Source of the DNA: an uncultured Acidimicrobiales bacterium
Lineage (GTDB): Bacteria > Actinomycetota > Acidimicrobiia > Acidimicrobiales > SZUA-35
Length of the DNA stretch: 45,658 nucleotides
Direction: 5' to 3'
Assembly (NCBI GenBank): GCA_937958015.1
Contig: CALGOA010000008.1
Location: forward strand, 1 to 45,658
This document shows positions 1 through 45,658 of the stretch, piece after piece. The position numbers were made by a program, and so were the translations under genes. The notes beneath the pieces are model-generated. The model saw nothing but the letters and a program-made list of their open reading frames with translations, searched no databases and was not told the DNA's origin. How positions within the stretch are numbered: position 1 is the stretch's first letter; each line of letters starts with the position of its first letter.

Positions 1-1
1 C

Positions 2-163
2 GTGGGCACGAACCCATCCGACGTCTTACTCGGTGGCCCCGGCGACGACACCCTCACCGGCGCACCGGTCGGCGGCATCGTGAATGGCGGCTTCGGGTCG
101 GACCAGTGCCAACAAGCTGGCCCGGCCAGTGCCCCCATCACCGTGATCGACTGCGAGTCATAA
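2..163 (+). CDS. C-terminal end of an RTX-like calcium-binding repeat protein (5' truncated by window edge)
   Basis: An open frame runs in from the left edge (phase starting at base 2) and ends at TAA 161-163, giving the last 53 residues. It contains one glycine/aspartate nonapeptide-like stretch, LLGGPGDDTLTG, which is typical of hemolysin-type (RTX) Ca2+-binding beta-roll repeats, then a degenerate Gly-rich stretch (GGIVNGGFGSDQC) and a short tail ending in DCES. In the family such repeats occur near the C-terminus of secreted proteins and bind Ca2+ outside the cell. Two cysteines near the end could form a disulfide. The rest of the protein lies outside the window, so its catalytic or adhesive role cannot be stated. 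No downstream gene on this strand follows closely. Confidence 0.6.
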   Translation: MGTNPSDVLLGGPGDDTLTGAPVGGIVNGGFGSDQCQQAGPASAPITVIDCES

Positions 164-260
164 ACCCGCCCCAACCGACCAACGTCGCTCTCAACAACCC
201 TCAAACGACCGATTCAATCACTTCACACGGGTTCACCAAGGGCAAGAGCGGTTCACGGTC

Positions 261-304
261 GTTCGCCACGTAGACCCCGAGGCGAGCGCAGGCAAGAAAC
301 ACAG
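261..304. repeat. Diverged direct repeat, copy 1
   Basis: A 44-nt segment starting GTTCGCCAC and containing GAGGCGAGCG and AGGCAA, ending ACAG. It matches the segment at 412-455 in length and at about 34 of 44 positions. It lies in the 286-nt gap between the RTX-like gene end and the PAS/GGDEF gene. The decamer CAGCTCCGTG also occurs twice nearby (302-311 and 332-341). I see no gene in this gap. Confidence 0.45.
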
Positions 305-411
305 CTCCGTGACAGCACGCCAACCGTGAACCAGCTCCGTGCCAACGTGGCCGAAGCGACCCGACCGACTCACACACCACCGAGCCCAGCGAACGGTCCC
401 ACCACGAGCGC

Positions 412-455
412 GTTCGCCACAAGGAACTAGAGGCGAGCGAAGGCAAAAATTACAG
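412..455. repeat. Diverged direct repeat, copy 2
   Basis: The second 44-nt copy of the segment at 261-304, in the same orientation. Its last bases overlap the stop codon of the minus-strand PAS/GGDEF gene (TAA at 452-450). The shared blocks are GTTCGCCAC, GAGGCGAGCG, AGGCAA and ACAG. It may be a remnant of a local duplication or a small dispersed repeat. Confidence 0.45.
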
Positions 456-1292
456 ATGTTCTACTTCGGTGCGGTTGCCGCCGGCGGCGAGGGCTTTTTG
501 GCCGATGGATTCGACCTTGGAGACGATGCGGTCGATCGACGGCGGTTTCGGCCCAATCGTGGCAACCAAGACCGAGGAGGTGAAGCTCACCAGGGTGCTG
601 TCGTATTCAACCGGGAACGAAACCTCGTCTCGGAGCCGGTCGGCGACGGTGGTGAGTTCGTCGGTGTCGGAGTCGCTGACCAATAGTGCGAGGAAGGAAC
701 GGTCATCCATCCGGCCCAGGAGGTCGCTGCCGCGAAGTCGGGTGCCGAGTCGTTCGGCTACCTGGCGGCAGACCTGTTCGCCGGCCCGGGCGCCACGTTC
801 CTCGACGACGGCGTCGAGGTCGTCGATCCAGACAGCGATGAGAGCCATCGGTTGTGCGCCGCTGCGATGCAGGCGACGGTGAAGCTCTTCGAGCACGAAA
901 TAACGATTGGCGAGGCCGGTGATCGAGTCGTGGGTGAGTGCGCCTCGGGCCGCCGCGGAGAACTGGTGTTCCACCTCGGTGCTCCGGGCGGAGACGACGA
1001 CCAGTCGGTCGCTGATGCGACGCATGTTCAACTGGATCGGCTGGAAGTTTGTGGCGAGTCGGATCGAGCAGGCGTCACTCGCCTCCAAACGGTCGAGCGT
1101 CTGGATCAAGGCGTCCTGTTGTTCAGGGACGACAAGATCGGCCAGGGGGACGCCGGTGAGGCGAGCGCGAGGGATACCAAAGAGTCCCGGCAGGTCGGCG
1201 TTGACCGCCTTCACTTCGTTTCCGTCGAGAATCATCGCCGCGCCGGGCACACAGCGCAGCAGCGCAGTTAGCCATTCTGGGTCATCAACCAT
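450..1292 (-). CDS. PAS / degenerate GGDEF-domain protein
   Basis: 280 aa. The N-terminal part (about 1-110) reads as a PAS-like sensor domain (AAMILDGNEVKAVNADLPGL, then LTGVPLADLV). The C-terminal part (about 118-275) is a GGDEF fold, recognised from DSITGLANRYFVLEELHRRL and the LGRM...F strand. The signature itself is lost: at residues 196-200, where an active diguanylate cyclase has GG(D/E)EF, the sequence is DDRSF. This protein therefore probably does not make cyclic di-GMP and may be a sensory or scaffold pseudo-enzyme. There is no membrane segment. It lies downstream of the membrane-protein gene on the same strand, with a 95-nt gap that contains a short GC-rich hairpin. ATG start. Confidence 0.8.
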   Translation of the reverse strand: MVDDPEWLTALLRCVPGAAMILDGNEVKAVNADLPGLFGIPRARLTGVPLADLVVPEQQDALIQTLDRLEASDACSIRLATNFQPIQLNMRRISDRLVVVSARSTEVEHQFSAAARGALTHDSITGLANRYFVLEELHRRLHRSGAQPMALIAVWIDDLDAVVEERGARAGEQVCRQVAERLGTRLRGSDLLGRMDDRSFLALLVSDSDTDELTTVADRLRDEVSFPVEYDSTLVSFTSSVLVATIGPKPPSIDRIVSKVESIGQKALAAGGNRTEVEHL

Positions 1293-1387
1293 TACACGTT
1301 CCCTTCACCCGGTCCATGGTGGAGACTCCTGCGGGGGCCTGACAGTGGAGACTCGCCCGTACCCATGGGCGGTCCGGCCCATTTCGC

Positions 1388-1891
1388 CTAGGGTTCATCG
1401 ATTCGCAGTCCGCAGAGGCTCCAGAGGGACTCTGTGGAAGCGCCGCCGTAGACGAGTTCGGCCCGAACCGGGTTGTCCGATGGGCCACCGAGGTCGACCC
1501 AGCCGCGGATCAGCACGATCTGGTCGATCTCGAAACTTGTACCGCGCAGTTGCACCAGTCCGTGGTCGCGATATCCGTCGAAGAACGGTTCGAATCCGTT
1601 GCGGAAATCGCTGGCTTCGAAGTCGATACAGGCCTGATCGAAACGGGCGAATGCGTCATCCCATCGTCCGTCGCCCATGTCGGTCAACACCGCATCGACG
1701 AGTTCGAGGGCATCGTCGGCCTCGGTGGGTTCGGAGGTCGGTCGATACTGCCAGGCAGCAGCGCCGATGACCCCCACCAACAGAGTTGCGATGGCGACGA
1801 TTACCACGACGGCTCGACGATTCGGGCGCGGGTCTTCGGGAGGTGCCTCAGATTCGGGAATTTGGGGCGGAACCCAGGCCGGTAGAGCCAT
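1388..1891 (-). CDS. Single-pass membrane protein of unknown function
   Basis: 167 aa. A proline-rich cytoplasmic N-terminus (about 1-25) is followed by one transmembrane helix (about 27-47, AVVVIVAIATLLVGVIGAAAW) and an acidic extracytoplasmic domain of about 115 residues. The domain contains ADDALELVDAVLTDMGDGRWDD-like helices and two cysteines. The overall look (a helix of 'small average size, one trip of about 20 residues ... F ... L') is reminiscent of the NTF2-like/DUF4878 domains found behind a TM helix in many actinobacteria, but I cannot assign it firmly. It starts 37 nt after the mycothione reductase stop on the same strand and is probably cotranscribed with it. Confidence 0.7.
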   Translation of the reverse strand: MALPAWVPPQIPESEAPPEDPRPNRRAVVVIVAIATLLVGVIGAAAWQYRPTSEPTEADDALELVDAVLTDMGDGRWDDAFARFDQACIDFEASDFRNGFEPFFDGYRDHGLVQLRGTSFEIDQIVLIRGWVDLGGPSDNPVRAELVYGGASTESLWSLCGLRIDEP

Positions 1892-1928
1892 GCCCGGTTG
1901 TCGACGGGAACGGGTCTGGGCTTGAGGG

Positions 1929-3350
1929 TCAACTTAGGTGGGCAAGGCCCTCCAGCAGTGCGTTTTCGACCACCTCGGTGAGTGCGGGGTGTATGTAGTA
2001 CACCGAGTCGGTGATCTGCGCCGCACTCTGGCCCAGGGCCTTCGCCTGAATGAGCGGCTGAAGCAGTGAGGCGGCTTGTGGTCCGATGATGTGGGCGCCC
2101 AGAATCATGCCGTCGCGATCGAGCAACACCTTGGCGAAGCTTTCGTGGTCCTCGAGAGCCCATCCGTAGGCGGTCCCGGCGTAGTCGCGGTGACCCACTA
2201 CGTAGTCGACACCCTTGGCCTGCAATTGTTGTTCGGTCGCCCCGACTGAAGCGACCTGCGGATGGGAGAAGACCGCGGCGGGAACCGAGCTGTGATCGAC
2301 CTCGACCCGCGAGGAGTCGCCAGCCTTGCTCCGGAGGATGTTGGCGAACGCAACCTTCGCTTCAGCGTTGGCGACGTGTTTCAGCTGAAACTCGTTGGTC
2401 ACATCACCGACCGCCCAGACGCCCGGCGCCTTTGTGGCCATGGTGAGATCGGCGTCGATCCGACCGAAACGGTTGATCTCGAGCCCACCCGCCTCAACGG
2501 CCAGGGTGTCGGCGTTGGGGGTTCGACCGATAGCGATCAGTATCTCGTCGACGGTCGTGACGGTGGAACCATCGGCGTGAACGATCTCAATTCCGTCGGG
2601 CCCCTGCGTGATGCTGGTGGGGACGTTGTTGAGCTGAAGGTCAACCCGGTGGGAAAAGACCTTGGTGAAGCGATCGGCGATTGCGTGGTCCTGGGACCGC
2701 AACATGACACCCGATCGGTTGAACATCGTGACCTCGGACCCCAGGCCGGAGAACACGTGGCCCATCTCGGCTGCGATGTAACCGGCGCCGAGGATGGCCA
2801 GCCGTCGGGGCAGGTCGTCGAGGCGCATGATCGTGTCGCTGGTGTGGAAATCGACCGAGTCGAGCCCGGGGATCTCAGGAATCATCGGTCGGGAGCCGGT
2901 GGCGAGCAGCACCCGGTCGGCACTTATTTCAACCGGTTCGGATCCATCGTTCATCGTGACGGTGAATCGTCGATCGCTCACGAACTGGGCGGTCCCGCGA
3001 AACAGGGTGAGCCCCTCGGTCCCGGTGGCCCGATATTCCTCGCCGCCTTCGCTGATCGCGTCGATACGACCGAAGATCCGATCCCGGAGGGCGGGCCAAT
3101 CGACGCCGTTGAACGATGTGGTGAGGTTCAGTTCCGATTGGCTCGCTTCCACCGCCCGGTCAGCTGGCAGCACGAACATCTTTGACGGGATGCACCCGAC
3201 GTTTAGGCAGGTGCCGCCGAAGACTCCACGTTCGACAAGTGCGATCTTCCAGCCCGCCATCGATTCGGGAATGCTGTTGCCGGACCCGCTGCCGACGATG
3301 ATCAGGTCGAAGTGTTGCGGAGCGGGATTCTGGTGGGTGAGATCGGTCAT
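1929..3350 (-). CDS. mtr: Mycothione reductase
   Basis: 473 aa, flavoprotein disulfide reductase family. The N-terminal FAD-binding GSGSGN motif (about 20-25) and FGGTCLNVGCIPSK (redox Cys48/Cys53) are present. The NAD(P)H-binding GAGYIAAEMGHV segment lies mid-protein, and the C-terminal HPALTE supplies the His-Glu pair. Features that point to mycothione reductase over lipoamide dehydrogenase are GSGSGNSI near the start, IPSKMFV after the active site, and RDRIFGRIDAISEGGEEYR. It would reduce mycothiol disulfide with NADPH in the cytosol. The start ATG overlaps the stop of the DUF983 gene by 4 nt (ATGA), so translation is probably coupled. The N-terminus is about 12 residues longer than usual for the family. 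Confidence 0.9.
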   Translation of the reverse strand: MTDLTHQNPAPQHFDLIIVGSGSGNSIPESMAGWKIALVERGVFGGTCLNVGCIPSKMFVLPADRAVEASQSELNLTTSFNGVDWPALRDRIFGRIDAISEGGEEYRATGTEGLTLFRGTAQFVSDRRFTVTMNDGSEPVEISADRVLLATGSRPMIPEIPGLDSVDFHTSDTIMRLDDLPRRLAILGAGYIAAEMGHVFSGLGSEVTMFNRSGVMLRSQDHAIADRFTKVFSHRVDLQLNNVPTSITQGPDGIEIVHADGSTVTTVDEILIAIGRTPNADTLAVEAGGLEINRFGRIDADLTMATKAPGVWAVGDVTNEFQLKHVANAEAKVAFANILRSKAGDSSRVEVDHSSVPAAVFSHPQVASVGATEQQLQAKGVDYVVGHRDYAGTAYGWALEDHESFAKVLLDRDGMILGAHIIGPQAASLLQPLIQAKALGQSAAQITDSVYYIHPALTEVVENALLEGLAHLS

Positions 3351-3880
3351 TGGTCCTCGTTCGGTAGAGCTTCAGATGTAAGGGCATCGCCGTCTCCGGT
3401 ATTCCCATCGATCGGCGGAACGAACGATGGATCCACAACTGTCCAGTCCACTTCATGAGCCTCCAGCGGGCGCATGGAGAGGTCAATGGCGGTCCAAAAC
3501 GTTCGGGTGAAGGGGTCGATCAGGGGAGGCACGGTGACGGCCACGATCATCAGGAAGACCGTCACGGCCCATCGGGACACCTCGGAGTTGAGGAGCACCA
3601 CGAGGCCCACGATCAGCAGCAACAGCAACGTTGCAAACGTCACTATCGTGTTCATGCCGATCGCACCTATCCAGTGCCCCTCGATGCGTTCGAACTTCAG
3701 GCCACAGCGGGGGCATCGCTCACTGATCGTGAACCACCGACGAAACAGGCCGCCCTGACCGCAGGCGGGGCACTTCTTACGCAGCCCTCGACCGAGCATG
3801 GTGGGAATCCGGGGCCCGGGTCGAACGTGGCGTGGTTCGGGTGTCTGATGAGGTTTGGGTTGCCACTCGGCGTGGCTCAT
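3347..3880 (-). CDS. DUF983 family zinc-ribbon membrane protein
   Basis: 177 aa. Two CxxC pairs (KKCPACGQGGLFRRWF and ERCPRCGLKFER, about residues 37-65) form the zinc-ribbon-like motif that defines DUF983. Two hydrophobic segments follow (about 73-100 and 105-128), then a charged C-terminal tail. The biochemical role of DUF983 proteins is not established. It overlaps the aminotransferase stop and the mycothione reductase start by 4 nt each, in a tightly coupled three-gene run on the minus strand. Confidence 0.85.
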   Translation of the reverse strand: MSHAEWQPKPHQTPEPRHVRPGPRIPTMLGRGLRKKCPACGQGGLFRRWFTISERCPRCGLKFERIEGHWIGAIGMNTIVTFATLLLLLIVGLVVLLNSEVSRWAVTVFLMIVAVTVPPLIDPFTRTFWTAIDLSMRPLEAHEVDWTVVDPSFVPPIDGNTGDGDALTSEALPNEDQ

Positions 3881-5037
3881 CGCATGCTCCCGGTCCAGCT
3901 GACGATGCGACGGCCAGCCTCGTCAATCTCGTCAGCCGAACCCGCGAACGAGATCCGCACGAAGTCCTCTCCGCGTTGTGGATCGAAGTCGATCCCGGGC
4001 GTCACGGCGATGTCGATCTCCTGCAGCCACCGGTGGCACAACTCGGTCGCTGGTATTCCTAGGTGGGCGATGTCGACCCACACGTAGAAGGCGCCTTCGG
4101 CGGGAGCGATGTTCTTGAACCCGGCGTCGCCGAGTGCGGCGAGGATCGAGTCACGATTGCGGTGGTACCTCGCCACATTGGCTTCGCACTCGTCGGTTTG
4201 ATCAAATGCCGCAATGCCAGCCCGCTGACTGAGGGTGGGAGCAGAGATGGTGAGGTTCTGGGCGAGACGCTCGATGACCGGCACCAACGGCGCTGGCGCC
4301 ACCAGCCATCCCAAGCGCCATCCGGTCATGCTGAAGTACTTGGAGAAGCTGTTGAAGACGATGACTTGTGGATCCAGTGCCAGAGCGGTGGGTGTCTCAA
4401 CCCCAAAGGTCAGTCCGTGGTAGATCTCGTCGACCACAACCGGGACGTTTCGTTCGCGAGCCCACTCGAGAAGTGGCGTGAGGTGTTCGGGTCCGAGGAC
4501 CACCCCGGTGGGATTGCTGGGCGAGGCGAGGACGAGGCCATCGAGATGACCCGCACCGTCGAGGTGTTCCACGGTGGGCCGGAAACCCGTCGAGCCGTCG
4601 ACCGGAATCGGCACCGGTTCGATGCCGAACGCATGAAGGTCGTTGCGGTAACACGGGTAGCCGGGCTCGATAACCCCGACCCGCTGGCCGGCGTCCCAGA
4701 GGGCGAGGAAGGCCAAGACGCAGCTGCCCGACGCACCGGTGGTAACGACGATGCGCGCCGCATCGATGCCAACTCCGTACCGTTCGAGGTACCACCCCGC
4801 AATGCGCTCTCTGAGTTCGGGCAGCCCGAGGGCTGATGTGTAACCGAGCACGTCGGAATCGAGTGCCCCATGGGCGGCCTCGATCACACCCTTGGGAGCA
4901 GCGGTGGACGGTTGTCCAACTTCGAGATGGATGACGGTGTGGCCGTCCATCTCGTGGGAAGCGGCGGCCGCCATCGTTTCCATCACATGGAACGGGGCGA
5001 TGTTGCCGCGTTCAGAACGCGGAAGGGGACGAGTCAC
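3877..5037 (-). CDS. Class I/II PLP-dependent aminotransferase
   Basis: 386 aa from the GTG at 5037 (VTRPLPRSERGN). Fold type I aminotransferase: EVGQPSTAAPKGV near the start, TTGASGSC for cofactor phosphate binding, ASPSNPTG, VDEIYHGL (Asp that pairs with the pyridine N), and NSFSKYFSMTGWRLGW with the PLP lysine. Near the C-terminus RISFAG provides the substrate-carboxylate Arg. It resembles aspartate/branched aminotransferases of actinobacteria, but the substrate cannot be read from sequence. The frame is open to 5247, but that extension runs through an intrinsic terminator and a structured RNA, so I reject it. A TACGAT hexamer 8 nt upstream of the GTG could be a -10 box for a leaderless transcript. 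Confidence 0.88.
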   Translation of the reverse strand: MTRPLPRSERGNIAPFHVMETMAAAASHEMDGHTVIHLEVGQPSTAAPKGVIEAAHGALDSDVLGYTSALGLPELRERIAGWYLERYGVGIDAARIVVTTGASGSCVLAFLALWDAGQRVGVIEPGYPCYRNDLHAFGIEPVPIPVDGSTGFRPTVEHLDGAGHLDGLVLASPSNPTGVVLGPEHLTPLLEWARERNVPVVVDEIYHGLTFGVETPTALALDPQVIVFNSFSKYFSMTGWRLGWLVAPAPLVPVIERLAQNLTISAPTLSQRAGIAAFDQTDECEANVARYHRNRDSILAALGDAGFKNIAPAEGAFYVWVDIAHLGIPATELCHRWLQEIDIAVTPGIDFDPQRGEDFVRISFAGSADEIDEAGRRIVSWTGSMR

Positions 5038-5079
5038 ATGCCCATCGTAGGAACAAAGGTCCACCGCCGGGATCACCGG

Positions 5080-5118
5080 AAAATGAATGAAGGCCCCCAC
5101 CCAAAGGTGAGGGCCTTC
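5080..5118 (-). terminator. Intrinsic terminator upstream of the aminotransferase gene
   Basis: On the minus strand GAAGGCCC-T-CACC pairs with GGTG-G-GGGCCTTC around a TTTG loop: 12 base pairs with one mismatch. ATTCATTTT follows directly as the U-rich tract. It ends the structured RNA candidate 5119-5300 and lies 42 nt before the aminotransferase start. It is either the end of a small RNA or an attenuator. Confidence 0.75.
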
Positions 5119-5300
5119 GTAGCGAGAACGTGATTCGTAGAGTTCGGCTGCCGCTGCCCGCCAGTGGCTATGCCGAGAATCAGTTCCCGGTACCCGCAGT
5201 AGTAAGTGAATCGCGAGTTGTGGCTGGTCGCAATAGGCCGGTTGCACCAGCCCACGTGGGCATCTAGGTCAGGCGTCACACCTGAGACTGGCCCGCAGGA
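5119..5300 (-). ncRNA. Candidate structured RNA or attenuation leader
   Basis: About 180 nt between the dehydrogenase stop (5304) and the terminator. Visible structure: TCAGGTGTGACGCCTGA (5269-5285), a 12-bp palindrome GCCCACGTGGGC (5250-5261), an 11-bp stem with one bulge at 5222-5252 (GGCTGGT.GCAA against TTGC.ACCAGCC), and GCCaCTGgcgggCAGcGGC. A 27-codon ORF (5263-5180) starting MPTWAGATG and rich in Thr (7 of 27) lies inside it. The layout (structured region, intrinsic terminator, gene) fits a riboswitch, a peptide attenuator or a free small RNA. I do not recognise a known family; T-box, SAM, cobalamin, SRP and tmRNA signatures are absent. Confidence 0.4.
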
Positions 5301-5303
5301 CGG

Positions 5304-6167
5304 TCAGTCGAGCAGTTTGATCAGGCTGCTGGTGTCCCACCGGTTTCCGCCCTGGGCTTGAATCTGGGCATACAGCTGATCCACCAGGGCCGCCACGGGG
5401 ACCGATGCCCCCAGAGAGTGGGCCTGATCGATGGCAATCCGCAGATCTTTGCGCATCCAGTCAACGGCGAATCCAAAGTCGAATTCATCGGCCACCATGG
5501 TCCGACCACGGTTGTCCATCTGCCACGAACCTGCCGCACCCTTGGAGATCGTGTCCAACACGATGTCCATATCAAGACCTGCTTTGACACCCAGAGCAAT
5601 CCCTTCGCTCAAGCCCTGGAGCAGGCCGGCGATCGACAGCTGGTTGACCATCTTGCATAGCTGGCCTGAGCCTGCACCACCGATTCTGGTGACCGCCACC
5701 GCAAAGGCATCGATCACCGGCGCAACGGCGTCGAAGTGTTCGACTTCGCCGCCACACATCACGGTGAGTTTTCCGTTCTGAGCGCCCGCCTCGCCGCCCG
5801 AGACGGGGGCGTCCACGAACCCAAATCCTCGTTGATCACACGTGGCGTCGAGAACACGGGCAAGGTCGGCCGAGGCGGTGGTGTGGTCCACAAGGATCGC
5901 GCCCGGTTTCATCCCCTCAAGCGCTCCGTCGTCGCCGAATACGACCGCGCGGACATCGTCATCGGCTCCCACGATCGTGATCACAATCTCGGCGCCTACC
6001 GCTGACTCCCTGGGGGTTGGCGCGGTCGATCCCCCGTACTCAGCCGCCCACGCATCGGCCTTGGCCGAGGTTCGGTTGTAGACGGTGACCGAGTGGCCAG
6101 CGTTTTGAAGATGCCCCGCCATCGGATAACCCATGACGCCGAGACCAATGAACCCAATGGATGCCAT
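5304..6167 (-). CDS. 3-hydroxyisobutyrate / beta-hydroxyacid dehydrogenase family protein
   Basis: 287 aa from ATG 6167 ([18 protein letters not shown]), which matches the usual family length. The frame is open further upstream but only as low-complexity Arg/Gly-rich sequence. Domains: N-terminal Rossmann NAD(P) domain with GxGxMG (residues 6-11), then DAPVSGGEAGAQNGKL substrate motif, GSGQLCKMVNQ with the catalytic Lys, and a C-terminal all-alpha domain with DNRG and WMRKDL. Family members reduce or oxidise 3-hydroxy acids such as 3-hydroxyisobutyrate or tartronate semialdehyde; the exact substrate is unknown. Its 5' end overlaps the reported long frame of the divergent Thr-rich protein. Confidence 0.88.
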   Translation of the reverse strand: MASIGFIGLGVMGYPMAGHLQNAGHSVTVYNRTSAKADAWAAEYGGSTAPTPRESAVGAEIVITIVGADDDVRAVVFGDDGALEGMKPGAILVDHTTASADLARVLDATCDQRGFGFVDAPVSGGEAGAQNGKLTVMCGGEVEHFDAVAPVIDAFAVAVTRIGGAGSGQLCKMVNQLSIAGLLQGLSEGIALGVKAGLDMDIVLDTISKGAAGSWQMDNRGRTMVADEFDFGFAVDWMRKDLRIAIDQAHSLGASVPVAALVDQLYAQIQAQGGNRWDTSSLIKLLD

Positions 6168-6731
6168 GGCAGCACCGTAGCTGCGGCCTACTGTGGGGCG
6201 GTCGATCGAATCAACCTCGCCCTCGGGGCGCTCGCTGTGGCCCTTGGTGCTGCGATTCTGGCCGTCCTGTTCGTGGGGACCGGTGACTCGGGTTCCGCCG
6301 CGCCGCCCGTTACCACGTCGGCCGAGACCACAACTGCGCCCACGACGTCGGCTCCAACGACAACCGCGGAGACGACCACCACCATCGCCGGTCAACCCAC
6401 CACCACGTTCACGGTTCCCGACACCCTCATCGGAGACTGGTCGAACGGCAACGACTCTGCGCGGGCAACCTTTGAAGGGCTCGAGATCACCAGCCTTTCC
6501 TACAGCGACGACTCCCGACAGGTTCTGCTTGCCGAACCGGCGAAGCTGGCGGCGGTCCCTTCCAAGACCCTGCCGGTTCAGGCGGTGCTGCTGGTGCAGG
6601 TGGCCGAGGGCGACGTGGTGACCGCTCCCCAACCGGTGATTGCCGAGTTGATCGGCGGCGATGCCGGGTTGCTGGTGACGCTGTTCGTAGATGGCGCCGA
6701 GGTGACTTTCTCCCTGCTACCCGGCCCTTGA
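6093..6731 (+). CDS. Membrane-anchored protein with Thr-rich linker (start uncertain)
   Basis: Up to 212 aa. A hydrophobic helix ([21 protein letters not shown]) is followed by a Thr/Ala/Pro-rich linker of about 45 residues with runs such as TTTAETTTT, then a domain of about 110 residues beginning DTLIGDW and ending LLPGP. This is an exported, membrane-anchored envelope protein of unknown function. The start is unclear: in-frame ATGs at 6093 and 6111 overlap the divergent dehydrogenase gene (start 6167), and no ATG, GTG or TTG lies between 6114 and the hydrophobic helix. A rare start codon near 6210 or a real divergent overlap are both possible. Confidence 0.65.
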
Positions 6732-6768
6732 GAATGACATTTGGCTGGTCATCGGCCAAGATACAGGC

Positions 6769-8025
6769 GTGACCGATCTCAGTCCCATGTTCGATCTCGG
6801 CTCCCGCCCTCAGGTGCTGTCCATCGTCCTCGCCGGCGGCGAAGGCAAACGATTGATGCCCCTCACCGAGGATCGAGCGAAACCGGCGGTTCCATTTGGT
6901 GGCCCGTATCGGCTCATCGACTTCGCTCTGTCCAACCTGGTCAACGGTGGTTATCGCAAGATCGTGGTGCTGACCCAATACAAGAGCCACTCGCTCGACG
7001 TGCACGTCAGCCGCACCTGGCGCCTCTCCACCTTCCTCGGCAACTACGTCAGCTCGGTTCCAGCCCAGATGCGTCGGGGTCGGGAATGGTTCCGGGGCAG
7101 TGCCGACGCACTGTTCCAGAACATGAACCTCATCGACGATGAGAAACCCCAATACATCTTCGTCTTCGGCGCCGATCACATCTATCGGATGGATCCACGT
7201 CAGATGCTGGACCAGCACATCCGCAGCGGTTCAGGTGTCACGGTGGCGGGTCTTCGGGTCGACCGGTCCGAAGCCAGCGCCTTCGGCGTGATCGACAAGG
7301 AAGCAGACTCGAACCGGATCAAGCAGTTTCTGGAAAAGCCCACCGATCCACCGGGATTAGCGGACGACCCGGATCGGGTTCTGGCATCGATGGGCAACTA
7401 TGTGTTCGACACCGAGGTGCTGATCGACGCACTGAACGCCGACGCCGGTGATCCCGACTCTTCCCGCGACATGGGTGGCGACATCATTCCGCGGCTGGTG
7501 AACGAGGGTTCGGCCGATGTCTACGACTACACCACCAATGTGGTGCCAGGTGACGCCGAAGTGCAGAGGGGTTACTGGCGTGACGTCGGAACCCTCGACG
7601 CCTACTTCGACGCCCACATGGACCTGGTCCAGCCGCTCCCCGCCTTTAGCCTGTACAACCAACAGTGGCCCATCTTCACCCACGGCCGTTCGTTGCCACC
7701 CGCCAAGTTGGTCCGCGACGGCGTGCGATCGCCCGACGTCTACAACACCGTCGTTTCAAACGGTGCGATCCTGAGCGGCTGCACCGTTTACGAATCGGTC
7801 GTGGCCCCGAACGCTCGGGTCGAACGGGACGCCACGTTGGAGGGCACGATCCTCTTCGACGACGTGAATATCGGGGCCGGCGCCCAGATCAAGAACACGA
7901 TCATCGACAAGAATGTTCAGGTTCCTCCCGGTACCCGAATCGGCTTCGACATCGAAGAGGACCGTGCCCGCTTCACCGTGTCCGAGGGCGGAATCGTGGC
8001 GGTCCCGAAGAACTACCGCTTCTAA
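6769..8025 (+). CDS. glgC: Glucose-1-phosphate adenylyltransferase
   Basis: 418 aa from GTG 6769. It makes ADP-glucose from glucose-1-phosphate and ATP, the first committed step of bacterial glycogen synthesis. The N-terminal nucleotidyltransferase domain has [20 protein letters not shown] and [26 protein letters not shown] carries the metal-binding Asp, and FLEKP the substrate motif. The C-terminal left-handed beta-helix (about 300-418) has hexapeptide-like repeats. Length fits the family (about 405-430). The gene converges on glgA with only 4 nt between the stop codons and no visible terminator. Confidence 0.95.
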
Positions 8026-8029
8026 CCCA

Positions 8030-9478
8030 CTAGTCGAGCAGGTCTCGATACACGTCGCGCTGAGCGGCCGCTGGGGTGGTCCATGACCAGTCCCGTTTCA
8101 TTCCCCGTTTGCGGATGGCGTTGAATCGACGATCGGAACCAAAGGCCCGCACCGCACGATGGAGTGCGTCGACCAGACCCGCTAGATCGTTGGTGGCGGT
8201 GAGGAAGCCGGTGCCTTCGTCGGGGTCGACGTCGGCATCGACGATGGTGTCGACCAGTCCACCGACCGCTGTGGCGATCGTCGGCGTTCCGTAGGCCATC
8301 GCCTGCATCTGAGCCAAACCACAGGGTTCGAACCGGCTGGGCATGGCAAAAAGATCGGATCCGGCGAAGATCAAATGGGCAAGCGGTTCATCGAATGCGT
8401 CGAGTTCGGCCACGATCTGGTTCGGGTGGTTGGCCGCCATGTGGCGAACGTGGTCGGTGATGTTCTGCAGTCCCGACCCCAGCATCACGATTCGGGCGTT
8501 CATTCCGGCCAAGTAGGGCACGGCGTCCATAAGGATGTCGATGCCCTTTTGATCAACCAGGCGGCTGACGACACCGATCAGTACCGCTCCGTCGTCTTCG
8601 ACCCCGAATCGTTCGAGTAGCGCCGCCCGGGACTGCTCCTTGCCCTTCTTCACCGTCTTGAGGCTGTAGGACACCGGGAGGTTCTCGTCGGAGCCGGGAT
8701 TCCATATCGACGTGTCGATGCCGTTCAGAATGCCGATGAGTGCGTCGCCCTTCGCGGCGAGTTCCTCGTGCATACCCATGCCGTTTTCGGGGGTGAGGAT
8801 TTCGGCGACATAGTTCGGGCTGACGGCCACCACCCGATCGACGGTGCGGATCGCAGCGGCGAGCGGATTGGCAACGTCATACCACGAGAACAGCCATGAT
8901 CGATGGGGCACCCGGCCCATCCACCAGGCCTCGGTCACTCCCTGATAGCCCAAGGTGTGAATCGTGAGCACACTTGGAGGAGGTTCGGCCACGAATCCAA
9001 CGGCCGCAGCCGTGTGCCAGTCGTTCAGGTGCAGTACATCGGGGTTGAGACCACCGGAGTCGGTCGGACCGCACAATGCTGCGATGCCGGCGGAGAACGC
9101 AAAGAACCGCTCGGTGTTGTCGGGCCAGGCGTTCCCGCTCTGAGGGTCGACGTAGGGATGGGGACGGTCCATACCCGGCCGGCTGATGAGGATCACATCG
9201 TCGAACCCGGGGCCGGTCCCCCGACGAGCCAGTGTGGGGCCGCACCAGTCGGGGACGTTGAGCGACCATGAAGAGGTCTCTTCGAATCCCTTCACGATCT
9301 GTCCGTAGTCGGGCAGAACCACGGTGATGTTCGACCCCTGATCGGCCAGTTCCTTGGCCAGCCCGCTGGTGGCCAGTGCCAAACCACCGACCATCACCAT
9401 CGGGGCCAGCTCGGCGGTGGCGAAAAGAACATGGGGTTCCGAGGTCTGGGATTCTGAGGTCTGGGATTCTGAGGTCAT
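8030..9478 (-). CDS. glgA: Glycogen synthase (ADP-glucose), GT5 family, with altered KxGGL motif
   Basis: 482 aa from ATG 9478, chosen because AAGGAGAG lies 6-7 nt upstream and the ATG overlaps the glgX stop (ATGA). It is a GT-B glycosyltransferase: HLNDWHTA, GVSRLVDQKG-like phosphate site, and RFEPCGLAQMQAMAYGTPTI followed by VGGLVDT in the C-terminal domain, all diagnostic of GlgA. It transfers glucose from ADP-glucose to the glycogen chain. Oddity: the N-terminal KxGGL motif reads M29-V-G-G-L, so the conserved Lys that contacts ADP-glucose is replaced by Met. The first residues encode a tandem ESQTS repeat. Confidence 0.88.
   Translation of the reverse strand: MTSESQTSESQTSEPHVLFATAELAPMVMVGGLALATSGLAKELADQGSNITVVLPDYGQIVKGFEETSSWSLNVPDWCGPTLARRGTGPGFDDVILISRPGMDRPHPYVDPQSGNAWPDNTERFFAFSAGIAALCGPTDSGGLNPDVLHLNDWHTAAAVGFVAEPPPSVLTIHTLGYQGVTEAWWMGRVPHRSWLFSWYDVANPLAAAIRTVDRVVAVSPNYVAEILTPENGMGMHEELAAKGDALIGILNGIDTSIWNPGSDENLPVSYSLKTVKKGKEQSRAALLERFGVEDDGAVLIGVVSRLVDQKGIDILMDAVPYLAGMNARIVMLGSGLQNITDHVRHMAANHPNQIVAELDAFDEPLAHLIFAGSDLFAMPSRFEPCGLAQMQAMAYGTPTIATAVGGLVDTIVDADVDPDEGTGFLTATNDLAGLVDALHRAVRAFGSDRRFNAIRKRGMKRDWSWTTPAAAQRDVYRDLLD
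9441..9476. repeat. 15-bp tandem repeat inside the 5' end of glgA
   Basis: GAGGTCTGGGATTCT occurs at 9441-9455 and 9456-9470, with a partial GAGGTC at 9471-9476. On the minus strand it encodes two copies of a five-residue Ser/Glu/Gln/Thr unit at the glgA N-terminus, before the first strand of the enzyme fold, so copy-number change would keep the frame. Confidence 0.85.
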
Positions 9479-11574
9479 TGTCGGCTCTCCTTCAAGATCA
9501 CAACCGACCACGCCTGCGCATCGATCGTGCCGACCACCGGACGATCCGGAGACTTCGGTTGGGCGGTGTCCATTTCGATCCGCCAGAAACGTTCGGACAA
9601 CGCATCGGGCACAGTGAACCGGACCGGCGTGCCGTTGGCGTTCATCAGAATCAGGAACGAGTCGTCGAAGATCTTCTCGCCCCGTTTCGATGCGGTCGTG
9701 AGTTCTTCGCCGTTCAGGAAGACCATGATCGCCCGGTTGAACGGCTGCACCCAGTCGTCATGGCTCATCGGGGTGCCGTCGGTGTGGTACCACCCGATGT
9801 CGGCCAGGTCGCCGCTGTGGTTGGCGGGGTCACCGTCGAAGAATCGGCGTCGCCGGAAGACCGGGTGTTTCTTGCGGAGTTCGATCATGGACCGTGTGAA
9901 CGACAGCAGCTCGGTGTCGGCCCCGTTCCAATCGATCCAGTTGATGTCGTTGTCCTGGGCATAGCTGTTGTTGTTGCCGTGTTTGGTTCGGCCCATCTCG
10001 TCGCCGCTGAGGATCATGGGAACACCCTGCGACAGCAACATCGTGGCCAGCATGGCTCGAATCCGTCGCTGTCGAATCTCGTTCACCACCGGATTGTCGG
10101 TGGGACCTTCGGCGCCACTGTTCCACGAGTGATTGTTTCGATCGCCGTCCTCGTTGTCCTCGCCGTTGGCCAGGTTGTGGCGTTCGTTGTAGCTGACGAG
10201 GTCAGCCATGGTGAAGCCATCGTGGGAGGTGATGAAGTTGATCGACGCCGAGGGTCGACGACCACCGCTCTCGTACAGGTCGGAACTGCCGGTGAATCGG
10301 CTGGCGAAACTGCCGAGGGTCGACGGTTCACCCTTCCAGAAGCTACGGAGTGTGTCGCGGTACTGACCGTTCCACTCGCTCCAGAGCGGCGGGAAACGAC
10401 CAACCTGATACCCACCGTCGCCAATGTCCCAGGGTTCGGCGATGAGCTTCACAGTCCGGAGCACGGGGTCCTGGTGGACGATGTCGAAGAACGCGGCGAA
10501 CCGATCGACGTGGCCGTGGTCTCGGGCCAACGCTGAGGCCAGATCGAATCGGAAGCCGTCGACCCGCATGTCGGTGACCCAGTACCGAAGTGAGTCCATG
10601 ATCAGCTGAAGCACGTTGGGATGACCGACGTCGAGGGTGTTACCGGTGCCGGTGTAGTCGACGTGGTGACGACCGTTCTCTTCGGAGAGTCGGTAGTAGC
10701 TGTGGTTGGAAAGACCCTTAAAGCAGTAGCAGGGGCCCCACGTGTTGCCTTCGCAGGTGTGGTTGTAGACGACGTCGAGGATGACTTCGATTCCAGCGGC
10801 GTGCATCGTCTTGACGAGGTGTTTGAACTCCTGCACCTGCTCACCCCGCTGCCCCCATGCCGAGTAGCGGTTGTGCGGGGCCATGTATCCGATGGTGGCG
10901 TATCCCCAGTAGTTGGTGAGCCCTTTGTCGGCGAGGAAACTCTCGCTGAAGAACTGATGAACCGGCATGAGTTCCAGCGCGGTGACACCCAGATCGACGA
11001 GATGCTGAACGATCGCCGGGTGGGCCATACCGATGTACTTGCCGCGGTGTTCGATGGGCACATCGGGGTGCCGCTGGGTCATGCCCTTCACGTGGGCTTC
11101 GTACAGCACCGTGTCACGACGGGGGCGACGAGGCGGACGATCATCACCCCAGTCGAAGAACGGACTGACGACCACCGAACGGGGCACGTACGGGGAGCTG
11201 TCGCCGATGTCCATCTCGTCGATGTTGCCGACGCGATGGTCGAAGACGTCCCGCACAAACGAGACGTCACCTTCGATCGCCTTGGCGTACGGGTCGAGCA
11301 TCAACTTCTGGGGGTTGAAGCGCAGACCCCGCTGGGGATCCCACGGACCGTGGGCCCGGAACCCGTAACGTTGCCCTGGACCGATGCCCGGCACGTATCC
11401 ATGGAAGCAGTGCGCAGTGACCTCGGGGAGTTCAAGCTTGGTCTCGGTGCCGTCCTCGGCGAAAAGGCACAGCTCGACGCCGTGGGCTCCTTCTGCGAAA
11501 ACTGCGAAATTGGTCCCCGAACCGTCCCACGTCGCACCAAGTGGATAACCCGTACCGGGCCAGATCTCTGCCAT
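9475..11574 (-). CDS. glgX: Glycogen debranching enzyme (isoamylase-type, GH13)
   Basis: 699 aa from ATG 11574 ([16 protein letters not shown]); a GTG at 11580 and TTG at 11583 are alternatives. An N-terminal CBM48-like domain ([13 protein letters not shown]) precedes the GH13 barrel: [21 protein letters not shown] (nucleophile Asp), LIAEPWDIG (acid/base Glu), and FITSHDGFT (transition-state Asp). [19 protein letters not shown] is typical of GlgX/TreX. It hydrolyses alpha-1,6 branches of glycogen. Its stop overlaps the glgA start by 4 nt, so the two are probably coupled. Confidence 0.95.
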
Positions 11575-11688
11575 CGTCACCAATTCCTATCGGACGCTCC
11601 TGGTCGGAGCCTGAACAGCCTACCTGAGGTGGCGAAATCAAGTCTTGGACCGGTTTGGGCCTACGGTTGGCGCGATGAGGCCAAAACG

Positions 11689-12630
11689 ATGAGCCACGCG
11701 GCCGACCCTCCGAGCCTTCACGTGGGGTTCTCCGCCGAGGAATGGGCTGACCTGCGGCGATCAACCCCCATGACCCTGACCGAGGCCGACCTCGAGGAGC
11801 TGCGGGGTATCAACGTCGAACTGGACATGACCGAGGTCGAACGGGTCTTCCTGCCGATGAGTCGGCTGCTGAACCTGTACGTAGCGGGTAGCCAGGAGCT
11901 CTATCGAGCCAGTGCCACCTTTCTTGGTGAACTACCCCACAAGGTTCCCTTCGTCATCGGCATCGCCGGATCGGTGGCGGTCGGTAAGTCCACCACCGCC
12001 CGTGTGCTCCAGGCCCTGCTGGGCCGGTGGCCGGATCATCCCACGGTCGATCTGGTCACGACCGACGGCTTCCTCTGGCCCAATGCGGTGCTGGAAGAGC
12101 GTGGAATCATGGATCGCAAGGGGTTTCCCGAGTCCTACGACCGGCGCCGCCTCATCAATTTCATGGACCAGATCAAGAGCGGGTCACAGGAGGTTCGGGC
12201 CCCCGTCTACTCCCACCTCCTGTATGACCGCACCGACGAAGAGGTTGTGATCCGGCGTCCTGACATCGTGATCGTCGAGGGCCTCAACGTGCTCCAGACC
12301 GGTCAGGTCGACGACATGAACCCGGTGTTCGTGTCGGACTTCTTCGACTTCTCGATCTACGTTCACGCCGAGGTGACCGATATTCGTGATTGGTACGTGG
12401 AGCGGTTCTTCACGCTGCGCGAGACCGCCTTCCGCGACCCGCGCAGCTACTTCCGCAAGTACGGCGACCTGACCGACGAAGAGGCGACCGACACCGCAAC
12501 CGCCATCTGGACCTCGATCAACGAACGCAACCTGGTGGAGAACATCCTCCCCACTCGCTCCCGCGCTGATCTGATCATCCGCAAAGGCCGCAACCATCGC
12601 ACCACCGAAGTCCAACTCCGCCGACAGTGA
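11689..12630 (+). CDS. coaA: Type I pantothenate kinase
   Basis: 313 aa from ATG 11689 ([14 protein letters not shown]), the usual CoaA length; the frame is open far upstream only as the shadow of glgX. Walker [10 protein letters not shown] (94-101), [17 protein letters not shown] and YSHLLYD are the conserved P-loop kinase and pantothenate-binding elements of the prokaryotic type I enzyme. It phosphorylates pantothenate with ATP, the first step of CoA synthesis. It is divergent from glgX with a 114-nt gap that would hold both promoters. An inverted-repeat cluster follows its stop. Confidence 0.95.
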
Positions 12631-12662
12631 ATTCGGTTCGGACGCGCTGAACCGAGCCCAGG

Positions 12663-12757
12663 TTGACGATCGGCTGGCTTATGGGTGCGAGATTGACGAA
12701 GGGCGGCGATTAGGCGGCGATCGTCAACGTGGGAGGACCGACGCAGCCGATCGTCAA
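12663..12757. repeat. Inverted-repeat cluster downstream of coaA
   Basis: TTGACGATCGGCTG (12663-12676) is repeated as a perfect 14-bp inverted copy CAGCCGATCGTCAA (12744-12757). Two further partial copies lie between: TTGACGA (12693-12699) and GATCGTCAA (12719-12727); GGCGGCGAT also occurs twice (12702-12710, 12713-12721). It fills most of the 139-nt gap between two convergent genes. It has no T-tract, so it is not a standard intrinsic terminator. Confidence 0.7.
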
Positions 12758-12769
12758 TCTCAGTGGTGC

Positions 12770-13630
12770 TCAACCCTCGATGGCGAGGATGGCTCGGGCG
12801 ACGAGGTCCATCCCGAATGCCGTGAGGATCGCCAGGTAGAGCAGACCGGTGGCAGCCATCACGGCGCTGTATTGCTTCTCCCGCAACGCCGCCATGGTGA
12901 TGAACACCAGCGCGATCGTCAGCACCACGCAGCCAACCCAGAAATACCCCAGCATCCCGCCGTAGCCATCCTCGATGGTGCCGTTTAGTGCGCTGATCAT
13001 CCCGGTCGGAATCAGGAAGACGATCGTCTGCGGTACCCACAGGATCCCGGTCCACTTGACCAGCTCGTTCAGGGGCTCCCGGCTCATTCCGGGCTGCACG
13101 AGATACCAATGGCCAAGGAGCATCGCATCGGTGACAACACCCAGGAACAACGCTCCAGTAAACATTCGCACCACGAGCAGCAGCGGACTGTCACCTGCGG
13201 CGATGCCCGCTGCTATCAGGCCCGGCACCCCGACGAGCGCGGCGGCGAGGTCCAAGCGGGGGTCGAACTCCGGCCCCGATTCCGCCTTGGCCGTGGCGGC
13301 CCGGTCGATCCCCGTCATGGCCGCCACCCGTTCCGAACGCGCCTCGGCGATGGCCTGTTGACCACTCACACCCACCTTGCGACGCGTCCATGACTGCACC
13401 AGCGCTACTGCGGTCACCAACGCCACGGCGGCGGCACTGGCTTCGCGGACCGGATCTACTCCGAAGGCGAGGCCAGCCGCCAGACCCATCAGGGCAATGA
13501 CCAGATATGTGCCACGAATCGACCACCCGTAACCGATCGATACTTCGCGCCGGCGGGTGGTGACCCAGCAGAAGAACATGCCACCGGCGGCCCACTGGAG
13601 CAGAAAGGAGGCCGTGGCCAGATCGATCAT
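12770..13630 (-). CDS. Polytopic membrane protein of unknown function
   Basis: 286 aa with about eight hydrophobic segments (roughly 5-22, 40-57, 65-80, 128-150, 153-172, 190-215, 225-248, 260-280) and a charged cytoplasmic loop around residues 82-127. The segment LLGHWYLVQPGMSREPLNELVKW between helices is the most distinctive part. I do not recognise the family. ATG start at 13630. It converges on coaA and is followed upstream, 30 nt away, by the M24 peptidase on the same strand, so the two may be cotranscribed. Confidence 0.75.
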   Translation of the reverse strand: MIDLATASFLLQWAAGGMFFCWVTTRRREVSIGYGWSIRGTYLVIALMGLAAGLAFGVDPVREASAAAVALVTAVALVQSWTRRKVGVSGQQAIAEARSERVAAMTGIDRAATAKAESGPEFDPRLDLAAALVGVPGLIAAGIAAGDSPLLLVVRMFTGALFLGVVTDAMLLGHWYLVQPGMSREPLNELVKWTGILWVPQTIVFLIPTGMISALNGTIEDGYGGMLGYFWVGCVVLTIALVFITMAALREKQYSAVMAATGLLYLAILTAFGMDLVARAILAIEG

Positions 13631-13660
13631 TGGACTAGAGGGTAGTTAGGACTGACCGGA

Positions 13661-14776
13661 TCAGGCCTCGACGATGGCCAGTTCCCGACTGCTGTTGTTC
13701 AACCGCAATGGACCATCATCGGTGGCTACGACGATGTCCTCGATCCGAGCCCCCCATTTGCCGGCCATGTAGAAACCGGGCTCGATACTGAAGGCGTTGC
13801 CGGCCAGGATCGGTTCGGTATTGCCGGCCACAAGGTAGGGGTCTTCGTGCGCTTCGACGCCAATGCCGTGGCCCAGACGATGGATGAAATAGTCGCCTAA
13901 CCCCGCATCGCGTAGGACCGAACGGGACGCTTCGTCGACGCTCTCGGCCGAAGCTCCAACCTGTGACGCCTGGTATCCGGCCTCCTGGGATTCCTTCAGG
14001 ACGGCATAGGCCTCGAGGTATTCCGCGGGTGGTTCTCCGGTGAACATCATGCGACTGGTGTCCGAGCAGTAGCCGGGCCGCCCCTCACCCTCGGCGGTGG
14101 TCCCTCCGAAGTCAAAGAGCACGGGTTCGTTCGGCTGGATCACGCGGGCGCCGGTGTCGTGGTGAGGGCTGGCCGAGTTCGGTCCGCTCGCCACGATGCA
14201 GAAGTTCACCTTCCGGTGGCCCTCCTGGATGATTCGAGCCCGGACGTCCTTGCCGACCTCGGCTTCGGTCCGTCCGATCAAAGGAATCTCGCCCCGTTGA
14301 AGTTCGGAGGCGATTCGATCCACCGCTGCTCCGGCCCGACTCAGCGCCTCGATCTCGTCGGCGTCCTTGGATGCCCGCAGCGGCCCCAACACACTGCCGG
14401 CGGTAGTCCACGATGCGTTGGGCAGGTGCGCCTGCAGTGCTACGAGGAATCGGCTCCAGGTCTGGTCACCGATAGCCAATCTTCCCGAGCTCGCTCCGCC
14501 GAGCGCCCGGTCGACGAAGGTGAGCGGGTCGTCGGTTTCGCTCCATGGGGCCAGCGTCATCAGGCCCTCAGACTCGGGTACCCGGGCGGTCTCGAAAGCT
14601 GGGAGTACGAGGGTCGGCTCACCGTCGACTGGTAGGACAAGCATGGTCAGGCGTTCGAGCGCCGGAGCGCCGTATCCAACCAGCCACGGCAGGTCCGGAC
14701 CGACCGAAAGAAGGAGTGCATCGACGCCGCTGACCTGCATAGATCGGCGGGCTCGCTCTATTCGCTCAGAAAACAC
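13661..14776 (-). CDS. M24 family aminopeptidase (Xaa-Pro dipeptidase-like)
   Basis: 371 aa from GTG 14776 (VFSERIERARRSM). The N-terminal creatinase-like domain (about 1-130) includes SVGPDLPWLVGYGAP; the C-terminal pita-bread domain has all five metal ligands: Asp in LFDFGGT, Asp in CSDTSRM, His in RLGHGIGVEAHEDP, Glu in FSIEPGFY and Glu in ARIEDIV. It is thus expected to be an active di-metal peptidase on Xaa-Pro or similar dipeptides. The frame is open to 14944, but that part lacks similarity and would overlap the divergent gene at 14834. Confidence 0.9.
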   Translation of the reverse strand: MFSERIERARRSMQVSGVDALLLSVGPDLPWLVGYGAPALERLTMLVLPVDGEPTLVLPAFETARVPESEGLMTLAPWSETDDPLTFVDRALGGASSGRLAIGDQTWSRFLVALQAHLPNASWTTAGSVLGPLRASKDADEIEALSRAGAAVDRIASELQRGEIPLIGRTEAEVGKDVRARIIQEGHRKVNFCIVASGPNSASPHHDTGARVIQPNEPVLFDFGGTTAEGEGRPGYCSDTSRMMFTGEPPAEYLEAYAVLKESQEAGYQASQVGASAESVDEASRSVLRDAGLGDYFIHRLGHGIGVEAHEDPYLVAGNTEPILAGNAFSIEPGFYMAGKWGARIEDIVVATDDGPLRLNNSSRELAIVEA

Positions 14777-14833
14777 ATGGGCGACAGTACCCGGTTGCCT
14801 TGAGTTCTGGAAGATCCCGCCGATTGATGAGGC

Positions 14834-15535
14834 ATGAGCACCTCGGTTCCAGAACTGACCGCAGCACGAGATCGTCTGCGCCAACGGATCGACACCAGCG
14901 CCCGTCGGCTGAGCAGCCGTCTGCGTGTGATCGCCGATGCCCACGACCTTCGCGGTTCAGACCTCAAGCGCACCCAGCGCGAACTTCGCAAGATGGGCCA
15001 GGAGGGCACCCAACCCACCCCGGCCGAATTCTGGCAGACCACCGCCGAACCGATGGCCGCCATGCTGGTCAACACCTCGATCTCTGCGGTCGACGACGAG
15101 ATCACCAACGTTGAGGATGCGATCGAGAAGTTCTCCGAATCGGTCCGAATCATCAACCGCTCCGGCGCCGCCCACATCTCGGCCGCTCAGGTGCGCCAGA
15201 TTCTCGAAAACGATCTCCTGATTCTCGAAGCCTGCGCTGCATCCACCGACGGCATCAACCAGCTTGCCAACCGCTGGTCGGTCCAGCTACGACGGGCCGC
15301 TTGGCGCCGTCAGTTCCCCGGTCTCCTGTTCGCTTCCAGCGCTGATGCCGATGCCGTCATCGGTCAGGCTCAGGTCGCCCTGGTGGAAGAGGCCCCGTGG
15401 GCCCACACCGACCGACTGCTGTCTGCCTTCGAACTGGGCCACGCCGATATTCGGACCCACCTCTTCGACAGGATCGCCGAAGCTGGAACCCTCTCACCGG
15501 TTCCGGTTCGTCGCCCAAAGAGCGTCACTGCCTAA
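14834..15535 (+). CDS. Hypothetical helical protein
   Basis: 233 aa, ATG start, no membrane segment or signal. The sequence is mostly predicted alpha-helix, with a basic N-terminal third (RDRLRQRIDTSARRLSSRLR) and an acidic middle (VDDEITNVEDAIEKFSESVR). I do not recognise the family. It is divergent from the M24 peptidase (57-nt gap) and convergent with the MaoC gene (11-nt gap). Codon use looks like that of the neighbours. Confidence 0.7.
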   Translation: MSTSVPELTAARDRLRQRIDTSARRLSSRLRVIADAHDLRGSDLKRTQRELRKMGQEGTQPTPAEFWQTTAEPMAAMLVNTSISAVDDEITNVEDAIEKFSESVRIINRSGAAHISAAQVRQILENDLLILEACAASTDGINQLANRWSVQLRRAAWRRQFPGLLFASSADADAVIGQAQVALVEEAPWAHTDRLLSAFELGHADIRTHLFDRIAEAGTLSPVPVRRPKSVTA

Positions 15536-15546
15536 CCAGAGTTGGT

Positions 15547-16020
15547 TTAGGCAAAGACCAGACGGCTGATCCACTCGGCCACGAGCGCCGGCTTTTCCTG
15601 CCCCTCGATCTCCACGGTCATCAGACGCGTGTGGTCGACGGCATTGCCTTTCAGTTCCACAGACATCGTGGTGGCCGTCGCTCGAATGTTCGAGCCACTG
15701 GGTACGGGATTGATGAAGCGGATCTTGTTCGCGCCGTAGTTCACACCCATCAATAGCCCGGTCATGTCCGGCGTCTCGTCCTTGATGCTGGCGCTCAGAT
15801 GAACGAGCAGGGACAGCGTCAGGAACCCGTGCGCGATGGTTCCGCCGAAGGGTGTTGCTGCAGCCCGCTCGGGGTCGAGGTGGATGAACTGGTGGTCGAG
15901 CGTGGCATCGGCGAAATCATTGATTCGCTCCTGGGTGACCTCCATCCAGTCGCCGGCGACGGGGTCGGCCCCGATCGTGGCCTCGAGTGCCTGTGCTACA
16001 CGTTCTGCGTTCTCGCTCAT
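15547..16020 (-). CDS. MaoC-like (NodN-type) acyl dehydratase
   Basis: 157 aa from ATG 16020 (MSENAERVAQ). A single hot-dog fold with the MaoC signature FADATLDHQFIHLDPERAA and PFGGTIAHGFLTLSL, typical of the NodN-like branch of (R)-specific enoyl-CoA hydratases. The catalytic Asp/His pair is within DATLDHQFIH. It would hydrate a 2-enoyl-CoA in fatty-acid or related metabolism; the substrate is not determined. The frame extends to 16176 but would then overlap the divergent small membrane protein. Confidence 0.85.
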   Translation of the reverse strand: MSENAERVAQALEATIGADPVAGDWMEVTQERINDFADATLDHQFIHLDPERAAATPFGGTIAHGFLTLSLLVHLSASIKDETPDMTGLLMGVNYGANKIRFINPVPSGSNIRATATTMSVELKGNAVDHTRLMTVEIEGQEKPALVAEWISRLVFA

Positions 16021-16090
16021 TCTGGCAATGTAACCAGCGCGGGCCCGAACGACGAAAAGGCGACGGGTGCTATCGCTACGCTGATCAACA

Positions 16091-16345
16091 GTGAATCCGA
16101 TCGCCATCGTCCTTCTTCTGGTTGGATATTCGTTGTCGCTGCCCGTGATCGGCAAGATCGGCACCGTCGTTCGCAAACAGAATCGACTGGCGATGCTCGG
16201 TCATCAGTTCGGCCTGCTGATCGCCGGCCTGGGCTGGATCGTCGGGGGACGTCCGCAGCTGATCTGGATTCACCTGCTGTGGGCGGTGGCGGCGATCGTG
16301 TGGTTCAACTGGGTCGGCACGAAGGGCTCGGCCAAGAAGGCGTGA
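16091..16345 (+). CDS. Small membrane protein
   Basis: 84 aa from GTG 16091 with three hydrophobic stretches (about 4-20, 38-52, 56-73) and a basic tail (GTKGSAKKA). It has no recognised family. It is 24 nt upstream of lipBA on the same strand and may be cotranscribed with it. Confidence 0.6.
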   Translation: MNPIAIVLLLVGYSLSLPVIGKIGTVVRKQNRLAMLGHQFGLLIAGLGWIVGGRPQLIWIHLLWAVAAIVWFNWVGTKGSAKKA

Positions 16346-16369
16346 GCCGGTAGCGGTACCCTTAGACGT

Positions 16370-18043
16370 ATGGCTTCACTGCACGCCCGTTGGCTGGGAA
16401 CGGTGCCCTACGCCGAGGCGTGGGATCTCCAGCAGCAGCTGTTCAAAGGGCACAGTGATCATCTGCTGTTGCTCGAGCACCCGCCGGTCTACACCCGCGG
16501 GGTCCGAACCGACCCCGCGAACCTTCTGATCGATCCGACCGAGGTGGGCGCATCGGACATCACCGTCAACCGGGGCGGCGACGTCACCTTCCATGGACCG
16601 GGCCAGGTCGTGGGTTACCCCATCATGAACGTGCCCGGCAAACGGGGCGGCGGTATGGCCGACACGGTCGCCTACGTCACCACGGTTGAGCAGATCCTGA
16701 TCGACACGCTGGCCCGCTTCGGCCTGACGGCCGGGCGATTCGTCGGTTATCCCGGTGTCTGGTTGGAGCCCGACGGACCCAACGCACGCAAGATCGCAGC
16801 GATCGGCGTGCGGCTCAGTCGTGGTCGTTCGATGCATGGGTTCGCTCTGAACGTCAACACCGACCTCAGCTGGTTCGACCACATCGTCCCCTGCGGCATC
16901 GCGGACCATGGCGTCACCACCATGGCGGCCGAGGGTGTCGACGTCTCCCCCGCCGATGTTGCGCGTGTGCTCGCCGACCAGACGGCCAGCCACTTCGGAC
17001 GCAGCCTCGACCTGGCTTCGATCACCGAGCGGGTATCGGGTGACACCGACCTCAGTCTCTTCAGCCAGGGCGCCGGTGCCGGCGAGGCAATCAAGCCATC
17101 ACGTCCGTCGGAACAGTCACCGGATCACGGTGTGCCAGTCCGACTCAAGGGTCGACTGGCCGAAGCGGGCGTGACCGGTGGACTGTCGATCGGCGACCGC
17201 AAACCCGAATGGATGCGGGTGAAGCTCGAAACCGGGCCCAAGTACAACCAGCTGAAGAAGACCAGTCGAAAGCTCGACCTGGTCACGGTGTGCGAAGAAG
17301 CCGGCTGTCCCAACATCTTCGACTGTTGGAATGAGGGAACCGCCACGTTCATGCTGCTCGGCGAGCGCTGCACCCGAGCCTGCGGATTCTGCCTCGTCGA
17401 CACCCGCAAGCCCGAAGCGGTCGACGAGAACGAACCGAAACGGGTAGCGCAGGCCGTCGCAGAGCTCGGACTGAACTTCGCGGTCCTCACCATGGTTGCC
17501 CGTGACGACCTTCCCGACGGTGGCGCCCGGATCGTGGCCGACACCATTGCGGCCATTCGGGCGGAAAGCCCGGGCACCGGTGTCGAGGTACTGATCTCCG
17601 ATCTTCAGGGCAACGCCGACTCTCTGCAGGTGGTCGCAGATGCTCGACCCGATGTGTTCAACCACAACATCGAAACCGTGATTTCGATGCAACGGGCGGT
17701 GCGACCCTCGGCGGGGTATGCCCGTTCGCTCGCAGTGCTCTCTCGGGCCAAACAGGCCGGCCTCACCACCAAGAGTGGCATGATCGTGGGAATGGGCGAG
17801 TCCCCCGAACAGGTTCGACAGACCCTCACCGACCTTGCCGCGATCGGTATCGACATCGTCACCATCGGTCAGTACCTTCGCCCAACCACGCATCATCTCC
17901 CAATCGCCCGCTGGTGGGAACCGGCCGAGTTCGAGGAACTGAAACGCTTCGCTGAAGAGGATCTGGGTATCCCCCACGTCGAGTCCAGCCCGCTTACGCG
18001 GTCAAGTCATCACGCGGGATCTGCCGCCGCCAAGATCGCCTGA
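16370..18043 (+). CDS. lipBA: Fused octanoyltransferase-lipoyl synthase (LipB-LipA)
   Basis: 557 aa in one uninterrupted frame. Residues 1-220 are LipB: RGGDVTFHGPGQ (68-79), KIAAIGVRLSRG with Lys141, and Cys175 in PCGIADHGVTTM, the acyl-thioester Cys. A linker of about 35 residues joins LipA (about 256-557): auxiliary-cluster cysteines C308, C313, C319 (CX4CX5C), radical-SAM cysteines C334, C338, C341 (CX3CX2C), and the C-terminal RSS motif (544-546). The protein would move octanoyl from ACP to lipoyl domains and insert both sulfurs. In most bacteria these are two genes. All catalytic residues are intact and the fusion point shows no frameshift. Confidence 0.95.
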   Translation: MASLHARWLGTVPYAEAWDLQQQLFKGHSDHLLLLEHPPVYTRGVRTDPANLLIDPTEVGASDITVNRGGDVTFHGPGQVVGYPIMNVPGKRGGGMADTVAYVTTVEQILIDTLARFGLTAGRFVGYPGVWLEPDGPNARKIAAIGVRLSRGRSMHGFALNVNTDLSWFDHIVPCGIADHGVTTMAAEGVDVSPADVARVLADQTASHFGRSLDLASITERVSGDTDLSLFSQGAGAGEAIKPSRPSEQSPDHGVPVRLKGRLAEAGVTGGLSIGDRKPEWMRVKLETGPKYNQLKKTSRKLDLVTVCEEAGCPNIFDCWNEGTATFMLLGERCTRACGFCLVDTRKPEAVDENEPKRVAQAVAELGLNFAVLTMVARDDLPDGGARIVADTIAAIRAESPGTGVEVLISDLQGNADSLQVVADARPDVFNHNIETVISMQRAVRPSAGYARSLAVLSRAKQAGLTTKSGMIVGMGESPEQVRQTLTDLAAIGIDIVTIGQYLRPTTHHLPIARWWEPAEFEELKRFAEEDLGIPHVESSPLTRSSHHAGSAAAKIA

Positions 18044-18072
18044 CCGCGATTCTGACGGCGATTCTGTCGTCG

Positions 18073-18155
18073 CTCCAGCACATTCAGCCGAAAAATCGTT
18101 CAGCCAGCACAATCTATGCGCTGGCTGAACGATTTTTGGGTGTTTTGTGCTGGAG
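18073..18155. terminator. Nested bidirectional hairpin between lipBA and the E2 gene
   Basis: A perfect 18-bp stem AAAAATCGTTCAGCCAGC (18091-18108) pairs with 18120-18137 around an 11-nt loop; the A-run and T-run at its base give U-tracts in both directions. An outer 10-bp pair, CTCCAGCACA (18073-18082) with TGTGCTGGAG (18146-18155), encloses it. It lies between the convergent stops of lipBA and the E2 gene and fits a bidirectional intrinsic terminator. Confidence 0.85.
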
Positions 18156-19604
18156 TTATGCCAGTTCGCTGGTCCACTCGCGGGTCTCGAGGATCTCTTT
18201 GACCCGGGCCAGGAACGCTGCGGCGTAGGCACCATCGATGGCTCGGTGATCCCAAGCCATCGCCAACACGCCGACGCTGTGAATCACGATCGACTCGTTG
18301 CCGAAGCTGTCCTCCACCACGACCGGCTTGCGCTTCACCGCATCGGTGCTGAGGATCGCGACCTGGGGCTGGTTGATGATCGGAAACTGCATCATCGTGC
18401 CGTAGCTGCCGGCGTTGGTGAGGGTGAACGTGCCACCGACCAGTTCGTCGGGTGAGAGCGCCTTGCTCCGGGCCCGACGAGCCATGTCGCTGATCCCTCG
18501 GGCTACCGCACGCATGCGGAGGCCATCGGCGCCGCGCAGAACCGGAGCCAGAAGACCCTGGAAATCGAGGTCGACCGCCACGCCGAGGTTGACCTCGGAA
18601 TGCACGATCAGTTCGCCGTCGCCGACCGAAGCGTTCAGATGTGGGTACTCGCGCAGGGCATCGATGACCGCCCGGGAGATGAATGGCAGGTAGGTGAGGC
18701 TGAACCCCTCCTGGCCTTTGAACTCGGCGCCATGGGTGTTACGAATCTGTTCGACGTTCTCGTAGTCGACCTCGATCGCAGTGAGCGTGTGAGGGGCCAC
18801 GGCCTTCGACATCACCATGTGTTCGCCGGTACGTAGGCGAATGTTCGACAGCGGGACAACGGTGTCGCCCTGCCCGGCGTGTACCGCAGGCGCCTGGGCT
18901 GCTCGGGCCACCGGTGCCGCCGCGGGCGCCGGGGCTGCTGGCGCAGGAGCGGGAGCCGCAGGAGCCGCCGGTGCCGCAGGCGGTGCTGGACTTGCGGCCG
19001 CTCCGGCCGGCTGCAGACCGTTGGTTTCGATGTATCGCTGAACATCGTCGCGGCTGATGCGACCGCCGAGACCCGAACCGGTGATCTGGTCGGCGTCGAT
19101 TCCGTAGGTGTTGATCAGCCGCCGCACGACAGGCGAGAGAACCTTGCCCGCAGTGTTCGTTCCGGCAGCCCCCGAGGCCTGCTGAGGCTGAGGCTGAGCC
19201 GGCGGCGGAGGTGGAGGAGTCGGAGCTGCGGCCTGGGGCTCCGGTGGTGGCGGGGTGGCCGGAGCCGGTGGCGGAGGCGGCGGAGCGGCGGCCTCAGGCG
19301 CCGGGGTGGGCTCGGGGGCGGCTTCGGCAGCAGGGGCGGCCGGGGCAGCTTCAGCGGCTGGGGCGCCAGCGCCGTCCCCGACGAGGGCAAGGACCGTTCC
19401 GACGTCGACCGTTTCACCCTCGGGCACCTTGATCTCGGTCAGGGTGCCTGCCGATGTCGAGGGAACCTCGGTGTCGACCTTGTCGGTCGATACCTCGAAG
19501 AGGACCTCGTCGACCGCAACGGCGTCGCCGACATTCTTGAACCATCGGGTGATGGTTCCTTCGGTCACGGTTTCGCCCAGCTGGGGCATCTCAATTTCGG
19601 CCAC
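18156..19604 (-). CDS. sucB: 2-oxoacid dehydrogenase E2 (dihydrolipoamide acyltransferase)
   Basis: 482 aa from GTG 19604, with GAGGAG 11 nt upstream. Domains: one lipoyl domain (1-78, Lys42 in STDKVD), an Ala/Pro linker of about 75 residues, the E1/E3-binding domain (about 150-190, SPVVRRLINTYG), a second Ala/Pro linker, and the catalytic acyltransferase domain (about 255-482) with active-site DHRAIDG (452-458). It transfers the acyl group from lipoyl to CoA in the cytosolic dehydrogenase complex. In actinobacteria this E2 type often serves both pyruvate and 2-oxoglutarate complexes, so 'sucB' versus 'dlaT' cannot be settled. lpd lies just upstream on the same strand. Confidence 0.92.
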   Translation of the reverse strand: MAEIEMPQLGETVTEGTITRWFKNVGDAVAVDEVLFEVSTDKVDTEVPSTSAGTLTEIKVPEGETVDVGTVLALVGDGAGAPAAEAAPAAPAAEAAPEPTPAPEAAAPPPPPPAPATPPPPEPQAAAPTPPPPPPAQPQPQQASGAAGTNTAGKVLSPVVRRLINTYGIDADQITGSGLGGRISRDDVQRYIETNGLQPAGAAASPAPPAAPAAPAAPAPAPAAPAPAAAPVARAAQAPAVHAGQGDTVVPLSNIRLRTGEHMVMSKAVAPHTLTAIEVDYENVEQIRNTHGAEFKGQEGFSLTYLPFISRAVIDALREYPHLNASVGDGELIVHSEVNLGVAVDLDFQGLLAPVLRGADGLRMRAVARGISDMARRARSKALSPDELVGGTFTLTNAGSYGTMMQFPIINQPQVAILSTDAVKRKPVVVEDSFGNESIVIHSVGVLAMAWDHRAIDGAYAAAFLARVKEILETREWTSELA

Positions 19605-19649
19605 TGTCGAACAGCTCCTCGGATTGGTAGTCGGGTTTGGTTGAAAGAA

Positions 19650-21053
19650 TTAGTGCAGCGAACGGCCGGTGAGGGCCATCACGGTTTCGCCGAAGGTCTC
19701 GCTGAGGGTTGGGTGCGGTTGGATGAATGCGGCAGCCTCGTCGATCGTGGCTTCCCAGTTCACGGCCAGATAACCCTGACCGAGCTGTTCGGTGACCCAT
19801 GGTCCTGCCATATGGACGCCCACGATCCGGCCGCCGGTTCCGTCGGGAAGTTTCTCGGCCACGATCTTGACGAGTCCATCGGTGTCGCCAACGATCATCG
19901 CTCGACCATTCGCCGCGAAACGGTGTTTCGACACGACCACGTCGAGGCCACGTTCTTTGGCCTGTTCCTCGGTGAGGCCTGCGAATGCGACCTCGGGATG
20001 GCAGTACACACACCACGGCACGCTGTCGTAGTCGATGGGCATGACCTCTTCGCCGAGAATGTCCTTGATGGCGTTCATCCCCTCCACGAATGCGACGTGG
20101 GCGAGCTGGGCGGAATTGACGAGATCACCGACAGCCCAGACTCCCTCGACGCTGGTGCGTCCGATGGGGTCGGCCTTTACATGGCCCCGCTCGTCGACCT
20201 CGACCTGGGTTGCGTCGAGCCCGAGGGTCTCGCTCATCGGCCGGCGCCCGATACTCACCACCACCGTTTCGGCGGTCACCTGTTCTCCTTCGCCGAAGAA
20301 GACCGTGACACCTTCGGGACTGCTTTCCTGCCCGGTCACCATCACGCCGGTGTGCATGTCGATGCCCCGTTTCTTGAACGAGCGTTCCACCACCTTGCGA
20401 CAGTCGACGTCGGTGCTGAGGAGAATGTTCGGAGCGGCCTCGATGATCGTGACCTTGGTCCCCAGATCGCTCATCATCGATGCGAACTCACAGCCGATGG
20501 CTCCGCCGCCGATGACGATCGCCGAAGCCGGCAGCGCCGGAATCGACAACAGTTCGGTGGAGGTAACGATGCGACGGTCATCGATCGGGAAGTTCGGGAT
20601 GGTGCGGGCCTCGGATCCAGCCGCCAGGATCACGGCATCGCCGGTGATCTGCACGTCGCCGCTTTCGCCGCCGCTAATCGAAACGGTGCGGTGGTCGGCG
20701 CCGAGGGTTCCCTGGCCGTCGTAGACCGTGACCTTGCGCATCTTGAGCAACGACCCAACGCCGCCCACCAACTGGTCGATGATCTTCTGCTTGCGCTGCA
20801 TGACGGTGTCCCAGTTGACGCCGCTGGCCTCGGCGAGCACACCGAAGTCGCCAGCGTGATTCACCGTGCGGAACACCGCAGCGGTCTCCAGCAGCTCCTT
20901 GGCTGGGATGCAGCCCACGTTCAGGCAGGTCCCACCGAGTTTGTTGTACTCGATAATGGCGATATTCAGCCCGGCCGAGGCGCCGTACAACGCTGATGCG
21001 TAACCGCCCGGCCCACCTCCGATGACGACGACATCAAAATGGTTCTCTGACAC
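19650..21053 (-). CDS. lpdA: Dihydrolipoamide dehydrogenase (E3)
   Basis: 467 aa from GTG 21053. FAD motif GGGPGGYASA (12-21), redox pair Cys43/Cys48 in GGTCLNVGCIPAK, NAD motif VIGGGAIGCEFA, and HPTLSE near the C-terminus with the His/Glu couple. The enzyme reoxidises dihydrolipoyl groups of the E2 using NAD+. It lies 45 nt upstream of the E2 gene on the same strand, so E3 and E2 probably form an operon. Upstream of the GTG the frame stays open to 21128 without similarity. Confidence 0.95.
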   Translation of the reverse strand: MSENHFDVVVIGGGPGGYASALYGASAGLNIAIIEYNKLGGTCLNVGCIPAKELLETAAVFRTVNHAGDFGVLAEASGVNWDTVMQRKQKIIDQLVGGVGSLLKMRKVTVYDGQGTLGADHRTVSISGGESGDVQITGDAVILAAGSEARTIPNFPIDDRRIVTSTELLSIPALPASAIVIGGGAIGCEFASMMSDLGTKVTIIEAAPNILLSTDVDCRKVVERSFKKRGIDMHTGVMVTGQESSPEGVTVFFGEGEQVTAETVVVSIGRRPMSETLGLDATQVEVDERGHVKADPIGRTSVEGVWAVGDLVNSAQLAHVAFVEGMNAIKDILGEEVMPIDYDSVPWCVYCHPEVAFAGLTEEQAKERGLDVVVSKHRFAANGRAMIVGDTDGLVKIVAEKLPDGTGGRIVGVHMAGPWVTEQLGQGYLAVNWEATIDEAAAFIQPHPTLSETFGETVMALTGRSLH

Positions 21054-21118
21054 GGAATCACTGTAACCCCCCACGTCGGCGACCTGAACCGTCAACCGGC
21101 GCTGACTATTGTTTGCAC

Positions 21119-21757
21119 ATGCAAGCAACGGACTTGACCCTCTTTGAGTCCACCTTCCTGCTGGGCGTCACACCCGAGGGAAAGAAGTCGAGCTACCTCA
21201 GCTTTGCCCTCGGCGGTGCCCTCCTGGCCGACCTGGCCCTCCTCGAGCGCATCGAGTTGGTCACCGAACGCAAGAAGACATTCGTCGAGTCCCGCTCCAC
21301 AGCTTCCACCGGCATGCCGGTCCTCGACGAAGTGGGTGAGTTGATCGCCACGTCGAAACGTCGCAAACGGACCGAGGGATGGATCACCAAGATCAGCGGC
21401 AGGAAAGGGCTGGACCGAGCCTGCGCAGCGCGACTGATTGCAACCGGAATCCTGCAGGTGCACGACACCCGGGTGGCGGTCCTCTTTCCCAGCACTCGAT
21501 TCCCCGAGGTCCAACCCGGCCCGGAGACACACCTTCGATTCGCGATCGATCAGGCGGTGAATGGTGCCTACGCCGATCGGCGCACGGCCATACTCACCGG
21601 CATCGCCTATCGCAGCATGCTCATCAAACCAGAGGGTGACCGGGCCGCCAAGAAGGCGATTCGCCAACGGGTCGACGACCTCACCTCAGGCGATCCGCTG
21701 GCCAAAGCCGTCAAAGGTGCGATCGACGCCCAGATGGCCGCCCTCGGCGCCGCCTGA
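21119..21757 (+). CDS. GPP34 / GOLPH3-fold phosphoprotein-like protein
   Basis: 212 aa from ATG 21119; a TTG two codons earlier is an alternative. The N-terminus, DLTLFESTFLLGVTPEGKKS, followed by LSFALGGALLADLALLERIEL, and the GMPVLDEVGELIA strand match the GPP34 (Golgi phosphoprotein 3) family. The middle has a predicted helical region with KGLDRACAARLIATGILQV. In eukaryotes GOLPH3/Vps74 binds PI4P; actinobacterial copies are widespread and uncharacterised. The first gene rightward after lpdA, divergent from it. Confidence 0.8.
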   Translation: MQATDLTLFESTFLLGVTPEGKKSSYLSFALGGALLADLALLERIELVTERKKTFVESRSTASTGMPVLDEVGELIATSKRRKRTEGWITKISGRKGLDRACAARLIATGILQVHDTRVAVLFPSTRFPEVQPGPETHLRFAIDQAVNGAYADRRTAILTGIAYRSMLIKPEGDRAAKKAIRQRVDDLTSGDPLAKAVKGAIDAQMAALGAA

Positions 21758-21761
21758 GCGC

Positions 21762-21851
21762 CTACAGCGCAATCGCCAGCTGAACGGCCGAAGCAAGCAG
21801 AATCAGCAGGCCACAAGCCAGCGACAGTCCAAGCAACAGGCGGGTACTCAC
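21762..21851 (-). CDS. Putative 29-aa membrane peptide
   Basis: GTG 21851 to TAG 21762 encodes VSTRLLLGLSLACGLLILLAS followed by AVQLAIAL, a single hydrophobic helix with an Arg near the start. It fills the gap between the GPP34 gene and the epimerase gene on the opposite strand. GGGGAGG directly abuts the GTG, which is too close for a classical spacing; the TTG a few codons later would give about 13 nt. The hydrophobic pattern supports translation only weakly. Confidence 0.3.
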   Translation of the reverse strand: MSTRLLLGLSLACGLLILLASAVQLAIAL

Positions 21852-21924
21852 CTCCCCAATCGTAGGCCTCGTCGCCGCCCGAACCGGCAGCCGGGCGGGC
21901 AAAACGGGTAGGGTTTCAACCACT

Positions 21925-22821
21925 ATGGACGTAGCGATTACAGGTTCCAGTGGACTCATCGGCAAGCCGCTCAAGGCTGCCCTTCGCGAGGCCGGCCACC
22001 GACCCATCGGTCTGGTCCGTCGACCAGCCCGGGGCGAGGACGAGATCCGATATGACCCGGGGGCGGGCCAACTCGACGCGGCCTCGCTCGAAGGCGTCGA
22101 CGCGGTGATCAATCTGGCCGGTGCCGGAATCGGTGATTCACGCTGGACCGAAAAGTACAAGCAGGTATTGGTGGACAGCCGGGTCGACACCACCTCGCTG
22201 GTTGCCACCACGATCGCTGGGCTCAACAGCAAACCCAGCGTGTTCCTCTCGGGTTCGGCCATCGGCATTTACGGAGATCGCGCCGACACGGTCAACACCG
22301 AAGCCTCTCCCGCCGCCGACACCTTCCTGGCCGATCTGGTCGTCAAGTGGGAGGCGGCGGCTCAACCAGCTGTCGATGCCGACATCCGAACGGCCTTCCT
22401 TCGCACCGGCATCGTGCTCACCCCTCGGGGCGGTGCGCTGGCCAAACTGCTACCGCTGTTCAAGTTGGGGGTCGGCGGCAAGTTTGGCAACGGCAAGCAG
22501 TACATGAGCTGGATCAGCATCGTCGATCAGGTGGCAGCAATGGTCTACCTCCTCGACTCTGACATTTCCGGGCCGGTCAACCTCACCGCACCCACTCCGG
22601 TCACCAACGGCGAGTTCACCAAGACCCTCGCCGGTGTTCTCAAACGGCCAGCGATACTTCCGGTGCCGAAGTTCGGACCGTCACTGCTCCTGGGGGGTGA
22701 ACTGGTTCAGGCGCTGCTCTACGACAGCGCGCGCGTCGAACCCACCGTGCTCAATGCCAGCGACTACACCTACCAGTATCCCGGCCTCGAAGTGGCCCTG
22801 CGCGGCCTGCTCGGGAAGTAA
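21925..22821 (+). CDS. NAD-dependent epimerase, TIGR01777 (SDR39U1/YfcH) family
   Basis: 298 aa, ATG start. The N-terminal TGSSGLIGKPLKAAL (Rossmann), INLAGAGIGDSRWTEKYKQ and SGSAIGIYGDR are diagnostic of the TIGR01777 epimerase-like SDR family; WEAAAQPA and LRTGIVLTPRGGAL also match. YfcH-type members have no settled substrate. The stop is followed 2 nt later by the SRPBCC gene, so they form a pair. Confidence 0.88.
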   Translation: MDVAITGSSGLIGKPLKAALREAGHRPIGLVRRPARGEDEIRYDPGAGQLDAASLEGVDAVINLAGAGIGDSRWTEKYKQVLVDSRVDTTSLVATTIAGLNSKPSVFLSGSAIGIYGDRADTVNTEASPAADTFLADLVVKWEAAAQPAVDADIRTAFLRTGIVLTPRGGALAKLLPLFKLGVGGKFGNGKQYMSWISIVDQVAAMVYLLDSDISGPVNLTAPTPVTNGEFTKTLAGVLKRPAILPVPKFGPSLLLGGELVQALLYDSARVEPTVLNASDYTYQYPGLEVALRGLLGK

Positions 22822-22823
22822 CG

Positions 22824-23297
22824 ATGACACCGTCGATCGCCCCCGCCACCGCCGACATGGAAGCACGGGTCACCTCGGGATCCCGTCTCGTGAAGGCCAC
22901 ACCCGCCGAGATTTTTGATCTACTGGCCGACCCATCGAAACACGCCCTGATCGACGGGTCGGGGACGGTGCAGGGGTCGCGTTCGAGCGACCCCGAGCGA
23001 CTGTCGCTCGGCGCCACCTTCGGCATGAACATGAAGATGGGGGTGCCCTATCCGATGCAGAGCACGGTGAGCGAGTTCGTCGAGAACGAAGTGATCGAAT
23101 GGCACCACTTCGGACGGCATCGCTGGCGTTACGAGCTCGCTCCGGTCGACGGTGGAACGATGGTCACCGAACGATTCATTTGGGGAACGGCACTACTGCC
23201 GGCATTCCTCTACGAAATGGTCGGTTACCCGGAACGCCACCGAAAGAGCATCGATTCGACGCTCGAGAGGCTGGCTCAGCACTTCGCTGAAGATTAG
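22824..23297 (+). CDS. SRPBCC-family (START-like) protein
   Basis: 157 aa, ATG 22824. VKATPAEIFDLLADPSKHALIDGSG is the standard opening of polyketide-cyclase/SRPBCC proteins: a helix-grip fold that holds a hydrophobic ligand. Later motifs are VIEWHHFGRHRWRYELAP and the C-terminal helix. Ligand unknown. It is directly downstream of the epimerase. Its stop overlaps the minus-strand neighbour stop by 4 nt. Confidence 0.8.
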   Translation: MTPSIAPATADMEARVTSGSRLVKATPAEIFDLLADPSKHALIDGSGTVQGSRSSDPERLSLGATFGMNMKMGVPYPMQSTVSEFVENEVIEWHHFGRHRWRYELAPVDGGTMVTERFIWGTALLPAFLYEMVGYPERHRKSIDSTLERLAQHFAED

Positions 23298-24058
23298 ACC
23301 TTCAGCGGACCGAGGCGCAGCAGTCGCAACGTCGCATACGCGTGGTTGATCTCGGTCCGACGTTGTTGCACGTCGACCGATTCACTGGCGGCGATCTGCG
23401 CGATCATCGTTCCCCGGCTGCGTGTGACCTCGCCCCAGGTACAACCCACACCCAATCCGAGCGTATGAAGTAGCGGCGCCGCCTCCGGTCCGATCGGGCC
23501 GCGTTCGATGCTGGGCATCACGTCGCGATCCTCGGTCGAGCGCAGCGCCAGGTCAGCGGCTGGTGTCATGGTCGGTTGGCGCTCGGGATCGCCCGGAGCG
23601 ATCTCGATCAGGCCGTTTTCGGCAAGACCGGCGTAGATCATGGGAACGTCGGGGTACGACGCCTCGGGCTGTTCGACCGGGGCCGACGGAACATCCACCG
23701 CATCTTGGTCGGTGACTACATCCTCGGCAACGGGAGATTCGAAACCGGTGGGCATGGCCTGGTCGATCGGTGCCGCTGGAGCGTCCGCGTACGGCGGCTC
23801 CAGATCTTCACCCTGATCCTTCATCTGCTGAAGGAAGGGATCGCCCGCTTCGGCTACAACGTCGAGCAACTCGGCGGCGTAGGTCTCGGGGGTGTCGGGA
23901 ACCTCGACGTCCCGCCGACGTTCAACGCCCTGCAGCCAGGAATCATCCGAGGGAGCCTCGGGCGCACCGTCGAGCGTTGCGTCAGCGGCCACCTCTGAAT
24001 CGGTATCGGAACCGGCGGCCTCGGCGGCCTTTTTGCGAAGATTGTCTAAGAGACCCAC
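23294..24058 (-). CDS. Acidic protein with C-terminal J-like domain lacking HPD
   Basis: 254 aa from GTG 24058. A basic N-terminal helix (MGLLDNLRKKAAEAAG) is followed by about 170 residues of Asp/Glu/Pro/Ala-rich, probably disordered sequence. Residues about 198-250 (HTLGLGVGCTWGEVTRSRGTM, later RRTEINHAYATLRLLRLG) resemble the helix II-III layout of J domains: LGL.TW.EV.R. then ..IN.AYA.LR. The HPD tripeptide that stimulates Hsp70 is missing (AASESV stands there). A degenerate J domain is my inference; function unknown. rnhA lies 53 nt upstream on the same strand. Confidence 0.65.
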   Translation of the reverse strand: MGLLDNLRKKAAEAAGSDTDSEVAADATLDGAPEAPSDDSWLQGVERRRDVEVPDTPETYAAELLDVVAEAGDPFLQQMKDQGEDLEPPYADAPAAPIDQAMPTGFESPVAEDVVTDQDAVDVPSAPVEQPEASYPDVPMIYAGLAENGLIEIAPGDPERQPTMTPAADLALRSTEDRDVMPSIERGPIGPEAAPLLHTLGLGVGCTWGEVTRSRGTMIAQIAASESVDVQQRRTEINHAYATLRLLRLGPLKV

Positions 24059-24111
24059 GTGTTTCTATCGGCACATCGGGCGTCAGCCTTAGCCTCCGAT
24101 CCTCGCAACCG

Positions 24112-25047
24112 CTAGTGGGCCACCACCGTTAATCCGGCGGCATTGAGTTGGGCAACCAGGTCGTCGTCGCCGACCACGATCGCCCCGAGCGCTGATCGTT
24201 GGAGCCAACGGTTTCGCTCCTTCATCGCCGTTCCGGGCGCCGATGGATCCCCCGAGAGCACGATGTCGAAACTCGCCCTGCCGTAGACCTCATCGAATCG
24301 GGAGCGGAGATCGTCGTCCCACTTTGCGGCGGGGTCGGCAAATGGCAGCACGGCGGCGACAGGAATCCGGTGTTCGAGTGCCGTCTCGGCGGCCACCAAC
24401 TCGATGCCACGTCTCAGGCCGGTCACCAGGACGGCGTCGGGTCCCAGCGAAGCAACCGCGGCCTTCACCGCGTCGACCTGCTCGGAGGTCGGATTGGTGG
24501 ACCCGATGACCAGCAGTGCAGGGCCGATGGGCCAGGGAAGCTCGGCCGCCCCATCATCGGGCTCGAAATCCACTCCCCCCGCTCCATCGAGGCCCATCAA
24601 TTCATCCTTGGCGGCGACAGCCAACTGATCGGCCAACTCGTTCATCGGGTTGCCGGCATGTCCCTTCACCCACGTGAACGCCAACGTTCCCTCAGCCAGT
24701 CGAGGCACCGCCAGCTCGATGAGCGGCTCCCACAGGTCGCGATTGGCTACGGCCTTTCGCTGGCTGTTCTTCCAGCCTCGTTTGAGCCATCCCTCGTACC
24801 AGCGGTCTTTGAAGCAGTTCACCACGTAGGTGGAGTCGGAGAAGATGTGGATCGGCTGGTCGTTCGCCTCGATCGCGGCCAGGACGGCCTTCACCTCCAT
24901 GCGCTGATTTGTGGTGGGGTTCTCGGTCCCCGATTCGTGCGGTCCATCGGGGATCACCCACGCCCATCCGCCGGGTCCCGGATTACCCGAGCAGGCACCA
25001 TCGGTGTAGATGTCGGTGAAGACCCCGTGCAATGCGTCGGTTGCCAT
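24112..25047 (-). CDS. rnhA: RNase HI fused to a SLOG/DprA-like Rossmann domain
   Basis: 311 aa, about twice an RNase HI. Residues 8-150 are RNase HI: DGACSGNPGPGGWAW (Asp16), TNQRMEVKA (Glu51), FSDSTYVV (Asp71) and KGHAGNPMNELADQLA with the final Asp near 140 and the catalytic His. It cuts RNA in RNA-DNA hybrids. Residues about 175-311 form a second domain (ALLVIGSTNPTSEQVDAVKAA, then VLVTGLRRGIELVAAETALE and VAAVLPF) with the look of the SLOG/DprA-like superfamily, which binds nucleotides or nucleic acids. The link is my inference. The gene is divergent from aceE. Confidence 0.88.
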   Translation of the reverse strand: MATDALHGVFTDIYTDGACSGNPGPGGWAWVIPDGPHESGTENPTTNQRMEVKAVLAAIEANDQPIHIFSDSTYVVNCFKDRWYEGWLKRGWKNSQRKAVANRDLWEPLIELAVPRLAEGTLAFTWVKGHAGNPMNELADQLAVAAKDELMGLDGAGGVDFEPDDGAAELPWPIGPALLVIGSTNPTSEQVDAVKAAVASLGPDAVLVTGLRRGIELVAAETALEHRIPVAAVLPFADPAAKWDDDLRSRFDEVYGRASFDIVLSGDPSAPGTAMKERNRWLQRSALGAIVVGDDDLVAQLNAAGLTVVAH

Positions 25048-25092
25048 CGGTTGAGCCTACGAGCAGGGTGTCCAAGCCAATAGGATGACCCA

Positions 25093-27783
25093 ATGAGCAC
25101 GAACGGATTCCTCGGAAACTTCCCCGACATCGACTCCCAAGAAACGGCGGAGTGGCTCGAATCACTGGAAACGGTGAACAACGTGGCGGGCAAGACCCGG
25201 GCCCGGTACCTGCTCGGCCGGCTCAACCATCGTGCCAGCCAACTGCAACTGGGTACGTCCCAGACCACCTCGACCGACTACGTCAACACCATTCCGGCCG
25301 AGGATCAGCCGTTCTTCCCCGGCGACGAACACACCGAGCGCCGCATCCGTGCCTTCATCCGGTGGAACGCAGCCGCGATGGTTGTGCGAGCCAACAAGAA
25401 GTCCGACGGCATTGGCGGTCATCTCTCCACGTTCGCCTCGTCGGCGGCGCTGTACGAGGTTGGCTTCAATCACTTCTTCCGAGGCAAGGAGGATGGTCTA
25501 GCCGGCGACGCCATCTACTACCAGGGTCACGCCGCTCCCGGCATCTACGCCCGGGCGTACCTCGAGGGGCGTCTGCAGGAGGACCAGCTCGATAACTTCC
25601 GCATGGAGGTCGGCGGCAATGGCCTCTCCAGTTATCCGCATCCTCGTCTGATGCCCGATTTCTGGGAGTACCCAACCGTCTCGATGGGCCTCGCCCCCAT
25701 CAACAGCATCTACCACGCCCGCTTCAACCGTTATCTCTCGGACCGCAAGATCGAAGACACCTCCGGCAGCAGGGTCTGGGCATTCCTCGGCGACGGCGAG
25801 TCCGACGAGCCCGAGACCCTCGGCGCAATCTCCCTCGCCGCTCGGCACGGGCTCGACAACCTCACCTGGGTCATCAACTGCAACCTGCAGCGACTCGATG
25901 GTCCGGTACGCGGCAACGGCAAGATCATCCAGGAACTCGAAGCGGTCTTCCGGGGCGCAGGCTGGAACGTCATCAAGGTCGTTCACGGCAGCCGCTGGGA
26001 CGAACTCCTTCTCAAAGATGTCGATGGTGTGCTCCTGCACAAGATGAACACCACCGTCGATGGTGACTTCCAGCGCTACGCCGTCGAAGACGGCGCATTC
26101 ATCCGGGAGAAGTTCTTCGGCCCCGATCCACGTCTGCGCAAAATGGTCGAACATCTCTCCGACGATGACCTTCGGGCGCTGCCCCGCGGTGGTCACGATT
26201 ACCAGAAGGTGTTCGCGGCCTACAAGGCGGCCACCGAACACAAAGGTCAACCCACGGTGATCCTGGCCAAGACGGTCAAGGGCTGGACCCTCGGACCCGG
26301 TTTTGAGGGACGAAACTCGACGCACCAGATCAAGAAGATGACCAAGGCCCAACTCCTGGATCTCCGCGATCGTCTCTACCTCCACGACGAGATCCCGGCC
26401 GAGTCACTCGAGGATGGCGTTCCGCCCTACTTCCGTCCGGCGGAAGGCACCCCCGAGTACGAGTACATGATGGCTCGCCGCCGCGCCCTCGACGGATCGA
26501 TTCCCACTCGGATCGTTCGTGACCGGCGTCCATTGCCAGCCGCTCCCACCACTCCGTTCGAAACCTTCTACGAAGGCAGCGGTGGGCGCGAAGTGTCCAC
26601 CACCATGGCGTTCACCGCCATGTTGCGGGAGATGATGCGAGCCGAAGGGTTCGGCGAGCGGGTTGTGCCGATCATCCCCGACGAGGCCCGCACCTTCGGT
26701 ATGGACTCGATGTTCCGAGAGTTCGAGATCTACGCCCCCTTCGGCCAGATGTATGAGCCGGTCGACCACGAACTGCTGCTCTCCTATACCGAGGACAGCG
26801 ACGGTCAGATCCTGGAAGAGGGGATCACCGAAGCAGGAGCGACCGCTTCATGGATAGCCGCCGGATCGAGCTACGCCCATCAGGGTGTGCCGATGGTGCC
26901 GTTCTACACCTTCTATTCGATGTTCGGGTTCCAACGGGTCGGCGATCTGATCTGGGCTGCAGCCGACGCTCGGGTCCGCGGGTTCCTCATGGGAGCCACC
27001 GCCGGTCGGACCACGCTGATGGGCGAAGGCCTCCAACATCAGGATGGCCACTCGCATGTCCTGGCCAGCACGGTGCCTGCGTGCCAGGCGTACGACCCCG
27101 CGTTTGCCTACGAACTTGCCGTCATCATTCAGGACGGCCTCAAGCGCATGTACGAAGACGGCGAGGACATCTTCTACTACCTCACGATCTACAACGAAAA
27201 CTACGACCAACCCGCCAAGCCGGAGGGAAGCGAAGAGGGCATCCTGAAGGGCCTCTACCGTTGGGCCGATGCGCCCGAGGGCAAGGAACAGGTCGCCTCG
27301 ATCATGTTCAGCGGCATCTCGCACACGGCAGCCCGCGAGGCTCAGGCCGAACTGGCCGAACGTTTCGATATCGGCGTCGACCTATGGAGCGCTACGTCAT
27401 TCAAGCGCCTGCGCGAAGAGGCCCTCGAAGCCGAACGATGGAACAAGTTCAACCCCACCGCGGAACCCCGTACCGCGCATGTGACCGACCAGATGGCACA
27501 GAGTTCGGGTCCGGTGGTTGCGGTCACCGACTACATGCGCAGCGTCCCCGAGATGATCGAACGGTTCGTACCTCGACCATTCCGGGCTCTCGGCACCGAT
27601 GGGTACGGCCGCTCCGACGACCGGGTCGCGCTGCGTTCGTTCTTCGAAATCGACACGGCAAACGTGATCGTCGGGGTTCTTTCGGCGCTTTCTGAGGACG
27701 GGTCGGTGTCCAAGGAAACGGTCGCCGAGGCGATCGCCCACTACGGACTGGCCACCGACAGCCCAGCACCCTGGACCATCTAG
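25093..27783 (+). CDS. aceE: Pyruvate dehydrogenase E1, homodimeric type
   Basis: 896 aa, ATG 25093, near the E. coli AceE length. TPP-binding region GDGESDEPETLGAISLAARH through NCNLQRLDGPVRGN, then the Pyr domain with SYTEDSDGQILEEGITEAG and QHQDGHSHVLASTVP. It decarboxylates pyruvate and acetylates the lipoyl group of E2. Homodimeric E1 is the usual actinobacterial and gammaproteobacterial type. It does not sit in an operon with E2 or E3, which lie about 4-7 kb left on the other strand. It converges on the YchJ-like gene with a 12-nt gap. Confidence 0.97.
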   Translation: MSTNGFLGNFPDIDSQETAEWLESLETVNNVAGKTRARYLLGRLNHRASQLQLGTSQTTSTDYVNTIPAEDQPFFPGDEHTERRIRAFIRWNAAAMVVRANKKSDGIGGHLSTFASSAALYEVGFNHFFRGKEDGLAGDAIYYQGHAAPGIYARAYLEGRLQEDQLDNFRMEVGGNGLSSYPHPRLMPDFWEYPTVSMGLAPINSIYHARFNRYLSDRKIEDTSGSRVWAFLGDGESDEPETLGAISLAARHGLDNLTWVINCNLQRLDGPVRGNGKIIQELEAVFRGAGWNVIKVVHGSRWDELLLKDVDGVLLHKMNTTVDGDFQRYAVEDGAFIREKFFGPDPRLRKMVEHLSDDDLRALPRGGHDYQKVFAAYKAATEHKGQPTVILAKTVKGWTLGPGFEGRNSTHQIKKMTKAQLLDLRDRLYLHDEIPAESLEDGVPPYFRPAEGTPEYEYMMARRRALDGSIPTRIVRDRRPLPAAPTTPFETFYEGSGGREVSTTMAFTAMLREMMRAEGFGERVVPIIPDEARTFGMDSMFREFEIYAPFGQMYEPVDHELLLSYTEDSDGQILEEGITEAGATASWIAAGSSYAHQGVPMVPFYTFYSMFGFQRVGDLIWAAADARVRGFLMGATAGRTTLMGEGLQHQDGHSHVLASTVPACQAYDPAFAYELAVIIQDGLKRMYEDGEDIFYYLTIYNENYDQPAKPEGSEEGILKGLYRWADAPEGKEQVASIMFSGISHTAAREAQAELAERFDIGVDLWSATSFKRLREEALEAERWNKFNPTAEPRTAHVTDQMAQSSGPVVAVTDYMRSVPEMIERFVPRPFRALGTDGYGRSDDRVALRSFFEIDTANVIVGVLSALSEDGSVSKETVAEAIAHYGLATDSPAPWTI

Positions 27784-27795
27784 CGGTCGAGAACC

Positions 27796-28179
27796 TCAGA
27801 CGTCGGCGGGCCCGACGTACACCCAGCGGCCCACATGGCGTTGAAACAGGCTCTTCTCGCTTTGGGCCCCGGGTTCACCACCTTCGACGAAGGCGGCGGT
27901 GAAGCTCACGGTCCCGGTTGAATCAAACGCTCCGCCTTCGCTGGTGTCGTGAATGGTGAGACCGGTCCACTGGCGTCCACCGTCGGCATGAATGACCCGG
28001 GGAGTGCGGTTCGGAAGCCAGGAGTGTCGCAGGTATCCGATATCCGACTTCGCAAAGGCCGAATACCTCGACCGCATCAGATCCTCGGCGGTAACGGCCG
28101 GTTTCCGCCCGCTGTGGATCGCGCCGCAACACTCGACGTACGTCTGCCCTCGTCCACAGGGACACAGTTCGACACTCAT
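27796..28179 (-). CDS. YchJ-family SEC-C motif protein
   Basis: 127 aa from ATG 28179 (MSVELCPCGRGQTYVECCG). The CPCGRG...CCG Zn-binding SEC-C motif is at residues 6-18, followed by AVTAEDLMRSRYSAFAKSD..YL..SW, the hallmark of the UPF0225/YchJ family with an NTF2-like domain. Family function is not established. The longer frame to 28377 adds only unrelated sequence. Confidence 0.88.
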   Translation of the reverse strand: MSVELCPCGRGQTYVECCGAIHSGRKPAVTAEDLMRSRYSAFAKSDIGYLRHSWLPNRTPRVIHADGGRQWTGLTIHDTSEGGAFDSTGTVSFTAAFVEGGEPGAQSEKSLFQRHVGRWVYVGPADV

Positions 28180-28234
28180 GTCCCCAAACGGTAGCGGGAC
28201 AAATTCCTGCATCTGAATTGAACACAGTGGCGCA

Positions 28235-28774
28235 GTGGCAGGTGTGCGTGTGAAAGAACGACCGATGTCCCGACGGGCCGTAGCGCCCGCGCCCGACCGG
28301 CTCGGGGTGTTTTCGATGCCCGAACCCTCGCTGCCTGAATCCTCAAATGCCGCGGCGTCGCAACCGTTGCGGGTCAAGACGGTGCAACGAACCGAGGAAC
28401 GGTCTCACCGGCTCCGCGAACTCGTCACCGACACCCTCATGATTGGACCGGTGATGGGGGCCACCCGGCGCCGCGTCTCGATTGGCGCCGGTGCGGTGGC
28501 GTTCGTGCTCGTCGGCATGGTTCTGGCCCCCGCTCTGGGCGGTACCGATCCCGCACCGGTCGACGCTGTTCCTGCCGGGCTGGTCCTCACCTCTCCAGAC
28601 GCCCCGGTGGCCAGCACTCCCCTGCCATCCATTCAGTCGCGTCCCCTCGCACCGACGACGACGCTGCCGACCACCTCGATCTCGCTCGCCCCACCAACCA
28701 CGATCGCCGACATCACCCCGACGACCGAGGCCCCTCGGGTGCTGGGTAAGGGAACGCTGAGTCAGAACGACTGA
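28235..28774 (+). CDS. Single-pass membrane protein with Thr/Pro-rich tail
   Basis: 179 aa from GTG 28235; ATG 28265 (MSRRAVAPAPD) is an equally plausible start. A charged cytoplasmic part of about 80 residues (RTEERSHRLRELVTD) precedes one TM helix (about 84-102, IGAGAVAFVLVGMVLAPAL) and a Thr/Pro/Ser-rich extracytoplasmic tail (TTTLPTTSISLAPPTT). No family recognised. It lies directly upstream of the retron-like RNA (36 nt), on the same strand. Whether it belongs to the retron or is an independent host gene cannot be told from one sequence. Confidence 0.65.
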   Translation: MAGVRVKERPMSRRAVAPAPDRLGVFSMPEPSLPESSNAAASQPLRVKTVQRTEERSHRLRELVTDTLMIGPVMGATRRRVSIGAGAVAFVLVGMVLAPALGGTDPAPVDAVPAGLVLTSPDAPVASTPLPSIQSRPLAPTTTLPTTSISLAPPTTIADITPTTEAPRVLGKGTLSQND

Positions 28775-28809
28775 ATCCGCAACTACACCGCTGTTAGGGT
28801 CTTGGTAAT

Positions 28810-28824
28810 GGCGGAACGTTCTGA
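28810..28824 (+). repeat. Retron a1 (inverted repeat, left)
   Basis: GGCGGAACGTTCTGA, perfectly complementary to 28955-28969. Flanking bases do not extend the pairing on either side (T/T outside, G/G inside). Confidence 0.85.
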
Positions 28825-28954
28825 GCCTGGCAACGGACCTGCGGTCCAACGCCACCTCCGGGGTACCCCCGGGGAGTCGAAGTGGTGCCTAGCCATCGCG
28901 TCGAATGCAAATTGGCAGGCTGCGCCTGCGTCCCTGCACTCACAACAAACCGAG

Positions 28955-28969
28955 TCAGAACGTTCCGCC
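28955..28969 (+). repeat. Retron a2 (inverted repeat, right)
   Basis: TCAGAACGTTCCGCC, the perfect reverse complement of 28810-28824. In retrons the pairing of a1 with a2 places the branching G next to the RT priming site. Confidence 0.85.
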
Positions 28970-28986
28970 TCTCTTCGCCGCCGCTC

Positions 28987-30366
28987 ATGACCCGGGTACC
29001 GGCCCATCGGATCGCTGCTAGACGGCGCCGTCGCGTGGCCGAGATCATCGCCACCGCCTTCATCGACGGCGCCTGGCATCCCCCACTCATGGCCGGCAGG
29101 GCCGCCCACGATCTGGGCCTGGACCGGAGCCCGAGACCGATGGTTCCTCCCCGTTGGCTCGCCGACCAAGCGGCACTGGTCACCGCCGAATGGCCCGACC
29201 CGGTGGAGGATCCCCGACCACTGGCCAATCGCCTTCGGACCGAACTAGATCAACTGGAGCCCGAGGACGACCAACTCCTTCGATGGATGAATGGGATACC
29301 CCGTGTTCCCGGTTCGTCCTGGGAACCACCCAAGATCTTTCGGTTGCTCACCATTGCAATGGACGAGCCGCGCTGGCCCGTCCGCACGATCGACACCGTC
29401 GGCGACCTTGCTCGTATGTTCGGACTGGATGTGAACGAGTTGCTCTGGTACGCAGACGTCAAGTCGTTGGAACGCTCGGTGGAGTCGGAAAATCTACGGC
29501 ACTACAGCTATCGCTGGGTCCCCAAACAGCGGGGTGGATCCCGTCTACTGGAGATCCCGAAGCAGAACCTGAAAACCTTCCAACGCCAGATCCTCGCAGA
29601 CATCCTGAACCACATCCCACCCCATCGGGCCGCCCACGGGTTCACCGTCGGCCGATCGATCCAGTCCTACGTCGCCCCCCACTGCGCCCAATCGGTGGTA
29701 ATACGGCTGGACCTTCGGAACTTCTTCGCAACCGTCCCGATGAATCAGGTGATCGCCATTTTCCGATCGTGTGGGTACGCCAACGAAGTAGCCCATCTGC
29801 TCGCAGGGCTCACCACCAACTCGGCCCCACGCAAGGTGCTTTCGGGACACGGCGAAGATGTCCTTCGGGGCCCACACCTTCCGCAGGGATCACCGACATC
29901 GCCGGCACTCGCCAACCTGGCGGTGTATCAACTCGACGCACGACTGACCGGCTTGGCGAAACGATTCGAGGCTCGATACACCAGATACGCAGACGACCTC
30001 GCCTTCAGCGGCCCCCATGATCTACTGCGCAGGTCCGACCGATTCGTCGAACTGGTGACCTCGATCGTCCGGGACGAGGGATATGCGATCAACCCCAGGA
30101 AGACGTCGATTCGGTCCCAGAGCGACCGCCAGGTGCTCACGGGCCTGGTGGTGAATCAACACCCAAATATTCACCGAACCGACTACGACCGGCTTCGAGC
30201 CATCCTCCACGACGCCAGCATCAACGGCGCCACCGCCGCCAATCGGTCGGGACACCCTCAGTTCCGTTCGTACCTGCAGGGCCACATCGGCTTTGTGCAG
30301 TCCACGAATCCGAACCGGGCGATCAAACTGTGGCGGCTGTTCGATGCGATCGATTGGTCCTCCTAG
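28987..30366 (+). CDS. Retron-type reverse transcriptase with long N-terminal extension
   Basis: 459 aa from ATG 28987; the frame runs back to 28882 through the RNA, so this first ATG after a2 is preferred although no clear Shine-Dalgarno is seen. Residues 1-130: a basic helical extension. RT domain about 135-400: VPKQRGGSRLLEIPK, AHGFTVGRSI (216-225), RLDLRNFF with catalytic Asp242, LPQGSPTSPALANL, and YTRYADDLAF with Asp336/Asp337. LTGL (384-387) is the retron region-Y motif (usually VTGL). Region X, normally NAxxH, reads YVAPH (228-232). The C-terminal thumb ends IKLWRLFDAIDW. The extension and the APR..GP insertion before LPQG resemble myxobacterial retron RTs (from memory). It would make branched msDNA from the upstream RNA. 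Confidence 0.93.
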   Translation: MTRVPAHRIAARRRRRVAEIIATAFIDGAWHPPLMAGRAAHDLGLDRSPRPMVPPRWLADQAALVTAEWPDPVEDPRPLANRLRTELDQLEPEDDQLLRWMNGIPRVPGSSWEPPKIFRLLTIAMDEPRWPVRTIDTVGDLARMFGLDVNELLWYADVKSLERSVESENLRHYSYRWVPKQRGGSRLLEIPKQNLKTFQRQILADILNHIPPHRAAHGFTVGRSIQSYVAPHCAQSVVIRLDLRNFFATVPMNQVIAIFRSCGYANEVAHLLAGLTTNSAPRKVLSGHGEDVLRGPHLPQGSPTSPALANLAVYQLDARLTGLAKRFEARYTRYADDLAFSGPHDLLRRSDRFVELVTSIVRDEGYAINPRKTSIRSQSDRQVLTGLVVNQHPNIHRTDYDRLRAILHDASINGATAANRSGHPQFRSYLQGHIGFVQSTNPNRAIKLWRLFDAIDWSS

Positions 30367-30406
30367 CCGAACTACAGCTGCGGCCTGACCTGCCGATACA
30401 TCCTTG

Positions 30407-31435
30407 GTGGAATCAACTACCGCCAGCCCTGAGTTGATCGTCGACGTCCAGAACGTTCATCGGTCCTTCGGAGACGTTCACGCCCTGAACGATCTCACCA
30501 TCAAGGTCCCCAAGGGATCGATCTCGGTCCTCCTCGGGCCGAACGGTGCCGGCAAGACCACCGCCATCCGGATGATCACCGGCGCCCTCGGGCCCGACGT
30601 CGGAACCGCCCGGGTCTTCGGACTCGATCCGGTCTCCAACGACGGCGAGGAAGTTCGCCGCCGCTGCGGCGTTGTCAGCGCCAAACCGAGCCTCTACGAC
30701 CGTCTGTCGGGCTGGGACAACCTTCGTTACTCTGCCGAGTTGTACGGCCTCGGGCGAGGCGGCAACGCCGATGTCGCCATCCGGGAAGCTGCAGCGAAGT
30801 TCGCCATCGAACACGCACTCGACCAGGAGGTCGGCGGATACTCGACAGGCATGAAGACCCGTCTCGCACTTTCCCGAGCCATCCTCCACGACCCCGAGTT
30901 GCTTCTGCTGGATGAGCCCACCTCGGGTCTGGATCCCGAGTCTGCGGTGGCGGTGCTGGAGCTGATTCGGAACATGACCGGCGAAGGGCGCACCGTTCTG
31001 ATGTGCACCCACTTGCTGCTGGAGGCCGAGGGCCTGGCCGATGAGGTCGTGATCATGCAGCACGGCACATCGCTCGAGTGGGGCACCCCGGCCGATCTGG
31101 CCGACCGGTATCTACCGGAGAAACGAATCCACATCGCCACCACGCTGCCCGAACACCTGGCCTCCCTGCAGGGAATGCCGGGTGTCGATTCCTTCGATGT
31201 CGCCGACACCAACGCCGTGGTGGAGGTCAAGAGCCTCGATGCGGTACCCGACATCATCAATCGTTTGGTCGCCGCCGGTGCACTGATCACCTCCGTGACC
31301 CCGTTTGTCCCCAATCTCGAGGACATCTACTTTGCGGTTCGTCGCGACAAGGGATCATCCGCCGACGAACTTCCACCACCCGCCGCCCCCACCGCCCGAC
31401 CGTCACGCAGCCGCGTGGCGGAGATGGCTCGATAG
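30407..31435 (+). CDS. ABC transporter ATP-binding protein
   Basis: 342 aa from GTG 30407; TTG 30404 is the alternative. Walker A GPNGAGKT, Q-loop region VVSAKPSLYDRLSG, Walker B LLLLDEPTSGLDP and the H-loop in CTHLLLEAE are all intact; the signature motif is YSTGM rather than LSGGQ, as in many ABC-2 export ATPases. A C-terminal extension of about 90 residues ends in a Pro-rich basic tail. It is 38 nt after the RT stop, followed 9 nt later by its permease. It energises export of an unknown substrate. It is probably a host exporter rather than a retron effector. Confidence 0.9.
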   Translation: MESTTASPELIVDVQNVHRSFGDVHALNDLTIKVPKGSISVLLGPNGAGKTTAIRMITGALGPDVGTARVFGLDPVSNDGEEVRRRCGVVSAKPSLYDRLSGWDNLRYSAELYGLGRGGNADVAIREAAAKFAIEHALDQEVGGYSTGMKTRLALSRAILHDPELLLLDEPTSGLDPESAVAVLELIRNMTGEGRTVLMCTHLLLEAEGLADEVVIMQHGTSLEWGTPADLADRYLPEKRIHIATTLPEHLASLQGMPGVDSFDVADTNAVVEVKSLDAVPDIINRLVAAGALITSVTPFVPNLEDIYFAVRRDKGSSADELPPPAAPTARPSRSRVAEMAR

Positions 31436-31444
31436 GAGACCGCC

Positions 31445-32299
31445 ATGTTTGGACTCGACATCTCACGAATTCGCACCGTCGCTCGAACCGACCTCAAGCA
31501 GCTGAAGCAGGCCAAGGACTTCTGGGTTCCGATGACGCTGCTCGGCTCATTCTTCTTCGTTGTGATCCCCACGATCCTTCTCGTTACGATCACCTCGATC
31601 GGCGAGATCGGGGTCGTTGATCAGATCTCTGACACCCTCGACGTGCTGCCAGCCGCGGCCCAAACGCAGATTCCCGAAACCACCGACTCGGGAGCACCGG
31701 TCTCCGACGCCGGCCGCACCGCCTACGCACTGGCGGTCTTCCTGTTCGCACCGGTGGCCGTGATCGTCCCGCTCACCATCTCGACAGCGGTGGGTGCGGC
31801 AACCATCGTGGGCGAACGCGAACGCGGCACGGGTGAGTTCCTGGCCCACTCCCCCGCTGGAGTGCGCGAGATCTACCTGGGCAAGCTCATCGCTTCTCTG
31901 ATCCCCGGTTACATCACGACCGTCGTCGGATTTGGGCTCTACAGCCTGATCGTCAACCTGGTCGTCGGTCCCGAGGTAGGCGGATGGTTCTTCCCCACCT
32001 TCCAGTGGTGGGTGATGATCGTGTGGGTTCTGCCCCCGTTCCTCGCCATCTGTCTGTCGCTGGTACTGCGCCTCTCGGCCAAGGTTCGTTCGACTGCCGC
32101 CGCCCAGCAGGCATCCGGTCTGGTCAGCCTGCCGCTCATTATGATCGCTTACAGCCAGAGCACCGGCGTCCTCTTCGGAGCCGGCTACCTGCCGTTCGTT
32201 CTCGGTGCGGTGGCCTGGGGTGCGGCGTTGTTCTTCCTCGCCCGGGGTGTTCGCAGCGTGACCCGTAGCCGCCTACTGGGTGTCGCCGCCGGAATCTGA
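31445..32299 (+). CDS. ABC-2 type transporter permease
   Basis: 284 aa, ATG 31445 preceded by TAGGAGACC (good Shine-Dalgarno). About six membrane segments: one near 27-50, a long external loop with PETTDSGAPVSD, then helices near 93-120, 145-170, 180-200, 215-240 and 252-272. IVGERERGTGEFLAHSPAG between helices is the typical coupling segment of NatB/ABC-2 permeases. Forms an exporter with the ATPase just upstream. TGATG links it to the next gene. Confidence 0.88.
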   Translation: MFGLDISRIRTVARTDLKQLKQAKDFWVPMTLLGSFFFVVIPTILLVTITSIGEIGVVDQISDTLDVLPAAAQTQIPETTDSGAPVSDAGRTAYALAVFLFAPVAVIVPLTISTAVGAATIVGERERGTGEFLAHSPAGVREIYLGKLIASLIPGYITTVVGFGLYSLIVNLVVGPEVGGWFFPTFQWWVMIVWVLPPFLAICLSLVLRLSAKVRSTAAAQQASGLVSLPLIMIAYSQSTGVLFGAGYLPFVLGAVAWGAALFFLARGVRSVTRSRLLGVAAGI

Positions 32300-32604
32300 T
32301 GACCGAAGAGGAGTTCTACGAAACAGCGCCGCTCAAGCGCCGCACGTATCTGCTCCTCTTCGTGTTGCTCGGCGGTATGGCGTCGTTGGCCGCGGTCGGC
32401 AAGGCGCTCTACGACAGTCAGGCAGACGTCGGATATTGCCCGGTTGACGGCCTCATTCGAGACGACGGACCGCAGCCTCGACGCGACCCGGCGCAGGGGT
32501 GCAGATGGGTCGATGAGAACGATGACTTCATCTTTGAGTGCAGCGACGGTTCGCTTGACTGCAATTGGCAATGGGAGAGTCGAATCCCGATCGACGCTCC
32601 CTAG
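32299..32604 (+). CDS. Small single-pass membrane protein of the ABC cluster
   Basis: 101 aa. Its ATG shares one base with the permease stop (TGATG), so it is translated as part of the exporter operon. A charged N-terminus (MTEEEFYETAPLKRRTY), one TM helix (about 17-36), and a Cys-containing exterior (CPVDG, GCRW, FECSDGSLDCNW: four cysteines, possibly two disulfides). No known family. It may be an accessory subunit. It overlaps the convergent SnoaL gene by 4 nt. Confidence 0.75.
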   Translation: MTEEEFYETAPLKRRTYLLLFVLLGGMASLAAVGKALYDSQADVGYCPVDGLIRDDGPQPRRDPAQGCRWVDENDDFIFECSDGSLDCNWQWESRIPIDAP

Positions 32605-32999
32605 ACCGCCGCGTCGGGCGGGGTGTTGTCCATGTCGAAACACATTAACCAGCGTCCATCGGCGGCCCGCCGATAGAGCAGGGCCACCCGCCCGCCGTTC
32701 ACGTCGGTAAGAGAGCCATCGGGCTGGGCACTCCCGGCCCGAAACGATCCGGAAATCAGTGCCATATCAGCGGTGACGAACAACGTTTCCTCGGTGAACT
32801 CGATGCGAGAGGATTCGTTCTCGAACGCCGGTGCGAACGCCTCAACCACCGGAGTCACACCCCGACGCAGCGGAGCGTGGGCATTGGCGTAGACCACGTC
32901 CGGGTCATACAACGTAGTGAAACGATCGAGATCTTTGGTGTTGAAGGCTTCCAGCCATTCAGCTAGCGCCGCACGGACCTCTTTGTCAGGAGTGCTCAC
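32601..32999 (-). CDS. SnoaL/NTF2-like protein
   Basis: 132 aa from ATG 32999 (preceded by TCAGGAGTG-like sequence on the plus strand only). VRAALAEWLEAFNTKDLDRFTTLYDPDVVY, ..VTPVVEAF.., and ALLYRRAADGRWLMCFDM make the alpha+beta cone of the SnoaL/DUF4440 family, which includes steroid isomerase-like and stress proteins. Substrate unknown. Cytosolic. Confidence 0.85.
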   Translation of the reverse strand: MSTPDKEVRAALAEWLEAFNTKDLDRFTTLYDPDVVYANAHAPLRRGVTPVVEAFAPAFENESSRIEFTEETLFVTADMALISGSFRAGSAQPDGSLTDVNGGRVALLYRRAADGRWLMCFDMDNTPPDAAV

Positions 33000-33009
33000 C
33001 CTTGCGACG

Positions 33010-33348
33010 TTAGTATCGGGGACCGAACTCGTTCACTGTCAGGTTGAAGTCGGCATGATCGGTGACCGTGAGTAGACCCTTCTTGTCGGCATAACTCACG
33101 TTCTCCACCTGCGTCGTCGGCGGCACAACGTTGATGATTATCCCCGAGGAGCCAAGGGGTAGGACCCGGGTGCGCCGTTCGAGTGAGCGGACGTAACGGT
33201 CGGTATTGCTATCGAAGATGAACGTGTAACCAGATGCCCGGAAGGCGGAGTTCCCGACGCTTTCAACGGTACCGACGAAGTGACGACGAAGATCGCTTTC
33301 AAAAGTCCGTCGCTCGATTACGTGCACTACTTCGCCGGTCTCCAACAT
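33010..33348 (-). CDS. Conserved small protein of unknown function
   Basis: 112 aa, ATG 33348. Mostly beta-strand: EVVHVIERRTFESDLRRHFVG, YTFIFDSNTDRYVRSLERRTR, IIINVVPPTT and FNLTVNEFGPRY. I recall similar short conserved hypotheticals but no assigned function. GGAGGAG lies only 1 nt before the ATG, so the true start may be a nearby GTG. It is 10 nt from the SnoaL gene and probably cotranscribed with it. Confidence 0.65.
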   Translation of the reverse strand: MLETGEVVHVIERRTFESDLRRHFVGTVESVGNSAFRASGYTFIFDSNTDRYVRSLERRTRVLPLGSSGIIINVVPPTTQVENVSYADKKGLLTVTDHADFNLTVNEFGPRY

Positions 33349-33407
33349 GCTCCTCCATCGACCGAACAGGTCGAATGGTGAGCTCGACGAGGGTTATCCC
33401 GGTCACC

Positions 33408-34154
33408 CTAGGCAAGTTCCGCCATGACCGATTCGTCGAGATCGATGTTCACGTGGATGGCCTGCACGTCGTCGTGGTCATCGATCAGATCGACAAGGGC
33501 CATGATGGCCTTGGCCTCGCTGGCATCGGCGATCGGCACGAGGTTGGTCGGCAACATCGGAGTGTCGGATTCGACCACCTTGATGCCAGCCTCTTCCAGT
33601 GCATCTCGCAGACCGTTGAGATCGGTGGGTTCGCAGGTGACCTGCCAGATCTCCTCGAGATCCTGCAGGTCCTCCGCCCCGTTCTCGAGACCCACCATCA
33701 TCACGTCGTCCTCGCTGGCGTCCTTGGACACGCTGAGCACACCCTTGCGCTCGAATTGCCAGCTGACTGCGCCCGGTTCGGCCAGCGAACCGCCATTCTT
33801 GGTGAGCAGCGAACGCATCTCGGAACCGGTGCGGTTGCGATTGTCCGAGAGCGTCTCGATCATCATTGCAATGCCGTGCGGGGCATACCCCTCGTAGACG
33901 ATGTCCTCGTAGTTAACACCTTCAAGTTCGCCGGTCCCGCGTTGGACCGCCTTCTTGATCGTGTCGAGCGGCACCGAGTTGTCTCGGGCCTTCTGATACA
34001 TGGTGCGCAACGTGGGGTTGGCGTCAGGGTCACCGCCGCCTTGACGAGCCGCGACCTCGACCTGCTTGATCAGCTTTGCGAAGACCTTGGCCCGCTTCTG
34101 ATCTGCGGCCCCCTTCTTGTGCTTGATCGTTGCCCATTTGGAATGACCCGACAT
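33408..34154 (-). CDS. yebC: YebC/PmpR-family protein
   Basis: 248 aa, ATG 34154. MSGHSKWATIKHKKGAADQK is the family's signature N-terminus; GGGDPDANPTLR, YEGYAPHGIAMMIETLSDN and GGSLAEPGAVSWQFERKG follow, with an acidic C-terminal domain. Members are described as transcription regulators and, more recently, as factors helping ribosomes on proline-rich stretches. It follows pdxT on the same strand, as in mycobacteria. Confidence 0.97.
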   Translation of the reverse strand: MSGHSKWATIKHKKGAADQKRAKVFAKLIKQVEVAARQGGGDPDANPTLRTMYQKARDNSVPLDTIKKAVQRGTGELEGVNYEDIVYEGYAPHGIAMMIETLSDNRNRTGSEMRSLLTKNGGSLAEPGAVSWQFERKGVLSVSKDASEDDVMMVGLENGAEDLQDLEEIWQVTCEPTDLNGLRDALEEAGIKVVESDTPMLPTNLVPIADASEAKAIMALVDLIDDHDDVQAIHVNIDLDESVMAELA

Positions 34155-34194
34155 GGCCCGAGTCTATCAAAGCCCTGCTGAGCCGCTGAGTGGG

Positions 34195-34782
34195 TTAGAG
34201 CGAGTTCAGGAAGGCACGATGCAGGCGCATGTCCGGCGTCAGTTCGGGGTGGAACGCCGCCGCGAAGAGCGGACCGCTCCGGACCAGAACCGGATCGCCG
34301 TCGACCTCGGCCAGTACCTCGACACCCTGCCCGACCGCTTCCACCTTTGGCGCACGAATGAAGACCGCTCGAAACGGTTCGTCGTCTTCGAGTCCCAGAG
34401 CGGGGACCACAAGGTCAGCTTCGAACGAGGCCACCTGGCGGCCGTAACCATTGCGGCGGACCGTGATCGGCAGTTGCGCCAACTGCACCTGATCCGGGCG
34501 GCCGTCGAGGACCTTTTCGGCGAGCAGGATCATTCCGGCGCAGGTCCCGAACACCGGCATACCGTCGGCGATCAACGCTCGCAACGGGTCGGTCATCGCA
34601 TTGGCGCCAAGAAGCAGCGACATAGCGGTGGACTCGCCACCGGGAAGCATCAGCGCATCAACGCCATCGAGATCCTCGGGAAGGCGGACCGCCCGAGCGT
34701 TCGCTCCCAGCGATTCGACCGCCTGGATATGACGTTGGAATGCGCCCTGAAGGGCGAGAACGCCAATCGTTGTTGTGGTCAT
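34195..34782 (-). CDS. pdxT: Pyridoxal 5'-phosphate synthase, glutaminase subunit
   Basis: 195 aa, ATG 34782. Class I glutaminase with Cys81 in GTCAGMILL, and His178/Glu180 in FHPEL. LALQGAF, LPGGEST and RAPKVE are conserved PdxT motifs. It releases ammonia from glutamine for PdxS. It is 17 nt after pdxS. Confidence 0.97.
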   Translation of the reverse strand: MTTTTIGVLALQGAFQRHIQAVESLGANARAVRLPEDLDGVDALMLPGGESTAMSLLLGANAMTDPLRALIADGMPVFGTCAGMILLAEKVLDGRPDQVQLAQLPITVRRNGYGRQVASFEADLVVPALGLEDDEPFRAVFIRAPKVEAVGQGVEVLAEVDGDPVLVRSGPLFAAAFHPELTPDMRLHRAFLNSL

Positions 34783-34799
34783 TCAGTGGTCACGGATGA

Positions 34800-35699
34800 C
34801 TACCAGCCGCGATCGGCCATACGAACGTCGATCTCGTCCATGCCTATGCCGGTCATCGGCGTGCCGAGATTCCGGCTGACCTTCACCAGGACGTCGGGAT
34901 TCATGTAGTTCGTGGTGGCTTCGACGATCGCACGGGCCCGGGGCGCAGGGTCTTCGCTCTTGAAGATCCCGGATCCAACGAAGACTGCATCGGCACCAAG
35001 CTGCATCGCCAACGAGGCGTCAGCGGGGGTGGCGAGGCCGCCGGCACAGAACAGCGGCACGGGAAGTTCGCCCGTTTCGGCCAGCTCCTGGATGAGTGGC
35101 AAAGGAGCCTGTAGTTGTTTGGCCCACTCGAACAATTCGGCCTCGTCGGCCTGGGTGATCTTTCGAATATCACCGGTGATGTTGCGAAGGTGACGGACCG
35201 CTTCGACCACGTTGCCGGTTCCGGCTTCACCCTTGCTTCGGATCATGCAGGCCCCCTCGCTGATCCGGCGCAGCGCCTCACCGAGGTTGGTGGCACCACA
35301 GACGAACGGAACATCGAACGCGAACTTGTCGATGTGATGTGTTTCATCGGCGGGCGTGAGCACTTCGGACTCGTCGATGTAATCGACCTTGAGGGCCTGA
35401 AGGATCTGGGCCTCGGCGAAGTGACCGATACGGGCCTTGGCCATCACCGGGATGCTGCAGATCTCTTGAATTCCTTCGATCATCGCAGGATCGCTCATGC
35501 GGGCAACGCCGCCATCGGCACGAATGTCAGCGGGTACGCGCTCGAGCGCCATGACCGCTACGGCACCGGCGTCTTCGGCGATCTTTGCCTGTTCGGCGTT
35601 GACGACGTCCATGATGACGCCGCCTTTGAGCATTTCGGCAAGGCCGCGCTTGACCCGCATCGTGGCGGTCGTGCGATCGTTCGTACCTTCGTTAGACAT
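34800..35699 (-). CDS. pdxS: Pyridoxal 5'-phosphate synthase, lyase subunit
   Basis: 299 aa from ATG 35699 ([11 protein letters not shown]), the usual length; the frame continues upstream to 35786 without similarity. [21 protein letters not shown], the catalytic-Lys segments around [10 protein letters not shown] and [11 protein letters not shown], and [26 protein letters not shown] are all conserved. It builds PLP from ribose 5-phosphate, glyceraldehyde 3-phosphate and PdxT-derived ammonia. It is 50 nt downstream of the DUF3048 gene. Confidence 0.98.
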
Positions 35700-35749
35700 A
35701 CTCACATCGTACCCATCCGAACCAGTAGGAGGGGAAGTTTTAGTGGTCT

Positions 35750-36805
35750 CTAGCTCTGGGGAATGATCGGGCTTCGATCGGGCCACTCGACCCAGGTCCG
35801 GCCCGGAGCCAACTCGATGATGTTCCCGTCGCTATCGCTGATTTCGGGCTTGGCGCTGCCCGACAGCCGGGACCAGGTGCCCTCGATGACCCGACCGGCG
35901 GTGAGCACCGTGGCCCGCCCCGTTCCAACCGAGATCAGTTCCGGTGACGCAGCATCAGCGCGGCTGATGCCGTAGGTCGTTTCCAGGATCACCACATTGG
36001 CGGGGGCGATCTGGTCACCGCTGACCGTGCTGTGGCTGGCGCCGTCCTGGGTGCGCAGCCAGCCCTCCACCTGGTTGTCCCACTGATAGGTGACCAGCGG
36101 CGAACCCTGGAAGACGACGGTCACGATTCCCGAAATGGCTCGACCCTGTTCCGAGACGTCCTCGAGGGACCCGAAGGTAAACCACGGTTCGGGCGACATC
36201 GCATCGGCGGGGAGCGCATCCTGCATGCTCTGGGGATTCACGTAGAGGTTGTGGGGGGCGTCCCGGTTGGTGGCCCGGAAGAAGTCCGATCGATTTTCAA
36301 ACCGGGCGTAGATCGGCAGTGCCACCAACCCACGGTCCACGATGGCATTGGCCCCCGAATAGGCGAAGGCCGGCTCATTGAGTGCGGTCAGGATGTCGAA
36401 ATCCGACGTTCGGGCCGAGCGGACCGGACCCACAGGCTCGGGCAGTTCACTGTGGTAAACGGCGATGAAGCGGGTCACGCCTTCGGCCCGAAGTTCGATC
36501 ACCATGTCGGCCCGGTCGAGGCCGGTCTGGGGACGAGCCCGAGGGTGATTATCGACCTTCACCGCAATGGCGGGACGCAACAACGCGGCTTCGTCACCGG
36601 CAAAGGGCAATCCGGTGAAGGTTGCAGCCGGGAGAGGAATCGTGGTGGTGGTCGGTTCGGTCGTCGAGGTGGTTGTGGTGGTTTCGACGTCGTCGACACC
36701 TTCGGTGGTGGTAGGCGTTTCCGGAGTTTCGTCGGCGCCTTCGGAACCACCGCTGCAGGCCGACGCGATCAGGACCGCGACAAGGAGAAAGGAGATTCGC
36801 TTCAT
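35750..36805 (-). CDS. DUF3048 lipoprotein
   Basis: 351 aa. Signal peptide [17 protein letters not shown] with a lipobox-like ending at Cys17, then a Thr-rich linker of about 45 residues ([14 protein letters not shown]) and a DUF3048 domain (about 75-350): [60 protein letters not shown]. YerB of Bacillus belongs here; function unknown. It acts outside the membrane. One base separates it from the upstream M48-like gene, so they are cotranscribed. Confidence 0.92.
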
Positions 36806-36806
36806 A

Positions 36807-37571
36807 TCAGAACTCGTTCAGTGCGGCGAGACGAACGTCTAGGTCGTATCGAGGAGTGTGCGGTGCGGGCGGGACTACCCACAGTCGAGCCATTGCAGCA
36901 GATCCGGCGGCGGTTGTGGTGTCGGCCTGGCTCAGGGCATCCCGGAGCCCGGGCGGGTACTTGGTGAGGCCCACCGCAGCGATGTCGCCCACCAGTTCCC
37001 GGTCCGAGGCCAGCACCCGGTCGAGAATCGACGTGGCGAACGGGGCCAGAAACGATCCTGGGCCTTGAAGAAACGGCATCAACATGCCGGTGGCCACCGT
37101 GGCGATACGGGCGTCGTCGGATGCGATTCGAGCGATCGTCTCGGCCAACAACCCTTCGAGTTGGAGGCGGTCCAGTTTCTCGACCGCACCCGCAGTGATA
37201 ACTGCGGCGGCGTCCTTGCTCTGCTGGATGGCCAGCGCATTCACCGACTTTTCGTCGGTGAGATACAACTCGGGGGCCGGCACGCCGCTGCTGAGGCTGA
37301 GCGATTCCAGCAGGTTGTAGGCACCCGCATGTTTGGTTTCATCAGCGTCGACGACGTCGAGTTCGTCGAGAAGTACCTCATCCACGCTGTTGTAGCGGCG
37401 GAAGGTGAGGTAGGCGGCGGCGAGCACAGCGATCAGGACCAGTGCGAGCATCGGCACCGGTGTGATCAGACCCAGCACGATCGCCAGGATCAGGAGCGGC
37501 AGCCCGAGAGCGACGCCATGGAATGCAAACACCAAACCAAGGGAACCGGTTGGTTTTGCAGTCGAATCCAC
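36807..37571 (-). CDS. M48 (HtpX-like) pseudo-peptidase
   Basis: 254 aa from GTG 37571. Two N-terminal TM helices (about 11-35 and 38-55), then a soluble domain that follows the M48 layout: LYLTDEKSVNALAIQQSKDAAAVITAG and DRLQLEGLLAETIARIASDDARIA. Where M48 enzymes have HELAH, this has AETIA (143-147), so both zinc His residues are gone. The ligand Glu region also reads ASDRELVGDIA. It is thus almost certainly not a zinc protease. Role unknown; it lies between pimA and the DUF3048 lipoprotein. Confidence 0.75.
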   Translation of the reverse strand: MDSTAKPTGSLGLVFAFHGVALGLPLLILAIVLGLITPVPMLALVLIAVLAAAYLTFRRYNSVDEVLLDELDVVDADETKHAGAYNLLESLSLSSGVPAPELYLTDEKSVNALAIQQSKDAAAVITAGAVEKLDRLQLEGLLAETIARIASDDARIATVATGMLMPFLQGPGSFLAPFATSILDRVLASDRELVGDIAAVGLTKYPPGLRDALSQADTTTAAGSAAMARLWVVPPAPHTPRYDLDVRLAALNEF

Positions 37572-37596
37572 CGGCTTATGTTAGTGGTTCCCGACG

Positions 37597-38694
37597 CTAC
37601 CTCGGCGGCACGCGTCCGTTTGCCAACGCCTCATAGATGCCGGTGTACACCTCGGCCTGGGCCCGCATGCTGTAGGTCTGGGCTCGAGCGATGCCGGCGT
37701 GGATGCGCCGTTCGATCAACTCGCCACCGGCGAGGGCGGTCTCGATCGCTGCGGCAAGCGCACGCGGATTGCGGTTCTCGAACAGCGTGGCGCAGGCTCC
37801 ATCTTGAGCCACGAACTGAAACGCCGGAATGTCGCTGGCGACCACCGGCGTCCTGGCGGCCATTCCCTCGAGCAGCACAACCCCGAAACTCTCGCCTCCA
37901 ACAGCCGGAACGCAGAAGACATCGGCACCGGCGAGCCGGCGTTCCTTTTCGTCATCACTGATGGCTCCGAGCCATTGAATCCGCCGGTCGGGATACTCAC
38001 CCTGCAACTCAGAGGTATCGGGACCGTGGCCAGCGACCCAGAACACGGTGTCGGACGGCAGGAACCGAGTTGCTTCCAGCAGGACCCGCAGACCCTTGCG
38101 TTCCTCGTGCCGGGCGAGGAACATCACGGTTGGCCCCTCCGCCGGGAACGGGTCGGCGTTTGCGAAACGACCCACCTCGATGCCGTTGGGAATGATCCGG
38201 TACTCCCCGCCGAGAGACTCGGTTGCGGTGTGGGCCGCCTCATCGCTGACCGCCACCCGGTAGTCGAGCCGGTTGGACAGCCGGCGCACAACACCGTTGA
38301 TCCAGCGGTAGGGCATGATCGTGCCCGATGCGTGGAACGTGCCAAGGAGTGGGGTTGGTTTGACGACCAGGCTGGTGAGCGTGGGGCCCGGAGCGATCGG
38401 TTCGTGTAGGTGCAACACATCGAACCGTTCGTCCCATACCGCCCCGAGCAGCCGAAGTTGGGCGGCGGGGTCCGGTGCGAGCGGTGCGATCGAACCGTTC
38501 TCAGCGTAGGGAATCGAGTTTCCCAGCGGCGTCACCCAGGGTTCGGGTGGAAGGCCGTCACAGGGCGCCAACACCTGCACCGACATCCCCTGGCGGCGCA
38601 ACGCTCGAGCCAGGCCGAGCACCTGCATCTGGACACCACCCCACACCCCCATCGAGTACGGGCAGACGATTCCGATTCGCGGCAGGGAGCTCAT
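37597..38694 (-). CDS. pimA: Phosphatidylinositol alpha-mannosyltransferase (GT4)
   Basis: 365 aa from ATG 38694 (MSSLPRIGIVCPYSMGVWGG), chosen because it overlaps the acyltransferase stop by 4 nt; the longer frame to 38853 is a shadow. GVWGGVQMQVLGLARALRRQG, FDVLHLHEPIAPG, LLGTFHASGT, IPNGIEVGRF and GGESFGVVLLEGMAARTPVV match mycobacterial PimA. It adds the first mannose from GDP-mannose to phosphatidylinositol at the inner membrane face. Its place after the acyltransferase and pgsA genes supports this. Confidence 0.9.
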   Translation of the reverse strand: MSSLPRIGIVCPYSMGVWGGVQMQVLGLARALRRQGMSVQVLAPCDGLPPEPWVTPLGNSIPYAENGSIAPLAPDPAAQLRLLGAVWDERFDVLHLHEPIAPGPTLTSLVVKPTPLLGTFHASGTIMPYRWINGVVRRLSNRLDYRVAVSDEAAHTATESLGGEYRIIPNGIEVGRFANADPFPAEGPTVMFLARHEERKGLRVLLEATRFLPSDTVFWVAGHGPDTSELQGEYPDRRIQWLGAISDDEKERRLAGADVFCVPAVGGESFGVVLLEGMAARTPVVASDIPAFQFVAQDGACATLFENRNPRALAAAIETALAGGELIERRIHAGIARAQTYSMRAQAEVYTGIYEALANGRVPPR

Positions 38695-39557
38695 GAGGCC
38701 TCGGCGGGCCAGATGTCGGAAAGGACGTGCCACTGGTCCGGGGCGGCGGCGATCAGTGGTTCCAGCGCACGGGCTACGTCCTGGGTCATTCTGGCCACGT
38801 CGTCTCGCAGTTTGCCCTGCCGCTCGGGCCACAGCGGTGGACACACCACACACTCACGGGTGCTGCCGGTGTCGTAGATCGCAACGGGAAGGAGCGGACT
38901 ACCGGTTCGCAGGCTCAGCAGAGCCGGTCCTCCAGGGAGGCTCGCCTCCTGTCCGAAGAACGACACGGTCTGGCCGTTGCCGGCGATGTCTCGGTCGGCC
39001 ACCAGGCAGATGATCGCCGACCGATCGGTGGCGATCGCTACGAGACGGCGCATGGCGTCGGTTCCCAGTGGCACCACCTCGACTCCGTAGGATTCGCGGG
39101 TCTGTTCAAACCATTCGAAAACCTGTTCGGGTTCGAGGCGTTCGACGACCGCCACCACCTTCTGATCGCCTATGCGGCCCAGCCATGCCGCCGCCCACTC
39201 CCATGATCCCAGGTGGGGCAACACCATGATCGGTGTCTTCCCTGCCCGCTGCACATCGAGGATGTGGTGGTATCCGATGAAGGAGAACCGGCGATCGGTG
39301 ACTCGATCGGGAAGGCTCGGGAGTCGCAGCGTGTCGACCCAGTAGCTGGCGTATCCACCGATCCCCCGGCGGGCAGCTTTGGCCGGATCGTTGGTTCCGA
39401 CCACCCGCAGGTTGCGCTCTAGCGCGGCAGTACCACCCAACCGCGGTGCTATCAATCGGCCGACGCGGTGGGCCAGACGCCCGAGCAGGCGGATCGGCAA
39501 CAGTCGCGTGGCGGTCGATCCACCACGCAAGAGGGCCAGATCGCGCCGATATCCCAT
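38691..39557 (-). CDS. patA: Phosphatidylinositol mannoside acyltransferase (LpxL/HtrB family)
   Basis: 288 aa, ATG 39557. MVLPHLGSWEWAAAW carries the HX4E catalytic motif of LpxL-type acyltransferases; VADRDIAGNG and FFGQEASLPGGPALLSLRTG follow. In mycobacteria the gene in this position acylates the mannose of PIM1. No obvious TM helix beyond a basic, amphipathic N-terminus. It lies 10 nt after pgsA and overlaps pimA. Confidence 0.88.
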   Translation of the reverse strand: MGYRRDLALLRGGSTATRLLPIRLLGRLAHRVGRLIAPRLGGTAALERNLRVVGTNDPAKAARRGIGGYASYWVDTLRLPSLPDRVTDRRFSFIGYHHILDVQRAGKTPIMVLPHLGSWEWAAAWLGRIGDQKVVAVVERLEPEQVFEWFEQTRESYGVEVVPLGTDAMRRLVAIATDRSAIICLVADRDIAGNGQTVSFFGQEASLPGGPALLSLRTGSPLLPVAIYDTGSTRECVVCPPLWPERQGKLRDDVARMTQDVARALEPLIAAAPDQWHVLSDIWPAEAS

Positions 39558-39567
39558 GCTGGGCGAG

Positions 39568-40290
39568 CTAACGCTGGCGGAAACCCGACATGCGCTCCCG
39601 GGCCATCGACCGAAGGTCGTCGACCGAAGTGGTCCGGTTCTCCCGGCGCGCTCGGACCCGGTCCGCCCGAGGCGAACGGGCCGGACGATGCGACGCAGCT
39701 TTCGGCGTCACCTCCGACGCCTGCTTCCAGACCTTCACAAACCGGGTGCCGACGGTGATGACGGTGAGGGCCAACATGACCCAAAGAACCGCCTCGAACA
39801 GTGGCGAGAACACGAGGCCGAATCCGAGAACGATGAACCGCTCGGCTCGTTCCATCAGGCCACCCTTGGCGTCGAATCCAAGCGACTCGGCCTTGGCCCG
39901 CTGATAGCTGACCAACGAAGCCGCCAAGTAAAGAGCGAAGGGAAGCAACGCCAGCCGGGGCGTGTCGGTTCCGGCGAAATACCAACCAGCACCGAGGAAC
40001 AGCAGTCCATCCGACAACCGGTCCGACACCGAATCGAAGTAGGCGCCACGGGGCCCGGTGCTACCCGATGCCTTGGCGACGGCGCCATCGAGTGCGTCGG
40101 GCAGTCCGGTAAGAGCGAGAAGAACGGCGGCGGTGAAGAAATTACCGGCTGCAATGGCGACGCCACACAGGCCTGCCATGGTGACGCCAACGACGGTGAT
40201 GACGTCGGCGGAGACCCCTACCCGGTGGAGGGCCTGACCGATCGGTGCGGTGACCTTGTCGACACCCTCACGGAAATTTCCATCAAACAC
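39568..40290 (-). CDS. pgsA: CDP-alcohol phosphatidyltransferase (phosphatidylinositol phosphate synthase-like)
   Basis: 240 aa from GTG 40290. The CDP-alcohol motif is DALDGAVAKASGSTGPRGAY followed by FDSVSDR: all four Asp and both Gly are kept, but the usual Arg after DGxxA is Lys. About six TM helices, then a basic C-terminal tail of about 45 residues. By position (first in pgsA-patA-pimA) it should make phosphatidylinositol phosphate from CDP-diacylglycerol and inositol phosphate. Confidence 0.9.
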   Translation of the reverse strand: MFDGNFREGVDKVTAPIGQALHRVGVSADVITVVGVTMAGLCGVAIAAGNFFTAAVLLALTGLPDALDGAVAKASGSTGPRGAYFDSVSDRLSDGLLFLGAGWYFAGTDTPRLALLPFALYLAASLVSYQRAKAESLGFDAKGGLMERAERFIVLGFGLVFSPLFEAVLWVMLALTVITVGTRFVKVWKQASEVTPKAASHRPARSPRADRVRARRENRTTSVDDLRSMARERMSGFRQR

Positions 40291-40375
40291 TGTGGCTCCT
40301 AGCTACTGCGTAGGCCTCAGCGTAGCCCATGCACAGCCGCTCGAATCGATTTTGCTTGCAAAAGTTAGCAGAAGC

Positions 40376-40870
40376 TCAGAGCCGTTCGACCAGCTTCGAC
40401 GTGGACCGCAGCCCTTCAGCACCCACCCGGGCGGCGTGCTGGGCGACGTCGGCGGTACGGACTTTGATCCCGTTCGTGGCCGGCGCTCGAAACGCCCACT
40501 GTTCGCTCGAAATGCCATCGAGCAGCGTGCCGATCGCGTCGGTTGAAGACGACAGCGCCGCCTGGGCAGCATCGAGACCGACGGATCGATCGACGAGTGC
40601 CGGGGGTGGGGTCGAGGCCAGCGCATCTCCGCTGATAATCGGGTCGCTGTGAGTGGTGAGCTTTGAGATTTCCTGTTCCAACAGACCCATGTGTCGAGCC
40701 AGGCCCTCGATGTGACCGGTTACCGAGGTTCCATCGATCACTTCGTCGCGGCGGGCGAATCGGTCCGGATCGCTGCGTAGCGGACCCAGAACCTCGGCGT
40801 ACCGACGGGACAACGAACGCATCGTGATGGTCACATCGCGCGGTGCGAGCTTGGAGTATCGGTCGCTCAT
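40376..40870 (-). CDS. Hypothetical helical protein
   Basis: 164 aa. All-helical: HIEGLARHMGLLEQEISKL, LDAAQAALSSSTDAIGTLLDG and VAQHAARVGAEGLRSTSKLVERL. Layout faintly recalls the DinB / mycothiol-dependent four-helix fold, but the three His metal ligands cannot be placed, so I leave it unassigned. It overlaps the upstream membrane protein by 4 nt (ATGA). It lies 85 nt before pgsA. Confidence 0.65.
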   Translation of the reverse strand: MSDRYSKLAPRDVTITMRSLSRRYAEVLGPLRSDPDRFARRDEVIDGTSVTGHIEGLARHMGLLEQEISKLTTHSDPIISGDALASTPPPALVDRSVGLDAAQAALSSSTDAIGTLLDGISSEQWAFRAPATNGIKVRTADVAQHAARVGAEGLRSTSKLVERL

Positions 40871-41385
40871 TCTTGTGTCTCCTTAACCGCATCCCAGTCT
40901 TCGGGATTGTCCTCGACGATCCGCTCGAGCACGTGGCCGTCGACTCCGTCGACGATCACCAGCGCCCGGGTGAGCGGCGGATCTTCGGCGGTGTAACAGA
41001 GGATGCGCCAGACGGGCCGGCTGAGCAAACCACGCCAGCTCAGCTGGGCCGACGCCGGTCCGATCGGTTGCCCGACCTCCTCGGCGGCGACGACCAGGGC
41101 ATCGCGTTCGTCGATGTTCAGGTTCCAACCGGCGACGATGCTGTAAATGCCGACGACGACCGCGATTCCGGCAGCCCACAGGAAGCCCTGATTCACCAGC
41201 ACCCCGTCATCGCCAAACACGATGTAGAACCCAACGAAGACGACCGCTGACATCAGGTACAGGTAGCCGGGAATCCGACGACGGTTGTTGTTCGGAAAGA
41301 TGTAGTCCTCGAGGTCCCGTTCGGTCGCGCCGACGTCCTCGGGAAGTTCATCTACGTATTCGTGATCCTCAGCTTCACTGGACAC
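40867..41385 (-). CDS. Two-TM membrane protein of unknown function
   Basis: 172 aa from GTG 41385. An acidic N-terminus (EAEDHEYVDELPEDVGATERD), two TM helices (about 39-57 and 66-85), and a cytoplasmic domain of about 85 residues with WNLNIDERDALVVAAEEVGQP and ALVIVDGVDGHVLERIVEDNP. No family recognised. In the minus-strand run between the HIT gene and pgsA. Confidence 0.7.
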   Translation of the reverse strand: MSSEAEDHEYVDELPEDVGATERDLEDYIFPNNNRRRIPGYLYLMSAVVFVGFYIVFGDDGVLVNQGFLWAAGIAVVVGIYSIVAGWNLNIDERDALVVAAEEVGQPIGPASAQLSWRGLLSRPVWRILCYTAEDPPLTRALVIVDGVDGHVLERIVEDNPEDWDAVKETQE

Positions 41386-41436
41386 AGCCCCATGGTAGGA
41401 GCCGCCGCCGGCAAAGAGCGGCTCAGGCGCCGGCGA

Positions 41437-42057
41437 CTAGTCCGGCCATGCGTCACGGAGCCGGTCGTAACTCTGGCTGAGGGTCTGGGGCAGGATTCGC
41501 ACCTCGGCCGTCGTGGTCATGAAGTTCGTATCCGCCCGCCAGCGGGGAACGATGTGTACGTGCAGGTGATCCGGCTGGGACCCTCCCCCGGCCAGACCCT
41601 CGTTGACGCCGATGTTCAGACCGTGGGGGAAGAATGCCGCCTTTACCGCGGCCGATGCGGTCCGCACCGTCTCCCATAGTTCGGCGTGGACGTCGTCGGG
41701 AAGGTCGTGGATCGACGGCCGGGCCTGCTTTGGGATCACCATGATGTGACCGCTGGTGTACGGGTACACATTGAGCACGGTGAAGACGGTGTGGCCCCGA
41801 TGGAGAACGTAGGTTTCCTCGTCGGGAAGGTCGCTCTGCTCGATCGTCTCGAACAGGGTCTTTCCCTCGGCCGCCTTCACATACGGGTGGGGTTGGCCGT
41901 CCGATGCCATGCCGCGTGGATGGGCCAACCGCCAGCCGCTGAACAGCCGCGGCATCCCACCCTCGTTGCGCTGGTATTCCATTCCTCCACTCGCCTCCGG
42001 CCTGGCGGCCTCCGGGTCGTTTCGGTCTCGCTCCGCTCGATCAAGTGACTCACTCAT
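41437..42057 (-). CDS. HIT-family hydrolase/phosphorylase (Ap4A phosphorylase-like)
   Basis: 206 aa, ATG 42057. The HIT triad is DHLHVHIVPRW, preceded by NVYPYTSGHIMVIPK and NIGVNEGLAGGG. In mycobacteria the gene between thrS and pgsA1 encodes an Ap4A phosphorylase of this family, so an Ap4A-cleaving role is likely. The first about 45 residues are extra and unstructured; an internal Met at 26 or 35 could be the true start. 36 nt after thrS. Confidence 0.9.
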   Translation of the reverse strand: MSESLDRAERDRNDPEAARPEASGGMEYQRNEGGMPRLFSGWRLAHPRGMASDGQPHPYVKAAEGKTLFETIEQSDLPDEETYVLHRGHTVFTVLNVYPYTSGHIMVIPKQARPSIHDLPDDVHAELWETVRTASAAVKAAFFPHGLNIGVNEGLAGGGSQPDHLHVHIVPRWRADTNFMTTTAEVRILPQTLSQSYDRLRDAWPD

Positions 42058-42093
42058 CCTTAGCTGCTCCGTCCCTCCGCAACCGAAGGCGGT

Positions 42094-44070
42094 CTAGGCC
42101 GGAGCCTGGCCGGGGACGATGGTTTCGTCGGTCAGCCGTTGAATGAACTCGTCGATCGGGACGCCACGTTCCACCTCGCCGCCGCGGGGGTTGTCGCCAA
42201 CCGTCGAGGCCGCGACATCATCGTCGCCGACCACCAGAACGTGGGGGGTCTTGGAGATCTTGGCGTTCCTGATGCGTTTGCCGAGCGGGTCCGAACTGGC
42301 CAACAGTTCGGCTCGGAAACCTTCTGCGGTCAGTCGAGCCGCGATCGACTCGGCGTACTCGCGATGGGCATCGGCAACCGGAAGCACCTGAACCTGAACC
42401 GGTGCCAGCCAGGTTGGGAAGTTGCCGGCGTAGTGCTCGACCAGCACACCAAAGAACCGCTCGATGCTCCCGAGCAGCGCGCGATGCAACATGATCGGAC
42501 GGCGTCGTTCCCCATCGTGGTCGACATACTCGAGTTCGAACCGGTCAGGGAGCTGGAAGTCGGCCTGAATGGTGGACAGCTGCCAGCTCCGACCGATCGC
42601 ATCGCGAACATCGATGTCGATCTTGGGGCCGTAGAAGGCGGCGTCGCCCTCCTTGATGGCGTATTCGAGACCGTGGGACTCCAATGCCTTCTGCAGGGCG
42701 TCGGTGGCGATGTCCCAGATGTCATCGGAGCCCACGTACTTCTCGGGATCCTTGGTCGACAGGTTGAACGTGAAGTCTTCGAACCCGAAGGCCCGCAGGA
42801 TGCTGAGCACGAAGTCGAGCAGACCGGCGATCTCCTCCATCAACTGGTCCTGGGTGCAGAAGATGTGGCTGTCGTCCTGGGTAAACCCACGAATCCGAAG
42901 CAGACCGTGAAGGGTGCCGGCTCGTTCGTACCGATAAACGGTGCCCAGCTCGAACAGACGAAGCGGTAGTTCGCGGTAACTTTTCTGCCCACCGCTGAAG
43001 ATCAGGCAGTGCATTGGGCAGTTCATCGGCTTCATGTAGTAGGTGCCGTTGTCCATCTCCATCGGCGGATACATGCCATCGGCGTAGAAGTCGAGGTGGC
43101 CGGAGGTCTCGAACAGTTTCCCGTTCGCCAGATGGGGGGTGTAGACGAATTCGTACCCGCCCGCCTGGTGGCGTTCGCGGCTGTAGTCCTCGATCAACTT
43201 GCGGACGATTGCGCCCTTCGGGTGCCAGACCGCCAGCCCGCCTCCCAATTGCGACGGGAAGCTGAGCAGATCCATCTCGGTGGCAAGTTTGCGATGATCA
43301 CGTTTGGCGGCCTCCTCCAGGTTGTGGAGGTGCTGTTTGAGTGCCTTCTTCGAGTCCCATGCGGTGCCGTAGATCCGCTGGAGCATCGGTTCGTCCTCGC
43401 GACCCCGCCAGTACGCGCCGGACACCCGCTGCAGTGCGAAGTGACCCAGATGGCCCGTATGGGGAACGTGGGGGCCGACACACATGTCGACGAACTCGTC
43501 GGTGTTTCGGTAGAAGCTGATGACCTCACCCGACACCTCCGTGCTGAGATCGTTGCCCGAGGCGGCCGTGCCGTCAGCGCCGGTGACCGAGCGGATGATG
43601 GCCTGTTTATACGGGTGGCCATCCATCAGTTCGAGCGCATCGGCCGGAGCCATCTCGGAACGAACGAACGGTTGACGGGCCGAGATGATCGAACGCATCT
43701 CGGCGTCGATTCGTTCGAGATCTCCGTCGGAGAACGTGCCGTTGTCGGGCAGCGAGAAGTCGTAGTAGAACCCGTTCTCGATCGCCGGACCGATGGCGAA
43801 GGTGGCGCCCGGCCACAGTTTCAGAACGGCCTGAGCCAGGACGTGGGCGGTGGAGTGCCGGATGGTGTGCAGGCCACGCTCGGACGACGGCGTGACGATC
43901 TCGATCTCGGCCCCGTCGTGCAGGCTGGTGGTCAGGTCGGTTTCGACACCATCGACCACGGCGATGAGTGCGTCCTTCGCCAAACGAGGACCAATGTCGG
44001 CGGCCACGTCGGCCGTAGTTGCTCCATCGGCCATCTCGCGGGAGGAGCCATCGGGAAGTCGAACCTGCAT
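42094..44070 (-). CDS. thrS: Threonyl-tRNA synthetase
   Basis: 658 aa, ATG 44070. The TGS domain (1-62), the editing domain (HSTAHVLAQAVLKLWPG, and MCVGPHVPHTGHLGHF), the class II catalytic core (MKPMNCPMHCLIF with the zinc Cys, RYERAGTLHGLLRIRGFTQDD as motif 2), and the anticodon-binding domain (about 560-650, VQVLPVADAHREYA). No obvious T-box upstream within the 60 nt before the hairpin repeat. Head of a long minus-strand run. Confidence 0.98.
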   Translation of the reverse strand: MQVRLPDGSSREMADGATTADVAADIGPRLAKDALIAVVDGVETDLTTSLHDGAEIEIVTPSSERGLHTIRHSTAHVLAQAVLKLWPGATFAIGPAIENGFYYDFSLPDNGTFSDGDLERIDAEMRSIISARQPFVRSEMAPADALELMDGHPYKQAIIRSVTGADGTAASGNDLSTEVSGEVISFYRNTDEFVDMCVGPHVPHTGHLGHFALQRVSGAYWRGREDEPMLQRIYGTAWDSKKALKQHLHNLEEAAKRDHRKLATEMDLLSFPSQLGGGLAVWHPKGAIVRKLIEDYSRERHQAGGYEFVYTPHLANGKLFETSGHLDFYADGMYPPMEMDNGTYYMKPMNCPMHCLIFSGGQKSYRELPLRLFELGTVYRYERAGTLHGLLRIRGFTQDDSHIFCTQDQLMEEIAGLLDFVLSILRAFGFEDFTFNLSTKDPEKYVGSDDIWDIATDALQKALESHGLEYAIKEGDAAFYGPKIDIDVRDAIGRSWQLSTIQADFQLPDRFELEYVDHDGERRRPIMLHRALLGSIERFFGVLVEHYAGNFPTWLAPVQVQVLPVADAHREYAESIAARLTAEGFRAELLASSDPLGKRIRNAKISKTPHVLVVGDDDVAASTVGDNPRGGEVERGVPIDEFIQRLTDETIVPGQAPA

Positions 44071-44128
44071 CGGCCCATTGTGCCCGATCCACCCACCCGA
44101 TCTGGCCCATTTCTAGGGTGTTCCCCAC

Positions 44129-44175
44129 GTCTGGCACGAGAAACTTCCACTACGCGGGAACTTCTCCAGCCAGAC
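44129..44175. repeat. Hairpin repeat A flanking the AbiEi/DUF559 gene
   Basis: GTCTGGC (44129-44135) pairs with GCCAGAC (44169-44175) and GAGAA (44138-44142) with TTCTC (44162-44166). The 33-nt core 44134-44166 (GCACGAGAAAC ... GAACTTCTC) matches 45233-45265 at 27 of 33 positions with identical spacing. Lies between the thrS start and the AbiEi/DUF559 stop. Confidence 0.8.
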
Positions 44176-44178
44176 CCG

Positions 44179-45111
44179 CTACTGGGAACTCTGAAGGAAC
44201 GGCTTCAGCGTCGCGACAACCGAGTCTCCTCGCTGAGTGATGTCCCAGTAGGTGAACCGGAACACGCGCCAACCCGCCGTGACGAGCACATTTTGCCTAT
44301 TCAGGTCGCTCTGCAACTGCGACGCAGTGCTGTGCGCCAGCATCGAATCGCATTCCACCACGACACGATGATCGGGCCACGCGAAGTCGACGAAGAAGAC
44401 GCGACCCGCACACTCGATACGGAACTGTGCTTGGGGCGGCGGCAGACCACCGGCTCGCCACAGTCCACTCGCCTTCCGTTCGTAGCTGTTCTGAGGGCGA
44501 ATCGTGTCTGGCGCGCGGATCTCGGCGGCCAACAACTCGCGGAGATCACGCGAGCAACCTCTACCCGGCCGAGCGATCTCGGCCATCCGTGTGGCGACAT
44601 CGTCTGCAACAAACAGGCCGGACTGCTGACCCCGTGCTAACACATCGCCGATCTGATGGCGGTCGAGGCCGGACTCCGCATCGATGACGGCCCGAATCGG
44701 ACTGGCGACGCGGAGCCCCCTCACCGAGGAGACATCGACAGCGCGAAGGCTTGAGTCCACCCTTGACCTGATGTGTTTGGACGTTGATGCGCTCCCGCGG
44801 CTTCCGACGACTTCGACCCGCCCCCGCGATCCGTGAGGTAGGTCCCACAACTCGAGGGCGGTTCGGCCCCCGATGATCTGGCCGCTCGTCATGACCTTGC
44901 CAGCGAGACACAATGCCTCCTCAAATCCGATCGGACCGGACTCGGTTCTGAAGACCCCTCGTTGAAACCGCACGAGATACCCACGTGAACACCAGCGGGA
45001 CACGGTCGAACTGGGAATGCCTAGTCGATGAAGCTCTTCGGACGTGATGAAACCTTCGGACTTCCTTGCTGCGTGCAGCACAAGCTGGAAACGCTCTATC
45101 GCACCGGCCAC
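44179..45111 (-). CDS. AbiEi-like winged-helix / DUF559 nuclease-fold protein
   Basis: 310 aa from GTG 45111. N-terminal part (about 1-95): GFITSEELHRLGIPSSTVSRWCSRGYLVRFQRGVFR, the winged-helix seen in AbiEi type IV antitoxins and related proteins. C-terminal part (about 205-305) is DUF559, related to very-short-patch-repair (Vsr) endonucleases: NSYERKASGLW, FFVDFAWPDHRVVVECDS (PD-(D/E)XK-like Asp...Glu-x-Asp) and GWRVFRFTYWDI. Such two-part proteins are common in actinobacteria; none has a proven role I know of. No AbiEii toxin neighbours it. It is bracketed by two related hairpin repeats. Confidence 0.85.
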   Translation of the reverse strand: MAGAIERFQLVLHAARKSEGFITSEELHRLGIPSSTVSRWCSRGYLVRFQRGVFRTESGPIGFEEALCLAGKVMTSGQIIGGRTALELWDLPHGSRGRVEVVGSRGSASTSKHIRSRVDSSLRAVDVSSVRGLRVASPIRAVIDAESGLDRHQIGDVLARGQQSGLFVADDVATRMAEIARPGRGCSRDLRELLAAEIRAPDTIRPQNSYERKASGLWRAGGLPPPQAQFRIECAGRVFFVDFAWPDHRVVVECDSMLAHSTASQLQSDLNRQNVLVTAGWRVFRFTYWDITQRGDSVVATLKPFLQSSQ

Positions 45112-45229
45112 GCCAAACCTCCACAGTCACGATCGTCGATGTGTGCGCGGAGCGATTGCGGCTCGAGTGCCAAAGAGGCGAGTTTCGGATCCTAACGAGC
45201 TACAGATCCCACGCCCACAGATGTGGCGA

Positions 45230-45272
45230 CTCGCACGAGAAACGACCGCTGCGTGAGAACTTCTCGTGCGAG
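45230..45272. repeat. Hairpin repeat B flanking the AbiEi/DUF559 gene
   Basis: A perfect 12-bp inverted repeat, CTCGCACGAGAA (45230-45241) and TTCTCGTGCGAG (45261-45272), with a 19-nt loop. Its core 45233-45265 is the second copy of repeat A in the same orientation. It lies 8 nt downstream of the plsC-like stop (minus strand), so it could also serve as that gene's terminator, though no T-run follows. The rest of the gap (45112-45229) shows nothing I recognise. Confidence 0.8.
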
Positions 45273-45280
45273 AGGGTGGG

Positions 45281-45658
45281 TTAGACGCCGATGAGGGGTT
45301 TTGACTGGAGGACGTCGGCGCTGGATCGACGTTCGATGAGAGGTTCGGTGGATGGTTCCGGGACCGGTTCTGCGGCGGTGGCGGCTTTGGCTCCGGCGTA
45401 GGTGTGTTCGTATTCGAGGCCACACAACGCCTGAATTTCGTACATCAGCTCGTCGGTCAACTGGCGGTAGACCGCTCGGTCTCCCTTGCGGTCGGCATAG
45501 TGAGCAACCTCGATCGGCGTGCCGAATCGAACCGTCGCCTTCATGAACGGGGTCGGGAACTTCTTGTCGGGCGGTTGGATCTCGCGGGTGCCCACGAGGC
45601 CAACCGGGATCAGGGGCGAACCCGTCTCGACCGCTAGTCGGGCCGCTCCGGTGTGGCC
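45281..45658 (-). CDS. plsC: 1-acyl-glycerol-3-phosphate acyltransferase-like protein, C-terminal part (N-terminus beyond window)
   Basis: The frame runs in from the right edge and ends at TAA 45281. The visible 125 residues include HTGAARLAVETGSPLIPVGLVG followed by TREIQPPDKKFPTPF and VRFGTPIEV, the conserved C-terminal half of PlsC acyltransferases (substrate loop region; the HX4D motif would lie upstream outside the window). The C-terminal tail of about 45 residues is Ala/Pro/Glu-rich. It acylates lysophosphatidic acid or a related lysolipid. Repeat B lies just after its stop. Confidence 0.85.
   Translation of the reverse strand, partial: GHTGAARLAVETGSPLIPVGLVGTREIQPPDKKFPTPFMKATVRFGTPIEVAHYADRKGDRAVYRQLTDELMYEIQALCGLEYEHTYAGAKAATAAEPVPEPSTEPLIERRSSADVLQSKPLIGV

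Follow-up and report, generated by a model that had tools for sequence, protein, structure and literature searches.

A probable single-gene retron of the RT_other/RT_outgroup branch, with a conserved and covarying msr-msd RNA, in an uncultured Acidimicrobiales bacterium

Positions 28810-30366 of a 45,658-nt stretch of DNA (hereafter the window) very probably constitute a complete retron that consists of one gene and its RNA, and that works by the mechanism proposed below. The retron belongs to the kind that PADLOC lists as RT_other/RT_outgroup, a branch that is widespread but uncharacterised. A conserved, covarying RNA lies directly upstream of a reverse transcriptase (RT) of retron family and fold, the RNA/RT association is one-to-one, and the unit occurs patchily, with empty sites in related genomes. 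The coordinates of the features are collected in Table 1.

In the proposed mechanism, a promoter just upstream of the a1 arm would drive the co-transcription of msr-msd and the RT. The a1 and a2 arms would pair, and the RT would bind the folded RNA, in which the CCGGGG/CCCCGG hairpin is conserved. It would then prime from the 2'-OH of G28825 and copy the template leftwards from about position 28954, giving a short branched msDNA that would stay bound to the RT. An effector or sensing role would fall to the helical N-terminal domain of the RT, about 105 residues long, or to a host protein. This role would most likely be in phage defence, and the retron unit as a whole would move between genomic sites.

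Table 1. Features of the retron locus, with coordinates in the window.
Feature	Coordinates	Strand	Basis or remark
Probable complete retron locus	28810-30366	+	uncultured Acidimicrobiales bacterium, contig CALGOA010000008.1
Candidate -10 element TAGGGT	28795-28800	+	9 nt upstream of a1; sequence only
Whole msr-msd RNA, 160 nt	28810-28969	+	fold z -4.0, relatives' alignments, covariance model
a1 arm GGCGGAACGTTCTGA	28810-28824	+	pairs with 28955-28969
Predicted priming (2'-OH branching) guanosine	28825	+	directly 3' of a1, in TGAGCC (GAGC)
msr hairpin CTCCGGGG-tac-CCCCGGGG	28856-28874	+	RNAalifold, 25 relatives
Predicted msd (template region)	28881-28954	+	5' end guessed; 3' end placed at the border with a2
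a2 arm TCAGAACGTTCCGCC	28955-28969	+	pairs with a1
Retron reverse transcriptase, 459 aa, YADD	28987-30366	+	PADLOC profiles, fold, tree
N-terminal extension, RT residues 1-105, five predicted helices	28987-29301	+	AlphaFold model

The msr-msd RNA and its pairing arms

The two arms form 15 bp with 100% complementarity; they are spaced 130 nt apart and enclose 160 nt overall. We simulated 300 first-order Markov sequences modelled on positions 28701-28990 and searched each for exact inverted repeats whose arms are separated by 60 nt or more. The longest of these averaged 7.3 bp and reached 10 bp at most, and the observed 15-bp repeat is far beyond chance. Folded as a single strand, positions 28795-28985 gave -87.1 kcal/mol, against -70.0 +/- 4.3 kcal/mol for shuffled sequences (z -4.0), and none of the 200 shuffles reached the observed energy. 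The initial annotation had described a perfect 15-bp repeat around a 160-nt stretch with stable hairpins, a candidate branching G directly after the left arm, and an RT reading frame starting 17 nt downstream of the right arm. The repeat coordinates were exact, and the folding energy, the G at 28825 and the ATG at 28987 agreed with the description.

The same order of elements was found in the relatives: a1, a G, a variable stem, the CTCCGGGG/CCCCGGGG hairpin and a CATCGC-like stretch, followed further 3' by a GC-rich msd stem, GTCGG, and a2 a few nucleotides upstream of the RT start. The nearly invariant msr hairpin is the most conserved element of this RNA family; in the RNAalifold analysis its 8 pairs were kept in essentially all 25 sequences, and changes on both sides were rare. 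The msd contains a conserved TGCA...GCAGGC/GCCTGC...TGCA stem near 28905-28937 with a conserved GTC at its 3' edge, and 8 of the 10 pairs of this stem carry both-side changes among the 25 relatives. Over the whole structure, 19 of 26 pairs showed both-side changes in at least one of the 25 sequences. This was true for all eight RNAalifold pairs of a1/a2, the sequence of which varies among the relatives with the pairing maintained.

Since the MAFFT alignment (A3) misplaces a1 for the window and for one relative (L025), the pairing of the arms was also tested independently of it. Two controls were run, because arms that are chosen by pairing are biased towards pairing. The first gave a score of 13.2 for arms of the same locus against 9.4 +/- 1.9 for arms of different loci, and the window's own pairing beat all 68 foreign partners. 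For the second control, with 62 loci, the a2 position was set by a covariance model that excludes the arms. Own arms then scored 12.1, foreign arms 7.2 +/- 2.2 and shuffled arms 6.3 +/- 1.4; the window scored 15.0, which no foreign upstream sequence equalled. Homologues therefore keep the a1/a2 pairing with compensatory changes, as indicated by both the both-side changes and the advantage of own over foreign arms. The base directly 3' of a1 is G in 49 of the 62 relatives, with GC at this place in 38. Just upstream of a1, within about 38 nt, most relatives have a TAnnnT hexamer, which in the actinobacterial ones is frequently TAGGGT or TAGGCT; its presence there in most loci suggests a conserved promoter.

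The initial annotation had proposed a covariance search of the retron RNA region. Our model R1, built from the 25 core sequences with the arms excluded and run on 80 sources, matched 66 of 67 clade loci. Once the window and loci nearly identical to training sequences were set aside, 60 of the 61 held-out clade loci were matched. The 13 control RT loci (three other-type myxobacterial RTs, other plasmid retrons, and group II, RT-Cas1 or comparable RTs) gave no match. R1 matched the window at 28854-28958 with 79.4 bits, the only match across its 4.17-Mb assembly (88.7% complete), in which one strong RT was found as well. Rfam gave no family at the gathering threshold in the window, and none at E 5 within 28700-29050; the RNA family, derived from the 25 relatives, is absent from Rfam 15.

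A few loci have unusual arrangements. In L046 the R1 match (5817-5923, minus strand) lies on the strand opposite the RT, and L053, the sequence of which contains N, has a weak match. In L103 (4583-4684) and L087 (5227-5330) the distance from the retron RNA to the RT downstream is about 1.3 kb and 0.6 kb, respectively, and something may be inserted between the two.

The reverse transcriptase and its relatives

The RT frame ends with a TAG stop at 30364-30366, and the YADD active site occupies residues 334-337. The best PADLOC profile, RT_other (PDLC02949), covers residues 9-458 with 498 bits (E 1e-149), followed by RT_outgroup (PDLC03740) with 467 bits; the next type, RT_XIII, scores 311 bits. 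RT_other was matched by all 53 aligned relatives, and RT_other/RT_outgroup is the best profile for the window and these relatives with the N-terminal extension included. Matches to the NCBIfam retron models fall below their cut-offs, and the Pfam match is RVT_1. The relatives were gathered by an alignment-based scan; a single-protein query had returned none.

In a PDB sequence search, the best match was the Ec86 retron RT. The same enzyme was the top Foldseek match of the AlphaFold model (mean pLDDT 90.8), with E 7e-21 and a target-normalised TM-score of 0.81; the best 18 matches are all retron RTs, and group II, DGR and DRT enzymes rank after them. A maximum-likelihood tree of 39 RTs, used for the retron/non-retron split and for near neighbours only (some of its inner joins are uncertain, and L127 was flagged as a long branch), placed the window RT with the retrons and apart from group II and RT-Cas1 at 100/100, and grouped it with other Acidimicrobiia at 99/98. 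The outgroup identities were confirmed for two group II proteins and for the RT-Cas1. The initial annotation had read the locus as the retron layout a1-msr-msd-a2-RT and had looked to RT phylogeny as a check. The RT falls inside the retrons, and RT family, fold, tree, conserved RNA and compensatory a1/a2 changes all agree with this layout.

The signature motifs of retron RTs are NAxxH and VTG, in place of which the window RT has YVAPH and LTG. In the clade, the H of the first motif is kept in 53 of 53 sequences with the N replaced by F, H, Y or G, and the G of the second in 52 of 53. Degenerate motifs of this kind, together with the lack of an effector gene, could be expected of an RT outside the retrons (DGR, DRT or derived from group II) that happens to have a hairpin upstream by chance, but tree, profiles and fold all lie among retrons, and the upstream RNA is conserved and covarying. 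We give this explanation almost no credence; it is already refuted, unless the RNA has another role, for example as a DRT-type template.

Occurrence and mobility

The clade is found in Actinomycetota, Planctomycetota, Acidobacteriota, Myxococcota, Verrucomicrobiota and Pseudomonadota, and within the family of the window's genome its retron is present in 2 of 39 genomes and missing from 37. In two genomes of the same genus (G754 and G755), aceE adjoins the ABC transporter with about 70-110 nt between them and no retron. A third (G753) has the window's site without the retron, and carries a retron with a 53% identical RT elsewhere. Against this RT identity, flanking genes of the window and the congener carrier are 79-94% identical, and the adjacent transporter genes of G753 are 83-94% identical to those of the window. 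In the window, the conserved intergenic sequence that precedes the ABC gene (CTACAGC...) picks up again 6 nt past the RT stop, so that the end of the unit essentially coincides with this stop. From these comparisons, the retron appears to be mobile, or repeatedly gained and lost, and to move between genome sites.

No transposase or recombinase that explains movement was found. The initial annotation had also seen no integrase or transposase nearby, and had suggested that this may be a stably inherited copy in a core region. That suggestion does not survive the empty sites in G754 and G755, the different location of the retron in G753 and the 37 family genomes that lack it. GC content (0.62) and GC3 (0.74) of the RT differ little from those of the neighbours, so that, if the retron was acquired, either the donor genome was similar or the event was not a recent one.

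The patchy distribution could also be read as a sign of decay, that is, of a once functional retron the window copy of which is silent and no longer makes msDNA, and in two relatives, L047 and L078, an early stop or a frameshift does disrupt the RT frame. In the window, however, the RT frame is complete and includes YADD, none of the three RNA elements is damaged, a1 and a2 are perfectly paired and a -10-like element is present, and we regard decay of this copy as improbable. In L047 and L078 the frame resumes shortly after the break, and these may be decayed copies or sequencing errors.

The aceE-ABC transporter spot itself shows further variation. In the window (region 27796-28774, compared with L106) and in G753, a YchJ/SEC-C gene lies between the two genes, as does a proline-rich ORF, the match of which is weak. 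Their order differs between the window and G753, and both are absent there in G754 and G755. The interval looks like a small hot spot for insertions.

The effector question and comparison with known retrons

Most studied retrons are accompanied by a toxin gene. We clustered 3,055 neighbouring ORFs from 83 loci, and the only gene families recurring beside the RT were common ones, for example sigma factors, kinases and ABC ATPases; any further recurrence reflects the background that four related Oxalobacteraceae share. Genes directly 3' of the RT are diverse and mostly housekeeping-like. PADLOC found no defence profile among the window's flanking genes besides generic ATPase matches, and no defence gene or island surrounds the retron in the window. 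Two neighbours were considered as effectors and rejected. The proline-rich ORF at 28235-28774 belongs to no family and has a weak 34% match at the same site in a congener that lacks the retron there. The ABC transporter has generic ATPase matches in PADLOC and is kept at the site in congeners without the retron. As there is no conserved neighbour, a dedicated effector must be within the RT, or the effector is a host protein. The clade has no nearby toxin gene, and a part of its msDNA in defence would follow by analogy with retrons as a group.

The N-terminal extension of about 105 residues is common to the RTs of the clade and was modelled with a pLDDT of 87.8. Pfam gave no match to it, and PDB searches gave none by fold and none by sequence better than E 0.1; among 296 genomes of the class, no copy separate from the RT was found. 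These absent matches do not prove a new fold. Three apparent matches were set aside: L138 and L139, candidate stand-alone N-terminal domains, are weak matches within unrelated proteins, and L016, covering RT residues 28-111 only, is a chance match on the antisense strand of a Tad-like secretion gene. The extension is the best candidate for an effector or sensor. It is conceivable, though we hold it to be somewhat unlikely, that it is itself the effector or phage sensor, which would make for a one-gene defence system with an unseen fold in several bacterial phyla. The RNA model and the predicted priming site provide exact coordinates for msDNA tests in any clade member. In hosts in which enterobacterial retrons may perform badly, the compact, high-GC actinobacterial unit of 1.6 kb could moreover be used to produce DNA.

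A review (PMC6868368) mentions retrons in Actinobacteria. PADLOC has covered the RT clade since 2023 or earlier, in library entries without effector or RNA; the present analysis describes the RNA family, its predicted priming site and the absence of any gene that accompanies the RT. Compared with Ec86 (Eco1, type II-A), the window shares the RT fold and the general layout, but in Ec86 the effector is encoded by a gene of its own and the RT lacks a 105-residue N-terminal extension; the identity to the window RT is about 25%. Mx65 of Myxococcus xanthus has a GAGC priming context and an extended N-terminus (review PMC6868368), and resembles the window in both, with the same context at G28825. Retron-Bth1 produces RT-DNA, has no obvious effector, and its RT is unclassified among retron RTs (PMC12548924); it is alike in the latter two respects and differs in that its RT is split by a group II intron.

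A query sequence that we took to be the Mx162 RT, and used as a lead only, matched over nearly its full length in two myxobacterial genomes, at 86% and 77%. These Pyxidicoccus and Corallococcus genomes carry clade members (L129/L042 and L130/L083) plus the Mx162 orthologues (L133 and L132). The orthologues score 509-513 bits with RT_XIII against about 290-298 bits with RT_other. Judged from these two genomes, and not from the query, Mx162 is therefore of PADLOC type XIII and different from the window's clade, and both coexist in the two genomes, in which they could be compared side by side.

Vertical inheritance and N-terminally extended RTs have been reported for myxobacterial retrons (PMC6868368). 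The window and Mx162/Sa163 have in common the extended RT N-terminus, the a1-msr-msd-a2-RT order and the absence of nearby mobility genes, and they differ in the N-terminal sequence, in the RT core (about 35-40% identical to the window clade) and in the RNA, which in Mx162/Sa163 has a long msd hairpin. The shared traits, and a codon-position GC near that of the neighbours, would fit a stably inherited, housekeeping-like retron of the Mx162 kind; the initial annotation had likened the locus to myxobacterial retrons. Yet the RT_XIII and RT_other scores of the window are the reverse of those of the orthologues, the orthologue RNA has no R1 match, and same-genus genomes lack the retron at the window's site; we consider this origin very improbable, and an RT_other/RT_outgroup retron remains the preferred reading.

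Other RTs turned up beside those of the clade. The Pyxidicoccus genome holds three retron-type RTs (L129, L131 and L133), of which L131 has another kind of N-terminal region and matches RT_XIII best. In another genome of the same order, L010 (G035:C30:7993-8613 onward) is an RT-Cas1 fusion, in which a group II-like RT is followed by the CRISPR adaptation protein Cas1. Within the window's clade, L126 (Tsukamurella plasmid NZ_LR134447.1), L021 and L022 form a deeper actinobacterial subgroup, in which one member lies on a 250-kb plasmid and the RNA match is shorter or more divergent.

Follow-up and report, generated by a model that had tools for sequence, protein, structure and literature searches.

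A gene for a predicted nuclease is paired with matching flanking repeats at many loci, with repeats that are mostly private to each locus and a tight geometry; cognate repeats are dispersed in three genomes, and in the stretch of 45,658 nucleotides analyzed here (referred to as the window) the hairpins and the gene between them are an insertion. In the REPtron, the gene for the transposase TnpA_REP/RAYT lies between copies of its own imperfect palindrome, and this palindrome is also dispersed between genes (PMC3733652, PMC8266576). We lean, by a modest margin, toward reading the unit of hairpin, ~115 nt, nuclease gene, and hairpin as a small selfish element that is REPtron-like but has an unrelated enzyme; its binding, cutting, copying, and function are all inferred. 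The window holds the following features.

44128 to 44174, no strand assigned: hairpin repeat of type B, starting 4 nt past the stop codon of the nuclease gene
44179 to 45111, minus strand: nuclease gene, 310 amino acids, AbiEi_4 winged helix (N-terminal) and DUF559/EDxHD-type nuclease domain (C-terminal), GTG start as listed
45112 to 45226, minus strand: upstream region of the nuclease gene, 115 nt, from the start codon to the upstream hairpin
45227 to 45273, no strand assigned: type B hairpin repeat on the upstream side of the nuclease gene, with the plsC-like stop (45281) 7 nt away

The hairpin cores (44134-44166 and 45233-45265) match at 27 of 33 positions, with 6 differences, lie on the same strand at a spacing of 1099, and enclose one gene only, the AbiEi_4 plus DUF559 gene at 44179-45111 on the minus strand; across 47 nt the two copies are 77% identical. 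A 29-nt pattern of the letters common to both hairpins had exactly two matches in the window when ≤3 mismatches were allowed, and two matches were obtained in 0 of 100 window shuffles. Folded as single-stranded DNA, the hairpins had energies of -11.8 kcal/mol (z, -4.68) and -15.0 kcal/mol (z, -3.55). The similarity of the cores, their common spacing and orientation, their ability to fold, and the single enclosed gene had all been predicted from the sequence alone, and all were confirmed. Known structured RNAs were ruled out as the identity of the hairpins, because an Rfam search of positions 42000-45658 gave no match at an E value of ≤1. Possible roles for the repeat include target, boundary, and binding site, none of which has been shown.

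The genes that we take to be thrS, plsC, and cysS (names from the earlier finding and from reading translations, without a family search) are found in the order thrS-plsC-cysS in four of four congeners (G001 to G004). The spacer between thrS and plsC is short in all four and contains neither the nuclease gene nor the hairpin, and a search of the four genomes with the hairpin model gave no match at E ≤ 0.01. Because thrS and plsC are adjacent in every congener, without gene or hairpin, the hairpin-gene-hairpin unit is an insertion in the window. Thus, the insertion between thrS and the plsC-like gene that had been claimed in the original prediction held; an empty site retaining one repeat had also been envisaged, but the four empty sites carry no hairpin.

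Another contig of the same assembly (C21) is 98% identical to the window over 394 nt at the end of plsC. Past this end, C21 carries a hairpin of another type (type A) and the beginning of a gene, of which only 11 codons are visible; these encode MSGIIDRFETV and can be aligned with MAGAIERFQLV of the window protein. C21 probably represents another haplotype in which a different allele of the element occupies the same position, and the likely cause is a related strain mixed into the assembly. The near-identical plsC ends were seen in L069:1-600 (contig C21) and at 45265-45658 of the window, with the other hairpin and gene start behind. As a separate observation, the gene downstream of thrS opens with a stretch of ~75 nt (window 42009-42085) that is repeated widely in the genome of the window (G000) and in G002, G003, and G004.

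The Pfam domains of the 310-amino-acid protein are AbiEi_4 (PF13338, residues 10-55) and DUF559 (PF04480, residues 233-303). An AlphaFold2 model of the protein had a mean pLDDT of 87.3 and a pTM of 0.64. In Foldseek comparisons, its N-terminal winged-helix part resembled the AbiEi antitoxin (PDB 6y8q; E, 9e-7), and its C-terminal domain resembled the catalytic domain of I-Bth0305I (PDB 3r3p; probability, 1.00; E, 2.4e-3), with a TM-score of 0.73 by target length. D242, E253, D255, H260, D269, and R272 were invariant in 13 aligned proteins; we take the invariant D, E, and H residues to be the EDxHD family motif. DUF559 was matched by 10 of these 13 members and REase_MTES_1575 (PF18741) by 12; AbiEi_4 was also found, and there was no match to Y1_Tnp among their Pfam families. 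The model predicts an AbiEi-type winged helix joined to an I-Bth0305I-like nuclease; the original prediction was of an antitoxin-type winged helix with a Vsr-like nuclease fold. The protein is probably DNA cutting, although cutting is inferred and there is no biochemical evidence for it.

Each of these relatives differs from the window gene in other respects. I-Bth0305I (EDxHD) shares the catalytic-domain fold and the invariant D, E, and H residues, but the window gene is free-standing, encodes an AbiEi-type DNA-binding domain, and has a palindrome on each side, and no intron or intein was seen. The AbiE toxin-antitoxin system shares the N-terminal winged-helix part, an AbiEi-type DNA-binding domain, whereas the window protein has a C-terminal nuclease and its gene is not adjoined by an AbiEii toxin gene, the neighbors being thrS-like and plsC-like. 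DUF559 and REase_MTES_1575, to which most aligned members belong by the matches given above, have no described function or flanking repeats in the open-access literature searched.

A protein search of 61 genomes of the order detected homologues in 43. The 79 loci used, window included, came mainly from the better-scoring end of the homologue list and were not a random draw; L122, with only 31 nt of downstream sequence, was left out of the flank test, so that 78 remained. In this test, the 350 nt upstream were compared with the 350 nt downstream, and a locus was considered bracketed if its flanks matched better than with any of 60 shuffled versions of the downstream one. Matching repeats bracketed 53 of the 78 loci, window included, and 25 were not bracketed, compared with 0 of 77 control genes (240 to 420 codons, from sixteen stretches of eight of the same genomes). 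The flanks of the control genes were, however, more often coding than those of the homologues. In a second control, in which the flanks of different homologous loci were paired, 20 of 38 loci beat all 76 pairings in direct orientation. Eight of nine homologues in the genome of the window were bracketed (C8, C123, C121, C130, C146, C49, C99, and C209); C132 was not bracketed by the flank test.

The geometry of the 53 pairs, 34 direct and 19 inverted, was tight. The downstream copy began a median of 5 nt past the stop codon (interquartile range, 1 to 11), and the upstream copy ended a median of 102 nt before the start (interquartile range, 74 to 135); 41 of the 53 upstream copies folded with z ≤ -2. 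In the phylum at large, a homologue match was detected in 25 genomes of a sample of 80, and 13 of 29 loci were bracketed and 16 were not. Two of the 29 had already been counted: C132 (not bracketed) and one locus of G030 (bracketed). Homologues of Salsipaludibacter albus and of a Nitriliruptorales MAG were bracketed too, as was a DUF559 protein encoded on a Tsukamurella tyrosinosolvens plasmid (WP_068740572.1); the plasmid search with the protein returned 2 records only. The bracketing arrangement is widespread, not universal. The expectation that homologues would generally be flanked by the same hairpin therefore held only in part: many have a matching pair, the sequence of which is mostly locus specific.

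The repeats were mostly unrelated between loci, even where the proteins were 60 to 70% identical. Codivergence of protein and hairpin was considered and found to be weak, with the observed link between protein and hairpin similarity reached in 12 of 500 permutations and most repeats dissimilar even at that level of protein identity. Among the sequences examined, further matches of a repeat were mostly in the same genome, with few elsewhere, some of which may be coding matches. Full dispersal searches were restricted to three repeat families: that of G000, L144 in G012, and L150 in G026. The L144 unit, which is composed of left half-sites and right half-sites, each often present twice, occurred in at least 41 distinct places in G012, two of which are its own flanks and 39 of which are further copies; this is a lower bound, as only 40 candidates were scored. 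It was not present at six other homologous loci fetched from G012. The L150 repeat was found in 17 distinct places in G026, its own two flanks and 15 others. A rough ORF caller placed 29 of 30 G012 copies and 13 of 19 G026 rows outside genes, with 6 of the 19 G026 rows inside a predicted gene. Among 25 dispersed G012 copies that could be assigned, 13 were between convergent genes and 9 were between tandem genes.

In G000, a covariance model built from eight copies of the window hairpin family gave 38 matches at E ≤ 1 when both strands were counted, which correspond to 21 places, 18 of them at E ≤ 0.01. Three arm types (A, B, and C) have a common core and differ through compensatory changes in the stem: 20 cells were altered on both sides in the alignment of 8 copies, versus 9.9 in shuffles, and 110 versus 52.0 in a fitted alignment of 40 rows, which counts most places on both strands. 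Most of the hairpin places in G000 have no homologue of the nuclease gene beside them. The hairpin model matched only 4 of the 61 genomes (G000, G038, G060, and G006). By eye only, a similar inner core, approximately CCGCTSAGCGGG, was seen inside unrelated arms at L070, L073, and L074 (G038) and at L278 (the Tsukamurella plasmid).

Hairpins of the window family also closely bracket a single methyltransferase-like gene in C54 (L060:3673-4463) and a single hydrolase-like gene in C92 (L061:2728-3710), names that were assigned from reading translations. These arrangements look as though genes other than the nuclease gene can be carried by the repeats. A terminator reading of the hairpins was rejected: neither window copy has a T-run following it, and one hairpin pair, in C54, lies between divergent gene starts. 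A general terminator beside many unrelated genes would have refuted the original prediction; this condition holds only insofar as copies adjoin unrelated genes.

One alternative is that the palindromes are operators to which the AbiEi-type domain binds, with the upstream one serving in autoregulation and without any mobility; the remaining copies, downstream and dispersed, would be additional binding sites or terminators. AbiEi antitoxins bind inverted repeats in their own promoters, and in favor of this explanation are the location of the upstream copy in the promoter region at most loci and the resemblance of the N-terminal domain to AbiEi 6y8q. However, the downstream copy is placed behind the stop codon with the same regularity as the upstream copy ahead of the start, and the dispersed G012 copies are mostly between convergent or tandem genes, where operators are unexpected. 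Furthermore, unrelated repeats at 60 to 70% protein identity and interspersed copy numbers favor spread. Thus, it seems unlikely that the repeats are operators alone.

A second alternative is that the repeats spread by other means and that the nuclease gene behaves as a homing-type cassette. The gene would enter existing repeats via recombination and thereby come to lie between two repeat copies, much as some insertion sequences target REPs. This possibility is consistent with the resemblance of the C-terminal domain to the catalytic domain of the homing endonuclease I-Bth0305I, with known insertion sequences within REPs, such as ISPpu9 (PMC8450116), and with the two haplotypes that have different hairpins and apparently different alleles at the same point. 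Against it, where one genome holds several homologues, each is paired with a repeat of its own and the abundant repeat is not shared (G012; cross-locus comparison), the empty site of the four congeners has no hairpin, and a double-strand homing nuclease would face ~40 further targets in G012. We consider the homing reading improbable, if somewhat less so than the operator reading, but both may still be entertained beside the REPtron-like reading.

The unit has two features of the REPtron: each side of the enzyme gene carries a copy of the palindrome that belongs to it (the 53 loci above), and this palindrome is also dispersed in intergenic space (G000, G012, and G026). The REP/RAYT-like logic proposed in the original prediction is supported by both. 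The enzyme differs, being an AbiEi-DUF559 fusion rather than a Y1 HUH transposase, and the palindromes do not have the GTAG or CGTC tag. GTAG was rarer in the 53 upstream repeats than in shuffles (11 versus 24.2), and CGTC was not enriched (29 versus 33.0), so membership among GTAG/CGTC REPs was rejected. Because the enzyme is not Y1 HUH and the GTAG tag is absent, the unit is not a REPtron by descent. TTCTG/CAGAA was the first among several enriched 5-mers (19 of 53 upstream repeats versus 5.6 expected); by eye, it is often at the foot of the stem. As for integron attC cassettes, the repeats here mostly differ between loci, which by itself counts against fixed core boxes at the hairpin ends.

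It could also be argued that a Y1 HUH transposase (RAYT) of the host makes ordinary REPs and that the nuclease gene is a bystander. A Y1_Tnp match was indeed detected in 8 of 15 genomes searched, including G000 and G012. However, none was found in the other seven (G004, G006, G021, G026, G036, G037, and G038), and G026, which is a single contig and 99% complete, nevertheless has its repeat at 17 places. No significant R1 hairpin was near the Y1 gene of G000 (best E, 0.19), and no copy of the L144 unit was near the two Y1 genes of G012. The tag counts given above also argue against this explanation, and a bystander gene would not be expected between matching private pairs at fixed distances. 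Thus, it is very unlikely that Y1 transposases account for the arrangement. The flanks of one Y1_Tnp gene (L276; G012:C12:207800-211100) match each other in inverted orientation over 25 nt, and this gene might be a true RAYT unit alongside the nuclease units.

In the REPtron-like reading that we prefer, the AbiEi-type winged helix would recognize the element's own imperfect palindrome, and the DUF559 domain, with its I-Bth0305I homing nuclease fold, would nick or cut it. The substrate would probably be an extruded or single-stranded palindrome, because an enzyme that simply cut double-stranded DNA would cleave the genome in which it resides wherever a dispersed copy lies. The repeat, and occasionally the gene with both repeats, may then be copied by repair or replication into new intergenic places; this route of insertion is inferred. 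Neither a target-site duplication nor a circular or excised form of the proposed element was found, and biochemical evidence for it is lacking.

In the open-access literature searched, outside which most subscription journals fall, no paper linking DUF559 to flanking palindromes was found, nor was any that had DUF559 in its title or abstract or that mentioned Vsr together with repetitive extragenic palindromic sequences. A bolder reading, which we consider slightly more likely to be wrong than right, is that these units belong to a class of palindromic repeats in Actinomycetota that has not been described before and that spreads itself by means of a family of AbiEi-EDxHD fusion nucleases rather than Y1 HUH enzymes, each nuclease being paired with its own fast-changing hairpin. 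If so, they would be a second, independent solution of the REP/RAYT type and would offer a candidate sort of enzyme for REP families without a known transposase. DUF559 is without a described function, and the bracketing offers a testable role and substrate for each member. If the nuclease acts on its own hairpins, its activity would account for a class of repeats interspersed in the genomes of Actinomycetota and would provide many natural enzyme-target pairs.
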